Shown here: positions 1 to 64,000 of the stretch, in pieces | How the letters are laid out: each line of letters begins with the position of its first letter | How positions within the stretch are numbered: the first letter of the stretch is position 1 | DNA from: Pseudomonas wayambapalatensis | GTDB taxonomy: Bacteria > Pseudomonadota > Gammaproteobacteria > Pseudomonadales > Pseudomonadaceae | Assembly (NCBI GenBank): GCA_014268975.2 | Contig: CP077096.1 | Location: forward strand, 739,001-803,000 | Length of the DNA stretch: 64,000 nucleotides | Direction of reading: 5' to 3' | Translations under genes and position numbers: made by a program | The notes under the pieces: generated by a model | Told to the model about the DNA's origin: nothing | The model's input: only the letters and a program-made list of their open reading frames with translations | Databases searched by the model: none

Positions 1-150
1 AACTACGTCGGGCTTGGCCTGTACGAAATCATCCCGGGCTTCCTGTTCGCCACCATCGCCATCATCGTGGTGAGCAAGCTGGGGCGTCCGAGCGGCAGCA
101 TGGTTTCGCGGTTTGAAACGGCTGATGCTGCATATCACGCAGACAAGTAA
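1..150 (+). CDS. putP: PutP, sodium/proline symporter (C-terminal end only)
   Basis: Only the last 49 codons are present; the gene starts outside the window. The visible part has one hydrophobic segment (about residues 8-22 of the fragment, GFLFATIAIIVV) followed by a short polar tail ending in HADK. This fits the last membrane helix and cytoplasmic tail of a sodium:solute symporter. The assignment to PutP rests on this tail and on the known Pseudomonas order putP-rlmJ-LPS core cluster. It would import proline across the inner membrane using the sodium gradient. The fragment is too short to check the sodium-binding residues. Confidence 0.75.
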   Translation, partial: NYVGLGLYEIIPGFLFATIAIIVVSKLGRPSGSMVSRFETADAAYHADK

Positions 151-175
151 CATCTGCTGATTCGGCGACGGCTGC

Positions 176-219
176 TTCGCGGGCGGGCCCGCTCCTGTGG
201 GGGCGGGCCTGCCCGCGAG
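176..219. repeat. REP element pair (P. putida type)
   Basis: Two inverted copies of the REP core lie in the putP-rlmJ gap: TTCGCGGGCGGGCCCGCTCC at 176-195 and its near-complement at about 200-219. A short CTGTGG spacer separates them. The same family recurs at 24787, 47050 and 60631. Such pairs usually sit after stop codons and can form hairpins. Confidence 0.8.
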
Positions 220-298
220 TGGCCCTTGTGCCGATCGACGGCCAGGCCTGACTCCGCCCGCAAGGCAAGGTAAACTTGCCGCCCCCGCAGGAGTTGCC

Positions 299-1135
299 AT
301 GAACTATCGTCACGCCTTCCACGCCGGCAATCATGCCGACGTCCTCAAGCACATCGTGCTGACCCGCCTCATCGCCCTGATGTCGCGCAAGGAACAGCCG
401 TTCGCCTATATCGACACCCACGCCGGCCTGGGGCTGTACGACCTGCAAGGCGACCAGGCGACGCGTACCGGTGAGTATCTCGAAGGTGTTGCCCGCCTGT
501 GGAATCGCGAAGACCTGCCGGCTGCGACCGCCGACTACCTGCGCATCATCAAGCGCCTGAACGCGGATGGCGAGTTGCGCTACTACCCCGGCTCGCCGGA
601 GTTGGCACGGCGCCTGATGCGCCAGCAGGATCGCGCACTGCTCAACGAGAAGCACCCTGAAGACGGGCCTTTGCTCAAGGAAAACATGAAGAAGGATCCG
701 CGGGTCACCGTGCACCTGGGCGAGGGCTGGCATGTGCCGCGCGCCCTGCTGCCGGTGCAGGAAAAGCGCGCGATCATGCTGATCGACCCGCCCTTCGAGC
801 AGGCCGACGAACTCAAGCGCTGTACCGTGGCGATGAAGGAGGCGATCGGCCGCATGCGCCAGACCGTCGCGGCCATCTGGTACCCGATCAAGGACCAGCG
901 TTCGCTGACCCGCTTCTATCAGGACCTGACCAGCACGGGCGCGCCCAAGCTGCTGCGCGTCGAACTCTATGTGCATCACCAGGACAGCCCGCAGGGGCTG
1001 AACGGCTCGGGCCTCGCCATCGCCAACCCGCCATGGGGGCTGGAGGATGAGCTCAAGGAGTTGCTGCCCTGGCTGGCCAGGGAGCTGGCTCAGACTTCGG
1101 GCAGCTTCCGCATGGACTGGCTGATCGCCGAATAG
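299..1135 (+). CDS. rlmJ: RlmJ, 23S rRNA (adenine-2030 N6)-methyltransferase
   Basis: A 278-residue protein that methylates A2030 of 23S rRNA using S-adenosylmethionine. It opens with the family signature NYRHAFHAGNHADVLKH. The catalytic DPPFE motif is at residues 163-167, matching the usual D-P-P-Y/F of N6-adenine methyltransferases, and a SAM-binding strand YIDTHAGLGLY lies near residue 37. An in-frame ATG-less extension upstream exists, but ATG 299 is preceded by GCAGGAG and matches the family N-terminus. It stands alone between putP and the LPS cluster, as in other pseudomonads. Confidence 0.93.
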   Translation: MNYRHAFHAGNHADVLKHIVLTRLIALMSRKEQPFAYIDTHAGLGLYDLQGDQATRTGEYLEGVARLWNREDLPAATADYLRIIKRLNADGELRYYPGSPELARRLMRQQDRALLNEKHPEDGPLLKENMKKDPRVTVHLGEGWHVPRALLPVQEKRAIMLIDPPFEQADELKRCTVAMKEAIGRMRQTVAAIWYPIKDQRSLTRFYQDLTSTGAPKLLRVELYVHHQDSPQGLNGSGLAIANPPWGLEDELKELLPWLARELAQTSGSFRMDWLIAE

Positions 1136-1148
1136 CCCCGCGCCGACA

Positions 1149-1165
1149 AGGGGCGGTGTGCCCCT
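1149..1165 (+). terminator. Hairpin after rlmJ
   Basis: AGGGGC (1149-1154) and GCCCCT (1160-1165) form a 6-bp stem with a 5-nt loop, 13 nt after the rlmJ stop. There is no long T-run, so it is a weak intrinsic terminator at best. Confidence 0.4.
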
Positions 1166-1176
1166 GATCTTTGCGT

Positions 1177-1182
1177 TATAAT
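1177..1182 (+). promoter_or_regulatory. -10 box of a probable promoter for the wapO operon
   Basis: A perfect TATAAT lies 70 nt before the wapO start, just after the rlmJ hairpin. No convincing -35 hexamer is seen 17 bp upstream. It is the only good -10 box before a seven-gene co-directional run, so it is a reasonable promoter candidate. Confidence 0.45.
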
Positions 1183-1251
1183 CCCGCCCTTTAGCCGCCA
1201 GCCGCCCACGAGGCCGCTGGCGCATCTCTACCGAATGAAGAGGCTAGTCCC

Positions 1252-3009
1252 TTGGCATTGACGATTCTTGGCCTGTCCGGCGCCCTTAGCCATGACCCTT
1301 CCGCGGCCTTGTACATCGACGGCAAGCTGGTTGCCGCCGCAGAAGAAGAGCGCTTCGTGCGTGACAAGCATGCGAAGAACCGCATGCCCTACGAATCGGC
1401 GAAGTTCTGCCTGGAGCAGGCCGGTATCAAGCCGTCCGACGTCGATGTGGTGGCCATTCCGTTCGCCCCCATCAGCCTGTTCGGCAAGGCCCGCTGGCAC
1501 TACGCCAAGCGCTACTGGTACGCCCCGGATCGCGCCCTCGACGCGATCCTGATGGGCAACCGTCGCTACAAGCGCTACCGCAAGAAGATCGTCTGGTGCC
1601 TGGAGCAACTGGGCTTCGACCCGAAAAAGGTCAAGATCGAGCCGGTCGAGCACCATCTGGCCCACGCCTCCAGCGCCTACCACTGCTCGGGCTTCAAGGA
1701 AAAGACCGCGATCCTGGGCATCGACGGCAAGGGCGAGTACGCCACCACCTTCTTCGGCTACGGCGAAAACGGCAAGATCCACAAGATCAAGGAGTTCTTC
1801 GACCCGGATTCGCTGGGCGGCCTGTATGGCGCGATCACCGAGTTCCTGGGCTTCGAGATGCTCGATGGCGAATTCAAGGTCATGGGCATGGCCCCGTATG
1901 GCGACGCCAGCAAGTACGATTTCTCCCGTCTGGCCAGCTTCGAGAACGGCGAGCTGGTGATCAACACCGAGTACGCCAACGTCATCGGCCTGCGTCGCTA
2001 TAAAGAGAAGGGCAAGGGCTTCTACTTCTCGCCCAAGCTAATCGAATGGCTGGGCCCCAAGCGCGAAGGCGATATTGCCGACGAGCCGTACATCCATTAC
2101 GCGGCCAGCATGCAGGCGCTGTTCGAGAAGCTCGCCTTGCAGATGATCGATCATTACCTGGGCGACATCCTCAAAGAGACCGGCAAGCTGGCCTTCGCTG
2201 GTGGCTGTGCGCTGAACGTCAAGCTGAACCAGAAGATCATCGCCCGCCCAGACCTCAAGGAACTGTTCGTCCAGCCGGCCTCCGGCGACGCGGGTACCGC
2301 GGTCGGCGCAGCGGCCTATGTATCCCACGCCCGTGGTGTACCGGTCGAGAAGATGGAGCACGTCTACCTCGGCCCTGCGTACTCCAACGAGGACGTGATC
2401 GCCGCCTGTGCCCGCCATCCGAATGCACCGAAATGGCGCAAGCTCAGCGACATGCCGCAGCGCATCGCCAAGATCATGGTCGACGGCAACCCGGTGGCCT
2501 GGTTCCAGGGGCGCATGGAGTTCGGCCCGCGCGCATTGGGTGGTCGTTCGATCATCGGTTGCCCGAGCGTGCCGAACGTCGCCGACCGTATCAACGAGCA
2601 GATCAAGTTCCGCGAACGCTGGAGACCATTCTGCCCGTCGATGCTCGACACCGTTGCGCCGCAGATGATCAAGATCGACCATCCTGCTCCGTTCATGACC
2701 TTCACCTTCGAAGTGGCCGAGGAGTGGAAAACCCGCGTGCCGGAAGTGGTGCACGAGGACGGCACCTCGCGTGCCCAGGTGCTCAAGCGCGAGTACAACC
2801 CGCGCTACTACGACATGATGAAGGCGCTCGAGGAGCTGACCGGCAACGGCGTGTCGCTGAACACGTCGCTCAACCGCCGTGGCGAACCGATGATCTGCTC
2901 GCCTACCGACGCGCTGAACATGTTCTACGGTTCGGACCTGCAATACCTGATCATGGAAGACATCCTGGTGGTCAAGGACGGCGCGGCCCCGTATGACCAG
3001 CCGCTCTGA
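1252..3009 (+). CDS. wapO: WapO-like LPS carbamoyltransferase (NodU/CmcH family)
   Basis: A 585-residue enzyme of the NodU/CmcH O-carbamoyltransferase family, which transfers carbamoyl from carbamoyl phosphate to a sugar. The N-terminal Kae1-like ASKHA domain carries the HHLAH metal-binding motif (residues 134-138) and ILGIDGKGEYAT (from 154). The C-terminal domain has the family signature GRMEFGPRALGGRS near residue 420. The start is TTG, with GAAGAGG 8 nt upstream. By position it matches P. aeruginosa PA5005 (wapO), thought to carbamoylate a core heptose. The wapH start lies inside its last codons, so the two are translationally coupled. The substrate is inferred from context. Confidence 0.85.
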   Translation: MALTILGLSGALSHDPSAALYIDGKLVAAAEEERFVRDKHAKNRMPYESAKFCLEQAGIKPSDVDVVAIPFAPISLFGKARWHYAKRYWYAPDRALDAILMGNRRYKRYRKKIVWCLEQLGFDPKKVKIEPVEHHLAHASSAYHCSGFKEKTAILGIDGKGEYATTFFGYGENGKIHKIKEFFDPDSLGGLYGAITEFLGFEMLDGEFKVMGMAPYGDASKYDFSRLASFENGELVINTEYANVIGLRRYKEKGKGFYFSPKLIEWLGPKREGDIADEPYIHYAASMQALFEKLALQMIDHYLGDILKETGKLAFAGGCALNVKLNQKIIARPDLKELFVQPASGDAGTAVGAAAYVSHARGVPVEKMEHVYLGPAYSNEDVIAACARHPNAPKWRKLSDMPQRIAKIMVDGNPVAWFQGRMEFGPRALGGRSIIGCPSVPNVADRINEQIKFRERWRPFCPSMLDTVAPQMIKIDHPAPFMTFTFEVAEEWKTRVPEVVHEDGTSRAQVLKREYNPRYYDMMKALEELTGNGVSLNTSLNRRGEPMICSPTDALNMFYGSDLQYLIMEDILVVKDGAAPYDQPL

Positions 3010-4123
3010 CCTGCGCGTCCTGCAATTCTGCCATGGCTACGACGGGCCGTTCCTCGACTGCGCCCGTCAGTACGCCAGCCTGTTCGAGGGGCGTGGCTAC
3101 AAGGTCACCACAGTCTTCCTGACCGGGAAGGCCGACCCGCAGGTGGCCGCTGGCTGTGCCTCAGACGAAGTGCTGTTTCTCGAGTTCAGCTCCAAGGCCG
3201 TGCGCGGCCTGAAGCTGGGCGCGATCCGTGCGCTGCGCAAGATTGCGGCCGAGCGTCGTTTCAGCTTCTGCATCGCCCACCGCTTCAAGCCGATCTATGT
3301 CGCGCTGCTGGGCACCGGCTTGCCGGTGATCGGCGTGCATCATGCCTTCGGCGATTACCAGCGCAAGGGGCGACGCCTGTTCGCCAACCTGTTTCGCAAG
3401 CGCTTGAGTCTGCTGGGTGTGTCCGACGCAGTGCGTGACGACATGCGCCGCTGTCTGGCGCAGTGGCCGCACGAACGCATCCAAACGCTGTACAACCGTA
3501 TCGACGTCGAGGCGCTGCAGGCCAGTCTCGTGCCGCGCGACGAGGCGCGGCGTGCCCTGGGGCTCGATGCACAGGCGTGGATCGTCGGCAACGTCGGCCG
3601 CCTGCACCCGGACAAGGACCAGGCGACCCTGCTGCGCGGTTTCGCCGAGGCGTTGCCGGGCCTGCCGGCCAATGCGCGGTTGGTGGTGCTGGGCAAGGGG
3701 CGGCTGGAAGACAAGCTCAAGGCCCAGGCGAGCGAGTTGGGGATTGCCGACCGTGTCGACTTCCTTGGCCAGGTGCCGGATGCCCGCCGCTATTTCCAGG
3801 CGTTCGATGTATTCGCCCTGAGCTCTGACCACGAGCCTTTCGGCATGGTCCTGCTGGAAGCGATGGTCGCCGGTGTGCCGTTGCTGGCCACGGCCTGTGG
3901 TGGTGCGCGCGAAGTGGTTGAAGGCGTAGGCGTACTGTTCCCGCTGGGCGATGCCGGGCAACTGGCGCAGGGGCTGAAGCACATGGCCGGGCTGAGCGAC
4001 GATCAGCGTCGCGAATGCGCGCAACTGATGCTGCAGCGCCTGCGCGAGCGGTTTTCCGACGCAGCCGTGCGCCAGGCGTTCTGGCAGTTGCCGCAGGTGC
4101 GCGCACTGGAGGCTCGGGCCTGA
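2993..4123 (+). CDS. wapH: WapH-like LPS core glycosyltransferase (GT4)
   Basis: A 376-residue GT-B glycosyltransferase. The C-terminal GT4 domain shows VGNVGRLHPDKDQ (about residue 198) and the nucleotide-sugar motif EPFGMVLLEAMVAGVPLLA (about 281), with the E-x7-E arrangement of retaining GT4 enzymes. ATG 2993 overlaps wapO by 17 nt. The order matches P. aeruginosa PA5004 (wapH), an outer-core transferase. The sugar donor cannot be read from sequence. Confidence 0.83.
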   Translation: MTSRSDLRVLQFCHGYDGPFLDCARQYASLFEGRGYKVTTVFLTGKADPQVAAGCASDEVLFLEFSSKAVRGLKLGAIRALRKIAAERRFSFCIAHRFKPIYVALLGTGLPVIGVHHAFGDYQRKGRRLFANLFRKRLSLLGVSDAVRDDMRRCLAQWPHERIQTLYNRIDVEALQASLVPRDEARRALGLDAQAWIVGNVGRLHPDKDQATLLRGFAEALPGLPANARLVVLGKGRLEDKLKAQASELGIADRVDFLGQVPDARRYFQAFDVFALSSDHEPFGMVLLEAMVAGVPLLATACGGAREVVEGVGVLFPLGDAGQLAQGLKHMAGLSDDQRRECAQLMLQRLRERFSDAAVRQAFWQLPQVRALEARA

Positions 4124-5019
4124 TGCTCAATCATCTGCAAGCCTGGCGCGAACGCGGCTGGGCCGTTATCGATGCGAACGAGTACGCCGACGCCTGGCAG
4201 CGGTTCGGCGGCAGTGTCGCCACCCATCCGCTGGTGGTCGAGCAACTGGCTGAACTTGCACAGATTCCGGTGCGCTACCTGGGCTGGCGCCGGGGCGGCG
4301 AGCTTGTGGCGGCAGTCCCTACCTGGGGACGGCACCTGGCGTTGTCCAAGGATGTTCTCAAGCGTCATGGCAAGAAGGGGCTGTTCGACCTGGGCAATGC
4401 CGAGCTCATCCTGCCTGCAGCCGTTGAAGCGGGTGCGCCCTTGCGCCATGCCGGGCGCTACCTGTCGGAGCTCAATCACGGGCGTTTCGAGGGTTTGAAA
4501 CCCCAGGCCGAGCAATTGGCCATGGCGCGCCCGCATGAAGACCTTTCGAAGAAATTCCGCTACAACCAGCGCCGCGAACTGCGCCTGCTGGAGGAGGCCG
4601 GTGGAGTGGTGCGTCCGATCAGCGACTTCAGCGCCGCGGAGATCGCCGCGATGTACTGCGACCTGTTCCAGCGCCGCTGGAGCTTCCCCGCGACCGGCGC
4701 TGCGCGCATGGCCGAAGTCGTCGAGCGCCTGCGCGAGCTGCTGATCGGCTCGGTGCTGTTTCTCGAGGACAAGCCGATCGCCATCCAGTTGATCTATCGG
4801 GTCGAGTCGCCCGAATGGATCAGTGTCGAGTACGTCAACGGTGGTGTCGATCCTGAAACCAAGGCCTTCAGCCCCGGCAGCGTACTGAGCTTCCTCAATA
4901 CCCAGGCCGCCTGGGAAGACGCCAACGCCCGTGGCAAGGCCCTGCGTTTCTCATTCGGCCGTGCCGACCGCGAATACAAGGACCGTTGGTGCAATCCGGT
5001 CCCGGTGTATCAGGCATGA
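4123..5019 (+). CDS. mig-14: Mig-14 family protein (antimicrobial peptide resistance)
   Basis: A 298-residue protein of the Mig-14 family, which resembles GNAT-type acyltransferases (FemAB-like fold). Visible features are SKKFRYNQRRELRLLEEAGG (about residue 142) and a C-terminal FSFGRADREYKDRWCNPVPV. The start codon shares one base with the wapH stop (TGATG). In Salmonella and P. aeruginosa, mig-14 contributes to resistance to polymyxin and cathelicidin-type peptides. Its place in the LPS run fits surface modification, but the reaction is unknown. Confidence 0.85.
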   Translation: MLNHLQAWRERGWAVIDANEYADAWQRFGGSVATHPLVVEQLAELAQIPVRYLGWRRGGELVAAVPTWGRHLALSKDVLKRHGKKGLFDLGNAELILPAAVEAGAPLRHAGRYLSELNHGRFEGLKPQAEQLAMARPHEDLSKKFRYNQRRELRLLEEAGGVVRPISDFSAAEIAAMYCDLFQRRWSFPATGAARMAEVVERLRELLIGSVLFLEDKPIAIQLIYRVESPEWISVEYVNGGVDPETKAFSPGSVLSFLNTQAAWEDANARGKALRFSFGRADREYKDRWCNPVPVYQA

Positions 5020-6419
5020 GTCGCAAGCAGCAATTGCTCAAGCGCCACCGGCGCAACAAGCGCCTCGGGTTGGTGATCGCGTTGTTGCTGCTGATCGCAT
5101 TGGGAGCGCTGAGCTGGTGGTGGCTGCCACTGCTGCTGCTGCCGCTCGTCTGGGCTGCCCACGAAGCCTGGTTCGCCGACCATCTGTTCTACGCGCCCGG
5201 CGAGGATTACACCTTCGATTTCGGTGAGCACAGCCGTGTCGAGGCCGTCAGCATTCAAGGCGGCGTGCTGAACAGCGATGCATCGTTCGGCGATGATGAC
5301 ACGCTGATCCTCGAGATTCGTGTGAAGTCCGGGTGGCTTGGTCGCTTTCTCGATCCTCGGGTCGAGCTGGTCGCGGACGCGATGCGTGACAGCCAGACCT
5401 TCGAGCGCGGTGTCGATGGCGTGCGTTTTCTCAACCTGACCGGCCTTGCTGCGGCCCTGCGCGATGGGCGACTGCGCCTGTCGGGGCGTCACTGTCGGCT
5501 GCTGGGCGAACCACGCCTGTGGATAACCCCGGCGGTGGTGTTGCGCCAGCGTCGGATCATGGTGGTCGCGCCCCATGCTGACGATGCAGAGCTGGCGGCC
5601 TATGGGCTCTACAGCCAGGCCGACGAGGCCTGGGTGGTTACCTTGACTGCAGGCGAGATCGAGGCCGAGCACTATCAGCAGATGGGCCTGGCCAAGGCCG
5701 AGGCGGCGCAGCTCAAGGGGCGCCTGCGCGCCTGGGACAGCATCGCCGTGCCACGCTGGGCCGGGGTGCCGGAGGCCCGTTGCGTGCAGTTGGGTTACTT
5801 CTGTCTGCAATTGCCTGCCATGCAGGCTGCGCCGGATCAGCCAGCGGCCTCGCGCGAGGCGGATATGGCCGATATCCGGCCGTTCCGTCGCTTCAATCCG
5901 TTTCCGCTACCGGCCGATGCCGATGGTGCGCCGACCTGGAACAACCTGCTGGCCGACTTGCGCGTACTGCTGCAGATGGCTCGCCCGGAAATCCTGGTCA
6001 TGCCGCACCCGCAGCTCGATCCGCACCCGGATCATCTCTGCGCCCAGGCCGCCGTGCTCGAAGCCCTGCAGGGGCTGGACTGGCAGCCGCAGACCTTGCT
6101 GTGCTACGCCAACCACCTGCACGACAACGACCGCTGGCCCATGGGTGACAGCGGCGACGGTGTTGCCCTGCCGCCGCAACTCGAAGCCGCTCAGCCCTGG
6201 GCGCCCTGCAGCCTGGTGCTGGACGTGCCGACCCAGCGCGACAAGGCCATGGCGTTGGGCATGATGCACGACCTGCAGCCGCCGGCCCCGTTCAAGCGTC
6301 GCCTGCGCCGTCTGTTGCAGCGCTGGCTGGCCGGGCGTCGACCGTCGCCTTACGGGGAGAACGAATTCTTCCGCAAGGCGGTGCGTCGACATGAACTGTT
6401 CTGGCGCCGCGAGCTGTGA
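5016..6419 (+). CDS. dnpA: DnpA-like membrane-anchored PIG-L/LmbE de-N-acetylase
   Basis: A 467-residue protein with a long N-terminal hydrophobic segment (about residues 17-47) and a PIG-L/LmbE deacetylase domain. The zinc-binding motif PHADDAE is at 186-192 and a later PHPQLDPHPDHL supplies the second histidine cluster. It overlaps mig-14 by 4 nt (ATGA). The P. aeruginosa neighbour in the same position is DnpA (PA5002), a de-N-acetylase linked to antibiotic tolerance. It probably removes acetyl from an N-acetyl sugar of the LPS core; the substrate is inferred. Confidence 0.82.
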   Translation: MSRKQQLLKRHRRNKRLGLVIALLLLIALGALSWWWLPLLLLPLVWAAHEAWFADHLFYAPGEDYTFDFGEHSRVEAVSIQGGVLNSDASFGDDDTLILEIRVKSGWLGRFLDPRVELVADAMRDSQTFERGVDGVRFLNLTGLAAALRDGRLRLSGRHCRLLGEPRLWITPAVVLRQRRIMVVAPHADDAELAAYGLYSQADEAWVVTLTAGEIEAEHYQQMGLAKAEAAQLKGRLRAWDSIAVPRWAGVPEARCVQLGYFCLQLPAMQAAPDQPAASREADMADIRPFRRFNPFPLPADADGAPTWNNLLADLRVLLQMARPEILVMPHPQLDPHPDHLCAQAAVLEALQGLDWQPQTLLCYANHLHDNDRWPMGDSGDGVALPPQLEAAQPWAPCSLVLDVPTQRDKAMALGMMHDLQPPAPFKRRLRRLLQRWLAGRRPSPYGENEFFRKAVRRHELFWRREL

Positions 6420-6465
6420 GTGCCCGACGATTGACCGCGATGGCGTCACGCCCCCAAGGAATGCA

Positions 6466-7422
6466 ATGAAAGTCCTATTTCTGGTGCAGAAGGAACAACG
6501 GGCCATCCTCGATCGCCTGTACGACGGCGTCGCGGCCAACTGCGAGTGCGACTTGCGCTGGCTGTCGAGCGACGACCAGCGCAACCTGCGGCGCTACTTC
6601 AAGCGTGAAGTGGACGTCGAGCGTTATGACCGTATCGTCTTTTTCCTGCGCTTCAAGCAGGAGATTCGCCAGGTCGGCTTTATCCGCACGGTCCCTAATC
6701 TGGTGATCCTCGAGCACGATGCCTACCAGAACTACATTCCCTGCAAATACACCGGCAAGTTCAGCGCGCACTACCGCAAGCTGCCTTGGGCGCGAGTGAT
6801 CAGCTCTGGCTACATGGTCAGCGAGCGCCTGCGCCAGGAAGGTTTCGATGCGGTGTTCGTGCCCAAGGGCTATGACGAGCAATTGCTGACCGACCAGGGG
6901 CGCGAGCGTGATATCGAACTGGCCTTTGTCGGCAGCACCAAGAGCGTCGCCTATAGCGGCCGCAAGGCGTTGCTCGATGAACTGGGGCAGGTGGAAAACC
7001 TGGTGGTGACTCGCACCAAGTCCGGTGAAGACTACTGCAACACGCTCAACCGTATCCGCTTCTTCGTCAGTGCCGACGTTGGCATGGGCGAGTACATGAT
7101 CAAGAACTTCGAGGCCATGGCCTGTGGCTGCGTGCTGCTGGCCTTCGACCAGGGCGAGGCGGAAAACCGTGCGTTGGGTCTTGAGGACATGCACAACGTG
7201 GTGCTGTACGACAGCATCCCGGTGCTGCAGGAGAAGTTGCGGACATTACGCGCCGATCCGGCACTCGCCGAACGCATCGCCGCCAATGGCCGCGAACTGG
7301 CGGTTTCTGGCTTTAGTTTTGCCCAGGTCGGGCGTAGCATCGTCGACCACATGATGCCCCCCCTCAGACCGCGAGCGCCGCTTAGTGCGTGGCAGCGCCT
7401 GCGTCTGAAACTGGGGCTTTGA
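6466..7422 (+). CDS. ssg: Ssg-like glycosyltransferase (CgeB-type)
   Basis: A 318-residue cytoplasmic protein. It begins MKVLFLVQKEQRAILDR and has the conserved C-terminal block MIKNFEAMACGCVLLA (about residue 212), typical of CgeB/GT1-like transferases. ATG 6466 has AAGGA 5 nt upstream; a longer in-frame start lies inside dnpA and is unlikely. It corresponds in order to P. aeruginosa PA5001 (Ssg), needed for normal LPS and surface behaviour. No signal peptide or membrane helix is seen. Confidence 0.75.
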   Translation: MKVLFLVQKEQRAILDRLYDGVAANCECDLRWLSSDDQRNLRRYFKREVDVERYDRIVFFLRFKQEIRQVGFIRTVPNLVILEHDAYQNYIPCKYTGKFSAHYRKLPWARVISSGYMVSERLRQEGFDAVFVPKGYDEQLLTDQGRERDIELAFVGSTKSVAYSGRKALLDELGQVENLVVTRTKSGEDYCNTLNRIRFFVSADVGMGEYMIKNFEAMACGCVLLAFDQGEAENRALGLEDMHNVVLYDSIPVLQEKLRTLRADPALAERIAANGRELAVSGFSFAQVGRSIVDHMMPPLRPRAPLSAWQRLRLKLGL

Positions 7423-7480
7423 ACCACATCAACCTGTCCGTCGGACGGATCGGAAATGGCCGCAAGGCGGAGGGAGCCCA

Positions 7481-8254
7481 GTGCGCTTCTCGGAAAACAG
7501 TGACATCACGCTGGTGGTAACCAGTTGCGGGCGTTTCGACCTGCTCAAGACAACGCTGGAAAGCTTCGACCGCTACAACACCGCGTCGATCCGTGAGGTG
7601 TTCATCACCGAAGACTCGGGAGACGATGCGGTTCACGCGGCCGTTCCCGAGCATTGGAAGGCCCACTGCAAGGTGTTCGTCAACCGGCCCAAGCTGGGGC
7701 AGCTGGCGTCGATCGACCTGGCCTACAGCCACGTCAAGACGCCCTACATCTTCCACTGCGAGGATGACTGGAGCTTCTATCGCCAGCACTTTGTCGAGGA
7801 CTCCCGGCTGATCCTCGAGGCCAGCCCACAGATCCTGCAGGTGTGGCTGCGCAGCCATGCTCACGACCTGGCGATCCATAGCCCCTACATTCGCCTGGGC
7901 GACCGGCAGGTCATCGCGCAGGTGCCGTGTTACCCGCTGCTTTCGGATAAAGCCGATTGGCAAGCGTTTTCGCTTAACCCAGGATTGCGCCGCCTGAGCG
8001 ATTACCAAACCTGCGCACCATTTGCTGCCTATTCTGGAGAGAAGGCGCTGTCGCGTCGTTATGCCGAGCTGGGCCTGACTGCGGTCACGCTCGAGGGCGA
8101 TGCGGTGCTGCATACTGGTTTCGGTAGCCATGTGACCTTGCCCGAGGAAGTTCAGCGCAAGGCCAAGCGTCGCCAGCGCGATCGGATCAAGCTGGTGGCC
8201 GCGCTCGTTGTAGGAACATTGGTCGGTATTGGAATCGGCTTTCTTGCTCATTGA
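7481..8254 (+). CDS. GT2-like glycosyltransferase with C-terminal membrane anchor
   Basis: A 257-residue protein starting at GTG, with AGGGAG 5 nt upstream. The N-terminus ITLVVTSCGRFDLLKTTLES is a GT-A nucleotide-sugar-binding start. FHCEDDWSFY (about residue 90) supplies an acidic EDD metal-binding motif. The last about 18 residues (LVAALVVGTLVGIGIGFLAH) form a single hydrophobic helix after a basic stretch, so the enzyme is probably tail-anchored in the inner membrane facing the cytoplasm. I do not recognise a named orthologue; the LPS-core context suggests a core sugar transferase. Confidence 0.72.
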   Translation: MRFSENSDITLVVTSCGRFDLLKTTLESFDRYNTASIREVFITEDSGDDAVHAAVPEHWKAHCKVFVNRPKLGQLASIDLAYSHVKTPYIFHCEDDWSFYRQHFVEDSRLILEASPQILQVWLRSHAHDLAIHSPYIRLGDRQVIAQVPCYPLLSDKADWQAFSLNPGLRRLSDYQTCAPFAAYSGEKALSRRYAELGLTAVTLEGDAVLHTGFGSHVTLPEEVQRKAKRRQRDRIKLVAALVVGTLVGIGIGFLAH

Positions 8255-8302
8255 ATCGGTTGACCTGGCGGTCGGCCCGCCGGGTATGAGGGAGCTCTAC
8301 CG

Positions 8303-9394
8303 ATGAATGTTGTCAATGTGATGTGGTCGGGAGGTGCCCCGTACATGTCAGTTCACAAGGTGCACCGTCAGATGTTGTGCCATGTTGCAGAAGGGGCCGA
8401 GATCAGCAACTGGCTGCTGCTGGGCGATGGCCTGTGCTGCGGCGAGGGCACGACCCGAGAGTGGCACATGCCGCCTCGCACACTCAAAGGCCGAAGTTTC
8501 TGGCGCTGGCTGACGCCTGTGTTGCGGCGCCGTTTGTACAAGGCACTGCAGCAGGCCCGCCCCGATGTCTTGCTGCTCGACGGCATGGGTGTTGCGCGCC
8601 TTGTCTTGCCGTTGATGCGCCATTTCCCTGATGCGCGAGTGACGGTGCTTTTTCATGGGTCGACTCGCTTGCGCGGCAGCGACATTCGCTTGCTGCGTGC
8701 GGTCGAGGCGCACCGCCTGAGCATCGCTGCGGTTTCCCACACCCTTGCCCAGGCGCTGGAGCAGGCGCTTGGTCGTTCTGTCGAAACGCTGCGTGTCGCG
8801 CTGGACCCACAGGTGTTCGACGCAGCACTCTTCGAGCGTGACCACGCCAGACGAGAGCTTGCCCTCGTTCAGCGTCCGGGGCCTGTATTCGGCGCGGTAG
8901 GCCGGCTGGTGGAAAGCAAAGGCTTCGAGATGCTGATCGAGGCCTTTGCCCAGGTGCACCGGCAGCAGCCGGACGCTCGCCTGGTGATCCTCGGCGACGG
9001 CGAGCTGCGAGAGCGCCTCAGCGCCCGTATCCAGGCGCTCGGGCTGGGCGAAAGCGTACAACTGTGCGGTTATCGTCCCGATCTATCTCAGCTCTATCGT
9101 GCCTTCGACTGGCTGCTGGTGCCTTCGCGTTCGGAAGGGCTGGGGCTGGTGCTACAAGAGGCGGTGCTGGCCGATGTGCCGGTGCTGTGCAGCGACCTGC
9201 CGGTGTTCCGCGAGCAATTGGGGCAGGCCGGACGCTACCTGCCGGTAGGGGACCAGGCCGCCTGGGCGCATGCCATCGGGGAGTGCAACACGCTCAGCGT
9301 CAAGGAGACGGCTGCCGGGCAGCGTGAGGCGCTGGCCCCGGAGCAGGCCTGGCGGGCATTCAGCCAGGGCTCGCGGACGTTGTTGCGGGGTTGA
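8303..9394 (+). CDS. LPS core glycosyltransferase, GT4 family
   Basis: A 363-residue GT-B enzyme. The C-terminal domain has FGAVGRLVESKGFEMLIEAF (about residue 198) and the donor-binding loop SRSEGLGLVLQEAVLADVPV (about 276). ATG 8303 follows GAGGGAG. It takes the place that wapR, a core rhamnosyltransferase, holds beside ssg in P. aeruginosa, but I cannot confirm that from sequence. Its stop lies 3 nt from the stop of the convergent kinase-like gene, leaving no room for an independent terminator. Confidence 0.78.
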   Translation: MNVVNVMWSGGAPYMSVHKVHRQMLCHVAEGAEISNWLLLGDGLCCGEGTTREWHMPPRTLKGRSFWRWLTPVLRRRLYKALQQARPDVLLLDGMGVARLVLPLMRHFPDARVTVLFHGSTRLRGSDIRLLRAVEAHRLSIAAVSHTLAQALEQALGRSVETLRVALDPQVFDAALFERDHARRELALVQRPGPVFGAVGRLVESKGFEMLIEAFAQVHRQQPDARLVILGDGELRERLSARIQALGLGESVQLCGYRPDLSQLYRAFDWLLVPSRSEGLGLVLQEAVLADVPVLCSDLPVFREQLGQAGRYLPVGDQAAWAHAIGECNTLSVKETAAGQREALAPEQAWRAFSQGSRTLLRG

Positions 9395-9397
9395 GGC

Positions 9398-10003
9398 TCA
9401 GCGCTCGAGCAGCGCCGACTTCAGTTCGGTGAGTGGGAAGTGGTCGCCGAGCCGCTCCCGTTCGATGTAGTTCGCCAGATGCTGCACGTTGCGCCGAACC
9501 ATGCGTGCCGACAGCGGAGGGCGCAGGAAACGCATGTCGGCGACATCGATGAGGCCAAGCTGTTGCTCAGGGGTGACCACGACGTTGCCCAGGTGCAATG
9601 AACGGAAGTAGATCCCTGAGCGATGAAGGTGGCGGATCAGCGCGATCAGTGCCGGCAGGTAGTCATTCCAGCTGAACCCCGGCAGGCGCGAGCGCTGCAG
9701 CAGAGTTTCGCCCGGCAGCGGGCGGTAGAGCACCGCGGTGCGCCCCGGCAGGTCCAGCTTGTGATGGCTGATCACTTCCAGAGTGGGAATGCCCAGTTGC
9801 ACCAGGCGCGCAGCGTTCTCGATGAAGCGCTGGGAGTAGGGACGCAGCAGCGCAGATGAAATCAGACGCTTACGACGAAAAACCTTGAGGATATTGCCAT
9901 CCTCGAGCAGGTAGACTTTGGCGCCGTGACTGTCGGCCTCCAGAACCCTGGCGCCGAGTGTCAGCTGATCGAAGTCGGGCTGGGAGAGTCGGGAGCATTG
10001 CAT
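9398..10003 (-). CDS. LPS kinase-like protein (Kdo/WaaP-type fold, PA4998-like)
   Basis: A 201-residue protein with a reduced protein-kinase-like fold. KVFRRKRL (about residue 38) resembles the ATP-binding Lys strand. IYFRSLHLGNVVV (about 130) is the catalytic loop with an HLGN pattern, and LGLIDVADMRF (about 150) takes the place of the DFG segment. The start ATG at 10003 was chosen because the longer reading frame runs into the divergent waaL region. Similar Pseudomonas genes are called toluene tolerance protein or LPS kinase. It may phosphorylate a core sugar, but it could be a pseudokinase. Confidence 0.7.
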   Translation of the reverse strand: MQCSRLSQPDFDQLTLGARVLEADSHGAKVYLLEDGNILKVFRRKRLISSALLRPYSQRFIENAARLVQLGIPTLEVISHHKLDLPGRTAVLYRPLPGETLLQRSRLPGFSWNDYLPALIALIRHLHRSGIYFRSLHLGNVVVTPEQQLGLIDVADMRFLRPPLSARMVRRNVQHLANYIERERLGDHFPLTELKSALLER

Positions 10004-10103
10004 GGATGGGTGCCTTGTCTTCTGCAAGCAAAATGACTGGCAATAATGCCGAAAATAATGCGGTTGCACCATGACGGTGTCATTGGACTGATCGGGGGAA
10101 GGA

Positions 10104-11279
10104 ATGTTGTATGAAAAGCGCTGGGCCCAGGCCTGGCTCGGATTCGGTTTCGTCTGGTTCCTGGCTGCGATCGCCCTGGCGCCGAGCAACAAGCTCTACC
10201 AGCAAGGCCTCATCCTGTTCCTCTGGCTACCGACCCTGGTCTTCGCCTGGTCCGCCCGGCACCTGTTCGTGAGCGGGTGGCGACGTCAGCCGGCACTCTG
10301 GACGGCGATTGCACTGTTGTTGGCCTGGGGAGCGTTGAGCCTGGTGTGGTCATCCACCGAAGAGGGCGGACGCGAGGGTAAGCGGCTGGTCTATATCCTG
10401 CTGTTCCTTATGGCTTTCCCATTGCTGGCGCAGCTTGGTGCCCACCGTGTGCGTATGTTGTTGCGCATCGGTGGAGTCCTGATGGCGGTTGCTGCACTGA
10501 TTTCGATCTACCGCTTCTATCATGTGGCCGGCAACGTACTGGTTTCTCGTCTTGAGGGAATCGGTGAAATCAGCCATCCGATCCTGGGCGCCTATGTCGT
10601 CGGTGTCATGGCCGTATTGATGCTCAACGATTGTCCGCGCAACCGCTTCGTGCAGTCGGGTTGGCTGCTGGCTCTGGCCTGCCTGGGGGCTTTCATTGCC
10701 TTTTGCCAGAGCCGCGGCGCGGGCGTGGCCTTGCTGCTCACTGTGCTGTTGGCGCCATTCTGGATGCGTGATCGGCTCAGCAAGCTGGTCTTCGTGTCAT
10801 CGCTGCTGATCACTGCCGTCGCGATATTCCTGTTCCAGGACCTGATCATGCAGCGGGGTTCCTCTTATCGGCCCGAGATATTCCAGTCCTCGATGCAGAT
10901 GATCGAACAGCACCCATGGACCGGCCTGGGGCTTGGCGCGTTCTACCGCGTGGAGGCACTGGGGATCCAGTTCGACCATACCCACAATATGCTCACCCAC
11001 GTCGCCGTCGAGCTGGGGCTGCCCGGTATGTTGCTGTGGATAGCGGTATGGCTGTTCGCCCTGCGCGAGATCCTGCGTGCCCGGGAGACCATGTTGGGCA
11101 AGCTGGCGCTGGCGGTCTGGGTGTTTTCAACTGTGGCCATGCAACTCGATGCGGCAAGCCTGACTGGCACGCCACGCGCGGAGTGGTTCATCAGCTGGTT
11201 GCCGGTCGGTCTGGCGATGATGTTGCCGTGGGTGCATGCCGAGCGAAAAGCCTGTGGTAAAATTTCCGGTTCAACCTGA
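10104..11279 (+). CDS. waaL: WaaL-type O-antigen ligase
   Basis: A 391-residue polytopic inner-membrane protein with about ten hydrophobic segments. It has the Wzy_C/ligase signature: FCQSRGAGVALLLTVL (about residue 196), then a periplasmic loop with HPWTGLGLGAFYRV and FDHTHNMLTHVAVELGLPG (about 290). The conserved His in the large loop is the expected catalytic site. It joins undecaprenyl-linked O-polysaccharide to lipid A-core in the periplasm. Its start has GGGGGAAGGA upstream. Only 100 nt separate it from the divergent kinase-like gene, so the promoters must be close. msbA follows after 12 nt. Confidence 0.85.
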   Translation: MLYEKRWAQAWLGFGFVWFLAAIALAPSNKLYQQGLILFLWLPTLVFAWSARHLFVSGWRRQPALWTAIALLLAWGALSLVWSSTEEGGREGKRLVYILLFLMAFPLLAQLGAHRVRMLLRIGGVLMAVAALISIYRFYHVAGNVLVSRLEGIGEISHPILGAYVVGVMAVLMLNDCPRNRFVQSGWLLALACLGAFIAFCQSRGAGVALLLTVLLAPFWMRDRLSKLVFVSSLLITAVAIFLFQDLIMQRGSSYRPEIFQSSMQMIEQHPWTGLGLGAFYRVEALGIQFDHTHNMLTHVAVELGLPGMLLWIAVWLFALREILRARETMLGKLALAVWVFSTVAMQLDAASLTGTPRAEWFISWLPVGLAMMLPWVHAERKACGKISGST

Positions 11280-11291
11280 ACAGCGAGCTCG

Positions 11292-13103
11292 ATGATGGCC
11301 GAAACACCGCGACCGGCGGAGAACCCCACCAGCCTGAAGATCTATTTAAGGCTCCTGGGCTATGTGAAACCCTACATCGGCATTTTCCTGCTGAGCATTG
11401 TCGGTTTCGTGATCTTTGCCTCGACCCAGCCGATGCTGGCGGGGATCCTCAAGTACTTCGTCGATGGCCTGAGCAATCCGCAAGCGGTGTTGTTCCCCGA
11501 CGTTCCCTATCTGCGCGATCTGCAATTGCTGCAGGCGGTGCCGTTGCTGATCATCCTGATCGCTGCCTGGCAAGGGCTCGGGTCGTTCCTCGGCAACTAC
11601 TATCTGGCCAAGGTCTCCCTCTGCCTGGTCCACGATCTGCGCCTGGAGCTGTTCAACAAGCTGCTGGTGCTGCCCAACCGCTACTTCGACAGTCATAACT
11701 CCGGGCACCTGATCTCGCGCATCACCTTCAACGTCACCATGGTCACCGGTGCTGCCACCGACGCGATCAAGGTAGTGATCCGCGAAGGCCTGACGGTGGT
11801 GTTCCTGTTCGTCTACCTGCTGTTGATGAACTGGAAGCTCACTCTGGTGATGGTTGCCATCCTGCCGGTCATTGCAGTGATGGTGAGTACCGCCAGCAAG
11901 AAATTCCGCAAGCAGAGCAAGAAGATCCAGGTGGCCATGGGCGACGTCACCCACGTGGCCTCCGAAACCATCCAGGGCTACCGCGTGGTGCGCAGCTTCG
12001 GCGGCGAAGCCTACGAAGAGCGTCGCTTCAGAAACGCCAGCCAGAGCAACACCGACAAGCAGCTGCGCATGAACAAGACCGGCGCCCTGTACACCCCGGC
12101 GCTGCAACTGGTGATCTACAGCGCCATGGCCGCGTTGATGTTCCTGGTGCTGTTCTTGCGTGGCGATGCCTCGGCTGGCGACCTGGTCGCCTACATCACG
12201 GCGGCAGGTCTGCTGCCCAAGCCGATTCGCCAGCTTTCGGAGGTCAGCTCGACCATCCAGAAGGGCCTGGCCGGCGCCGAGAGCATCTTCGAGCAGCTCG
12301 ACGAGAAGCCTGAGGTGGACGGCGGTACCGTGGAGAAGGAGCGTGTCGAGGGTCGTCTGGAGGTGCGCAACCTGAGCTTCACCTACCCAGGCACCGAGCG
12401 TCAGGTACTGACCGACATCAGCTTCGTCGCCGAACCCGGGCAGATGATTGCCCTGGTGGGGCGTTCGGGCAGCGGCAAGTCGACACTGGCGGCGCTGATC
12501 CCGCGGTTCTATCACCACAACAAGGGCGAGATCCTGCTCGACGGTGTGGAAATCGAACACTATCGCCTGCGCAACCTGCGTCGGCATGTGGCCCAGGTGA
12601 CCCAGCATGTCACCCTGTTCAACGACACCGTGGCCAACAATATCGCCTATGGCGACCTGGCCGGTGCGCCGCGCGAGGCCATCGAGGCTGCCGCGGCCGA
12701 TGCCTACGCCAAGGAGTTCGTCGACCAGTTGCCCAAGGGTTTCGACACCGAGGTGGGCGAGAATGGCGTGCTGCTGTCCGGTGGTCAGCGTCAGCGCCTG
12801 GCAATCGCCCGGGCGCTGTTGAAGAACGCCCCGCTGCTTATCCTCGACGAGGCGACCTCGGCGCTGGACACCGAGTCCGAGCGGCATATCCAGGCGGCGC
12901 TCGACCATGTGATGGAGGGGCGCACCACCCTGGTGATCGCGCATCGGCTGTCGACCATCGAGAAGGCCGACCTGATTCTGGTCATGGACCAGGGGCGTCT
13001 GGTCGAGCGTGGTACCCATGTCGAGTTGCTTGAGGCTAATGGCCATTATGCCCGCCTGCACGCCATGGGGCTCGATGAGCCGGACAAGGCCGATATCACC
13101 TGA
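11292..13103 (+). CDS. msbA: MsbA, lipid A-core flippase (ABC exporter)
   Basis: A 603-residue ABC half-transporter that flips lipid A-core across the inner membrane as a homodimer. The N-terminal membrane domain spans about residues 20-320 with six helices. The nucleotide-binding domain has Walker A GRSGSGKS (390-397), signature LSGGQ (495-499), Walker B LLILDE (515-520) and a switch His in IAHRLST. Two adjacent ATGs (11292, 11295) are possible starts. It lies 12 nt after waaL and is very likely co-transcribed with it. Confidence 0.95.
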   Translation: MMAETPRPAENPTSLKIYLRLLGYVKPYIGIFLLSIVGFVIFASTQPMLAGILKYFVDGLSNPQAVLFPDVPYLRDLQLLQAVPLLIILIAAWQGLGSFLGNYYLAKVSLCLVHDLRLELFNKLLVLPNRYFDSHNSGHLISRITFNVTMVTGAATDAIKVVIREGLTVVFLFVYLLLMNWKLTLVMVAILPVIAVMVSTASKKFRKQSKKIQVAMGDVTHVASETIQGYRVVRSFGGEAYEERRFRNASQSNTDKQLRMNKTGALYTPALQLVIYSAMAALMFLVLFLRGDASAGDLVAYITAAGLLPKPIRQLSEVSSTIQKGLAGAESIFEQLDEKPEVDGGTVEKERVEGRLEVRNLSFTYPGTERQVLTDISFVAEPGQMIALVGRSGSGKSTLAALIPRFYHHNKGEILLDGVEIEHYRLRNLRRHVAQVTQHVTLFNDTVANNIAYGDLAGAPREAIEAAAADAYAKEFVDQLPKGFDTEVGENGVLLSGGQRQRLAIARALLKNAPLLILDEATSALDTESERHIQAALDHVMEGRTTLVIAHRLSTIEKADLILVMDQGRLVERGTHVELLEANGHYARLHAMGLDEPDKADIT

Positions 13104-13113
13104 AACCCTCATG

Positions 13114-13137
13114 AATCGGGGCGTGTGCGCCCCGATT
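13114..13137 (+). terminator. Hairpin after msbA
   Basis: AATCGGGGCG and CGCCCCGATT form a 10-bp stem with a TGTG loop, 10 nt after the msbA stop. There is no T-run, so it may be a processing or partial termination site before hldE. Confidence 0.55.
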
Positions 13138-13232
13138 GTCACTGGAATTGTCCCCACCGCAGTTGGCGTTAAAGCCGCCGGCTGCCGTGTGCTAATATCC
13201 TGCCCCTGTTCATTTTTTCATATGGGTTGCCC

Positions 13233-14654
13233 ATGAAGTTGTCCATGCCGCGTTTCGATCAAGCCCCGGTACTGGTGGTCGGCGATGTGATGCTCGACCG
13301 CTACTGGCATGGCGGTACCTCGCGTATCTCGCCTGAAGCGCCGGTGCCGGTGGTCAAGGTCGACCAGATCGAGGATCGGCCTGGCGGTGCGGCCAACGTT
13401 GCCTTGAACATCGCGGCGCTTGGGGCCCCGGCTTCGCTGGTGGGTGTCACCGGCCAGGACGAAGCAGCCGACAGTCTGGCCAACAGCCTGCAGGCCGCTG
13501 GTGTGCGTTCGGTGTTCCAGCGTATTGCGCACCAGCCCACCATCGTCAAGCTGCGGGTCATGAGCCGCCACCAGCAACTGCTGCGCATCGATTTCGAAGA
13601 GCCCTTCGCCACCGATCCGCTGTCGCTGGGTGCCGAGGTCGATGCACTGCTCGAAGGCGTCAAGGTGCTGGTGCTGTCGGACTACGGCAAGGGCGCACTG
13701 AAGAATCACCAGTCGCTGATCCAGGCTGCTCGCAGCAAAGGCATTCCGGTACTGGCCGACCCCAAGGGCAAGGATTTTTCCATCTATCGCGGTGCCAGCC
13801 TGATTACCCCCAACCTCAGCGAATTCGAGACCATCGTCGGGCGTTGCGCCGATGAAGCCGAGTTGGTCGCCAAAGGCCTGCAATTGCTCGATGATCTTGA
13901 CCTCGGCGCGTTGCTGGTGACGCGCGGGGAACACGGCATGACCCTGCTGCGCACCGGGCATCCGGCCTTGCACCTGCCGGCCCGCGCCCGCGAGGTGTTC
14001 GATGTCACTGGTGCTGGCGATACCGTTATCTCGACGCTGGCGGCTGCCATTGCCGCAGGCGAGGACCTGCCGCACGCGGTGGCCCTGGCCAACCTGGCCG
14101 CTGGCATCGTCGTCGGCAAGCTGGGTACGGCGGCCATCAGCGCCCCGGAATTGCGCCGCGCGATCCAGCGTGAAGAAGGCTCCGAGCGCGGGGTGCTGGG
14201 GCTCGAGCAACTGCTGCTGGCCATCGACGACGCGCGTGCGCACAACGAGAAGATCGTCTTCACCAACGGTTGTTTCGACATTCTCCACGCTGGGCATGTG
14301 ACATACCTGGAGCAGGCTCGCGCCCAAGGGGATCGCCTGATCGTTGCGATCAACGACGATGCTTCGGTCAGCCGTCTCAAGGGGCCTGGGCGTCCGATCA
14401 ACAGCGTCGATCGCCGCATGGCGGTGCTCGCCGGCCTGGGCGCGGTGGACTGGGTCATCAGTTTCCCTGAGGGAACCCCTGAAAACCTGCTGCGCCAGGT
14501 CAAGCCGGATGTGCTGGTCAAGGGGGGCGACTACGGGATCGACCAAGTGGTTGGGGCGGATATCGTCAAGGCCTATGGCGGCACGGTGAAAGTGCTGGGC
14601 CTGGTCGAGAACAGCTCGACCACCGCGATCGTCGAGAAAATTCGCAAGAACTGA
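13233..14654 (+). CDS. hldE: HldE, bifunctional heptose-7-P kinase / heptose-1-P adenylyltransferase
   Basis: A 473-residue fusion making ADP-heptose for the LPS inner core. Residues 1-320 form a PfkB/ribokinase-type kinase with GGAANVALN (about 51) and the anion-hole motif GAGDT (260-264). Residues 340-473 form a nucleotidyltransferase with FTNGCFDILHAGH (HxGH at 352-355). The start ATG 13233 gives MKLSMPRFDQAPV, the usual family N-terminus; a TTG two codons earlier is less likely. It shares the locus with waaL and msbA, linking precursor supply to core export. Confidence 0.95.
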   Translation: MKLSMPRFDQAPVLVVGDVMLDRYWHGGTSRISPEAPVPVVKVDQIEDRPGGAANVALNIAALGAPASLVGVTGQDEAADSLANSLQAAGVRSVFQRIAHQPTIVKLRVMSRHQQLLRIDFEEPFATDPLSLGAEVDALLEGVKVLVLSDYGKGALKNHQSLIQAARSKGIPVLADPKGKDFSIYRGASLITPNLSEFETIVGRCADEAELVAKGLQLLDDLDLGALLVTRGEHGMTLLRTGHPALHLPARAREVFDVTGAGDTVISTLAAAIAAGEDLPHAVALANLAAGIVVGKLGTAAISAPELRRAIQREEGSERGVLGLEQLLLAIDDARAHNEKIVFTNGCFDILHAGHVTYLEQARAQGDRLIVAINDDASVSRLKGPGRPINSVDRRMAVLAGLGAVDWVISFPEGTPENLLRQVKPDVLVKGGDYGIDQVVGADIVKAYGGTVKVLGLVENSSTTAIVEKIRKN

Positions 14655-14701
14655 CCTGCCCTTAAGGCGCAGGGCAGGTGGCAGCGGCCAAGCGCCGCTG
14701 C
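14655..14701. terminator. Two tandem hairpins between hldE and the convergent gene
   Basis: CCTGCCCT/AGGGCAGG (14655-14662 and 14671-14678) and GCAGCGGC/GCCGCTGC (14681-14688 and 14694-14701) form two stems of 8 bp. They fill the gap between two convergent genes, so they probably stop transcription from both sides. Neither has a long T-run. Confidence 0.6.
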
Positions 14702-14703
14702 TG

Positions 14704-15672
14704 CTATTTATGCAGTGTGGTCTTCGCCCGCTGCAACAACGCCCGCGCCTTGTCGCTGAAACGCTGCAGGTGCGAAGGCTTCTCGGGCCGACTCTCCACC
14801 AGCCCTTGCTGACGCACCCATTCCCGCCAACGTACGCGTTCCTCTCTCACCACCCAGCCATCCTGCAGGGCGAAGCTTTCGGCCAGGTACAGCCCGCGCG
14901 TGCTCGCGGGAACAAGCTGGTCCTTCTTCAGGGTGTACAGCTCCGCCAATGGCTGGCCGTCCTTCAGGGGCATCAGGTACAGGTCGGGGCGCTTGCGGTT
15001 GAGCCGGGCCACCAGTTGGTCACCTTCCAGGCGCTCGTCGACGTGAAACAGGCTGAGCGACTTGGCCTCCTTGGGTACTTGCAGGCGCAGATCGTAGATC
15101 AGTTGCAGCGAGGCGGTGGGCAGGTGCACATAGGCCCGTGGCCGCTCCAGTAGCATCAGGTTGCCGCAGTGTACCGGCCGCGCCGCGCCCGAGGCCGGGC
15201 TCAGGGTGAAGGGCAGGGCTTCGCGGTAGTGCAGGGCAGCGGCATACGGGGCGGGTAGCCAGGTGTCGTTGAAGCGTCCGCTCAGCCAGCCTTCCGGGGT
15301 TTCCATCAGGCACTCTTCTGCCACTTCCTGAATGGCAGTGTGCAGTGGGAGGTTGAGCTCCTGGGCAGGTACGTAACCGGAGATCAGCTTGAGTACCACG
15401 TCGCCGCGGTCCTGGCGGCGTTGACGCACCAGCACCCAGTAGTCGCGGTTCTGCCAGTTGAGGGTCAGGCGTACCGAAACGCCCAGGTTGGCCAGTTCGA
15501 TGACGAAACGTTGGCTGTCATCCAGCTGGATCGCCTTGCGCCGTTGCAGGGTCTGGGCGAAGTTCAGCGGCATACCGATGCTCTGGTAACTCAGGCGTTC
15601 GGGGGTGGCTTCGACATGCAGCGGCAGGGTCTTGAAGTTGCTCGGGTTCTTGCGGATAAGCGTACGCGCCAC
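14704..15672 (-). CDS. Conserved Pseudomonas protein of unknown function with a Nudix-like patch
   Basis: A 322-residue soluble protein starting at GTG 15672, with GGAGGAG 4 nt upstream. Similar proteins are sometimes labelled metal ABC transporter ATPase, but I see no Walker A, ABC signature or Walker B motif. Residues 78-122 (DYWVLVRQRR, then GYVPAQE, then QEVAEE at 115-120) resemble a Nudix box with two extra residues between its halves. The basic C-terminus (about 285-322) may contact nucleic acid or membrane. It is separate from the AKR/FAD pair by 37 nt and could share their transcript. Function unknown. Confidence 0.75.
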   Translation of the reverse strand: MARTLIRKNPSNFKTLPLHVEATPERLSYQSIGMPLNFAQTLQRRKAIQLDDSQRFVIELANLGVSVRLTLNWQNRDYWVLVRQRRQDRGDVVLKLISGYVPAQELNLPLHTAIQEVAEECLMETPEGWLSGRFNDTWLPAPYAAALHYREALPFTLSPASGAARPVHCGNLMLLERPRAYVHLPTASLQLIYDLRLQVPKEAKSLSLFHVDERLEGDQLVARLNRKRPDLYLMPLKDGQPLAELYTLKKDQLVPASTRGLYLAESFALQDGWVVREERVRWREWVRQQGLVESRPEKPSHLQRFSDKARALLQRAKTTLHK

Positions 15673-15709
15673 GAGGCTCCTCCTTGCATTCGGCGGCCGC
15701 GTGAGCGGC

Positions 15710-16522
15710 TCAGGCCTGGCCCAGAATACGGGCGACGGTGGCCACGTTGTGGGCCAGGTGCAACGGATTGATGGTGCCGACAATAGCACTGCTCACCCCC
15801 GGATGGGTGAACAGCAGCTCGAAGCTGGCCTGTACCGGGTCCACGCCTGCAGACAGGCAGATATGCCCGCTGGCCAGGGCCTTCTTCACCAGGATGGCCT
15901 TGCCGTGTTCGGCAGCGTAGTCCAGCACCGGGCGCTCCGCCTGCTCGTTGAGGTTGTAGGTGACCATCGCGCAGTCGCCCTGCTCAAGCGCTTTCAGGCC
16001 GCCGGCGGCGGTCTTGCCGGAGAAGCCGTAGCCGAGGATCTTGCCCTCCTGTTTGAGTGCGGCGAGCGTCTGGTAGACCTCTTGCTGCTCGAGAATGGCC
16101 AGGTCGTTGCCGTCGGAGTGCACCAGCACCAGTTCGATGCGGTCGGTTTCCAGGCGCTTGAGGCTGCGCTCGACTGAGCGTCGGGTATGGGCGGCGCTGA
16201 AGTCGAAGTGCGACAGACCGTTTTCGAACTCTTCGCCGACCTTGCTGACGATGATCCACTCGTCACGCTGGCCACGCAGCAGCGGGCCGAGACGCTCTTC
16301 GCTGCGGCCATAGGCCGGCGCGGTGTCGATCAGGTTGATGCCCAGCTCGCGAGCCTGCGACAGCAGCAGGCGGGCATCGTCGTCGCCGGGAATGGTGAAG
16401 CCGTTGGGATATTTCACGCCCTGGTCGCGGCCAAGCTTGACCGTGCCCAGCCCCAGTGGCGATACCTTCAGGCCGGTGCTGCCCAACGGGCGGTGGAAAT
16501 CGTGCAGGGTCGGCAGGCTCAT
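15710..16522 (-). CDS. Aldo/keto reductase
   Basis: A 270-residue NAD(P)H-dependent oxidoreductase of the AKR superfamily. It begins RPLGSTGLKVSPLGLGTVKLG. It has the catalytic Asp/Tyr region NLIDTAPAYGRSEERLG (about residue 57), then a Lys in IIVSKVGEEF and a His in LVLVHSDGND. The (alpha/beta)8 barrel ends with SSAIVGTINPLHLAHN, the cofactor-binding segment. Its start overlaps the stop of the FAD oxidoreductase by 4 nt (ATGA), so the two are coupled. The same pair occurs in P. aeruginosa (PA4991-PA4992). The substrate is unknown. Confidence 0.85.
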   Translation of the reverse strand: MSLPTLHDFHRPLGSTGLKVSPLGLGTVKLGRDQGVKYPNGFTIPGDDDARLLLSQARELGINLIDTAPAYGRSEERLGPLLRGQRDEWIIVSKVGEEFENGLSHFDFSAAHTRRSVERSLKRLETDRIELVLVHSDGNDLAILEQQEVYQTLAALKQEGKILGYGFSGKTAAGGLKALEQGDCAMVTYNLNEQAERPVLDYAAEHGKAILVKKALASGHICLSAGVDPVQASFELLFTHPGVSSAIVGTINPLHLAHNVATVARILGQA

Positions 16523-17694
16523 GGCAGCAGTTGCTCCCAGGCGGGCACGCCGAGCGGTGGACACGGCAGGTCCGTCAGATCGACCTGGGCGCTCGGGCGA
16601 ATACCATCGCGTTCGAAGGCGGCCAGGATGCGGTCGGAGAAGTCTGGCGCCAGCGCCAGTTTGGTCGGCCAGCCAACCAGCAGGCGATCCTGCTCGCTGA
16701 GGAACGCGTTGTCGGGGCGCACCAGGCCCGACTGTGCGGGCTCTGCGCGATCGACGCGCAAGGTCGCCCAGCGCACCTGGCTTTGATCGACCCAGGGCAG
16801 CAGGCTGGCGATCTCTTTTTGCGCCGCAGCGATCTGCGCGGCCGGCTCGCGTGCCACGCCATCGGCTTCGGCGAGGTCGCCGCCCAGATACCAGACCCAC
16901 TGGCCATCGGCCGCCGGGTGGGTGGTCACGGTGACCCGTGGCTTGGGCCCACCGCCCAGGCAGTGGGCGTACAGTGGCTTGAGGTTGGGGCCCTTGGCCA
17001 GGACCATGTGCAAGGGGCGGCGTTGCTGCGCGGGCTGGCTCAGGCCGAGGGCATGCAACAGGTCCTCGGTGCCGCCGCCGGCACTGAGCACGATGCGTTG
17101 GGCACGGATCTCGCGGCCATCGACCTTCAGGCCGACCAGCGCCTGGCCGTCGCGCAGAGGCTCGATCCGCTCGCCGGCGAGCAGGCTGTCACCGGCGAGC
17201 TGCGCGAGGTTGGCGAGCAGGCTGGGCACATCGATGACCAGCTCGGCCAGGCGGTAGACCTTGCCTTTGAACGCGCGATCCTGCAGGGCAGGGGGCAGTT
17301 GCTCGCCCTTGACCTGGTCGACCCGGCCTCGCACGGCCTTGCTGGCGAAGAAGCTGGTGAGGTTGCCGGCCAGGGTGCCCGGCGACCAGAGATAGTGGGC
17401 GTCCGAGAGCAGGCGGGTGTCGCGCAGGTCCAGCTCGCCGCTGCCGGCCAGCGCCTCGCGCCAGCGCCGCGGCATGTCGGCGATGGCCTCCGAAGCGCCG
17501 GTCAGCGCGCCATGCAGGGCGTACTTGGTGCCGCCATGGATGATGCCCTGGGACTTGATGGTCTGCTCGCCGCCAAGGCTGGCGCGCTCCACCAGCACTG
17601 TCGAATAGCCCAGGCGACGTAGCCTGGCATTGAGCCAGAGGCCTGCGACCCCGGCGCCGACGATGAGGACGTCAGTGGAAATGGCGGATGGCAT
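16519..17694 (-). CDS. FAD-dependent oxidoreductase (DAO family)
   Basis: A 391-residue flavoprotein. The N-terminal Rossmann motif VLIVGAGVAGLWLNARLRRLG (residues about 7-27) and the following acidic VLVERASLGG bind FAD. IVLSAGGGTEDLL (about 201) is the second FAD-contact motif. The layout is that of D-amino-acid or glycerol-3-phosphate oxidase relatives. ATG 17694 is preceded by GAGGTG. It is the first gene of a two-gene unit with the aldo/keto reductase. An oxidase-reductase pair suggests a small metabolic route or metabolite repair, but the substrate cannot be told from sequence. Confidence 0.82.
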   Translation of the reverse strand: MPSAISTDVLIVGAGVAGLWLNARLRRLGYSTVLVERASLGGEQTIKSQGIIHGGTKYALHGALTGASEAIADMPRRWREALAGSGELDLRDTRLLSDAHYLWSPGTLAGNLTSFFASKAVRGRVDQVKGEQLPPALQDRAFKGKVYRLAELVIDVPSLLANLAQLAGDSLLAGERIEPLRDGQALVGLKVDGREIRAQRIVLSAGGGTEDLLHALGLSQPAQQRRPLHMVLAKGPNLKPLYAHCLGGGPKPRVTVTTHPAADGQWVWYLGGDLAEADGVAREPAAQIAAAQKEIASLLPWVDQSQVRWATLRVDRAEPAQSGLVRPDNAFLSEQDRLLVGWPTKLALAPDFSDRILAAFERDGIRPSAQVDLTDLPCPPLGVPAWEQLLP

Positions 17695-17761
17695 GCGGGC
17701 ACCTCGAAAACTGGAACGATTGCCCAGTATACAGCCCGTGCCCGGCAATGTTGCCTATCGA

Positions 17762-18094
17762 TCAATGCCCAGCAGTCTTGGAGAAGAGCTGGATCACCAC
17801 CACGCCCCCTACGATCATCGCCATCCCCAGCATGGCCGGCACATCCAGCTTCTGCCCATAGATCACCAGCGCTGCGAGGCTGATCAGCACGATCCCCATG
17901 CCGGACCACACCGCGTAGGCGATACCCACCGGGATGCTGCGCACCACCAGCGTGAGCATCCAGAAAGCCACGGCATAGCCGCACACCATCAGCAGCAGCG
18001 GCAACGGCGTACTCAGGCCCTTGACCGCTTTCATCGAAGCGGTGGCGATGACTTCGGCGCAGATGGCGATGGTGAGATAGGTGTAGGCATTCAT
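17762..18094 (-). CDS. emrE: EmrE-type small multidrug resistance efflux pump
   Basis: A 110-residue, four-helix SMR transporter working as a dimer to expel quaternary ammonium and other cationic compounds by proton antiport. The essential membrane Glu is E14 (IAICAEVIATA), and W63 lies in IAYAVWSGMGIV, both diagnostic of the Qac/EmrE subgroup rather than the guanidinium (Gdx) type. It corresponds to P. aeruginosa PA4990. It is transcribed away from a LysR gene 88 nt away, which may control it. Confidence 0.9.
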   Translation of the reverse strand: MNAYTYLTIAICAEVIATASMKAVKGLSTPLPLLLMVCGYAVAFWMLTLVVRSIPVGIAYAVWSGMGIVLISLAALVIYGQKLDVPAMLGMAMIVGGVVVIQLFSKTAGH

Positions 18095-18158
18095 GATCAG
18101 GTTCCTCTGTTTACTGGTCGGGCATTCTAGACATTGCCTGGATGCGGTAAAGTCATTT

Positions 18159-18179
18159 CCTATCTTTTATGGAGATAGG
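18159..18179. promoter_or_regulatory. LysR-type operator candidate (ATC-N9-GAT)
   Basis: CCTATCT and AGATAGG form a perfect 7-bp dyad with a 7-nt centre, containing ATC-N9-GAT and T-N11-A, the classic LTTR recognition pattern. It ends 3 nt before the lysR ATG and covers its ribosome-binding site. This suggests autoregulation. Confidence 0.5.
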
Positions 18180-18182
18180 TTG

Positions 18183-19073
18183 ATGGCCGAACAGTGGAAT
18201 CTTGAACAGCTGAAAACCTTCGTTCAGGTCGCCGAGCTGCGCTCGTTCTCTGCGGTGGCGCGAGCCCAGCGCAAGGCGCAGTCGGCGGTCAGCAATGCCA
18301 TCGCGATGTTGGAAGCCGACCTGGGTGTGACACTGTTCGAACGCAGCAGTGGACGCCAGCCAAGGCTCACTGAAAGTGGCGAAGTGCTGCTGGAGGATGC
18401 CCACGAACTCCTGCGCCAGTGCGAGCGCTTCGACAGTCGGGCGTTGGCCTTGATGCGCGGCCAGGAGGCCCTGCTGCGCGTCGCCCAGGATGAGGCCATG
18501 CCTTACCAGCCGGTGCTCGACAGCATGGACGACCTGGCCAGCCGCTTCCCCTACCTGCAGGTGCAACTGGCCAGTGGGGCCCAGGGCGATGTTGCGCGCA
18601 AGCTGGTCGAGCGCAGGGCGGACCTCGGCCTGTTCTTCCACCATGAAAGCATCCCGGCTTCGCTGGAGCGCCGGACCCTGGGCAGTGTCGAGATGGTCAC
18701 CGTCTGCGCGGTCGATCACCCCCTGGCGCATCAGGGGCGGGTGTCGCTCCAGCAACTGGCCCGGCATCGACAGTTGCTGATCACCCCGGGCGACAGTGAT
18801 TATCCCGGCGGCGAGGCAATCAGCCCGCAGTTGTGGCGTGCCGACAGCTTCTACGCCATGGCTGAGTTGCTGATGCGTGGCCTGGGGTGGGCCTGGCTGC
18901 CACGGCACGTGGTGCAGTACCCCACCTATCAGGCGCTGATGGTCGAGCTCGACAGCGAGTGGCGCCCACCGGCGTTGGTGGCCGAATTGGCCTGGCGGCG
19001 TGACGAGCCCCTTGGCCCGGCGGCGCAGTGGCTGGCCGAGCGCTTCGCCATGCACTTGCGGGCGATTGGCTAG
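18183..19073 (+). CDS. LysR-family transcriptional regulator
   Basis: A 296-residue LTTR. The N-terminal winged helix-turn-helix (residues 6-65) reads LKTFVQVAELRSFSAVARAQ then SAVSNAIAMLEADLG. The effector-binding domain is at about 92-290. ATG 18183 matches the usual N-terminus; the longer frame upstream crosses the likely operator. It is divergent from emrE, so it is a candidate regulator of that pump and of itself. The inducer is unknown. In P. aeruginosa the same divergent pair is PA4989/PA4990. Confidence 0.9.
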   Translation: MAEQWNLEQLKTFVQVAELRSFSAVARAQRKAQSAVSNAIAMLEADLGVTLFERSSGRQPRLTESGEVLLEDAHELLRQCERFDSRALALMRGQEALLRVAQDEAMPYQPVLDSMDDLASRFPYLQVQLASGAQGDVARKLVERRADLGLFFHHESIPASLERRTLGSVEMVTVCAVDHPLAHQGRVSLQQLARHRQLLITPGDSDYPGGEAISPQLWRADSFYAMAELLMRGLGWAWLPRHVVQYPTYQALMVELDSEWRPPALVAELAWRRDEPLGPAAQWLAERFAMHLRAIG

Positions 19074-19112
19074 GCAGGTCTTTTCCTGCGGATCCTAGTA
19101 AACTGCGGCGCC

Positions 19113-20390
19113 ATGAACAGAACCCTCTACACCCTGCTGTTTCACCTGGGCCTGCCGCTGGTTGCGCTGCGCCTGTTCCTGCGTGGGCGCAAGGCGCCAG
19201 CGTATCGCCAGCGCATCGCCGAGCGCTTTGCCTGCAAGCTCCCGGCCATGCGCCAGGGTGGCATCTGGGTGCATGCGGTGTCGGTGGGCGAGAGCATCGC
19301 TGCGGCGCCGATGGTCAAGGCACTGCTCAAGGCCTACCCGGACCTGCCCATCACGCTGACTTGCATGACACCGACCGGTTCGGAGCGCATCCGCGCGATG
19401 TTCGCCAGCGAGCCGCGGGTCCAGCACTGCTATCTACCCTACGACCTGCCCTGGGCAGCGGCGCGTTTCCTCGATCATGTGCGTCCGAAGCTTGGCGTCA
19501 TCATGGAAACCGAGCTGTGGCCTAACCACATCCACCAGTGTGCCAGGCGCGGTATCCCCGTTGCCCTGGCCAATGCGCGGCTGTCGGAGCGCTCGGCACG
19601 CGGTTATGCCCGCTTCGCCGGGCTGACTCGGCCGATGCTCGAAGAGATGAGCCTGATTGCGGTACAGACCGAGACTGAAGCAGAGCGCTTCCGCAGCCTG
19701 GGCGCCCGCGCGCAGTGCGTGCAGGTGACCGGCTCGATCAAGTTCGACCTGAAGGTGGATGATCAACTGCTGCCACGCGCACGCCAATTGCGCGAGCAGT
19801 GGGCGGCGACGCAGCGCCCGGTATGGATCGCCGCCAGCACGCATGAGGGTGAAGATGCGCTCATTCTCGAGGCTCATCAGCGCCTGTTGCAGGTTCATGG
19901 CGATGCATTGTTGATCCTGGTGCCGCGTCACCCGGAGCGTTTCGATGCAGTACACGCGCTGTGTCGCGAACGTTTCACTACAGTGCGGCGTTCTTCAGGA
20001 ACGACGGTGGACGGGCAGGTCCAGGTCCTGCTTGGCGATACCATGGGCGAGTTGATGTTCCTCTATGCCCTGGCCGATATCACCTTCGTCGGCGGCAGCC
20101 TGGTGCCCACGGGCGGACACAATCCGCTGGAACCGGCGGCGTTGGCATTGCCGGTGATCACTGGGCCCCATGTGTTCAACTTCCTCGAGATCACTGCGAT
20201 GTTGCGTGAGGCCGGGGCGCTGCAGCAGGTGGACGATACGGAAGGCTTGGCCGTGGCAGTGCGTCGTCTGATCGAGTTGCCGCAGGACGGCCGGCGCATG
20301 GGCAAGGCGGGCAGGGCGGTGATGCAAGCCAATCAAGGGGCCTTGCAACGCCTGCTCGAGGGGCTGGGCGGCTTGCTGGGGTGTCGGTAA
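19113..20390 (+). CDS. waaA: WaaA, Kdo transferase
   Basis: A 425-residue membrane-associated GT30 enzyme that adds Kdo residues from CMP-Kdo to lipid IVA. A short N-terminal hydrophobic anchor (about residues 4-25) precedes GIWVHAVSVGESIAAAPMVK (about 50), containing the conserved catalytic Glu. The C-terminal GT-B half has FVGGSLVPTGGHNPLEPAAL (about 328), the CMP-Kdo site. It provides the acceptor for the heptose core made by the LPS cluster upstream. It lies 39 nt after lysR and has its own ribosome-binding site. Confidence 0.93.
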   Translation: MNRTLYTLLFHLGLPLVALRLFLRGRKAPAYRQRIAERFACKLPAMRQGGIWVHAVSVGESIAAAPMVKALLKAYPDLPITLTCMTPTGSERIRAMFASEPRVQHCYLPYDLPWAAARFLDHVRPKLGVIMETELWPNHIHQCARRGIPVALANARLSERSARGYARFAGLTRPMLEEMSLIAVQTETEAERFRSLGARAQCVQVTGSIKFDLKVDDQLLPRARQLREQWAATQRPVWIAASTHEGEDALILEAHQRLLQVHGDALLILVPRHPERFDAVHALCRERFTTVRRSSGTTVDGQVQVLLGDTMGELMFLYALADITFVGGSLVPTGGHNPLEPAALALPVITGPHVFNFLEITAMLREAGALQQVDDTEGLAVAVRRLIELPQDGRRMGKAGRAVMQANQGALQRLLEGLGGLLGCR

Positions 20391-20418
20391 TTAAGTGAGG
20401 CCTCTGCCCACTGGCCCT

Positions 20419-20473
20419 TGTTTACCTTGATCAAGACGCGCGCCATGCCGGCGCGCTTTGATCAAGGTAAACA
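20419..20473. repeat. Long inverted repeat / hairpin before the small secreted gene
   Basis: TGTTTACCTTGATCAA at 20419-20434 is perfectly complementary to 20458-20473. An inner GCGCGCC/GGCGCGC stem encloses an ATGCC loop. The right arm holds the CAAGG Shine-Dalgarno of the gene starting at 20476. There is no T-run. It may end waaA transcripts, mask translation, or act as an operator: each arm contains the palindrome TTGATCAA. Confidence 0.75.
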
Positions 20474-20475
20474 TC

Positions 20476-20910
20476 ATGGTATTCAAGACATTAGCGCTAT
20501 TGCTGTCGGTAGTGGTCCTGCCGGCTCATGCCTTCATCGTACCGCGGCCCTACCCGGGAAAGGCCGCCCCGGCGCCACGGGTCAGCATGATGGTCGATTA
20601 CGCGGACTCCAAGGCGAAGATCGATCATGCCGGGGACTTCCTCACTCCGGATTGGAACGCCTCCTTCGCAGTGGACGATGAGTCCAGGGGGCGACTGTGG
20701 TTCCTGGAGAAAGCGTTTGGAGGGAAGAACTTCAAGGAATCCGTCACCCTGACCAGTGGTGGCAAGCGCTGCAAGTTCACCCTTCGTTTCGATGCATCGA
20801 GCCGCGAGGTGAGGGCCAGCACGACGTCCTCCGGGTCGGAGTTGGCAGACTGCAGGAGCTCGATCGAGATGAATGGTGAAGTGCTCGATGTGCGATTCAC
20901 AATGAACTGA
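20476..20910 (+). CDS. Small secreted protein of unknown function
   Basis: A 144-residue protein with a clear Sec signal peptide (MVFKTLALLLSVVVLPAHA, cleavage after AHA at about residue 19). The mature part is polar, with two cysteines (GKRCKF and LADCRS) that could form one disulfide, and a predicted beta-rich C-terminus. ATG 20476 is chosen over one six codons upstream because the upstream one lies in the hairpin arm. I do not recognise a family. It stands alone between waaA and tolC with hairpins on both sides. Expression may be limited by the upstream hairpin. Confidence 0.65.
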   Translation: MVFKTLALLLSVVVLPAHAFIVPRPYPGKAAPAPRVSMMVDYADSKAKIDHAGDFLTPDWNASFAVDDESRGRLWFLEKAFGGKNFKESVTLTSGGKRCKFTLRFDASSREVRASTTSSGSELADCRSSIEMNGEVLDVRFTMN

Positions 20911-20916
20911 AGTGGC

Positions 20917-20953
20917 GAGCGGCCTGCACGTGGGGCGCACGTGCAGGCCGCTC
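20917..20953. terminator. Strong bidirectional hairpin between the secreted gene and tolC
   Basis: GAGCGGCCTGCACGTG (20917-20932) pairs perfectly over 16 bp with 20938-20953 around a GGGCG loop. It starts 7 nt after one stop and ends 25 nt before the convergent tolC stop. No T-run is present on either side. Confidence 0.65.
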
Positions 20954-20977
20954 TCTTGAAGTGCGTTGGGGTCTGGT

Positions 20978-22414
20978 TCAGGGTCGCCGTTCGAAGTTCT
21001 TCGCCGCTGCCGCAGCCAGATCCGGTGGCAGGAAGTCCTTGTCCGGGTTGTAGTCGGCTTTCAGGTAGCGCCCCAGGTCCTGCAAATCTTGCGGGCTCAG
21101 GGTGCCAGCGGCCTGTTTGAGGCGCAGGTTGTCGAGGATGTAGTCGTAGCGGCTGTTGTTGTAGTCGCGCACCGACGTGTAGAGCTGACGCTGGGCGTCG
21201 AGCACATCGACGATGTTGCGGGTTCCGACCTGATAGCCGATCTCGGTAGCTTCCAGGGCGCTCTGGTTGGAGATGATCGACTGCTTGCGGGCCTGCACCT
21301 GCTCCACATCGGTATTCACCGCGCGGTGCAGGTTGCGGGTGTTCTCCACCACCTGGCGGCGCAGGCTTTCGCGCTGCTGTTCGCTTTGGCTCAGGCGGGC
21401 ATAGGCTTCACGCACCTGCGAGCTGGTCAGCCCGCCGCTGTAGATCGGGATGTTCAACTGCAGGCCAATGCTGGTCTGCTCCACATCACCGCCGTAGCGC
21501 ACGCCTGGTTGTGGCGCTGGGTTGGTGAAGCCGAGGTTGTCGTTGTCGCCTTTCTGGTAGCGCGCCACGGCGTCGAGGGTCGGGGCGTGGCCGGCCTTGC
21601 GCTGGCGCAAGGTTTCCTCGGCGGCATCGACGGCGTGGTTGGTCGCCAGCAGGTTGAGGTTCTGCCGTGCGGCGGTCTCCACCCAGGCCTTGGCGTCGTT
21701 GGGCGCCGGCACCTGCACCGGCAGGCTGTGGACCACACCCTGCAGCGATCCGTACTCACGGTTGGTCAGGGTCACCAGCGCCTCGAACGCGTCCTGCACC
21801 TGGCGCTCGGCGATGATCCGGTTGGCACGGGCGGTGTCGTAGCTGGCCTGGGATTGCAGTACGTCGGTCTTGTCGGAGAGCCCGACGTCGAAACGCTCGT
21901 TGGATTGGTCGAGCTGGCGCTTGAATGCTGCTTCCTCGGCCTTGGTCGAGGCCAGGTTGTCCTGCGCGCGCAAGACAGCGAAGTAGTTTTCGGCCGTTTG
22001 CAGGATCAGGTTCTGCTCGGTGGCCGACAGCTCCAGCGCCGCTTGCTCGTTGACCGCCTCGGCGGCCTGCAGCTGGAACCAGCGGTCGGCACGGAAGATC
22101 GGCTGCGACAGCGTGGCACTCCAGGAGTTACCGCTGCGGTTGGAAGTGATCGAGGGTTCGTCCAGCTTGGTGCGGGTGTTCATCATTTCTGCACCGGCGG
22201 ACAGATTGGGCAGCAGGCCTGCCCTGGCCTGGGGCACCACTTCGCGGCGGGCGCCGTAGTCGGCGCGGGCGGCGGCGAGGTCGGCGTTGTTGTTCACCGC
22301 TTCCTGGTAGACGCTGACCAGGTCGGTCTTCACCGTCGTGGGCACATCCGCTGCCCAGACCACTCCGTTGGACGCACAAGACACGGCAATCGCCAGTGAA
22401 AGTTTGCGCAGCAT
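20978..22414 (-). CDS. tolC: TolC-family outer-membrane channel
   Basis: A 478-residue outer-membrane efflux protein. A signal peptide (MLRKLSLAIAVSC...VWA, about residues 1-23) precedes two OEP repeats. SVYQEAVNNNADLAAARADY is the first. The second half has QTSIGLQLNIPIYSGG (about residue 294) and GYQVGTRNIVDVLDAQRQLY (about 398), the usual TolC equatorial signature. As a trimer it forms the exit duct for RND, MFS or type I systems. ATG 22414 has AAGGA upstream. No membrane fusion or pump gene is adjacent, so it is a shared TolC, as at PA4974. Confidence 0.92.
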   Translation of the reverse strand: MLRKLSLAIAVSCASNGVVWAADVPTTVKTDLVSVYQEAVNNNADLAAARADYGARREVVPQARAGLLPNLSAGAEMMNTRTKLDEPSITSNRSGNSWSATLSQPIFRADRWFQLQAAEAVNEQAALELSATEQNLILQTAENYFAVLRAQDNLASTKAEEAAFKRQLDQSNERFDVGLSDKTDVLQSQASYDTARANRIIAERQVQDAFEALVTLTNREYGSLQGVVHSLPVQVPAPNDAKAWVETAARQNLNLLATNHAVDAAEETLRQRKAGHAPTLDAVARYQKGDNDNLGFTNPAPQPGVRYGGDVEQTSIGLQLNIPIYSGGLTSSQVREAYARLSQSEQQRESLRRQVVENTRNLHRAVNTDVEQVQARKQSIISNQSALEATEIGYQVGTRNIVDVLDAQRQLYTSVRDYNNSRYDYILDNLRLKQAAGTLSPQDLQDLGRYLKADYNPDKDFLPPDLAAAAAKNFERRP

Positions 22415-22579
22415 AGGGCAATCCTTGTACGAAATTGAATTTCTGAACTGTTGAGTATCGTGCGATGCGCCAGTGTAGTGCCGCGCGCCGTCGGCAACAA
22501 TCCGCCTGTTGCGCCTTTCGTCTCCCGTGCATTTACGGGCTTGGCTTTGCCGACCACTCCAGTCTAGACTGCGCACGTT

Positions 22580-24724
<2,145 letters not shown>

Positions 24725-24786
24725 ATGATGCCGCCAGGGTGGTGGTGAGCCACTCTGCCGTTGCATTTGTATCGAGGCCTCTGGCG

Positions 24787-24842
24787 CTTTCGCGGGCAAG
24801 CCCGCTCCTACAGGTTTTTGGGAGCGGGCTTGCCCGCGAAAG
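24787..24842. repeat. REP element pair (P. putida type)
   Basis: Perfect 22-bp inverted arms at 24787-24808 and 24821-24842 contain the core GCGGGCAAGCCCGC. The 12-nt centre includes a T5 stretch. It sits between thiC and the cytX-like gene. Confidence 0.92.
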
Positions 24843-24889
24843 GGCCGGAGACTTCACCACAGACCCCAACTCCTTTGGCGATCCTTCCA

Positions 24890-26173
24890 ATGACCACCCC
24901 CAGCCATTTCTCCCCCGATCACCCGGTCCCTTCCAGCCAACGCCTGTTCGGCGCCCGCGACCTGTTCTCGCTGTGGTTTTCCCTCGGCATCGGCCTGATG
25001 GTGCTGCAGGTCGGCGCCTTGCTGGCGCCGGGCCTGGGCCTGGCGGGCTCGGTGCTGGCGATCGTGCTCGGGACTGCGGTCGGGGTGCTGTTGCTGGCAG
25101 CGGTCGGGGTGACCGGCAGTGATACCGGCCTCTCTGCGATGGCCGGTCTGCGCCTGTCGCTGGGGCGCCATGGCGCGCGCCTGCCGGCACTGCTCAACCT
25201 GCTGCAGCTGGTCGGGTGGGGATCGTTCGAGATCATTGTCATGCGTGACGCCGCCAGCCTGCTGGGCGCACGCACCTTCGGCGAAGGCAGTGCCTGGAAC
25301 AGCCCGCTGCTCTGGACCCTGTGCTTCGGCGCACTGGCAACCCTGCTCGCCGTCAGCGGGCCGCTGGCCTTCGTGCGCAAGGTGCTGCGCAAGTGGGGGA
25401 TCTGGCTGTTGCTCGGTGCCTGCCTGTGGCTGACCTGGAACCTGTTCGCCAAGGCCGATCTTGCCGACCTCTGGCGTCGCCCCGGCGATGGCTCGCTGTC
25501 ACTGGCGGTGGGCTTCGATATCGTCATCGCCATGCCGCTGTCGTGGCTGCCGCTGATCGCCGACTACTCGCGTTTCGGCAAGCGTGCCAGCCGAGTCTTC
25601 GGTGGCACCGCGCTGGGCTTTTTCATCGGCAACGCCTGGCTGATGAGCCTGGGCGTGGCCTACACCCTGGCGTTCGCCCCGAGCGGTGAGGTGAATGCCC
25701 TGCTGCTGGCCCTGGCTGGCGCCGGGCTTGGTATCCCGCTGTTGCTGATCCTGCTGGACGAGTCGGAAAACGCCTTCGCCGACATTCATTCGGCGGCAGT
25801 GTCCACAGGCTTGTTGGTAAAGCTCAAGGTGGAGCACCTGGCGCTGGCGATCGGCCTGCTGTGCACCCTGATCGCGTTGCTGGCGCCGCTGGCCCAGTAC
25901 CAGAACTTCCTGCTGCTGATCGGTTCGGTGTTCGCGCCGCTGTTCGGCGTGGTGCTGATGGATCACTTCGTGATCCGCCGTCGCCGCATGCCGCAGCAGG
26001 TGCCGGGGCTGCATTGGCCGGCGCTGCTGGCCTGGCTGGCGGGGGTGATGGTCTACCACCTGCTGGCGAACAAGGCGCCGGAGCTGGGCGCGACCCTGCC
26101 AGCCTTGCTGCTGGCAGGTGGCCTATATGGGGTGCTGCGTGCTATCCGCGGCCGGGAAACAGTTCGGGCTTGA
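24890..26173 (+). CDS. cytX: NCS1-family permease, probable HMP transporter CytX
   Basis: A 427-residue inner-membrane permease with about 12 helices, of the nucleobase:cation symporter-1 family. GARDLFSLWFSLGIGLMVLQ opens the first helices and SWLPLIADYSRFG (about residue 218) is the NCS1 substrate-site signature. Directly downstream of riboswitch-controlled thiC, it most likely imports hydroxymethylpyrimidine (CytX); a cytosine permease role is the alternative. The start lacks a strong Shine-Dalgarno. A REP pair separates it from thiC, so co-transcription is uncertain. Its 3' end overlaps the convergent lipoprotein gene by 32 nt. Confidence 0.82.
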   Translation: MTTPSHFSPDHPVPSSQRLFGARDLFSLWFSLGIGLMVLQVGALLAPGLGLAGSVLAIVLGTAVGVLLLAAVGVTGSDTGLSAMAGLRLSLGRHGARLPALLNLLQLVGWGSFEIIVMRDAASLLGARTFGEGSAWNSPLLWTLCFGALATLLAVSGPLAFVRKVLRKWGIWLLLGACLWLTWNLFAKADLADLWRRPGDGSLSLAVGFDIVIAMPLSWLPLIADYSRFGKRASRVFGGTALGFFIGNAWLMSLGVAYTLAFAPSGEVNALLLALAGAGLGIPLLLILLDESENAFADIHSAAVSTGLLVKLKVEHLALAIGLLCTLIALLAPLAQYQNFLLLIGSVFAPLFGVVLMDHFVIRRRRMPQQVPGLHWPALLAWLAGVMVYHLLANKAPELGATLPALLLAGGLYGVLRAIRGRETVRA

Positions 26174-26888
26174 TGACGCCGTTCAGGCGCGGATAAGGGA
26201 TCTTCAGTTCGACGTGGCCCATGGAATAGGGCGCGATCGCGTAGACCTCATACTTCACCACCACCGCGCCGTACGTCAGGGCGATGTGCGGCGAGCGCTT
26301 GAATGGCCAGGTCTTCACGAACTCGGCGTCCTTGTCCATGCCGGTGCTGATCAGCCAGGCGCGGTGCGACTCCTCGACGGTCTTCCAGAAGGTCTCCTCC
26401 TGGCCGGGCACCAGCATGTCCTGCAGCGTGAGGACCTTGTCCTGCTTGCGTGAATAGTTGATGAAGGCCCGCCCTGGCATGCCGTGGGCGCCGCCGCTGT
26501 CCAGGTAACTGGACAGCTCGACGATCACCAGTCCGTCATGCTGCTCGCGTACCTTGGCCTGCAGGTAGCTGCTGTTGCGCGCTTGCGCGCTGGCCAGGTA
26601 TTGCTGCTCGTACTGCTGCAGCGTGGTGGGTGCGGTGCCGCGCTGGTTGTCTTCGGTCAGTTGCAGCAAGCGACGCTCGACGATGGCATCGAGCTTGGGC
26701 AGCGCCGGGAAGTGTACGGTGTCGATGTTCACCAGCGGGCAATCGCGCTCGCTGCAACCGGGTTTGACGTGCTCCCAGGCTTCGCGCTTGACCTCGAGCG
26801 GTGCGCGATAGTTGGGCGTGAACAAGCTCTGGCAGGCGCCGAGGGTCAACGCCAGCAGGGCGACGGCAGTCAGTTTGACGAGCGTCAT
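26142..26888 (-). CDS. Lipoprotein with RsiV/DUF3298-type C-terminus
   Basis: A 248-residue exported lipoprotein. The signal peptide ends in the lipobox LTLGAC (Cys at about residue 20). The C-terminal half has the DUF3298 pattern: ELSSYLDSGGAHGMPGRAFINY (about 133), TLQDMLVPGQEETFW, and IAPYSMGHVELKIPYPRL. This resembles the extracellular part of anti-sigma factor RsiV and lysozyme-binding relatives. ATG 26888 has AAGGA 5 nt upstream. It is divergent from nudF. Its molecular role is not established. Confidence 0.78.
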   Translation of the reverse strand: MTLVKLTAVALLALTLGACQSLFTPNYRAPLEVKREAWEHVKPGCSERDCPLVNIDTVHFPALPKLDAIVERRLLQLTEDNQRGTAPTTLQQYEQQYLASAQARNSSYLQAKVREQHDGLVIVELSSYLDSGGAHGMPGRAFINYSRKQDKVLTLQDMLVPGQEETFWKTVEESHRAWLISTGMDKDAEFVKTWPFKRSPHIALTYGAVVVKYEVYAIAPYSMGHVELKIPYPRLNGVIKPELFPGRG

Positions 26889-27060
26889 GGTGATCCTTGC
26901 AGAACATGGATGATCGGCCTTGGACCGTCGGCAGGGCCTTCGGTTCGCCACTAAGCTAACAGAGTGAGAACAGCCTGTCCCGGTCGCCGGAAAGGGATGA
27001 AAGCTGGCGGCACGCAGAGTAGGATGGCGCGACGCAGTCGTTGATGTAACGAGGAATTCC

Positions 27061-27678
27061 ATGTCAGACACCTTGAATTCGGTGCCCAGGGCGGTCGAGA
27101 TCGTCGAACGGGCCAATTGCTTCCAGGGCTTCTACAAGCTCGACAAGGTGCGCCTGCGCCATGAACTGTTCGCCGGTGGCATGGGGCGCGAGATCAGCCG
27201 CGAGCTGTTCGTGCGCCACGACGCCGTCTGCGTGCTGCCCTACGATCCGCTGCGTGACGAAGTGGTGCTGATCGAGCAGTTCCGCGTCGGTGCGCTGGAC
27301 AAGACCGACAATCCCTGGCTGATCGAACTGGTCGCCGGGCTGATCGACAAGGATGAGCAACCTGAGGAAGTCGCCCACCGCGAAGCCGAAGAAGAGGCAG
27401 GCTTGAGCTTCTGCGCGCTGTGGCCGATGACCCGTTACTTCCCGTCGCCTGGTGGCAGTGACGAGTTTGTTCATCTGTTTCTCGGGCGTTGCAGCAGCGA
27501 GGGTGCCGGTGGCCTGCACGGGCTGGAGGAAGAGGGCGAGGACATCCGCGTGCGTGTCTGGTCGTTCGAGGATGCGTTGCAGGCAGTACGTGACGGACGC
27601 ATCGCCAACGCGGCAAGCATCATCGCCCTGCAGTGGCTGGCGCTGAACCGTGACGAAGTCCGGGGGATGTGGAAGTGA
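27061..27678 (+). CDS. nudF: NudF, ADP-ribose pyrophosphatase
   Basis: A 205-residue Nudix hydrolase that splits ADP-ribose into AMP and ribose-5-phosphate. The Nudix box runs from G of AGLIDKDEQPEE to REAEEEAGL (about residues 97-119), with all glutamates intact. SPGGSDEFVHLFLG (about 130) is the ADP-ribose subgroup motif. ATG 27061 follows GAGGAATTCC. It overlaps the next gene and heads the nudF-DUF1249-cpdA-yqiA-parE run. Confidence 0.93.
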   Translation: MSDTLNSVPRAVEIVERANCFQGFYKLDKVRLRHELFAGGMGREISRELFVRHDAVCVLPYDPLRDEVVLIEQFRVGALDKTDNPWLIELVAGLIDKDEQPEEVAHREAEEEAGLSFCALWPMTRYFPSPGGSDEFVHLFLGRCSSEGAGGLHGLEEEGEDIRVRVWSFEDALQAVRDGRIANAASIIALQWLALNRDEVRGMWK

Positions 27679-28121
27679 ACCTGCTGCGCGAACGCTACCG
27701 GGTCGATCTCGTCGGCCTGCAGGCAGCCTGCGAGGCCAACTACGCGCGGCTGATGCGCCTGCTGCCGGACATGCGTACCACGCAAAGCTCGCGACGCATC
27801 GGCATGACCCAGGGCGACCAGATGCTCGGCGTGCTGGTGCTCGACGTGGTGCTGGCCTGCCCCTACACCACCACGCTGCGGGTATGCCAGGAGCACAGCC
27901 TGCCGTGGCTGCCGGTGCCGCAACTCGAAGTGCAGGTCTATCACGATGCACGCATGGCCGAAGTGGTGAGTGCCGAGCACACCCGGCGTCTGCGCAGCAT
28001 CTACCCGTATCCCAACGCGGCCATGCACCAGCCCGACGAGAAGGCCCAGCTCAACCTGTTCCTCGGTGAGTGGCTGAGCCATTGCCTGGCCTGCGGCCAC
28101 GAGTTCGAAACCGTGCGTTGA
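27669..28121 (+). CDS. DUF1249 family protein
   Basis: A 150-residue soluble protein of the DUF1249 family, usually found between nudF and cpdA. The core LRERYRVDLVGLQAACEANY is followed by a cysteine-bearing end (SHCLACGHEFE). The start may be GTG 27669 or GTG 27675; the latter would overlap the nudF stop by GTGA. No catalytic motif is recognised, so the function is unknown. Confidence 0.85.
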   Translation: MEVNLLRERYRVDLVGLQAACEANYARLMRLLPDMRTTQSSRRIGMTQGDQMLGVLVLDVVLACPYTTTLRVCQEHSLPWLPVPQLEVQVYHDARMAEVVSAEHTRRLRSIYPYPNAAMHQPDEKAQLNLFLGEWLSHCLACGHEFETVR

Positions 28122-28148
28122 AATGTGACGCCGGTTGGTTTCGAGTAT

Positions 28149-28176
28149 TTGCTCCAACTCTTTCTGCGGCCATAAT
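28149..28176 (+). promoter_or_regulatory. Candidate promoter for cpdA
   Basis: TTGCTC (28149-28154) and CATAAT (28171-28176) are separated by 16 bp and lie 30 nt before the cpdA start. It could allow cpdA expression independent of nudF. Confidence 0.35.
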
Positions 28177-28205
28177 CGTGCCGAATCCGATCAAGGAGAC
28201 GGCCG

Positions 28206-29015
28206 TTGTCGCATTCACCAACCCCTCCCGCGCAGGCTCCGGTGCATGTGGTGCAGCTCACCGACGCCCACCTGTTCGCCGATCCGGCTGGCACTTTGCT
28301 GGGCCTCAACACTCGTGACAGCCTGCGCCACGTGGTGAGCCAGGTGCGGCGCGAGCAGCCGCGCATCGACCTGTTGCTGTGCACCGGTGACCTGTCCCAG
28401 GACGCCAGCGTGAACTCATACGCGGCGTTCCGCGAGCTGACCGACGGTTTTGCCGTGCCGACCCGTTGGTTGCCGGGCAACCATGACGAGGCCGAGGTCA
28501 TGGCGCGTGTGGCGCCCGATCTGGTCCATGCCGTTACCGACATTGGCGCCTGGCGCGTGGTGATGCTCAACTCGGCGGTACTGGGTGCCACCCACGGGCT
28601 TCTTGAACAAGACCAGCTGGCGGCCCTCGATGCGGCTTTGGCGTCGGCGGGTGAGCGCCACTGCCTGGTGTGCTGCCACCACCAGCCGGTGGATATCGGC
28701 TGCGCCTGGATTGCGCCGATCGGCTTGCGCAATGCCGATGAGCTGCTGCAGTGTCTGCGGACTTATCCACAGGTGAAGGCGTTGCTGTGGGGGCACATCC
28801 ATCAGGAGTGGGACGAGGTCCGCGACGGTATTCGCTTGCTGGCCACGCCCTCGACCTGCATCCAGTTCGCCGCGCAAAGCGAAGACTTCAAGGTCAGCGA
28901 AGAACAGCCGGGGTATCGCTGGCTGCGGCTGCATGCCGACGGGCGGCTCGAAACCGGCGTCGAGCGGGCGAAGGATTTCGTGGTGACCCTGGATTTCAAC
29001 AGTCCGGGTTACTGA
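28206..29015 (+). CDS. cpdA: CpdA, 3',5'-cyclic-AMP phosphodiesterase
   Basis: A 269-residue class III phosphodiesterase lowering cAMP. The calcineurin-type metal motifs are all present: QLTDAHLF (D-x-H, about residue 19), CTGDLSQD (about 59), LPGNHDEAE (about 91), CCHHQPV (about 157) and WGHIHQE (about 197). The start is TTG 28206 with AAGGAG 6 nt upstream; no better ATG exists. It tunes cAMP-Vfr/Crp signalling in pseudomonads. Confidence 0.94.
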   Translation: MSHSPTPPAQAPVHVVQLTDAHLFADPAGTLLGLNTRDSLRHVVSQVRREQPRIDLLLCTGDLSQDASVNSYAAFRELTDGFAVPTRWLPGNHDEAEVMARVAPDLVHAVTDIGAWRVVMLNSAVLGATHGLLEQDQLAALDAALASAGERHCLVCCHHQPVDIGCAWIAPIGLRNADELLQCLRTYPQVKALLWGHIHQEWDEVRDGIRLLATPSTCIQFAAQSEDFKVSEEQPGYRWLRLHADGRLETGVERAKDFVVTLDFNSPGY

Positions 29016-29048
29016 CAGGCTACCGCTCTTGCAAAGACCGCGGCAGCC

Positions 29049-29082
29049 GTGGGATTTGAAGATTGTGTTGCGAAAATCCCAC
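29049..29082. other. Inverted repeat in the cpdA-yqiA gap
   Basis: GTGGGATTT (29049-29057) and AAATCCCAC (29074-29082) form a 9-bp stem with a 16-nt loop. Downstream, TTGCGC (29085) and TACACT (29110) are 19 bp apart and may be a weak promoter for yqiA. Confidence 0.4.
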
Positions 29083-29169
29083 CCTTGCGCCAAAACCCGG
29101 CGAACGCGCTACACTGCGCGTCCCTGTGCCCGCATCGTCGGGCGCGAAGCCACAGATTCCGGGGGCAGC

Positions 29170-29778
29170 ATGTCGGGTTCCATCCTCTATATCCATGGCT
29201 TCAACAGCTCGCCGTTGTCCGCCAAGGCGCGCCAGCTCGAAGCGGTGATGCAGCAGTTGGGGCTGGGCGACCACCTGCGCGTCCCGGCCCTGCATCACCA
29301 TCCGCGCCAGGCCATGGCCCAGCTCGAGACGGCTATCGCCGAGCTCGGTGCTCCGCTGCTGGTCGGCAGCTCCCTCGGCGGCTACTATGCCACGCACCTG
29401 GCCGAGCGCCATGGCCTCAAGGCCCTGCTGGTCAACCCGGCAGTCACCCCGCACAAGCATTTCGACGGCTACCTCGGCACGCAGCGCAATCACTACAGCG
29501 AGGAAACCTGGGAACTGACCCTCGACCACGTTCAGGCCCTGGCCGAACTGGAGGTGCCGCCGCCCCAGGACGCCTCGCGTTATCAGGTGTGGTTGCAGAC
29601 TGCTGATGAAACGCTGGACTATCGCCATGCCGAACGTTATTACCGGGCCTGCGCCCTGCGTATCGAGGCGGGCGGTGATCACAGTTTCCAGGGTTTCGCC
29701 GAGCGCCTGCCGACCCTGCTGGCCTTCGCCGGCATTGCCCGCGCGCAGTATGCGGCGCTTGATTTTTCTGTATTTTGA
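29170..29778 (+). CDS. yqiA: YqiA-like alpha/beta-hydrolase (esterase)
   Basis: A 202-residue small hydrolase of the YqiA/UPF0227 family. ILYIHGFNSSPLSAKA (residues 5-20) gives the oxyanion His-Gly. The nucleophile Ser68 lies in GSSLGG (66-71). An Asp in ADETLDY and His in GGDHSFQGF complete the triad. E. coli YqiA hydrolyses short acyl esters. ATG 29170 was chosen over upstream in-frame codons because it matches the family start. parE follows after 36 nt. Confidence 0.9.
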   Translation: MSGSILYIHGFNSSPLSAKARQLEAVMQQLGLGDHLRVPALHHHPRQAMAQLETAIAELGAPLLVGSSLGGYYATHLAERHGLKALLVNPAVTPHKHFDGYLGTQRNHYSEETWELTLDHVQALAELEVPPPQDASRYQVWLQTADETLDYRHAERYYRACALRIEAGGDHSFQGFAERLPTLLAFAGIARAQYAALDFSVF

Positions 29779-29814
29779 CCTTTTTTGCACTCACCAGACT
29801 GACGACGAGAACCC

Positions 29815-31719
29815 ATGGCCAATCCCAGCGCTAGCGCCTATAACGCAGACGCCATCGAAGTCCTCTCCGGCCTTGACCCGGTCCGCAAGCGGCCGGGCAT
29901 GTATACCGACACCAGCCGGCCCAACCACCTGGCCCAGGAAGTCATCGACAACAGCGTCGACGAAGCCCTCGCCGGTCATGCCCGGTCGATCCAGGTCGTG
30001 CTGCATGCCGACCATTCGCTGGAAGTCAGCGACGATGGTCGCGGCATGCCGGTGGATATCCACCCTGAAGAAGGCGTCTCGGGTGTCGAGCTGATCCTTA
30101 CCAAGCTGCACGCCGGCGGCAAGTTTTCCAACAAGAACTACCAGTTCTCCGGCGGCCTGCACGGCGTGGGCATTTCGGTGGTCAACGCCCTGTCGACCCA
30201 GGTCCGCGTGCGGGTCAAGCGCGACGGCAATGAATACCAGATGACCTTCGCCGATGGTTTCAAGGCCACCGAGCTGGAAGTAATCGGCACGGTCGGCAAG
30301 CGCAACACCGGTACCAGCGTCTACTTCGCGCCCGATCCCAAGTATTTCGATTCGGCCAAATTTTCCATCAGCCGTCTCAAGCACGTGCTCAAGGCCAAGG
30401 CCGTGCTGTGCCCGGGGCTGTCGATCAGCTTCGAGGACAAGGGCACCGGCGAGAAGGTCGAGTGGCACTACGAGGATGGGCTGCGCTCGTACCTGGTCGA
30501 CTCGGTCAGCGAATTCCAGCGTCTGCCCGACGAGCCGTTCTGCGGCAGCCTGGCCGGTAATAAAGAAGCTGTTGATTGGGCGCTGCTGTGGCTGCCCGAG
30601 GGCGGCGACAGCGTTCAGGAAAGCTACGTCAACCTGATCCCCACCGCCCAGGGTGGCACCCACGTCAACGGCCTGCGCCAGGGCCTGCTCGATGCCATGC
30701 GCGAGTTCTGCGAGTTCCGCAACCTGCTGCCGCGTGGCGTCAAGCTGGCGCCTGAGGACGTGTGGGAGCGCATCACCTTCGTGCTCTCGATGAAAATGCA
30801 GGAGCCGCAGTTCTCCGGCCAGACCAAGGAGCGCCTGTCGTCTCGCGAGGCCGCGGCGTTCGTTTCTGGTGTAGTCAAGGATGCCTTCAGCCTGTGGCTC
30901 AACGCCCACCCGGAGCTGGGCATGCAACTGGCGGAGCTGGCGATCAGCAACGCCGGCCGTCGCCTCAAGGCGAGCAAGAAGGTCGAGCGCAAGCGCATCA
31001 CCCAGGGGCCGGCATTGCCCGGCAAACTGGCCGATTGCGCCGGGCAGGACCCGATGCGTGCCGAACTGTTCCTGGTCGAGGGCGACTCGGCAGGTGGTTC
31101 GGCCAAGCAAGCGCGTGACAAGGAGTTCCAGGCGATCCTGCCCCTGCGCGGGAAGATCCTCAACACCTGGGAAGTCGATGGCGGCGAAGTGCTCGCCAGC
31201 CAGGAGGTGCACAACATCGCCGTGGCCATCGGCGTAGACCCAGGTGCCACCGATCTGTCGCAACTGCGCTACGGCAAGATCTGCATCCTCGCCGACGCCG
31301 ACTCCGACGGCTTGCACATCGCCACGCTGCTGTGCGCGCTGTTCGTCCAGCACTTCCGTCCGCTGGTCGAGGCCGGGCACGTCTATGTGGCCATGCCGCC
31401 GCTGTACCGCATCGACCTGGGCAAGGAGATCTACTACGCCCTAGACGAAGCCGAGCGCGACGGCATTCTCGACCGTCTGGTCGCCGAGAAGAAGCGCGGC
31501 AAGCCCCAGGTCACCCGATTCAAGGGCCTGGGCGAAATGAATCCGCCACAATTGCGCGAAACGACCATGGATCCGAACACTCGGCGCCTGGTGCAGCTCA
31601 CCTTGGATGACCTGGCCGGCACCACCGAGATCATGGACATGCTGCTCGCCAAGAAGCGTGCGGGCGATCGCAAGAACTGGCTGGAGACCAAAGGCAACCT
31701 GGCCGAGGTCCTGGTTTGA
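29815..31719 (+). CDS. parE: ParE, topoisomerase IV subunit B
   Basis: A 634-residue ATPase subunit of topoisomerase IV, which decatenates daughter chromosomes. The GHKL ATPase shows DNSVDEAL, DDGRGMPVD and SGGLHGVGISVVNAL. The TOPRIM domain has EGDSAGG (about residue 421) with the DADSDG metal motif downstream. It lies close to parC, separated only by two small coupled genes. Confidence 0.97.
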   Translation: MANPSASAYNADAIEVLSGLDPVRKRPGMYTDTSRPNHLAQEVIDNSVDEALAGHARSIQVVLHADHSLEVSDDGRGMPVDIHPEEGVSGVELILTKLHAGGKFSNKNYQFSGGLHGVGISVVNALSTQVRVRVKRDGNEYQMTFADGFKATELEVIGTVGKRNTGTSVYFAPDPKYFDSAKFSISRLKHVLKAKAVLCPGLSISFEDKGTGEKVEWHYEDGLRSYLVDSVSEFQRLPDEPFCGSLAGNKEAVDWALLWLPEGGDSVQESYVNLIPTAQGGTHVNGLRQGLLDAMREFCEFRNLLPRGVKLAPEDVWERITFVLSMKMQEPQFSGQTKERLSSREAAAFVSGVVKDAFSLWLNAHPELGMQLAELAISNAGRRLKASKKVERKRITQGPALPGKLADCAGQDPMRAELFLVEGDSAGGSAKQARDKEFQAILPLRGKILNTWEVDGGEVLASQEVHNIAVAIGVDPGATDLSQLRYGKICILADADSDGLHIATLLCALFVQHFRPLVEAGHVYVAMPPLYRIDLGKEIYYALDEAERDGILDRLVAEKKRGKPQVTRFKGLGEMNPPQLRETTMDPNTRRLVQLTLDDLAGTTEIMDMLLAKKRAGDRKNWLETKGNLAEVLV

Positions 31720-32698
31720 TTCGTCTGCTTGTCGCAGCCTTGCTCGCGCTGGCCAGTTTGGCGAGTTTCGCCAGCGACTGGCCGGAGCTCAAGCTCACAG
31801 GCGAGCACCCGATCGAGGGCATGCGCGGCGGCAACCTGTCGGGCCTGGCCCTGTGCCGTGGCGCCCTGTGGGGTGTCTCGGACCGCGACGACGATCGTAT
31901 CTACCGACTGGAGCAACAGGAAGGTGTGTGGCGGGCAGAGGCCCTGGCCTTCACCCCGCCACCAGTGCCGGAGAGCGGGCTGCCCTGGGGGCTGAAGTCA
32001 CGCAACTGGGCGGTATCGTTCATTCGTGGCGGCGAGCTGGATTTCGAAGGCATCACCTGTGACAGCGCGGGCAACTTCTATGTGGTCAGCGAGGCACATG
32101 CGGCGGTGCTGCAATTGCCGGCCGAGGGCGAGCCGAACTGGTTGAAGATCGATCCGGCCATGGTTCGCCAGGCCCGTGCCAGTGGCATGCTGCTGCACTT
32201 CAATGCCTTGTTCGAAGGCCTGGCCATCAATCCGGCCGGTGACCGCCTGTGGTTGGCTGCCGAGCGCGAGCGTCGGGGGCTGATTGCCGTGCAGCGCCAG
32301 CAAGCGGTATGGACCTGCGGACGCAGTTGTGTGCTGCTCAGCGAGGCCGGAGTGGAGATGCAACCGTCACAGATGCCCGGCTCGCGGGCACTGTCGCGGG
32401 ACTTCGCCGACCTTGCACTGTTCGACGGCAAGCTGTTCACCCTGGAGCGCAATGCCTTCCGCATTTGCCGGCGTGATGCCGACACCGGAGCGGTCGAGCG
32501 CTGCTGGTCGTTCGCCGCCGATGCCCTGGTCGACACGCGTCGCTACGACCAGCCGTTCGGCCTGGCCGAAGCGCTGGTGATCGACAAGGACGGCGCCTGG
32601 ATCGGCCTGGACAACAACAACGGCACCCGTGCCGATGGTGAAACCCGCCCTATCGTCTGGCGCTTTGCCGCGCCAGCGGGCGGCTGGAGCGCGGAGCC

Positions 32699-32702
<4 letters not shown>
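31716..32702 (+). CDS. Secreted esterase-like phytase-family protein
   Basis: A 328-residue exported protein with a signal peptide (LLVAALLALASLASFAS, about residues 4-20). The body is a predicted beta-propeller of the esterase-like phytase family: GGNLSGLALCRGALWGVSDR (about 38), ELDFEGITCDSAGN (about 108) and GAWIGLDNNNG near the C-terminus. The start is TTG, overlapping the parE stop as TTGA, so translation depends on coupling. The enzymatic activity is untested in this family. Confidence 0.75.
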
Positions 32703-35483
<2,781 letters not shown>

Positions 35484-35653
35484 ACCGGTGGTTCGCCTGG
35501 TACGGCGTTTTCAGCGTCGTTCCGGGCGGAAATGCTGGAGTCTGGCGACTATTTCGCGGATGATACACCCCTTGCGGGGCCGGCGTGGCCGTGTGCCCGC
35601 GGGAATCCACACGAGTATCACTGCGGTTGCCGGGCGGCGGCCGCTTGGATGGG

Positions 35654-36367
35654 ATGATGAAATTTCTGCGCCTTCCATTTGCGCTGCTGATGACGGGGTT
35701 GCTGGGTCTGAGCGGGTGCAGCATGCACCAGCCGGTGGCCCTGTACCAACTCGACAGCGGCGACCCCGGCCAGCCTTCGCAGGCTGCCGGCATGGCGGTC
35801 GTGCTAGGTCCGGTATCGGTAGCCGACTACCTGCAACGTGAAACCTTTCTGCAACGCCAAGCCGATGGCAGCCTGACTGCGGCGACCGACGGTCGCTGGG
35901 CCGGCAGCCTTTCGTCGGATATCGACCAGTTGCTGGTGCGCCAGCTCGCCTGGCGCCTGGACAGCCAGCGTGTCGTGCTTGCACCTGCCAGCGCCGGCTT
36001 CACGCCGGATGTGCAGGTACTGCTGTCGATCACCCGCCTGGACTCGGGCGCCAACCAGCCGGCGATTCTCGATGCCCAGTGGCGCGTACTGGACCGTCGT
36101 GGCCATGTGCGCGACAACCGTATCGTCCACCTCGAGCAACAGCATGAGGGCAGCGAGGCCTCGCAAGTCCAGGCCCAGGGGCAGTTGCTGCAGAAGCTGG
36201 TCGAGCAGTTGAGCGTTGCCGTCAAGCCACTGGCGAACCAGCCAGCGGTCGCTGAAGAGACGCCGAAAAAGCCGGCGGCTCCAGTTCAGGTCAAGAAGGA
36301 GCCGGAGAAATCGAGGATTCCGATGGCTTCGCCGATCCGCACCGATATGGAAGTCTATCGGTTCTGA
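35654..36367 (+). CDS. PqiC-like ABC-transport auxiliary lipoprotein (DUF330)
   Basis: A 237-residue outer-membrane-type lipoprotein. The signal peptide ends at the lipobox LLGLSGCS (Cys at about residue 21). VALYQLDSGD opens the DUF330/ABC-auxiliary domain, VVLGPVSVADYLQR follows, and the C-terminal linker is rich in Pro, Lys and Glu. PqiC homologues help Mce-type lipid transport between membranes; no pqiAB partner is adjacent. ATG 35654 and 35657 are both possible. A strong terminator follows. Confidence 0.78.
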   Translation: MMKFLRLPFALLMTGLLGLSGCSMHQPVALYQLDSGDPGQPSQAAGMAVVLGPVSVADYLQRETFLQRQADGSLTAATDGRWAGSLSSDIDQLLVRQLAWRLDSQRVVLAPASAGFTPDVQVLLSITRLDSGANQPAILDAQWRVLDRRGHVRDNRIVHLEQQHEGSEASQVQAQGQLLQKLVEQLSVAVKPLANQPAVAEETPKKPAAPVQVKKEPEKSRIPMASPIRTDMEVYRF

Positions 36368-36380
36368 TTCAGCAGACACG

Positions 36381-36409
36381 AAAAAGCCCGCAGCGATGCG
36401 GGCTTTTTT
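36381..36409 (+). terminator. Intrinsic terminator
   Basis: AAAAAGCCCGCA and TGCGGGCTTTTTT form a GC-rich stem with a GCGA loop and T6, 14 nt after the lipoprotein stop. The A-run on the other side lets it act on both strands. Confidence 0.93.
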
Positions 36410-36427
36410 GTGGGTGCCGGATTGCAG

Positions 36428-36456
36428 GCCTTTCGCGACACAGGGCCGCTTCTACA
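36428..36456. repeat. Degenerate REP-like element
   Basis: CCTTTCGCGACACAGGGCCG followed by CTTCTACAA resembles the variant P. putida REP half that carries CGCGACACAAGGCCGCTCCT. It lies between two convergent genes. Confidence 0.45.
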
Positions 36457-36478
36457 ACTGCACCGCGGATCAGGCCAT

Positions 36479-37951
36479 TCAGGCCCGACGCTCATGCATC
36501 CGCGCCAACTGGCGCTCGAGCATCGACGGGTAGGGCTCCATCAGTCGCTCGACACAGCAGGCGCCTTCAGGGCTGGCGATCGGGCGAATGCGCGCGCGCT
36601 GGCGGATCAGGGCGTCGTCGCTGACCTGGCGCTCGACCAGCAGCAGGTTGCGGCTGTGTTGCGACAGGGCCAGGGCATCCTGGGCCTTCTCGGTCATCAG
36701 CAGTTCGACCTGATCCATGCCCAGCAGGTCTTCACCCAGCGCCAGGCCCAGCTGCAACTGCAGGGTGATACCGCTGTCGGCGACCTCGATCTGCAGGGCG
36801 TGGCCCAGGGCGCGCAGCAATTCGCCACAGCAGATGGCATTGGTGAGGTAGTCCTCGCCGCTGTCAAGGCTGTGGAACAGCAGCAGTGTGCTGCCATCGT
36901 CGAGGGTGTGCACTTCACCTTCGTACAGCGACGCGGCCTGGTCGAGGCAGTCGCGATAACGCTCCAGCAATTCGGTCAGGCGCGTGCGTGGCAGACGGCG
37001 CAGTTGCTCCTGGGAGCCGAGTTGCACGGCGAGCACGGCGCTGGTGTTCGGCTCGTCAGATTCCGGTGCGGCCAGCGCCTTGGGGCTGTGCTCGGTGTCG
37101 TCGAGCAGGTCGGCAAAGGCGTCGTCGTCTGCGTCGTCGTCCTGGGCGGCCACCCTGGCCGCTACGGGCTTGGGTGCGGCCTTGCGTGGCGGCTCCTCGA
37201 CATGCAGGTCGGCGAAATCATCCTCGTCGTCTTCCTCTTCTTCCGGCTCCGGCGGTGGCGGCGGGGCCAGACGGGCGTGGAGCTGACGAGCGAGATCGCC
37301 GATTTCGTCCTGGCGCTCGATGGCCGGGGTATAGGGGTGCGGGTCACGCAGCCAGACACGCAGTTGCAGCAGCGGCGTCGAGATGAAGCGACCCAGGCGC
37401 AGGCTGAGGGTGAGCGCCAACGCCAGCAGGATGGCTGCGAGAATACCCATGCTCTGCAGGCTGATCAGCATGGGTTGCTGGAACTGGCTCATGTCCAGGC
37501 TGATGCGCAGTTGCCCGGCGGTCACGTCCTGGAAGGTGATCTTGGTCTGGTAGACCCCTTCGGCCTCGCCCAGCAGGCTGTTCTTCGGCCGTTGCCCGGC
37601 CTCGGCGAGGATGCGGTTGTCGACGCTGTAGATCGCCGCGTGGGCCACCAGCGGGTTCTTCACCAGGTTGCCCAGCAGCACGTTGAGGCTGAGGATGTCG
37701 TTGGACACCAGCAGCTCGGTAGCCGAGGTCGCGGTCTGCACGGTCAGGCTCTGGCCGACGGCATCGGCCTGCTCGTGCATGGCCTGCTTGAACTGCAGGC
37801 CCATCACGCAGGCATAGATCACCAGAGCCAGCGCCACCAGGAAGATGTTGTGGCTGGCGATGCGCAATGCCAGGGGAATACGACGCTGGCGCAGGGCTCG
37901 GAAGATCATCAGAAAGAAGTTGTCGGTTTTGACAGGCGTGGGCCGGTTCAC
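36479..37951 (-). CDS. Smp-like membrane protein with HAMP, acidic linker and cyclase-like domain
   Basis: A 490-residue inner-membrane protein, divergent from serB as E. coli smp is adjacent to serB. TM1 is about residues 30-52, a periplasmic domain spans 53-160, TM2 is about 161-183, then a HAMP-like stretch. Residues 231-300 are an unusual Pro/Asp/Glu-rich linker with two copies of an Asp-flanked FADL motif. Residues 303-406 resemble a class III nucleotide cyclase (EGEVHTLDDGSTLLLF) but the first metal Asp is replaced (VLAVQL). The start is GTG 37951. It is probably a sensor or scaffold rather than an active cyclase. Confidence 0.8.
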   Translation of the reverse strand: MNRPTPVKTDNFFLMIFRALRQRRIPLALRIASHNIFLVALALVIYACVMGLQFKQAMHEQADAVGQSLTVQTATSATELLVSNDILSLNVLLGNLVKNPLVAHAAIYSVDNRILAEAGQRPKNSLLGEAEGVYQTKITFQDVTAGQLRISLDMSQFQQPMLISLQSMGILAAILLALALTLSLRLGRFISTPLLQLRVWLRDPHPYTPAIERQDEIGDLARQLHARLAPPPPPEPEEEEDDEDDFADLHVEEPPRKAAPKPVAARVAAQDDDADDDAFADLLDDTEHSPKALAAPESDEPNTSAVLAVQLGSQEQLRRLPRTRLTELLERYRDCLDQAASLYEGEVHTLDDGSTLLLFHSLDSGEDYLTNAICCGELLRALGHALQIEVADSGITLQLQLGLALGEDLLGMDQVELLMTEKAQDALALSQHSRNLLLVERQVSDDALIRQRARIRPIASPEGACCVERLMEPYPSMLERQLARMHERRA

Positions 37952-38086
37952 AGAGCGCGGCTCTTTATGGCGGAATAGATGCTGGGCAGTATAGCGACCC
38001 GCGTTTTGTCGGCAAAGTATCGATGGCGCCCGATGGTCATGGAAAGTGGGTAGAATGCGCATTTTTCATCGAGTTGGAGCCCGGTC

Positions 38087-39301
38087 TTGCGCGAAATCGT
38101 CCTGATCAACATCACTGGTGAAGACCGTCCGGGTCTCACTGCGGCCATCACCGGCGTCCTGCTCCAGGGCGGTGTGAACATCCTCGACATCGGTCTTGCG
38201 GTCATGCATGGCACGCTGTCGTTCGGCATTCTGGTCGATATTCCCGACAACGAAGTCGCCACCGGCTTGCTGCAGGGGGTGCAGTCCAAGGCCCATGAGC
38301 TGAACCTGCAGGCGCGCTACACGCCGATCTCCGAGGCAGACTACCAGCAATGGGTGGACGGCCATGGCGATAATCGCCACATCGTCACGCTGCTCAGCCG
38401 CAAGGTCACGCCTGAGCAACTGCAGCGGGTGAGTGCGGTCATCAGCCGATATGGCCTGACCATCGAACGTATCGAGCGCCTGTCGGCACGTGTGGCGCTC
38501 GACGCCGCCACCGACAAGAGTCGCGCCTGCCTGGAAATCTCGGTGCGTGGTGAACCGACCGACGCCCAGGCCCTGCGCGCCGATTTCTTCGCATTGTCGG
38601 CCGAGCTGGGTGTCGACATCGCCTTCCAGCAGGATGACCTGTTCCGTCGCAATCGCCGCCTGGCAGTGTTCGACATGGATTCGACGCTGATCGAGGCCGA
38701 GGTGATCGACGAGCTGGCCAAGGCTGCCGGTGTCGGCGAGCAGGTGTCGGCGATCACTGAGCGCGCCATGCGTGGCGAGTTGGATTTCCGTGCCAGCTTC
38801 AAGGAGCGCATGGCGCTGCTCAAGGGCCTGGACGTCGGCGTGCTGGACGAAATCGGCGCGTCGCTACGCCTGACCGAAGGGGCCGAACACCTGTTTGCCG
38901 AGCTCAAGCGCCTGGGTTACAAGACTGCGATCCTCTCCGGCGGTTTTTCCTACTTCGCCAAGCAGGTGCAGGCACGCCTTGGCATCGACTATGTGTTCGC
39001 CAATGAGCTGGAAGTGGTGGATGGCAAGGTGACGGGCGTGGCGGTCGAGCCGATTGTCGATGCCCAGCGCAAGGCCGACCTGCTGAAGGAGCTGGCGCAC
39101 AAGGAAGGATTGCAACTGGAGCAGACCATCGCCGTGGGCGATGGCGCCAACGACCTGCCGATGCTGTCGCTGGCCGGCCTGGGCGTGGCCTTCCGCGCCA
39201 AGCCGCTGGTGCGTCAGTCGGCCAAACAGGCGATTTCCACGCTGGGCCTCGATGGCGTGCTGTACCTGCTCGGCTGGCGTGACCGCGACGGTCGCGCGTA
39301 A
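38087..39301 (+). CDS. serB: SerB, phosphoserine phosphatase
   Basis: A 404-residue enzyme of the final serine biosynthesis step. Two N-terminal ACT-like domains (about residues 1-170; INITGEDRPGL at the start) precede a HAD phosphatase. The nucleophile is D196 and the general acid D198 in FDMDSTLI. GDGANDLPML (about 352) is motif IV. The start is TTG 38087 with GGAGC upstream. The 135-nt gap to the divergent smp-like gene includes TAGAAT (38051-38056), a possible -10 box. Confidence 0.95.
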   Translation: MREIVLINITGEDRPGLTAAITGVLLQGGVNILDIGLAVMHGTLSFGILVDIPDNEVATGLLQGVQSKAHELNLQARYTPISEADYQQWVDGHGDNRHIVTLLSRKVTPEQLQRVSAVISRYGLTIERIERLSARVALDAATDKSRACLEISVRGEPTDAQALRADFFALSAELGVDIAFQQDDLFRRNRRLAVFDMDSTLIEAEVIDELAKAAGVGEQVSAITERAMRGELDFRASFKERMALLKGLDVGVLDEIGASLRLTEGAEHLFAELKRLGYKTAILSGGFSYFAKQVQARLGIDYVFANELEVVDGKVTGVAVEPIVDAQRKADLLKELAHKEGLQLEQTIAVGDGANDLPMLSLAGLGVAFRAKPLVRQSAKQAISTLGLDGVLYLLGWRDRDGRA

Positions 39302-39313
39302 GGCCCTGAAACA

Positions 39314-39336
39314 GCGGGGCTGCAAAGCAGCCCCGC
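39314..39336. terminator. Hairpin between convergent serB and psd
   Basis: GCGGGGCTGC and GCAGCCCCGC form a perfect 10-bp stem with an AAA loop. It sits 12 nt after serB and 10 nt from the psd stop, so it can serve both. Confidence 0.75.
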
Positions 39337-39346
39337 CAATCCTGAG

Positions 39347-40210
39347 TCAGCCCTGTGCCGGCAGCGCCAGTTGCTCACCCATGCGTACGGCAGACCCGGC
39401 GCCCAGGGCTTCGGCCCATTTCACCTGCTCTGGTCCGAACAGCACGATCGCGGTCGATCCCAACTTGAAACGCCCCAGTTCCGCGCCTTTTTCCAGATGG
39501 ATCGGCGCGCGGCTGGCTTCGTCGTAGCGGAAGGTCTTCAGCTCGCGCTTGGGCGGCGTGACCAGCCCGGCCCAGACCGTCTCGATCGAGGCAACGATCA
39601 TCGCCCCCACCAGCACTACGGCCATCGGCCCGCGTTCGGTGTCGAACAGGCAAACCACGCGCTCGTTGCGGGCGAACAGTTCCGGGACGTTTTCTGCCGT
39701 GGTCTGGTTGACCGAGAACAGGCGGCCCGGTACGTAGACCATTTCACGCAGGGTGCCGGCCAGCGGCATGTGCACGCGGTGGTAGTCCTTCGGCGACAGG
39801 TAGATGGTGGCGAACTCGCCGCCCATGAACGGCGCGGCCAGTGCCGGATCGCCACCGAGCAGCTCGAGGGCGCTGAAGCTGTGGCCCTTGGCCTGGAAGA
39901 TGCGACCGTGCTCGATCGGGCCGAGCTGGCTGACCGCGCCGTCGGCCGGGCACAGGATCGCGCCCGGGGTTTCATCCAGGGGGCGCGCGCCGGGCTTGAG
40001 GGCGCGGGTGAAGAACGCGTTGAAGTGCTCGTAGGCGGTCAGGTCTTCGACCAGCGCCTCGGACATGTTCACCTGGTAGCGTTTGGCGAACCAGGCGGTG
40101 AAGGCATTCTTGAACCAGCGTGCGCGGCACTCGGCGACGCAGCCGGCCAGGCGCGACAGCAGGTGATGCGGCAGCAGGTGCTGGCTGATGATGAACAGAC
40201 GGGATTTCAT
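39347..40210 (-). CDS. psd: Psd, phosphatidylserine decarboxylase proenzyme
   Basis: A 287-residue inner-membrane proenzyme that makes phosphatidylethanolamine. The self-cleavage site LGST is near the C-terminus; cleavage before Ser252 would give a pyruvoyl alpha chain of 36 residues. FMGGEFATIYLSPKDYHRVH (about residue 127) carries catalytic His residues. It follows rhdA by 9 nt and is likely co-transcribed. Confidence 0.95.
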   Translation of the reverse strand: MKSRLFIISQHLLPHHLLSRLAGCVAECRARWFKNAFTAWFAKRYQVNMSEALVEDLTAYEHFNAFFTRALKPGARPLDETPGAILCPADGAVSQLGPIEHGRIFQAKGHSFSALELLGGDPALAAPFMGGEFATIYLSPKDYHRVHMPLAGTLREMVYVPGRLFSVNQTTAENVPELFARNERVVCLFDTERGPMAVVLVGAMIVASIETVWAGLVTPPKRELKTFRYDEASRAPIHLEKGAELGRFKLGSTAIVLFGPEQVKWAEALGAGSAVRMGEQLALPAQG

Positions 40211-40219
40211 GCGGGTTCC

Positions 40220-41029
40220 TTAAACTTCTACAGGCGTGTCCGGGTGATTGCCCCACTCGCTCCACGAGCCGGCGTAGGCCTTGACCCGTGGATAGCCGAG
40301 TGACTTGGCCACCAGGTAGGTGAATCCGGAGCGACGGTGGGTCTGGCAGTGGGTGATCACTTCCTTGTCAGGGGTGATGCCCAACTGCTGCAGTACTTCG
40401 GCGATGTCCTTGCGAATGCGCAGGTGGTCGTTGAGGTCCATACCGGCAGTCCACTCGAAGTTGACCGCGCCGGGGATGTGGCCGCCCTTGGCTGCCAGGA
40501 CTTTCTCGCCATTGAATTCCTGCGGGCCGCGGGCGTCCCAGACCACCAGGTCGTCTGCGCCCAGGCGGCTTTGCAGGTATTCGCGAGTGGCGGTGGGTTC
40601 GGCGCGCAAGCGCAGGCGTACAGGCGTGCTGGCGGCTGGTGGCACTTCAGTGACGAGCTTGTCCGCGGGCCAGGCCTGGATGCCGCCGTTGAGGTAGTGG
40701 TAGCGCGTGTGGCCGATCACGTCGAGCAGCCAGATGAAGCGCCCGGCCCAGCCGCCGCCTTCGTCGTCGTATACCACGTACACCGCGTCGTCCCGATGGC
40801 CCAGCTCGCTGAACAGCTTTTCCAGGTCGGCCTGGGTCGGCAGCAGGCCGGGGGCCGGGGGCTGGCCCAGTTGGGTGCGCTTGCCCTCGACGAACCGCGC
40901 GCCGGGAATATGGCCGCTGACATAGCGGTTGGCGCTGCTCAGGTCGACCAGGATCAGCTCAGGCGAATCCAGGCGTGGCAGCAGGTCGGCGGCTTCGATC
41001 ACCAGGGGCAAGCCGGAAAAATCAGTCAT
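40220..41029 (-). CDS. rhdA: RhdA, thiosulfate sulfurtransferase (rhodanese)
   Basis: A 269-residue tandem rhodanese. The N-terminal domain lacks an active Cys; the C-terminal domain has catalytic Cys228 in THCQTHRRSGF. The loop CQTHRRS is close to the CQTHHR loop of Azotobacter RhdA rather than the common CGTG-type loop. ATG 41029 has GGAGA upstream. It transfers sulfur from thiosulfate to cyanide or other acceptors. It forms a unit with psd. Confidence 0.92.
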   Translation of the reverse strand: MTDFSGLPLVIEAADLLPRLDSPELILVDLSSANRYVSGHIPGARFVEGKRTQLGQPPAPGLLPTQADLEKLFSELGHRDDAVYVVYDDEGGGWAGRFIWLLDVIGHTRYHYLNGGIQAWPADKLVTEVPPAASTPVRLRLRAEPTATREYLQSRLGADDLVVWDARGPQEFNGEKVLAAKGGHIPGAVNFEWTAGMDLNDHLRIRKDIAEVLQQLGITPDKEVITHCQTHRRSGFTYLVAKSLGYPRVKAYAGSWSEWGNHPDTPVEV

Positions 41030-41074
41030 CCACGGTCTCCGGGGAGCAAGGGAGGTGCGATTGTAGCGCAAGGC

Positions 41075-42610
41075 TCAGGCATTGCGGTTGGCGAAGCTGG
41101 CCAGCGCGCGCTCGATACACTGTGCGGTTTTCCCGAAGGCTTGCACGCTCACGTCGGCAAGCGGCTTGCCGCCCTGGTCGGCGATCGCCAGCATCAGCAC
41201 CTGGTCGTTCACGGCCAGCGAGCGCAACAGCAGGTGTTCGCTGGGGAACAGCGCACGCAGCGGTGCGGGCAGCAGGGCGGAAAACTGGGCATGGTTGTCG
41301 GGTGTCAGGCGCAGTTGCGCGGCTTTGCTCAGCAGTTTTTGCAGCAGCTTGCTCTGGCCCAGTGCCAACGTCAGCCCTGAGGCTTCGCGCGGCAGGCCGG
41401 CGCTTTGCTGGACGCGCAGGCAGTCGTTGGGTTTGTCGAGCAACAACAGCAGCACCCGCTGCATGCCGCAAGCCAGCAGCGCCTCGCGTGCCTGGGTGGC
41501 CAGGTGCACGGTGTTGGTGAAGGGGCTGGGCTGTGCAAGAAGGTCGCCGCACAGCGTGCGCCAGCGCGCCAGGTCTTGGGCGGGTGGCGGTGGCGGGGTG
41601 AGCATGTCCGGGTGCGGACGGCGCTGCTGCCAGGGCCAGATCAGCGCCTCGGCCGGGTGGAACAGCGCATGCCGGGCGTGGTGACGGGCGCTGGCCGCCG
41701 CTTGCTGGTGCACTTGCTGCTGCACATCGTCCAGCGTGGTTTGCAGGTACATGGCTGTGAGTAGTTGCCAGCGCAGCAGGTGCGGGTTGTCCCAGCCGAC
41801 CTGGGCCGACAGCGCGAGGCCGTTGGCCAACAGCACGGTGTTGGCCGGTTGGTTGAACCAGCGGCGCAGCCCGGGCTCTTCGTCCAGTCGATGCTGCTTG
41901 CTCAGATCGTCGGGCTCGCGGGCGATGTTCAACACCTGGGCCAGTTGCTCGCGTTCTTCGAGCAGCAGGCGATAACCCTGGGTGACCCATTCCGGCAGGC
42001 GCCAGTGTGTGGCGACGGCGCGGCACAACTCCATGATGCGCACACCAAACAGTGCATGTTCCACCTCTGAAGCTTCTTCGCCCTTGTGAATGACCCGCAG
42101 TTCCCAGGTGTCGAGCAGCTTGGGGTAGGCCAGGGCCAGCGCCCACAGTGGCGAGAGGAACAGCAGGCTGCCCCAGTGGATTTCCTGCCACAGGCGTGCC
42201 AGGCGGCTGGCGAACAGGCCGTTGGCCTGCTGGGTGGCGTGCTGGCTGATCAGCAGGAACTGGCGCAGTACTGGGGGGATGTCGTCGCCCGGTATCGATG
42301 GCAGGCGCCCCATCAGTTGCAGGGTGCGGCTCAGGCCCAGGCGATTCAGGGCGACTTCCAGGCTCTCGGCGGGCTCGGCCTGGCTGGCGTGGTTCGGGTG
42401 ATTGGCTTCGCGCATCACGCACAGCACCAGCGACGGGCTGTCCTGCATCAGTTCGGCGATGTCGCGCAGCGAGCGACGGTTGTCGTTGATGGCCGCCAGA
42501 ACGCGGTCGTGACTCTCTTTGGGCACCGGCACGCGGATGCCGTCGAGCAGCCTTACCCAGGCATCTAGAGAGGAGGGGATCTGCGCTGGCACCTTGGTTT
42601 CGATTGGCAT
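41075..42610 (-). CDS. HDOD-domain protein
   Basis: A 511-residue protein with an N-terminal HDOD (HD-related output) domain. It begins IRVPVPKESHDRVLAAINDN and continues with IAELMQDSPSLVLCVMREAN (about residue 54), typical of the family. The classical HD metal pair is absent, as usual for HDOD. The C-terminal half (about 300-511) resembles a GAF-like sensory fold, though weakly. A basic, His/Pro-rich linker (about 300-345) joins them. It is divergent from motAB and corresponds to PA4955. Such proteins are often signalling scaffolds; the partner here is unknown. Confidence 0.82.
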   Translation of the reverse strand: MPIETKVPAQIPSSLDAWVRLLDGIRVPVPKESHDRVLAAINDNRRSLRDIAELMQDSPSLVLCVMREANHPNHASQAEPAESLEVALNRLGLSRTLQLMGRLPSIPGDDIPPVLRQFLLISQHATQQANGLFASRLARLWQEIHWGSLLFLSPLWALALAYPKLLDTWELRVIHKGEEASEVEHALFGVRIMELCRAVATHWRLPEWVTQGYRLLLEEREQLAQVLNIAREPDDLSKQHRLDEEPGLRRWFNQPANTVLLANGLALSAQVGWDNPHLLRWQLLTAMYLQTTLDDVQQQVHQQAAASARHHARHALFHPAEALIWPWQQRRPHPDMLTPPPPPAQDLARWRTLCGDLLAQPSPFTNTVHLATQAREALLACGMQRVLLLLLDKPNDCLRVQQSAGLPREASGLTLALGQSKLLQKLLSKAAQLRLTPDNHAQFSALLPAPLRALFPSEHLLLRSLAVNDQVLMLAIADQGGKPLADVSVQAFGKTAQCIERALASFANRNA

Positions 42611-42740
42611 TTTGACATCAGTCCAAACTGGCTTTTCGCATTGAGTGGCTATAGTCTGGCGCAGTTCTGCCGATAAGGAGAAGAAGAGTTTCCAAGCTTC
42701 CGCCCCTGACCCTGACCACGACAGCAAGTGCTTTCAATCT

Positions 42741-43592
42741 ATGGCTAAAATTATCGGCATCATCGTCGTATTCGCGAGTGTGCTCGGCGGATACGTGCTC
42801 TCCCACGGCAAGATCGCGGCGCTGATCCAGCCGTTCGAAGTGCTGATCATCGGCGGTGCGGCCTTTGGCGCGTTTCTCCAGGCCAACCCTGGCTACATGA
42901 CCATGCACGTCATGAAGAAGTCGCTGAAGATGTTCGGCAGCCGCTTCACCCATACGTTCTACCTGGAAGTGCTGGGCCTGATCTACGAGATTCTCAACAA
43001 GAGTCGCCGCGAGGGCATGATGGCCATCGAGGGTGACATCGAGGATCCCGCGGCCAGCCCGATCTTCGCCAAGTACCCTGCGGTCATGGGCGATGCGCGG
43101 ATGACCGCGTTCGTCTGCGACTACCTGCGCATCATGTCGACCGGCAACATGGCGCCCCATGAGCTCGAAGGCCTGTTCGACATGGAGCTGCTGAGCATGA
43201 AGGAAGACCTCGAGCACCCGTCCCATGCAGTGACCAGTGTCGCCGACGCCATGCCCGGCTTCGGTATCGTCGCTGCGGTACTGGGTATCGTGGTGACCAT
43301 GGCCTCGCTGGGCGATGGCGACCAGAAGTCCATCGGCCTGCACGTCGGTGCAGCGCTGGTCGGTACCTTCTTCGGTATTCTCGCCGCCTACGGCTTCTTC
43401 GGCCCGCTGGCCAACTGCCTGCGCCACGATGCCAAGGAAGAACTGAACGTCTACGAGGCGATCAAGGCTTCGCTGGTGGCCTCGGCGTCCGGCATGCCGC
43501 CGTCGCTGGCTGTCGAGTTCGGGCGCAAGGTGCTGTACCCGGCGCACCGACCGAGCTTTGCCGAACTGGAACAAGCGGTTCGCGGTCGCTAA
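42741..43592 (+). CDS. motA: MotA, flagellar stator subunit A
   Basis: A 283-residue stator protein with four membrane helices. Helices 1-2 are near residues 4-22 and 33-51; helices 3-4 lie at about 168-190 and 200-220. The cytoplasmic loop carries the conserved charged residues that contact the rotor (region about 60-160). With MotB it forms the proton-driven torque unit. ATG 42741 gives AKIIGIIVVFASVLGGY. motB follows after 3 nt. Confidence 0.95.
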   Translation: MAKIIGIIVVFASVLGGYVLSHGKIAALIQPFEVLIIGGAAFGAFLQANPGYMTMHVMKKSLKMFGSRFTHTFYLEVLGLIYEILNKSRREGMMAIEGDIEDPAASPIFAKYPAVMGDARMTAFVCDYLRIMSTGNMAPHELEGLFDMELLSMKEDLEHPSHAVTSVADAMPGFGIVAAVLGIVVTMASLGDGDQKSIGLHVGAALVGTFFGILAAYGFFGPLANCLRHDAKEELNVYEAIKASLVASASGMPPSLAVEFGRKVLYPAHRPSFAELEQAVRGR

Positions 43593-43595
43593 GTC

Positions 43596-44621
43596 ATGGA
43601 GAACAATCAGCCCATCATCGTCAAGCGCGTCAAGCGCTACGGCGACGGCCACCATGGCGGTTCCTGGAAGATCGCCTTCGCCGACTTCGCCACGGCGATG
43701 ATGGCGTTCTTCCTGGTGCTGTGGTTGCTGTCCACGGCCACTCCGGAGCAGAAGATCGCCATCGCCGGCTACTTCAAGGACCCGATCGGCTTCTCCGAAA
43801 GCGGTACGCCCTACGTCATCGACCTGGGCGGCTCGCCGCAGCTGGCACCGGAAAAGACCATCAACCCGGAAGAGAAGTCCGAGCCGACGCCTGACACCAG
43901 CGTGCAGATGGACAAAGACCGGATCGAGACCATGGCCGAGCAGGTCGAGCAGGAGCGTCTGCAACTGCTGCTGCAGGAGCTGCAGAACAAGGTCGAGGAA
44001 AATCCGCAACTGCAGAAGTTCAAGGACCAGATCCTGTTCGAGATCACCCAGGACGGCCTGCGCATCCAGATCATGGACGCCGAGAACCGACCGATGTTCG
44101 ACCTCGGCAGTGCGCGCCTGAAGCCCTACTTCGAAGACATCCTGCTGGCGATGGCCGACACCATCAAGGCTGTGCCGAACAAGATCAGCGTCAGCGGCCA
44201 TACCGATGCCAAGCCTTATGCCGGCACCGGTGATTTCGGCAACTGGGAGCTGTCGGCCAACCGTGCCAACGCCGCGCGACGTGCGCTGGTGGCGGGTGGT
44301 TATCCGGATGGGCAGGTCGCAAGGGTGGTGGGTTACGCCTCCTCGTCGCTGTTCGACCGCGAGAACCCGTTCAATCCGGTCAACCGCCGGATCGACATCA
44401 TCGTGCTGACCAAGAAAGCCCAGCGGGATATCGAGGGCGAGCAGGGCGCACCTGAAGCACCGGCCAATCCGACCCCGCCTGCCGATGCGGCGCCAGGAGC
44501 ACCTGGTGCCTCCGCCGCGCCGGCCGATGGCGCGGCGCCGATGCAGCCGCGTGAATTGCGCCAGAAGCTGAACATCTTCGAGGATGGCGTGCTGAAGATG
44601 GACGAGCCCAAGGAAAACTGA
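43596..44621 (+). CDS. motB: MotB, flagellar stator subunit B
   Basis: A 341-residue partner of MotA. One transmembrane helix (about residues 29-47, MMAFFLVLWLLSTATP) follows the proton-binding Asp in AFADFATAMM. The periplasmic OmpA-type peptidoglycan-binding domain (about 150-265) includes ISVSGHTDAKPY and NRRIDIIVLTK. The C-terminal about 60 residues are Ala/Pro-rich and likely disordered. Confidence 0.95.
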   Translation: MENNQPIIVKRVKRYGDGHHGGSWKIAFADFATAMMAFFLVLWLLSTATPEQKIAIAGYFKDPIGFSESGTPYVIDLGGSPQLAPEKTINPEEKSEPTPDTSVQMDKDRIETMAEQVEQERLQLLLQELQNKVEENPQLQKFKDQILFEITQDGLRIQIMDAENRPMFDLGSARLKPYFEDILLAMADTIKAVPNKISVSGHTDAKPYAGTGDFGNWELSANRANAARRALVAGGYPDGQVARVVGYASSSLFDRENPFNPVNRRIDIIVLTKKAQRDIEGEQGAPEAPANPTPPADAAPGAPGASAAPADGAAPMQPRELRQKLNIFEDGVLKMDEPKEN

Positions 44622-44636
44622 GCACGTAATCGGCAA

Positions 44637-44655
44637 GAGCGGCGCAATACCGCTC
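44637..44655. terminator. Weak hairpin between motB and rsgA
   Basis: GAGCGG and CCGCTC form a 6-bp stem with a 7-nt loop in the 42-nt gap between convergent genes. There is no T-run. Confidence 0.35.
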
Positions 44656-44663
44656 CTGCATCT

Positions 44664-45695
44664 TCAGTAGGTGTCTTGCGTCAGGCTAGCCACGATCGAG
44701 CGGTAGCTGTGCATCCGCTGCGCCGAGATACGCCCTTCCTCCAGCCCTTTGAGCAGCGCACACCCCGGCTCGCGGTCGTGCTTGCAGTCGCGGAAGCGGC
44801 AGTTGCCGAGCAGTTCGCGGAATTCGATGAAGCCTGCTTCCACATCGTCCCGGCTGACATGCGCCAAACCAAACTCGCGGATACCGGGTGAGTCGATCAG
44901 GTCGCCCCCGTTGGGGAAGTGGTAGAGCCGTGCGGTGGTGGTGGTGTGGGTACCCTGGCCCGACCACTCCGACAGATCGCCCACTCGCGTCTGCGCCTGC
45001 GGCAGCAGGCTGTTGACCAGCGACGACTTGCCCACACCCGACTGCCCGACGAACACGCTGATGTGCTCGTCCAGCGTCTGCTGCAGGCGTTGCATGCCAT
45101 CGCCGTGGTGTGCAGACACCTCCAGCAGCGGGTAACCGAGGTCGCGGTACACTGCCAGCAACGCATTGAGCGTCGCTGCGTTGTCGTCGTTGATCAGGTC
45201 GGCCTTGTTCAGCAGCAGCAGCGGGCGGATGCCGGCGTGCTCGGCGGCGACCAGGTAGCGGTCGATGAGATTGGCCTGGGGCTCGGGTGCCGGGGCGAAG
45301 ACGATCACGATCAGGTCGACGTTGGCCGCCACCGGCTTGAGTTGCCCGTGGTTGTTCGGCCGACACAGCTCGGTGCTGCGCGGCATCTGCGCGACGATCA
45401 CGCCGTTGCCCTGGTTGCCGGCCCGCCAGACCACCTTGTCACCTGTGACCAACGCCGGCAGGTTGGCGCGCAAGTGGCAGCGGAACACCTGGCCTGCGAC
45501 GTCGCCGTCCTGGGCCTCGACCTCGACCGTGACGCCGAAGTGGGCGATCACCAGGCCCAGTTGTTCGGGCCCCAGGTCGCCGCCTTCGAGCTCCTGCAGG
45601 GCGTGCTGCTCGCGTTTGGCGGCGCGGGCGGCGCGTTCACCCTGGATCTTTTCGATGCGCCAGTTCTGGCGGCGGTTGAGCTGGCGTTTGGCCAT
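44664..45695 (-). CDS. rsgA: RsgA, ribosome small-subunit-dependent GTPase
   Basis: A 343-residue circularly permuted GTPase that helps mature the 30S subunit. The order is permuted: G4 LLLNKADL comes before G1 [12 protein letters not shown] and G3 [10 protein letters not shown]. An N-terminal OB fold precedes it, and the C-terminal zinc-binding segment shows [17 protein letters not shown] 45695 matches the family start [10 protein letters not shown]. It is divergent from orn (92-nt gap). Confidence 0.96.
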
Positions 45696-45787
45696 GGAGG
45701 TTCCGTGTTGGCGGGGCAAAAGAAAACGGCAGGCAGTTTAGCACGCTCCACTAGGCTAATATGTCGGCCTATTCGAGGAGCTCATTC

Positions 45788-46330
45788 ATGCACAACCCAC
45801 AGAACCTGATCTGGATCGATCTGGAGATGACCGGCCTGGATCCGGACAACGACGTCATCATCGAGATGGCCACCATCGTCACCGACAGTGAACTGAACAC
45901 CCTGGCCGAGGGCCCGGTTATCGCCATTCACCACAGTGACGAAGTACTGGCGCGCATGGACGAGTGGAACACCCGCACCCATGGCGCCTCCGGCCTGACC
46001 CAGCGCGTGCGCGAAAGCCGTATCGACATGGCCGAAGCCGAAGCACAGACCATCGCCTTCCTCGAGCAGTGGGTACCCAAGGGCAAGTCACCGATCTGCG
46101 GCAACAGCATCTGCCAGGATCGCCGCTTCCTCTACCGCCACATGCGCGCGCTGGAAGGCTACTTCCACTACCGCAACCTCGATGTCTCCACCCTCAAGGA
46201 GCTCGCTGCACGCTGGGCACCCGACGTGCGCGACAGCTTCAAGAAAGGCAGCACGCACCTGGCACTGGATGACATCCGCGAGTCGATCGCCGAGCTGCGT
46301 CACTACCGCGAACATTTCATCAAGGTCTGA
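45788..46330 (+). CDS. orn: Orn, oligoribonuclease
   Basis: A 180-residue DEDDh 3'-5' exonuclease that degrades dinucleotides, including pGpG from c-di-GMP turnover. The first motif IDLEMTGLD (D11, E13), then [10 protein letters not shown] and [11 protein letters not shown] supply the acidic residues and the His. ATG 45788 follows GAGGAG; a longer in-frame start gives a non-family extension. Confidence 0.96.
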
Positions 46331-46336
46331 TGAATC

Positions 46337-46360
46337 AAGGGGCGTACATGCGCCCCCTTT
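46337..46360 (+). terminator. Terminator after orn
   Basis: GGGGCG and CGCCCC form a stem with a TACATG loop, flanked by A and T stretches ending in TTTT. It lies 6 nt after the orn stop. Confidence 0.6.
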
Positions 46361-46415
46361 TGGTGCCCCGCGCGAGTGAGTAGACTGCGCGCCTTTTCTC
46401 GCACGGATCTGCGCC

Positions 46416-47027
46416 ATGCTGTTGATGCTCTACCTCATCGCCATCACCGCCGAAGCCATGACAGGCGCCTTGTCCGCCGGTCGGCGCGGCATGGACTGGT
46501 TCGGCGTGGTGCTGATCGCCTGCATCACCGCCCTGGGTGGCGGCTCAGTGCGCGACGTTCTGCTTGGGCACTACCCGCTGACCTGGGTGAAGCACCCTGA
46601 ATACCTGGTGCTGACCAGTTTCGCCGCATTGCTGACGATCTTCATCGCGCCGCTGATGCGTCACCTGCGCTCGTTGTTCCTGGTGCTCGACGCCCTTGGG
46701 TTGGTGGCCTTCACCTTGATCGGCTGCATGACGGCGCTGGAAATGGGGCAGGGGATGCTGGTGGCGTCGATCAGCGGCGTGATCACTGGCGTGTTCGGCG
46801 GGATCCTGCGCGACATCTTCTGCAACGATATTCCCTTGGTGTTCCGGCGCGAGCTGTATGCCAGCGTGTCGTTCGCAGCGGCCTGGTTTTATCTGGGCTG
46901 CGTGTACTTCAAGGTGCCAGCGGAGCAGGCGATGCTGTTGACCCTGTTTGGCGGCTTCCTGCTGCGGTTGCTGGCGATCCGCTTCCACTGGGAAATGCCC
47001 AAGTTCCACTACAACGACGAGCATTGA
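46416..47027 (+). CDS. TRIC/UPF0126-type cation channel-like membrane protein
   Basis: A 203-residue inner-membrane protein with seven predicted helices. It has the two internally repeated TRIC halves, each with a Gly-rich motif: ALGGGSVRDVLLG (about residue 40) and GVFGGILRDIFCND (about 126). Bacterial relatives act as potassium channels in structural work, but the physiological role is unclear. It stands alone between the orn terminator and a REP element. Confidence 0.85.
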   Translation: MLLMLYLIAITAEAMTGALSAGRRGMDWFGVVLIACITALGGGSVRDVLLGHYPLTWVKHPEYLVLTSFAALLTIFIAPLMRHLRSLFLVLDALGLVAFTLIGCMTALEMGQGMLVASISGVITGVFGGILRDIFCNDIPLVFRRELYASVSFAAAWFYLGCVYFKVPAEQAMLLTLFGGFLLRLLAIRFHWEMPKFHYNDEH

Positions 47028-47049
47028 ATCTTCGGGATCGACTGCGGCC

Positions 47050-47077
47050 TTTTCGCGGGCAAGCCCGCTCCCACAGG
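47050..47077. repeat. Single REP element
   Basis: TTTCGCGGGCAAGCCCGCTC followed by CCACAGG matches one half of the REP pair at 24787. It lies after the TRIC-type gene. Confidence 0.85.
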
Positions 47078-47154
47078 GGCTGGCTGGCCTTTAGATTTGA
47101 GCAAGACAGTCTCCTGCAAGAGGTGCCGTCCGCGAAAAGATCGCACTGTGCCTG

Positions 47155-48222
47155 TCAGCTCGCCGCCTCGTGCCGCGCCAACGCCCACTCCACATGCTCC
47201 CTGACCAATGCCGAAGGATGCTCGCGCCGCGCTTTCAGCGCCTCGAGCACGGCAATCGTCGAAGGTGCGTTGCCCAGCCCAACCGCCAGGTTGCGCAGCC
47301 AGCGCTCGTAACCGGCACGACGCAGCGGCGAGCCTTCGGTGCGGCTGAGAAAGGTCTTTTCGTCCCACAGGAACAGTGCCGCCAACTCGACATTGTCCAG
47401 CCCGTGACGCGGCTTGAAGTCGTCCTCGCCAGTCGATTTGGCGAAGCGGTTCCAGGGGCAGACGATCTGGCAATCGTCGCAACCGAACACCCGGTTGCCG
47501 ATCAATGGACGCAGCTCCACGGGGATCGCGTCCTTGAGCTCGATGGTCAGGTACGAGATGCAGCGCCGCGCATCGAGCTGGTAGGGGCCGACGAAGGCTG
47601 CGGTGGGGCAAATGTCCAGGCACGCCTGGCAGCGTCCGCAGTGCTCGCTGGTCTGGGCTTCGTCGGCGGGCACAGGCAGATCGACGAACAGCTCGGCCAG
47701 GAAGAAGTAGCTGCCCGCTTTACGGTTGAGCAACAGGGTGTTCTTGCCGATCCAGCCGAGCCCGGCCTGTTGGGCGATGGCTTTTTCCAGTACCGGGGCG
47801 CTGTCGACGAAGGCACGGTAGCCGAAGGGGCCGATGGCTTCGTGGATGCGGTCAGCCAGGTGCTGCACGCGCTTGCGCACCAGCTTGTGGTAGTCGCGGC
47901 CCAGCGCGTAGCGGGAGATGTAGGCTTTTTCCGGCTGAGCCAGGCGTTGGGCCATCAGCGTATCGCCGGGCAGGTAGTCCATGCGCAGCGAAACCACCCG
48001 CAAGGTGCCGGGAATCAGTTCGGCGGGGCGCGAACGTTTCGTGCCGTGCGCTGCCATATAGTCCATCTCGCCGTGATGGCCGGCCTCCAGCCAGCGCTGC
48101 AGGTGCTGTTCATGCTCGCCAAGCTCTACATCGGCGATGCCCACGTGGGCAAAACCGAGTTCGCGGCCCCAATCCTTGATCGATTGGGCCAGTGCTTGAA
48201 GGTCTAGAGAGGAGGCGGACAT
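47155..48222 (-). CDS. queG: QueG, epoxyqueuosine reductase
   Basis: A 355-residue cobalamin-dependent iron-sulfur enzyme for the last step of tRNA queuosine synthesis. Two 4Fe-4S motifs are visible: CGRCQACLDICPTAAF and CDDCQIVCPWNRFA. The B12-binding N-terminal part includes YISRYALGRDYHKLVRKR. A HEAT-like C-terminus follows. ATG 48222 lacks a strong Shine-Dalgarno; an ATG five codons earlier is an alternative. It is divergent from nnrD. Confidence 0.93.
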   Translation of the reverse strand: MSASSLDLQALAQSIKDWGRELGFAHVGIADVELGEHEQHLQRWLEAGHHGEMDYMAAHGTKRSRPAELIPGTLRVVSLRMDYLPGDTLMAQRLAQPEKAYISRYALGRDYHKLVRKRVQHLADRIHEAIGPFGYRAFVDSAPVLEKAIAQQAGLGWIGKNTLLLNRKAGSYFFLAELFVDLPVPADEAQTSEHCGRCQACLDICPTAAFVGPYQLDARRCISYLTIELKDAIPVELRPLIGNRVFGCDDCQIVCPWNRFAKSTGEDDFKPRHGLDNVELAALFLWDEKTFLSRTEGSPLRRAGYERWLRNLAVGLGNAPSTIAVLEALKARREHPSALVREHVEWALARHEAAS

Positions 48223-48287
48223 GGATGGACAAGGCATTGCAGGCTCAGGTGCGTATAATTCTGCCAGACATCGGAGCCTTTGACCCC

Positions 48288-49148
48288 ATGCCTCAGACCA
48301 AACACCCCACCAACACCCCGCAAACGCTCAGCAGCGTGACCGTCGCGCACCTGCCTGCGCGGCCGGCGACTGCCCACAAGGGCGATTTTGGCCATGTGCT
48401 CGTGGTCGGCGGCGACCTGGGGACCGGCGGCGCCGTGCTGCTCAGTGCCGAAGCCGCCCTGCGCTGTGGCGCGGGGCTGGTCAGCCTGGCGACACGCCCC
48501 GAACATGTGTCCGCGAGCCTCAGCCGCCTGCCGGAAACCATGTGCCTGGGCGTCAGTTCGGCCAACCAGTTGATGGCGGTGCTGGAGCGCGCCTCGGTGC
48601 TGGTGGTGGGGCCTGGTCTTGGCCAGGCTGCCTGGGGCCGCAGCCTGCTTTCGGCTGTTGCCAATGCGCACCTGCCGCAGGTCTGGGACGCCGATGCGCT
48701 CAACCTGCTGGCGCGCACGCCCCTGGCCTTGCCGAGCGGCAGCATCCTGACCCCGCATCCTGGGGAGGCTGCGCGTTTGCTGGGCGTTTCCACCGAGGCC
48801 GTACAGGCCGATCGGCCTGGGGCTGTGCGTAAACTGGCGCGTCGCTACGACAGTGTCTGCGTGCTCAAGGGCGCCGGGACCCTGGTCGCCAACCCGGACG
48901 GCCAGTTGCGGCTGTGCGAGCGAGGGCACCCGGCCATGGCCGGTGCCGGCCTGGGCGATGTGCTGACCGGCGTGCTGGCCGCGTTGCTGGCCCAGGGCCT
49001 GGACGCCTGGCAGGCGGCGGGCTTGGGCGTGTGGTTGCACGCCTGCGCTGGCGAACGTCTGGGCGCGCAGGGCAGAGGTTTGGCGGCCAGCGATCTGGTT
49101 CCGGTCATTCGAGAATTGTTGGAGGAGCATTCAGCGTGTCAGGCATAA
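48288..49148 (+). CDS. nnrD: NnrD, ADP-dependent NAD(P)H-hydrate dehydratase
   Basis: A 286-residue ribokinase-fold enzyme that repairs hydrated NAD(P)H. GDFGHVLVVGGDLGTGGA (about residue 30), WDADALNLLA, LTPHPGEAARLLG (about 160) and AGAGLGDVLTGVLAAL (about 218) are family motifs. The epimerase (NnrE) domain fused in E. coli is absent, so this is the stand-alone form. ATG 48288 has GGAG upstream. It overlaps tsaE by 13 nt. Confidence 0.93.
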   Translation: MPQTKHPTNTPQTLSSVTVAHLPARPATAHKGDFGHVLVVGGDLGTGGAVLLSAEAALRCGAGLVSLATRPEHVSASLSRLPETMCLGVSSANQLMAVLERASVLVVGPGLGQAAWGRSLLSAVANAHLPQVWDADALNLLARTPLALPSGSILTPHPGEAARLLGVSTEAVQADRPGAVRKLARRYDSVCVLKGAGTLVANPDGQLRLCERGHPAMAGAGLGDVLTGVLAALLAQGLDAWQAAGLGVWLHACAGERLGAQGRGLAASDLVPVIRELLEEHSACQA

Positions 49149-49606
49149 CCCTGTTTCTGGCCGACGAGCCGGCCACCGTCGCGTTCGGCGCGACACTCGC
49201 CAAGGTCACCGGCGGCCATGGCGTGATCTTTCTGGAAGGCGACCTGGGCGCCGGCAAGACCACCTTGTCGCGTGGTCTGATTCGTGGATTGGGTCACACT
49301 GGCGCAGTGAAAAGTCCGACCTTCACTGTGGTGGAACCTTATGAAATAGGCGACATCCGCGCCTTCCATTTCGATCTTTACCGCCTGGTCGACCCGGAAG
49401 AGCTAGAGTTCATGGGGATTCGCGACTATTTCGAAGGCGATCCGCTGTGTCTTTTCGAATGGCCGCAGAAGGGCGAGGGCGTTTTGCCAAAGCCCGACCT
49501 GACCATTACCATAAGCCCCCAGGCGGGCGGCCGCTCGCTGAACCTGTCGCCGCAGGGGGCTCGCGGCGAAGCCTGGTGTGCCGCTCTGGCTGCCGAAAAC
49601 AAATAG
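49136..49606 (+). CDS. tsaE: TsaE, tRNA threonylcarbamoyladenosine ATPase
   Basis: A 156-residue P-loop ATPase needed for t6A37 formation with TsaB and TsaD. Walker A is EGDLGAGKTTLSRG (about residue 33). VKSPTFTVVEPY and FHFDLYRL follow in the usual order. The start is GTG 49136 with GGAGGA upstream, inside nnrD. Confidence 0.94.
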   Translation: MSGITLFLADEPATVAFGATLAKVTGGHGVIFLEGDLGAGKTTLSRGLIRGLGHTGAVKSPTFTVVEPYEIGDIRAFHFDLYRLVDPEELEFMGIRDYFEGDPLCLFEWPQKGEGVLPKPDLTITISPQAGGRSLNLSPQGARGEAWCAALAAENK

Positions 49607-49621
49607 TAAGTGGGGAAAGGT

Positions 49622-51055
49622 ATGCTGCGCATTCGCGCACTGGTCGCCGTCGTTGGACTGCTGCTGACAGCGGTGACCGTTGACGCTCTGGCCGTCACAC
49701 AAGTCAAGAGCATGCGCCTGTGGCGCGCGCCGGACAACACGCGCCTGGTCTTCGACCTGTCCGGCCCGGTGCAGCACAGTGTCTTCACGCTCAGCGCGCC
49801 TGATCGCCTGGTCATCGACATCAATGGTGCGACGCTCGCCTCGCCATTGAACGTCTCCACCTCGAACACGCCTATCACCAGCGTGCGCTCGGCCCAGCGT
49901 ACCGCCACCGACCTGCGCGTGGTGGTCGACCTGAAAAAGGCGGTCACGCCCAAAAGCTTCACGCTTGCGCCCAACGCCCAGTACGGCAATCGCCTGGTGG
50001 TCGACTTGTACGACCAGGAAGCCGATGCGGTTGCCGCCAGCAACCCCACGCCGCCGCCGGTCACCCAGGCACCGGCCACCACGCCTGCGGTGCCAGTGAC
50101 ACCGGCGCAACCGGCGATCAAGCTGCCGCCGGTGCCCAACGGCAAGCGTGACATCGTGGTCGCCATCGATGCTGGCCACGGCGGGGAAGACCCCGGCGCT
50201 TCCGGCTCGCGCGGCCAGCACGAGAAAGACATCGTGCTCGACATCGCCCGAGAGCTTCAGCGCCAGATCAACACCGAGAAAGGTTATCGTGCCGAGCTGA
50301 CCCGTACCGGCGATTACTTCATTCCGCTGCGCAAGCGCACCGAGATTGCCCGCAAGAAGGGCGCTGACCTGTTCATCTCCATCCACGCCGACGCCGCGCC
50401 GTCGAAAGCGGCCTTTGGTGCGTCGGTGTTTGCCCTGTCCGACCGTGGCGCCACCTCCGAGACCGCGCGCTGGCTGGCCGACAGCGAGAACCGCTCCGAC
50501 CTTATCGGCGGCGCCGGCAACGTCAGCCTCGATGACAAGGACCGCATGCTCGCCGGCGTGCTGCTCGACCTGTCTATGACGGCCACGCTCAGCTCCAGCC
50601 TCAACGTGGGCCAGAAAGTGCTGGGCAACATGGGCCGCATCACGCCGCTGCACAAGCAGCGCGTGGAACAGGCCGGGTTCATGGTGTTGAAGTCGCCGGA
50701 CATCCCGTCGATCCTGGTCGAAACCGGGTTCATCTCCAACGCCAACGAAGCCAACAAGCTGGCAACCAAGAGCCACCAGCAGGCGCTGGCCCGCTCGATT
50801 CATACCGGTGTGCGCCAGTTCTTCCAGCAGAACCCGCCACCAGGCACCTACATCGCCTGGCTGCGCGATTCCGGCAAGATCGCCCAAGGCCCACGTGAAC
50901 ACAGCGTGCGCCCGGGCGAGACGCTGGCGATGATCGCCGTACGTTACCAGGTCAGCGTGGCCAGCCTGCGCAGCACCAACAACCTCAAGAGCGATGAGCT
51001 CAAGGTGGGTCAGCACCTCGACATCCCGGCCACTACCCTGGCGTCCCAGCAATGA
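49622..51055 (+). CDS. amiB: AmiB-type N-acetylmuramoyl-L-alanine amidase
   Basis: A 477-residue periplasmic cell-wall amidase. A signal peptide (about residues 1-23) precedes an AMIN domain (about 26-135) and a Pro/Thr-rich linker (about 140-170). The zinc amidase_3 domain has [15 protein letters not shown] (about 182) and VETGFISN (about 361). A C-terminal LysM repeat (about 425-470) binds peptidoglycan. It splits septal peptidoglycan after activation by EnvC/NlpD-type proteins. mutL overlaps by 4 nt. Confidence 0.95.
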
Positions 51056-52953
51056 GTGGTGGTTCGCGAATCCAGCTGCTCAGCCCGCGGCTGGCCAACC
51101 AGATCGCCGCCGGCGAGGTGGTCGAACGCCCTGCGTCGGTGGCCAAGGAGTTGCTGGAGAACAGCCTGGATTCCGGTGCCCGGCGCATCGACGTGGATGT
51201 CGAACAGGGCGGCGTGAAGCTGCTGCGCGTGCGTGACGATGGTAGTGGCATCGCCCCGGACGACCTGCCTCTGGCGCTGGCGCGCCACGCGACCAGCAAG
51301 ATCCGCGAGCTGGAAGACCTTGAGGGCGTTCTCAGCCTGGGCTTTCGCGGCGAGGCGCTGGCTTCGATCAGTTCGGTAGCACGCCTGACCCTGACCTCGC
51401 GTACCGCCAATGCCAGCGAAGCCTGGCAGGTCGAGACCGAGGGCCGTGACATGCTCCCGCGGGTGCAGCCGGCGGCGCACCCGGTCGGCACTTCCGTCGA
51501 AGTGCGCGACCTGTTCTTCAACACTCCGGCCCGGCGCAAGTTCCTCAAGGCCGAGAAAACCGAATTCGATCATCTGCAGGAAGTGATCAGGCGCCTGGCG
51601 CTGGCGCGTTTCGATGTCGGCTTCCACCTGCGTCACAACGGCAAGAGCATCCTCAGCCTGCACGAGGCGCCCGACGAACTGTCGCGTGCGCGGCGGGTCG
51701 GGGCGATCTGCGGGCCCGGCTTCCTCGAGCAGGCGCTGCCGATCGAGGTCGAGCGCAATGGCCTGCGCCTGTGGGGCTGGGTCGGTTTGCCGACCTTCTC
51801 GCGTAGCCAGGCGGACCTGCAGTACTTCTTCGTCAATGGCCGCGCGGTGCGGGACAAGCTGGTCGCCCACGCGGTGCGCCAGGCCTACCGCGACGTGCTG
51901 TTCAACGGGCGGCATCCGACCTTCGTGCTGTTCCTGGAACTCGACCCCACCGGTGTCGATGTCAACGTGCACCCGACCAAGCACGAAGTGCGCTTTCGTG
52001 AAGGGCGCATGGTCCACGACTTCCTGTACGGCACCTTGCACCGTGCACTGGCCGATGTGCGCCCTGAGGACCAGCTCGCGGTGCCGGCGGCGACCACGGA
52101 AATCGTGCGTCCCAGCGGCCTGCAGGCCGGCGAGTTCGGCCCCCAGGGCGAGATGCGCCTGGCCGCCTCGGTGCTCGAGCAGCCCCAGGCGCAACCGCAG
52201 CCGTCGTTCTCCAGCGGTGGCGCCGGTGCAGGCTACCAGTACCAATACACGCCGCGCCCGTCGCAGCCGGTCCCGGCAGCCGAGGCGCAAGCGGTTTATC
52301 GCGAGTACTTCGCCCCGCTGGAGAACAGCGCCCAGCCAGCTGTGGCGCTGCCGCAAAGCCAGGGTGACATTCCGCCGCTGGGCTATGCCCTGGCTCAGCT
52401 CAAGGGCATCTACATCCTCGCCGAGAACGCCGTGGGCCTGGTGCTGGTAGACATGCACGCCGCCCACGAACGGATCATGTACGAGCGCCTGAAGCTGGCG
52501 ATGGCCAGCGAAGGGTTGAGCGGCCAGCCGTTGCTGGTGCCCGAATCGCTGGCTGTGAGCCAGCGTGAGGCCGACTGCGCCGAGGAGCATGCCCAGACCT
52601 TCCAGCGCCTGGGCTTCGAGCTGCAGCGCCTGGGCCCGGAAACCCTGGCGATCCGCCAGATTCCCGCGCTGCTCAAGCAGGCCGAGGCCAACCGCCTGGT
52701 GCAGGATGTGCTCGCCGATCTCATGGAGTACGGCACCAGCGACCGCATACAGGCGCACATCAACGAGCTGCTCGGCACCATGGCCTGCCACGGTGCGGTA
52801 CGTGCCAACCGACGCCTGGCGATCCCCGAGATGAACGCCTTGCTGCGTGACATGGAAAACACCGAGCGCAGCGGCCAGTGCAACCATGGCCGACCGACCT
52901 GGACCCAGATGGGCCTGGATGATCTGGACAAACTTTTCCTGCGCGGTCGATGA
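51052..52953 (+). CDS. mutL: MutL, DNA mismatch repair protein
   Basis: A 633-residue GHKL ATPase dimer. N-terminal motifs are [20 protein letters not shown] and [12 protein letters not shown] Gln/Pro-rich linker covers about residues 375-415. The C-terminal domain carries [12 protein letters not shown] (467-478), fitting the MutL endonuclease motif D-x-H-A-x2-E-x4-E. This is the nicking type of MutL, unlike E. coli. ATG 51052 overlaps the amiB stop. Confidence 0.95.
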
Positions 52954-52954
52954 C

Positions 52955-53926
52955 ATGAGCGGCAAGCCCCCAGCGATTTTTCTCATGGGCCCGACGGCTG
53001 CCGGCAAGACCGACCTGGCCATCGCCCTCACCCAGAGCCTGCCGTGCGAGCTGATCAGCGTCGACTCGGCCATGGTCTACCGCGGTATGGACATCGGCAC
53101 CGCCAAGCCCTCGCCAGAGGTGCTGGCTGCCCATCCGCACCGTCTGGTAGATATCCTCGATCCGGCCGAGAGTTATTCGGCGGCGCAGTTCTGCAGCGAT
53201 GCGCTGCAGGCCATGACCGAGATCACTGCGCGCGGCAAGATCCCGCTGCTGGTCGGCGGCACCATGCTGTACTACAAGGCGCTGGTGGACGGCCTGGCCG
53301 ACATGCCGCCCGCTGATGCCGAGGTTCGTGCCGAACTCGAGGCGCAGGCCCGCGAGCTGGGCCTGGGTGAACTGCACCGGCAGTTGGCCGAGATCGACCC
53401 GGTATCGGCGGCGCGCATTCATCCGAACGATCCGCAGCGGCTGATCCGTGCGCTGGAGGTGTACCGGGTGAGCGGCCAGAACATGACTGCCCACCGCGAG
53501 CGTCAATCAGCCGAAAGCCGCGGTTCAGACGCAGGCGCGGGCGGGCATTTGCCCTATACTGTCGCCAGTCTGGCGATTGCGCCTACAGATCGTCACATTT
53601 TGCATGAGCGAATTGCGCTACGATTTTCGCAGATGCTGGAACAGGGCTTCGTCGACGAGGTCCGAGAGCTGCGGGCCAGAAGTGACTTGCATGTCGGGCT
53701 GCCGTCTATACGGGCAGTGGGGTACAGGCAGGTATGGGACTATCTGGACAGCAAACTGACAGCCGAGCAGATGCGCGAACGCGGTATCATCGCCACCCGC
53801 CAGCTGGCCAAGCGGCAGTTCACCTGGTTGCGTAGCTGGTCCGACGTACATTGGCTGGACAGTCTGGCCTGCGACAATCTGTCCCGCACCTTGAAATACC
53901 TGGAATCGGTCTCCATATTGAGCTGA
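52955..53926 (+). CDS. miaA: MiaA, tRNA dimethylallyltransferase
   Basis: A 323-residue enzyme adding the dimethylallyl group to A37 of tRNAs reading UNN codons. The P-loop GPTAAGKTD is at residues 12-20. [18 protein letters not shown] (about 35) and [11 protein letters not shown] (about 100) are family motifs. ATG 52955 sits 1 nt after the mutL stop. Confidence 0.95.
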
Positions 53927-53975
53927 GTCCCTGCAATTGCCGTCTATTCTTGCGACTGACGGCCTTAATGAACGA

Positions 53976-53992
53976 ATTTTTTCAGTTTTTTA
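53976..53992 (+). promoter_or_regulatory. U-rich stretch in the hfq leader
   Basis: Two T6 tracts (ATTTTTTCAGTTTTTTA) lie 28-44 nt before the hfq ATG, in a leader that is otherwise mixed. They resemble Hfq-binding sites and could support autoregulation, or simply be a promoter-proximal AT-rich region. Confidence 0.35.
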
Positions 53993-54019
53993 CTATTGAT
54001 CCTTACAGGAGTGCGGCAT

Positions 54020-54280
54020 ATGTCAAAAGGGCATTCGCTACAAGACCCTTACTTGAACACCTTGAGAAAAGAAAAGGTCCCGGTTTCGATCTACCTGGTC
54101 AACGGCATCAAGCTGCAAGGCCAGATCGAGTCCTTCGACCAGTTCGTCGTGCTGCTGAAGAACACCGTCAGCCAGATGGTCTACAAGCACGCGATTTCCA
54201 CTGTCGTACCTGCCCGTCCGGTTCGTCTGCCAAGCCCGTCCGATTCCGAACACGGCGACAGCGAGCCAGGCAACGCCTGA
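54020..54280 (+). CDS. hfq: Hfq, RNA chaperone
   Basis: An 86-residue hexameric RNA-binding protein. Sm1 contains [20 protein letters not shown] and Sm2 ends with YKHAIST, both near-identical to other pseudomonads. The short polar C-terminal tail (about 70-86) is typical of the genus. ATG 54020 has CAGGAG upstream. It mediates small-RNA and Crc-dependent translational control. hflX follows after 12 nt. Confidence 0.97.
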
Positions 54281-54292
54281 TAGGAGCCTGCA

Positions 54293-55594
54293 TTGTTCTT
54301 TGAGCGCCACGGTGGCGGTGAACGGGCGTTGCTCGTTCACTTGGAAGGTCAGAACCCTGAGGCGCGCGAAGACCCGCAGGAGTTTCAGGAGCTGGCACTG
54401 TCGGCCGGAGCGGACATCGTCCACCTGGCTACGGTTGCCCGGCACCAGCCCACAGCCAAGTTTCTGATCGGCAGCGGCAAGGTCGAGGAACTGCGCGACC
54501 TGGTCAAGGCCGAGGAAGCCGACCTGGTGATTTTCAATCACACCCTCACGCCCAGTCAGGAGCGCAACCTCGAACGCGTCTTCGAGTGCCGCGTGCTTGA
54601 CCGTACCGGCCTGATTCTCGATATCTTCGCCCAACGAGCACGTACTCACGAAGGCAAGCTGCAGGTCGAATTGGCCCAGCTCGAGCACATGAGCACGCGG
54701 CTGGTGCGTGGCTGGACCCACCTTGAGCGGCAGAAGGGTGGTATCGGCCTGCGCGGCCCGGGTGAAACCCAGCTTGAAACCGACCGCCGCCTGCTGCGGG
54801 TGCGCCTGCGTCAGATCAAGGCGCGTCTGGAGAAGGTGCGCAGCCAGCGCGAGCAGGCCCGACGCGGGCGCAAGCGCGCGGACATCCCTTCGGTGTCGCT
54901 GGTGGGCTATACCAACGCCGGCAAGTCCACGCTGTTCAACGCCCTGACGCAATCGGAGGTCTACGCGGCCGACCAGTTGTTCGCCACACTCGACCCTACA
55001 TTGCGCAGGCTCGAACTGGATGACCTGGGGCCGATCGTGCTGGCCGACACCGTGGGTTTCATTCGCCACCTGCCGCACAAGCTGGTCGAGGCTTTTCGGG
55101 CTACGCTCGAAGAGTCGAGCAACTCCGACCTGCTGCTGCATGTGATCGATGCGCACGAACCCGAGCGCATGGAGCAGATCGAGCAGGTGCTCGCCGTGCT
55201 GGGCGAGATCGGTGCCGAAGGCTTGCCGATCCTCGAGGTCTATAACAAACTCGACCTGCTCGAAGATGTCGAGCCGCAGATCCAGCGCGATGCCGACGGC
55301 AAGCCGGAGCGGGTATGGGTTTCGGCCCGCGACGGGCGCGGTCTTGAGCTTGTGGGGCAGGCGATAGCCGAATTGCTGGGGGATGATCTGTTTGTCGGAA
55401 CCCTGCGCCTGGAACAGCGACTTGCACGCTTGCGCGCGCAATTCTTCGAACTGGGGGCAGTGCAAGGCGAAGAACATGATGAACAGGGCAGCAGCTTGTT
55501 GAGCGTGCGTCTGCCCCGGGTAGAGCTCAATCGCCTGGTCAGCCGCGCAGGCCTGGAGCCTGAGGTGTTCATCGAGCAACACACTTTGCAATAA
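54293..55594 (+). CDS. hflX: HflX, ribosome-splitting GTPase
   Basis: A 433-residue GTPase acting on stalled or stressed ribosomes. The N-terminal HflX domain has GSGKVEELR (about residue 61). The G domain has SLVGYTNAGKSTLFNAL (about 203), DTVGFIRHLPHKL and YNKLDLL. The start is TTG 54293 with AGGAG 6 nt upstream. It is usually co-transcribed with hfq. Confidence 0.95.
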   Translation: MFFERHGGGERALLVHLEGQNPEAREDPQEFQELALSAGADIVHLATVARHQPTAKFLIGSGKVEELRDLVKAEEADLVIFNHTLTPSQERNLERVFECRVLDRTGLILDIFAQRARTHEGKLQVELAQLEHMSTRLVRGWTHLERQKGGIGLRGPGETQLETDRRLLRVRLRQIKARLEKVRSQREQARRGRKRADIPSVSLVGYTNAGKSTLFNALTQSEVYAADQLFATLDPTLRRLELDDLGPIVLADTVGFIRHLPHKLVEAFRATLEESSNSDLLLHVIDAHEPERMEQIEQVLAVLGEIGAEGLPILEVYNKLDLLEDVEPQIQRDADGKPERVWVSARDGRGLELVGQAIAELLGDDLFVGTLRLEQRLARLRAQFFELGAVQGEEHDEQGSSLLSVRLPRVELNRLVSRAGLEPEVFIEQHTLQ

Positions 55595-55690
55595 ATGCCC
55601 GTCGAGGTCGCCGGGCAGCCGTGACAGGCATTCTGTAGCATTGGACGGCGCGCCGTGGGCGCGTCTTTGCTTTATCAGATGGAGAGCGCT

Positions 55691-56872
55691 ATGGCTTGGA
55701 ACGAGCCGGGTGGCAACTCGAACAATCAGGATCCCTGGGGCGGCCGCCGTGGTGGCGGTGGTGGTGGCGACAAGAAGGGACCACCGGATCTCGACGAGGC
55801 CTTCCGCAAGCTGCAGGACAGCCTGAACGGCATGTTCGGCGGCAGCAAGAAACGCGGTGGCGGTGGTGACCGCAACATCGGCAAGGGTGGCGGCTACGGC
55901 TTGCTGGGCATTGGCCTGGCAGTACTGGCGGCCATCTGGCTGTACAGCGCCGTCTACGTGGTCGACGAGCAGGAGCAGGCCGTGGTGCTGCGCTTCGGCA
56001 AGTACTACGAGACCGTGGGGCCGGGCCTGAACATCTACTTCCCGCCGATCGACCGCAAGTACATGGAAAACGTCACGCGTGAGCGTGCGTACACCAAGCA
56101 GGGCCAGATGCTCACCGAAGACGAGAACATCGTCGAGGTGCCGCTGACCGTGCAGTACAAGATCAGCAACCTGCAGGACTTCGTGCTCAACGTCGACCAG
56201 CCGGAAGTCAGCCTGCAGCATGCCACCGACAGCGCCCTGCGCCACGTCGTGGGCTCCACCTCGATGGACCAGGTGCTGACCGAAGGCCGTGAGCAGATGG
56301 CCGTGGATATCCGCGAACGCCTGCAGCGCTTCCTCGACACCTACCGCACCGGTATCACCGTCACCCAGGTCAACGTACAGAGCGCGGCAGCCCCGCGTGA
56401 AGTGCAGGAAGCCTTCGACGACGTGATCCGCGCCCGTGAGGACGAGCAGCGTGCGCGCAACCAGGCCGAGTCCTACGCCAATGGCGTGGTGCCTGAGGCC
56501 CGTGGTCAGGCGCAGCGCATCATCGAGGATGCCAACGGCTACCGCGATGAAGTGATCGCCCGCGCCAAGGGTGAGGCGGATCGCTTCACCAAGCTGGTCG
56601 CCGAGTACCGCAAGGCGCCTGACGTCACCCGTCAGCGTCTGTACCTGGAGACCATGCAGGAGGTGTACAGCAACACCAGCAAGGTCATGGTGGCCACCAA
56701 GGACGGGCAGAACAACCTGCTCTACCTGCCACTGGACAAGATGGTCGAAGGCAGCCGCAACACTGCAGCGCCGTCCAGCAGCGTGTCGCCGTCGGTCAAC
56801 GACGCTGCCACCCGCGCTGTACAGGACCTGCAACAGCAACAACAGCCGCTGCGCACTAGGGAGAGCCGCTGA
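55691..56872 (+). CDS. hflK: HflK, FtsH protease modulator subunit
   Basis: A 393-residue SPFH/prohibitin-family membrane protein. A Gly-rich N-terminus (about residues 1-70, GGRRGGGGGG and GGGGDR) precedes one helix (about 75-95) and a band-7 domain. The C-terminus is Gln-rich. It forms the large HflKC cage around FtsH. ATG 55691 has GGAGAG upstream. Its stop shares a base with the hflC start (TGATG). Confidence 0.95.
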   Translation: MAWNEPGGNSNNQDPWGGRRGGGGGGDKKGPPDLDEAFRKLQDSLNGMFGGSKKRGGGGDRNIGKGGGYGLLGIGLAVLAAIWLYSAVYVVDEQEQAVVLRFGKYYETVGPGLNIYFPPIDRKYMENVTRERAYTKQGQMLTEDENIVEVPLTVQYKISNLQDFVLNVDQPEVSLQHATDSALRHVVGSTSMDQVLTEGREQMAVDIRERLQRFLDTYRTGITVTQVNVQSAAAPREVQEAFDDVIRAREDEQRARNQAESYANGVVPEARGQAQRIIEDANGYRDEVIARAKGEADRFTKLVAEYRKAPDVTRQRLYLETMQEVYSNTSKVMVATKDGQNNLLYLPLDKMVEGSRNTAAPSSSVSPSVNDAATRAVQDLQQQQQPLRTRESR

Positions 56873-57741
56873 TGAGCAATAAATCGCTGTTCGCCCTGAT
56901 TGCCGCCGTGGTGCTGGCGATCGTCGCCTGGAACTGCTTCTACATCGTGTCGCAGACCGAGCGGGCGGTATTGCTGCAGTTCGGCCGTGTGGTCCAGGCG
57001 GATGTCCAGCCGGGCCTGCATGTGAAGGTTCCGTACGTCAACCAGGTGCGCAAGTTCGACGCCCGTCTGATGACCCTCGATGCCCCGACCCAGCGTTTCC
57101 TCACGCTGGAGAAGAAAGCTGTGATGGTCGATGCCTACGCCAAATGGCGCGTGAAGGACGCCGAGCGTTTCTACACCGCGACCTCGGGCATGAAGCAGAT
57201 CGCCGACGAGCGCCTGTCGCGTCGTCTGGAAAGCGGCCTGCGTGACCAGTTCGGTAAGCGCACCCTGCATGAGGTGGTTTCCGGTGAACGTGACGCGCTG
57301 ATGGCCGACATCACCGCTTCGCTGAACCGCATGGCCAACAAGGAGCTGGGGATCGAGGTCATCGACGTTCGCGTCAAGGCCATCGACCTGCCGAAGGAAG
57401 TCAACCGCAGCGTGTTCGACCGTATGAGCACCGAGCGTGAGCGTGAAGCGCGCGAGCACCGTGCCAAGGGTAACGAGCTGGCTGAAGGTATTCGTGCAGA
57501 TGCCGACCGTCAGCGCCGTGTGCTGCTGGCTGAAGCCTACCGTGAAGCTGAAGAAACCCGTGGTGATGGCGATGCCCAATCGGCTGCCATCTATGCCAAG
57601 GCCTACGGCCAGGACGCTGACTTCTACGTGTTCTACCGCAGCCTGCAGGCTTATCGCGAGAGCTTCGCCAGCAAGAGCGACGTGCTGGTCCTGGATCCGA
57701 AGAACGAGTTCTTCCGCTTCCTGGACAAGAGCAAGCCGTAA
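56872..57741 (+). CDS. hflC: HflC, FtsH protease modulator subunit
   Basis: A 289-residue SPFH protein with an N-terminal helix (about residues 4-24) and a band-7 domain (VVQADVQPGLHVKVPYVNQV, about 38). The alpha-helical part includes ADRQRRVLLAEAYREAEETR. It pairs with HflK in the inner membrane to limit FtsH action. Two hairpins follow the stop. Confidence 0.95.
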   Translation: MSNKSLFALIAAVVLAIVAWNCFYIVSQTERAVLLQFGRVVQADVQPGLHVKVPYVNQVRKFDARLMTLDAPTQRFLTLEKKAVMVDAYAKWRVKDAERFYTATSGMKQIADERLSRRLESGLRDQFGKRTLHEVVSGERDALMADITASLNRMANKELGIEVIDVRVKAIDLPKEVNRSVFDRMSTEREREAREHRAKGNELAEGIRADADRQRRVLLAEAYREAEETRGDGDAQSAAIYAKAYGQDADFYVFYRSLQAYRESFASKSDVLVLDPKNEFFRFLDKSKP

Positions 57742-57751
57742 CAGGAAAGAC

Positions 57752-57782
57752 CCCCACCGGGCAGCTAAAACGCCCGGTGGGG
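57752..57782. terminator. Hairpin after hflC
   Basis: CCCCACCGGGC and GCCCGGTGGGG form a perfect 11-bp stem with a 9-nt loop, 10 nt after the hflC stop. It lacks a T-run. Confidence 0.65.
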
Positions 57783-57816
57783 TGCATCCCGAATCAAAAG
57801 GGGTGTATGATGAGTC

Positions 57817-57841
57817 AGCCGGGAAATTCCCGGCTTTTTTG
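57817..57841 (+). terminator. Second, T-tailed terminator before hisZ
   Basis: AGCCGGGAA and TTCCCGGCT flank one base, followed by T6. It is the stronger of two tandem hairpins between hflC and hisZ. The 5' side carries TGTATGAT (57804-57811), a possible -10 box, so it could also act as an early attenuator. Confidence 0.8.
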
Positions 57842-58021
57842 CGTCTGCAAGGTTGATTGGCTCCAGGCTTTTTGACGACTTGGACAGGACGCGCGGTTTT
57901 TCGAGGGTGTTGGCACGGCGGCGGCGCTGGGATCGGTGCTGCCTGCTGTTGTGCGCCAATGCCTGCTTCACAGACGGCTAACCTGTTGGGCAGCCGCCCG
58001 GACCAGAGGGGAAATGGCGTA

Positions 58022-59209
58022 ATGGCAACGGTAGACCGCTGGCTTCTGCCAGATGGCATCGAGGAAGTACTGCCACCTGAAGCGGCGCGCATCGAGATTG
58101 CGCGTCGCCAGGTGTTGGACCTGTTCCAGAGTTGGGGTTATGAACTGGTCGTCACCCCGCATATCGAGTACCTGGAGTCGCTGCTCACCGGCGCCGGCCA
58201 GGACCTGGATCAGCGTACCTTCAAGGTGGTCGACCCGCAGTCCGGTCGCCTGATGGGTTTCCGTGCCGACTTCACGCCGCAGGTGGCACGCATCGACGCC
58301 CACACCCTGCGCCGCGAAGGCCCGAGCCGCCTGTGCTATGCCGGCAGTGTGCTGCACGCCGAGCCACGTGCGCTGTCGACCTCGCGCAGCCCGATCCAGT
58401 TGGGCGCCGAGCTGTATGGCGACGCCAGTCCGACCAGCGACGTCGAAGTGATCAGCCTGATGCTGACCACCTTGCAACTGACTGACGTTGCCGATGTGCA
58501 CATGGACCTGGGGCACGTCGGTATCTACCGTGGCCTGGCCCGTGCCGCCGGCCTGTCGGGCGCGGTCGAGCAGCAGTTGTTCGATGCGCTGCAGCGCAAG
58601 GCTGTCGATGAAGTTCACGAGCTGACCGCCGACCTGCCGAAAGATCTGGGCAACATGCTGCGTGCCCTGGTCGAACTGTGCGGTGGTCGCGAAGTGCTGG
58701 CCGACGCCCGTGTGCGTCTGGGCCGAGCCCCGGCCAGCGTGCTGGCGGCCCTGGACGACCTGCTGGCGATCGCCGATCGGCTGGCAGCGCGTTATCCGGA
58801 CCTGCCGCTGTACTTCGACCTGGGCGAGCTGCGCGGCTACAACTATCACACCGGCGTGGTGTTCGCGGTGTTCGTACCCGGGGTCGGCCAGTCGATCGCC
58901 CAGGGCGGGCGCTACGATGACATCGGCGCCGACTTTGGCCGGGCACGTCCGGCCACCGGTTTCTCAACGGATTTGAAGACCCTGGTCACACTGGGGCGAG
59001 CGGAGGTCGTATTGCCTTCTGGCGGCATCTGGATGCCGGACAGTGGCGACGCGGCCCTCTGGCAGCAGGTCTGCCAGTTGCGCAACGAGGGCCAGCGCGT
59101 GGTCCAGGCACTGCCTGGCCAGCCGCTGAGTGCTGCTCTCGAGGCGGATTGTGATCGGCAATTGATTCAGCAAGACGGGCGCTGGCAGGTTCTGCCGCTG
59201 ACCCATTGA
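58022..59209 (+). CDS. hisZ: HisZ, ATP phosphoribosyltransferase regulatory subunit
   Basis: A 395-residue HisRS-like regulatory protein for short-form HisG. The N-terminal part [17 protein letters not shown] and the motif-2-like [15 protein letters not shown] (about residue 80) are typical of HisZ. It lacks the C-terminal anticodon-binding domain of a true synthetase. ATG 58022 has GAGGGG upstream. The 280-nt leader is long; the region after the terminator (57842-58021) shows no clear motif. Confidence 0.93.
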
Positions 59210-59249
59210 GATTCTTCGCCGGCAATGGGCCGGCAACCAAGTTGCGTGA

Positions 59250-60557
<1,308 letters not shown>

Positions 60558-60578
60558 TCTGCCTTCTGGCTGATCCAG

Positions 60579-60612
60579 CGCCGCAGCCCTGCAAGGGGTT
60601 GCGGCGTTTTTG
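60579..60612 (+). terminator. Intrinsic terminator of purA
   Basis: CGCCGCAGCCC and GGGTTGCGGCG form an 11-bp stem (one G-T pair) with a 6-nt loop and T5, 21 nt after the stop. Confidence 0.92.
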
Positions 60613-60630
60613 TTCCTCGCTGCAGTGGTC

Positions 60631-60655
60631 TTTTGCGGGTAAGCCCGCTACCACG
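60631..60655. repeat. Degenerate REP element
   Basis: TTTTGCGGGTAAGCCCGCTA followed by CCACG matches the REP half at 47050 with one core mismatch. It follows the purA terminator. Confidence 0.7.
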
Positions 60656-60773
60656 GTTCATCGGGCTGCTAGACCTTGGCGTATTTCCCTCCTGCTTCAG
60701 GCATGACCCTTGCTGTAAGAAGCTTCTGTAGATGCCATCAAAGTAATGGCGCCAGAAACACGGGGGTTCAAAC

Positions 60774-62708
60774 GTGTCTGCCATCCTCTCTCTGTTACGA
60801 AGCCGCCTCCTGCGGCCTGTTTTTGTTGCACTTGGTATCGCTCTTCTGGTGCAGGTCGTGGTCGCCGTCGTGCTGACCCGCAGCACCGTCACTGCACTGG
60901 AGGCCGATTTGGGCGAACGCCTGGGTGCTGACAGTCGCAAGCTGGCAGGTGAGCTGGAGCAGGCGGGGCAAGATGTGCGCTCCGGTCTCGACAGCCTCTC
61001 GGCCAGTACCCGGCAACGCCTGAGCGCGGGGCTTTCCACGCGATTACAGAGCGAACAGCAACAGCTACGCACCACGCTGGAGCAAAGCCTCAAGGAGTCG
61101 GCCAACGACATGGCCGAGTTGCTGGCCTCGGTGGCACCGAGGGCGATCTGGGACAATGACGTCCCCACGCTATCTGACTTCGCTCGTCGCGCGCAGCGCA
61201 ATCCCAACGTGCTGTTCGTGATCTACGACAACGCCGAGGGCGAGCACCTTACCCGTTACCTCAACCGCCAGAACCCGATCAATCAGGCACTGATGGAAAA
61301 GGGCCAGGGCGAGCGGGCGCTGGACAAGGTGCTCGACGCTGCGCGCCGGGATCCATCGGTGTACTTCGTCGAGGCTTCGATCAGCCCCAATGGCGCCCAG
61401 ATCGGCAAGGTACTCATGGGGGTCTCCACCGCCGCCGTCGATCAAGAGCTCAAGGCGCTCGACCAGCGCTTTGCCGCCCTGATCGCCAGTAGCGAACAAC
61501 TGGTCGGCGAGAGCCTCGGCGCTGCCGCAGCGGATAGCGGCAAGACCCTGCAGGCTCGTCTTGAGACGGCGCAGAACAGCGCCACTGCCATGCAGGCCAA
61601 TACCGCGCAGACGGTTCGCGACGCGGCCGGCGAGCTGCGTTGGCGCATCGGCGTCGGCCTGGTGCTGGTCGGGCTTGGCGTGCTGTTGGTGGTTGCCGTG
61701 GTGCTGGGGCGGCGGGTGGTCAGCAAGCTGCGCCTGTTGATCGCTGCCCTCGACGACCTGGCGGCCGGGGAGGGCGACCTGACCAAGCGGGTGGCGCTCG
61801 ACAGCCGTGACGAGATCGGCGACATGGCGTCGGCGGTCAACCGCTTCGTCGACAAGCTTCAGCCGATCGTCCGCGAAGCCGGTGAAGTGGCCCAGCGTAC
61901 CGGGGTGGAGATTGGCACCATGGCCGAGCGTAATGCGGGGGCCGATGCAGCGGCAGCGTTGCAGCGCGACGAGGTGGCGGCGAGTCTGCGCGACCTGTCG
62001 AGCATGGCCGACGAGGCCCAGGCCGAGAGCCACGCCATGCAGGCGGCGCTGCAGCAGGTCGTGGATATCCGCCAGGCTACCGACGAGAACAGCCGTGCCT
62101 CGACCCAACTGGCCAAGCTGATCGAGAAGCTGGCGGGAGAAGTGGAAAGCGGCTCGCAGGTCATCGAGCGCCTTGCCAAGCAGAGCGAGCAGATCGAAGT
62201 GGTGCTGACCGTGATTCATGGCATCGCCGAGCAGACCAACCTGCTGGCACTCAATGCGGCGATCGAGGCAGCGCGGGCCGGCGAGACAGGGCGTGGTTTT
62301 GCAGTGGTGGCCGATGAAGTGCGGGCCCTGGCGAGCAAGACGCAGAGCTCCACCGGCGATATCCAGGCGCATATCGTTGCCTTGCAGCAGGGGGCGAAAG
62401 AGGCTGTGGCCACCATCGGCCAAGCCGGGCGTCAGGCCAGCGAAGGGCTGCTGGTGCTGCGCGATAACGAACGTCGCCAGCAGTCGGTGCAGGCGGCGGT
62501 GGAGCAGGTGCATGCCGCAATCGGCCTGGCGACTCGCGCCGCCGAACAGCAAGCCAGCGGCGCCCAGGCGGTGCGGGGGCGGGTCGAGAATATCCACGCG
62601 CAGGCAGAGCGCTCGGCCGAAGTGGTGATGCAGACCACTGCCAGCAGCAAGGTGCTGGATGATCTGGCGGCGCAGTTAAGGGCGAGCCTGGGGCAGTTCA
62701 GGGCTTGA
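60774..62708 (+). CDS. Methyl-accepting chemotaxis protein
   Basis: A 644-residue chemoreceptor. TM1 is about residues 14-35, the periplasmic sensor spans about 36-289 (about 250 residues, larger than the usual 4-helix bundle of Tar), and TM2 is about 290-312. HAMP follows at 313-366. The signalling domain has the hairpin tip [19 protein letters not shown] (486-504) and [14 protein letters not shown]. No C-terminal CheR-tether pentapeptide is seen (ends LGQFRA). The start is GTG 60774. The ligand is unknown. It borders the quorum-sensing pair. Confidence 0.92.
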
Positions 62709-62822
62709 GCAGGTGTCGATCCAGACAGGCACGAGATATCGTTGAGTTGCGCAGCGGCGGCAGCATTCTCGTAACGCTGTGCTTGTAGCGTCAGCGGTAC
62801 GGTGCCGAACCGACGGGCTGGC

Positions 62823-62842
62823 CGCGCGATAAATATCGCGCG
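62823..62842. repeat. Perfect 20-bp palindrome upstream of luxR
   Basis: CGCGCGATAAATATCGCGCG has 9-bp arms around AA. It lies 122 nt before the luxR start. It may be an operator or a short hairpin. A smaller CGCACC/GGTGCG stem is at 62911-62928. The rest of the 256-nt gap holds no gene I can see. Confidence 0.7.
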
Positions 62843-62964
62843 ACAGCATTCGTCAACGTTGTGGCAAATTGATATCGCTCAATGCCCGGTTGTTGTAGCT
62901 TCGCTAGGCTCGCACCTTTCTGGGTGCGGCTGGGGCGGCTTCACACTCATGGAGAGAATAATTA

Positions 62965-63675
62965 ATGCAATGGATGGGCGACATGCTGTCGGCGGTTTAT
63001 GACGCGCGCGATACGCAAACGTTGTTGGAAGAGGTCAAGGCAGCCGCACGCCATCTGGGCTTCGATTACTGTGCCTATGGCCTGCGCACGCCGCTGCCAG
63101 TCACCAAGCCACGGATCTTCATGCTCAGCAACTACAGCCGGCCATGGTGTGATCATTACCATGCCAATGGGTACCTGCTTCTTGATCCGACGGTCCGCCA
63201 CTGTCAGCGCTCGATGCAGCCAGTGGTCTGGGGCGACGAAATATTTGCCGACGCTCCGCAATTGTGGGATGAGGCGCGGCAGGCCGGTCTTCGCCACGGG
63301 TGGGCACAATCGTGTCTGGAGGGGAGCAAGGGCGGGGGGATGCTGACCCTGGCGCGCTCCGGTGAAGGCATCGGCGAAGGTGAGCTGCGTGCCCATGAGA
63401 CGCGGATGCGCTGGCTGGCGAATGTCGCCCACCAAGGCTTCTCGCGGCTGCTGTCGGATTCCTGGCAACCGCAGCCGCAGTCCCCGCTTTCCGAACGGGA
63501 GCGCGAAGTGCTGCGTTGGGCTGCCGATGGCAAGACGCTCAACGAGGTTGCCGACATCCTCACCTTGTCGATTGAAACGGTGAAATTCCACACCCGCAAT
63601 GCCGGCGCCAAACTGGGCGCTGCGAATCGTACGGCAGCGGTAGCGCGGGCGGCGCTTCTGGGGTTGCTGGCCTAG
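62965..63675 (+). CDS. LuxR-family quorum-sensing receptor
   Basis: A 236-residue AHL-responsive regulator. The autoinducer-binding domain (about residues 15-165) has the conserved W-x3-Y (PWCDHYHANG), the DP pair in LLLDPTV, W in VVWGDE and G in GGGMLTLA. The C-terminal GerE helix-turn-helix (about 172-230) has LSEREREVLRWAADGKT and SIETVKFHTRNAGAKLG. All residues usually invariant for AHL receptors are present, so it is likely functional. ATG 62965 has GGAGAG upstream. A luxI gene lies 112 nt downstream. Confidence 0.93.
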   Translation: MQWMGDMLSAVYDARDTQTLLEEVKAAARHLGFDYCAYGLRTPLPVTKPRIFMLSNYSRPWCDHYHANGYLLLDPTVRHCQRSMQPVVWGDEIFADAPQLWDEARQAGLRHGWAQSCLEGSKGGGMLTLARSGEGIGEGELRAHETRMRWLANVAHQGFSRLLSDSWQPQPQSPLSEREREVLRWAADGKTLNEVADILTLSIETVKFHTRNAGAKLGAANRTAAVARAALLGLLA

Positions 63676-63706
63676 CGCGAACGCCCTGCGCTTATGTGCA
63701 GAAGTA

Positions 63707-63726
63707 CCCTGCCAAATAGTGCAGTT
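63707..63726. promoter_or_regulatory. lux box (AHL-LuxR operator) before luxI
   Basis: CCCTGCCAAATAGTGCAGTT is an imperfect 20-bp dyad with CTGC-N8-GCAG, close in form to Pseudomonas rhl/las boxes. Its centre is about 71 nt before the luxI ATG, consistent with overlap of the -35 region and positive feedback. Confidence 0.7.
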
Positions 63727-63787
63727 TTGCTATCACCCTACTTCGAGTCGAATACGCGTCCTTTCCACATTGGCCGGAGGACGCGAG

Positions 63788-64000
63788 ATGGAGATCGTCG
63801 TTGGAACACAGCAGGAGCTAGGGCAGACGCGCTTGCTGCAGATGGACCGTTATCGTTATCGGGTATTCGTCGACACCCTGGGTTGGGAGCTGGCTTGTGA
63901 TCCAGGTCGCGAGCGTGATCAGTTCGACCATGACGAGACGCTCTATGTGCTTGCCTGCAACGATCAGGAGCAGGTCATAGGCACCGCGCGCTTGCTGCCA
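63788..64000 (+). CDS. LuxI-family acyl-homoserine-lactone synthase (5' part)
   Basis: The first 71 codons of an AHL synthase; the gene runs past the window. Conserved N-terminal residues are present: R23/R25 and F27 in RYRYRVF, W33 in TLGWEL, acidic D44/D47 in RDQFDHDET, and R68 in GTARLLP. The GTARLLP and RDQFDHD segments are closer to the CepI/RhlI type than to LasI. ATG 63788 has GGAGG 7 nt upstream. With luxR and the lux box it forms a complete circuit. The acyl chain made cannot be predicted from this part. Confidence 0.92.
   Translation, partial: MEIVVGTQQELGQTRLLQMDRYRYRVFVDTLGWELACDPGRERDQFDHDETLYVLACNDQEQVIGTARLLP

Follow-up and report, generated by a model that had tools for sequence, protein, structure and literature searches.

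Which genes does the LuxR-LuxI pair behind a chemoreceptor gene of Pseudomonas wayambapalatensis control, and is it the pair or its company that sets this locus apart? The window analysed here is a stretch of 64 kb (bases 739001-803000) from a genome assembled as a single contig of 5.25 Mb, with a completeness of 94.74%, and luxI runs across the right edge of the window. The first-pass annotation had described a complete tandem AHL circuit with the chemoreceptor on its left, and the description holds: luxR, a lux-box dyad and luxI are all present, both proteins have the expected family domains, and the chemoreceptor gene precedes them (Table 1). The annotation had also raised the possibility of a truncated luxI. 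The gene is cut by the window edge only. In the genome it is intact and encodes 206 amino acids without an internal stop; its last base, genome base 803408, lies 408 bases beyond the window (L005:3788-4408).

Table 1. Features of the luxR-luxI locus, in window coordinates
Feature	Position	Strand	Description
Chemoreceptor (MCP) gene	60774-62708	+	left flank of the inserted block
luxR-type AHL receptor gene	62965-63675	+	236 aa; Pfam Autoind_bind E 9.4e-37, GerE E 1.5e-17
lux box CCCTGCCAAATAGTGCAGTT	63707-63726	+	CT-N12-AG dyad, predicted
Possible -10 element TCGAAT	63748-63753	+	inferred by reading
luxI-type AHL synthase gene	ATG 63788; 63788-64000 in the window	+	first 71 codons in the window; Pfam Autoind_synth

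Alignment places W61, Y65, D74, P75 and W89 at the ligand positions of the LuxR protein and E179, L183 and G189 at its DNA contacts, all of which we take to be conserved contact residues of the family. The LuxI protein scores 98.7 bits against the Pfam Autoind_synth model (cut-off 24), and R23, F27, W33, E42, D44, D47, R68, F82, E99 and R102 are invariant in all 14 rows of the alignment; these are presumably the ten residues (R, F, W, E, D, D, R, F, E, R) conserved in such synthases. Searches of the whole genome found no other luxI, and two AHL-type luxR genes, the one of the pair and a solo gene about 257 kb away. The solo gene is unpaired (match at C1:1059498-1059920) and encodes 235 amino acids. 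It can be likened, by size alone, to the solo LuxR protein PpoR, which according to the available text of its description has 235 amino acids and is conserved in P. putida (PMC2703642). The PpuR-RsaL-PpuI system of P. putida is also an AHL circuit, and from the same species group, but the accessible parts of the sources place RsaL between R and I (PMC1949823, PMC3658600). Here, only 112 nt separate the luxR stop from the luxI start, which is too short for an RsaL or RsaM gene, and the layout is therefore not that of PpuR-RsaL-PpuI. The earlier proposal of a system distinct from PpuI/PpuR is thus borne out, by layout alone.

The circuit, the synthase type, the distinct layout and the rarity of the pair all stand, but the first-pass annotation missed an operon of AfsA type that begins just past the window edge. 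luxR and luxI are the first two genes of a block of nine on one strand. Behind luxI follow genes for a flavodoxin-fold reductase, a DUF2867 protein, an AfsA hotdog protein, an Old Yellow Enzyme (OYE), two short-chain dehydrogenases (SDR1 and SDR2) and a small membrane-like protein of 143 amino acids without a family match. The gaps from luxI onward are 47, 13, 9, 5 and 11 nt, then the gene ends overlap, and all nine frames are open. The AfsA, OYE and SDR families were assigned by Pfam, and the NCBIfam models nearest to the flavodoxin-fold reductase are KefF/KefG, with scores below their cut-offs. Phosphatase, transport, resistance and butyrolactone-receptor genes were not recognised in the block. 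On its 3' side lie two ABC-transporter genes on the opposite strand, followed by rnr (names assigned from sequence).

The block occupies the place between the chemoreceptor and ABC-transporter genes, which lie about 7.2 kb apart, the distance being filled by the nine genes. We compared this site in 20 relatives that rank high in the chemoreceptor list, leaving out G257, which carries the block, and G170, where a contig ends. None of the 20 has the block, a count that is not a frequency, as the sample was selected. The chemoreceptor and ABC genes are about 60-380 bp apart in 13 of them; five have a lone DUF2867 gene in between (two of these with at least 2 kb more), and in the remaining two the ABC gene was not found in the fetched stretch. 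The contrast between about 7.2 kb with the block and about 60-380 bp without it indicates a discrete insertion of the block at a variable site. The GC content of the block (about 0.60-0.64) does not stand out. At L104 (G102) and L114 (G346) no ABC gene was found next to the chemoreceptor gene within the fetched stretch, which suggests other inserted or exchanged DNA. The lone DUF2867 proteins (L113, L116, L117, L119 and L120) are 63-68% identical to the block copy. The lone genes may be remnants of the block or residents of the site. In a largely unresolved tree, they stand next to the copies from the block and neither group is nested in the other; the CT-N12-AG pattern of the lux box occurs upstream of the lone gene in one of the five stretches.

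The distribution was surveyed in 398 Pseudomonas genomes. LuxI-like proteins gave matches at E 1e-3 or better in 81 genomes (single-protein search), and full-length matches of at least 69% identity in four. The next ones reach at most 51%, with the exception of a LuxI fragment of 109 residues in G076 (56%). All four close carriers, three of which are Pseudomonas sp. S30, P. taiwanensis DSM 21245 and Pseudomonas sp. LB-090624, belong to the 62 genomes that, among the matches listed, have a chemoreceptor at least 80% identical to the one studied here (our own cut). The pair is thus rare among relatives, and not a general possession of the group, which had been the other concern. Among three orthologous loci the block proteins are 68-96% identical.

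The search with the AfsA protein gave matches in 11 of the 398 genomes, and in nine of these luxI lies 0.15-1.3 kb upstream of the AfsA gene. Six genomes keep the order of all nine genes, four at the chemoreceptor site and two elsewhere (G237 and G238, with block proteins 43-65% identical and, in G237, a ninth gene that matches in two pieces). The other three (G363, G347 and G254) have luxI-AfsA-OYE-SDR1 with a divergent luxR. AfsA genes without luxI linkage are found in G055, in G286 and as a second copy in G347. Outside the nine loci, no AfsA match was seen near a luxI match among the places listed for LuxI and for the Pfam AfsA model, which were compared by eye and within the limits set by draft contigs and by distant LuxI proteins that a single-protein search misses. 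This Pfam model has a wider reach than the AfsA protein, with matches in 46 of the 398 genomes, 45 of them above the cut-off. In 20 of the 46, the match lies inside an open frame of 1143-1247 amino acids, mostly as two matches (for example G143:C60:510870-511667 and G355:C1:2826480-2827277).

In the AfsA tree the nine linked genomes form three clades, and the tool warned that long branches meet. The linkage has therefore arisen in at most a few independent events, not nine. The LuxI tree, in which the clade with the divergent luxR stands apart, allows for two recruitments of luxI. The AfsA protein had no match in 72,556 plasmid records, and among 369 genomes of the class the AfsA profile matched two, P. 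wayambapalatensis itself and one other weakly. P. chlororaphis is a source of known butyrolactones. A phenazine or P. chlororaphis likeness of the nine genomes with this AfsA subtype was considered and found no support, with a PF03284 match in one of the nine (G237, 25.9 bits, cut-off 24). Taken alone, luxR and luxI form an ordinary circuit of RI type; what is unusual at this locus is their association with the AfsA operon.

Some expectations about the signal can be derived from the nearest relatives of the two regulatory proteins. Among solved structures, 3p2f, annotated as an AHL synthase, comes closest to LuxI (E 7.8e-42, compared with 2e-21 for LasI); we take it to be TofI, a CepI relative that makes C8-HSL. 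The earlier view of a CepI/RhlI-like rather than LasI-like synthase is in agreement with these values. For LuxR, the best matches are engineered RhlR variants (2.1e-65), natural QscR (2.4e-40; presumably the protein entered as 'quorum-sensing control repressor'), RhlR (1.1e-38) and SdiA (5.7e-37). As a guess from sequence, the LuxI product may be an AHL of short to medium acyl chain. The nearest sampled LuxI proteins outside the AfsA clusters come from five loci (46-51% identity), including one in G368, where luxR and luxI are followed, by family, by genes for AurF, a chorismate-binding protein, a prephenate dehydrogenase/chorismate mutase, SHMT and a TPP enzyme. The one locus of the five that was checked, that of G368, suggests that this LuxR/LuxI lineage may travel with antibiotic operons. 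The same locus (L063) has a LuxR-LuxI pair and then obafluorin-like genes in a putida-like genome, and ORFs of similar sizes are present in L067 (G168).

The first base of the lux box and the last base of the luxI ATG are 84 nt apart. The box is kept upstream of luxI with one or two changes in three orthologous loci, as ACCTGCCAAATAGTGCAGTT in Pseudomonas sp. S30 and as ACCTGCCAAATAGTGGAGTT in two others. All nine AfsA-linked loci have a CT-N12-AG dyad that starts at a distance of 80-84 nt, counted to the end of the luxI start codon (the distance in G237 was corrected by hand for its luxI ATG), which reads ACCTGCCCAAAAGAGCAGTA in G237 and G238, and AGCTGTCAAGGGTGACAGTA or a form ending in GGT in the third clade, with the divergent luxR. 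A 19-base form of the box with one ambiguous base has a single exact match in the 5.25-Mb genome. There are three further sites with three mismatches, about two of which would be expected by chance according to a rough estimate, against none for the reversed-pattern control. As a pattern, CT-N12-AG is loose, and several luxR-luxI gaps contain a second dyad; the evidence for the lux box lies in its constant position and in the retention of the 20-mer in otherwise altered DNA. One such second dyad, CCCTGCGCTTATGTGCAGAA, is located at 63684-63703, just 5' of the lux box, where none was seen in the three orthologous loci.

The dyad is not confined to AfsA-linked loci. Five related luxR-luxI pairs that lack AfsA were checked, and all five have it as well, at -81 or -85. 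It is therefore a mark of the LuxI lineage, and favours autoinduction of luxI rather than control of the operon. With the centre of the lux box at -42.5, TCGAAT would be the -10 element, and GTCGAATAC, 3' of the box, is common to the orthologues. An automatic promoter scan, a weak one, found no sigma-70 site near luxI.

The AfsA hotdog protein, with 404 amino acids, matches the Pfam AfsA model with 42.5 bits (cut-off 24), as do all 11 aligned members, and its HEHVPG-x-M-x-I-E-x-ARQ region is invariant in all 11. A single AfsA repeat was detected (residues 142-256) rather than two, and the score against the ScbA/BarX equivalog NF041195 is 37.4 bits, compared with a cut-off of 200. Among the AfsA frames of other genomes, some have two matches, and some are short, with one. 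The C-terminus was modelled by AlphaFold2 as six strands and a helix, in a model that was built from a three-row alignment, has a mean pLDDT of 41, and is usable for about residues 280-374 only. PilZ domains head the Foldseek matches of this part (4xrn at E 8.4e-5); the search was run with the whole model, and the PilZ-like match alone was used, the weaker E-values belonging to unrelated proteins (proteases and others). Pfam PilZ matches weakly in two of the 11 members (best E 0.0059). The motifs of c-di-GMP-binding PilZ domains, which we take to be RxxxR and [D/N]xSxxG, are incomplete in the alignment, with no conserved RxxxR and an SxxG that lacks the acidic or amide residue. For this reason, we do not claim that the AfsA protein binds c-di-GMP.

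The AfsA cassettes without luxI are informative with respect to the chemistry. Those of G055 (L060) and G347:C1 (L061) keep the order AfsA-OYE-SDR-SDR. The G055 cassette is accompanied by genes for a POR-domain protein, an AMP ligase, a carrier-like protein of 80 aa (with a DSM motif, no Pfam match), KAS III and a regulator of LysR type, and G347 has a similar carrier-like ORF. The ligase, the carrier-like protein and KAS III would be expected if AfsA took a beta-ketoacyl thioester. By their families, the neighbours look like a supply line for beta-ketoacyl groups, and they support a butenolide-type chemistry. As an observation on its own, the G055 cassette is possibly a complete butenolide cluster without AHL control. 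A precedent comes from Burkholderia gladioli, where, according to the available text, an AfsA domain was experimentally shown to condense 3-ketothioesters with DHAP (PMC7756379).

The operon is seen here in its gene content, its open frames, its conserved order with the lux-box dyad and its patchy distribution. The best reading, and in our view a probable one, is that of a butenolide or butyrolactone operon that is switched by AHL and headed by luxR, lux box and luxI. We infer the AHL, the read-through transcription, all reactions assigned to the enzymes, the product and the horizontal spread of the block as follows. luxR, lux box and luxI would constitute a self-contained AHL module, probably acquired by horizontal transfer. 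LuxI would make an AHL whose chain is probably short to medium, and AHL-bound LuxR would act at the box centred at 63716.5 to activate luxI in a positive feedback, with the genes behind luxI switched on by read-through. AfsA may then couple dihydroxyacetone phosphate, or another C3 phosphate, to a beta-ketoacyl thioester, which would yield a phosphorylated butenolide; OYE would reduce a C=C bond, and the SDRs keto groups. The product would be a butenolide or gamma-butyrolactone that could serve as an antibiotic, an antifungal or a second signal. Acaterin was considered as a product and dropped, as the papers found that name it do not, by title, deal with its genes.

Several other readings, not mutually exclusive, have to be weighed against this one. 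The most serious concerns the enzyme. AfsA may be a diverged hotdog/PilZ-like protein with another substrate that releases no free butenolide, in an operon that modifies a different acyl compound or detoxifies quinones or enones with the KefF/KefG-like flavoprotein and OYE. The single repeat with the PilZ-like C-terminus, the score under the butyrolactone-synthase cut-off and the presence of two flavoenzymes of detoxification type all speak for such a function. We nevertheless regard it as rather doubtful, in view of the HEHVPG-x-M-x-I-E-x-ARQ region that all 11 members share and of the carrier-like and KAS III genes beside the G055 cassette.

The regulatory part could also be read differently, as an ordinary stand-alone AHL circuit that serves distant genes, with the AfsA operon an independent neighbour under its own promoter. 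This would be compatible with the gap of 47 nt between luxI and the next gene, with the dyad at luxI genes that lack AfsA, and with the three weaker lux boxes elsewhere in the genome. It appears unlikely, since the luxI-AfsA linkage persists at the chemoreceptor site, at other sites and in the clade with the rearranged luxR, since no other AfsA type among the matches listed is near a listed luxI, and since the scan, weak as it was, found no dedicated promoter for the AfsA operon. Finally, the patchy presence of the block might be a sign that the insert is a silent remnant, no longer expressed. With all nine frames open, and three orthologous loci that retain the lux box and have proteins 68-96% identical, this is highly improbable.

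The AHL-switched lactone operon that we favour has partial counterparts in other bacteria. The AfsA/ScbA/BarX synthases of Streptomyces share the AfsA hotdog domain and have reductases alongside. Gamma-butyrolactone systems of Streptomyces use a TetR-type butyrolactone receptor. The block protein differs from the Streptomyces enzymes by its single repeat with PilZ-like C-terminus, by its score below the ScbA/BarX cut-off and by the LuxR/AHL regulator. In Chromobacterium subtsugae, another operon with an AfsA-hotdog gene is reported to be raised under AHL quorum sensing (PMC12114271). This AfsA gene sits with HAD hydrolase, DUF2165, MarR and efflux genes, and the accessible part of the report names no luxI or luxR neighbour and no OYE/SDR set (PMC12114271). 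Tandem luxR-luxI layouts, with both genes adjacent on one strand, are known in Pseudomonas as RI circuits (PMC3658600). The pair studied here differs in heading an operon of AfsA type, of which the available text makes no mention. The obafluorin cluster, with its luxIR homologues obaAB, likewise joins a quorum-sensing pair to an antibiotic operon, according to the portion of the source at hand (PMC5490192). The obafluorin-kind locus of G368, assigned by families and not by alignment to the oba genes, has another operon and another box (CCTAC...GTAGG). The conserved joining of an RI circuit to an AfsA-PilZ-like/OYE/SDR operon is thus a variant of biosynthetic operons linked to quorum sensing.

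The literature searched, which covered few subscription journals and no supplements and of which some sources were available in part, contained no description of a luxI-AfsA operon in Pseudomonas, the nearest case being the AHL-linked AfsA genes of C. subtsugae, and a prior description is possible. The accessible text of the P. taiwanensis CMS genome paper reports a species-specific LuxR family and names no such cluster (PMC7696974). Two antiSMASH papers list, in the parts available, butyrolactone and hserlactone clusters in Pseudomonas without a luxI-AfsA link (PMC8704066, PMC10192879), and one of them mentions Pseudomonas butenolides whose genes could not be assigned (PMC10192879).

More speculatively, the block might work as a relay of two lactones, a scheme to which we give little credence at present. 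In it, an AHL would switch on, from luxI's own operon, the making of another diffusible lactone by a butenolide synthase of a new, AfsA-PilZ-like type, and the block might supply the genes still missing for antifungal butyrolactones that are known from Pseudomonas but lack an assigned cluster. The absence of a phosphatase gene would fit loss of the phosphate by elimination, followed by OYE reduction of an alkylidene butenolide, and the PilZ-like part might tie the AfsA enzyme to a nucleotide or protein signal. The block is also a candidate gene set for those Pseudomonas butenolides whose genes could not be assigned (PMC10192879). Butyrolactone-type signals are the classic language of actinomycetes, and AHLs the classic language of proteobacteria. 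With an AHL synthase and a putative butyrolactone synthase in one conserved block, the locus would be a small, testable system that joins both.
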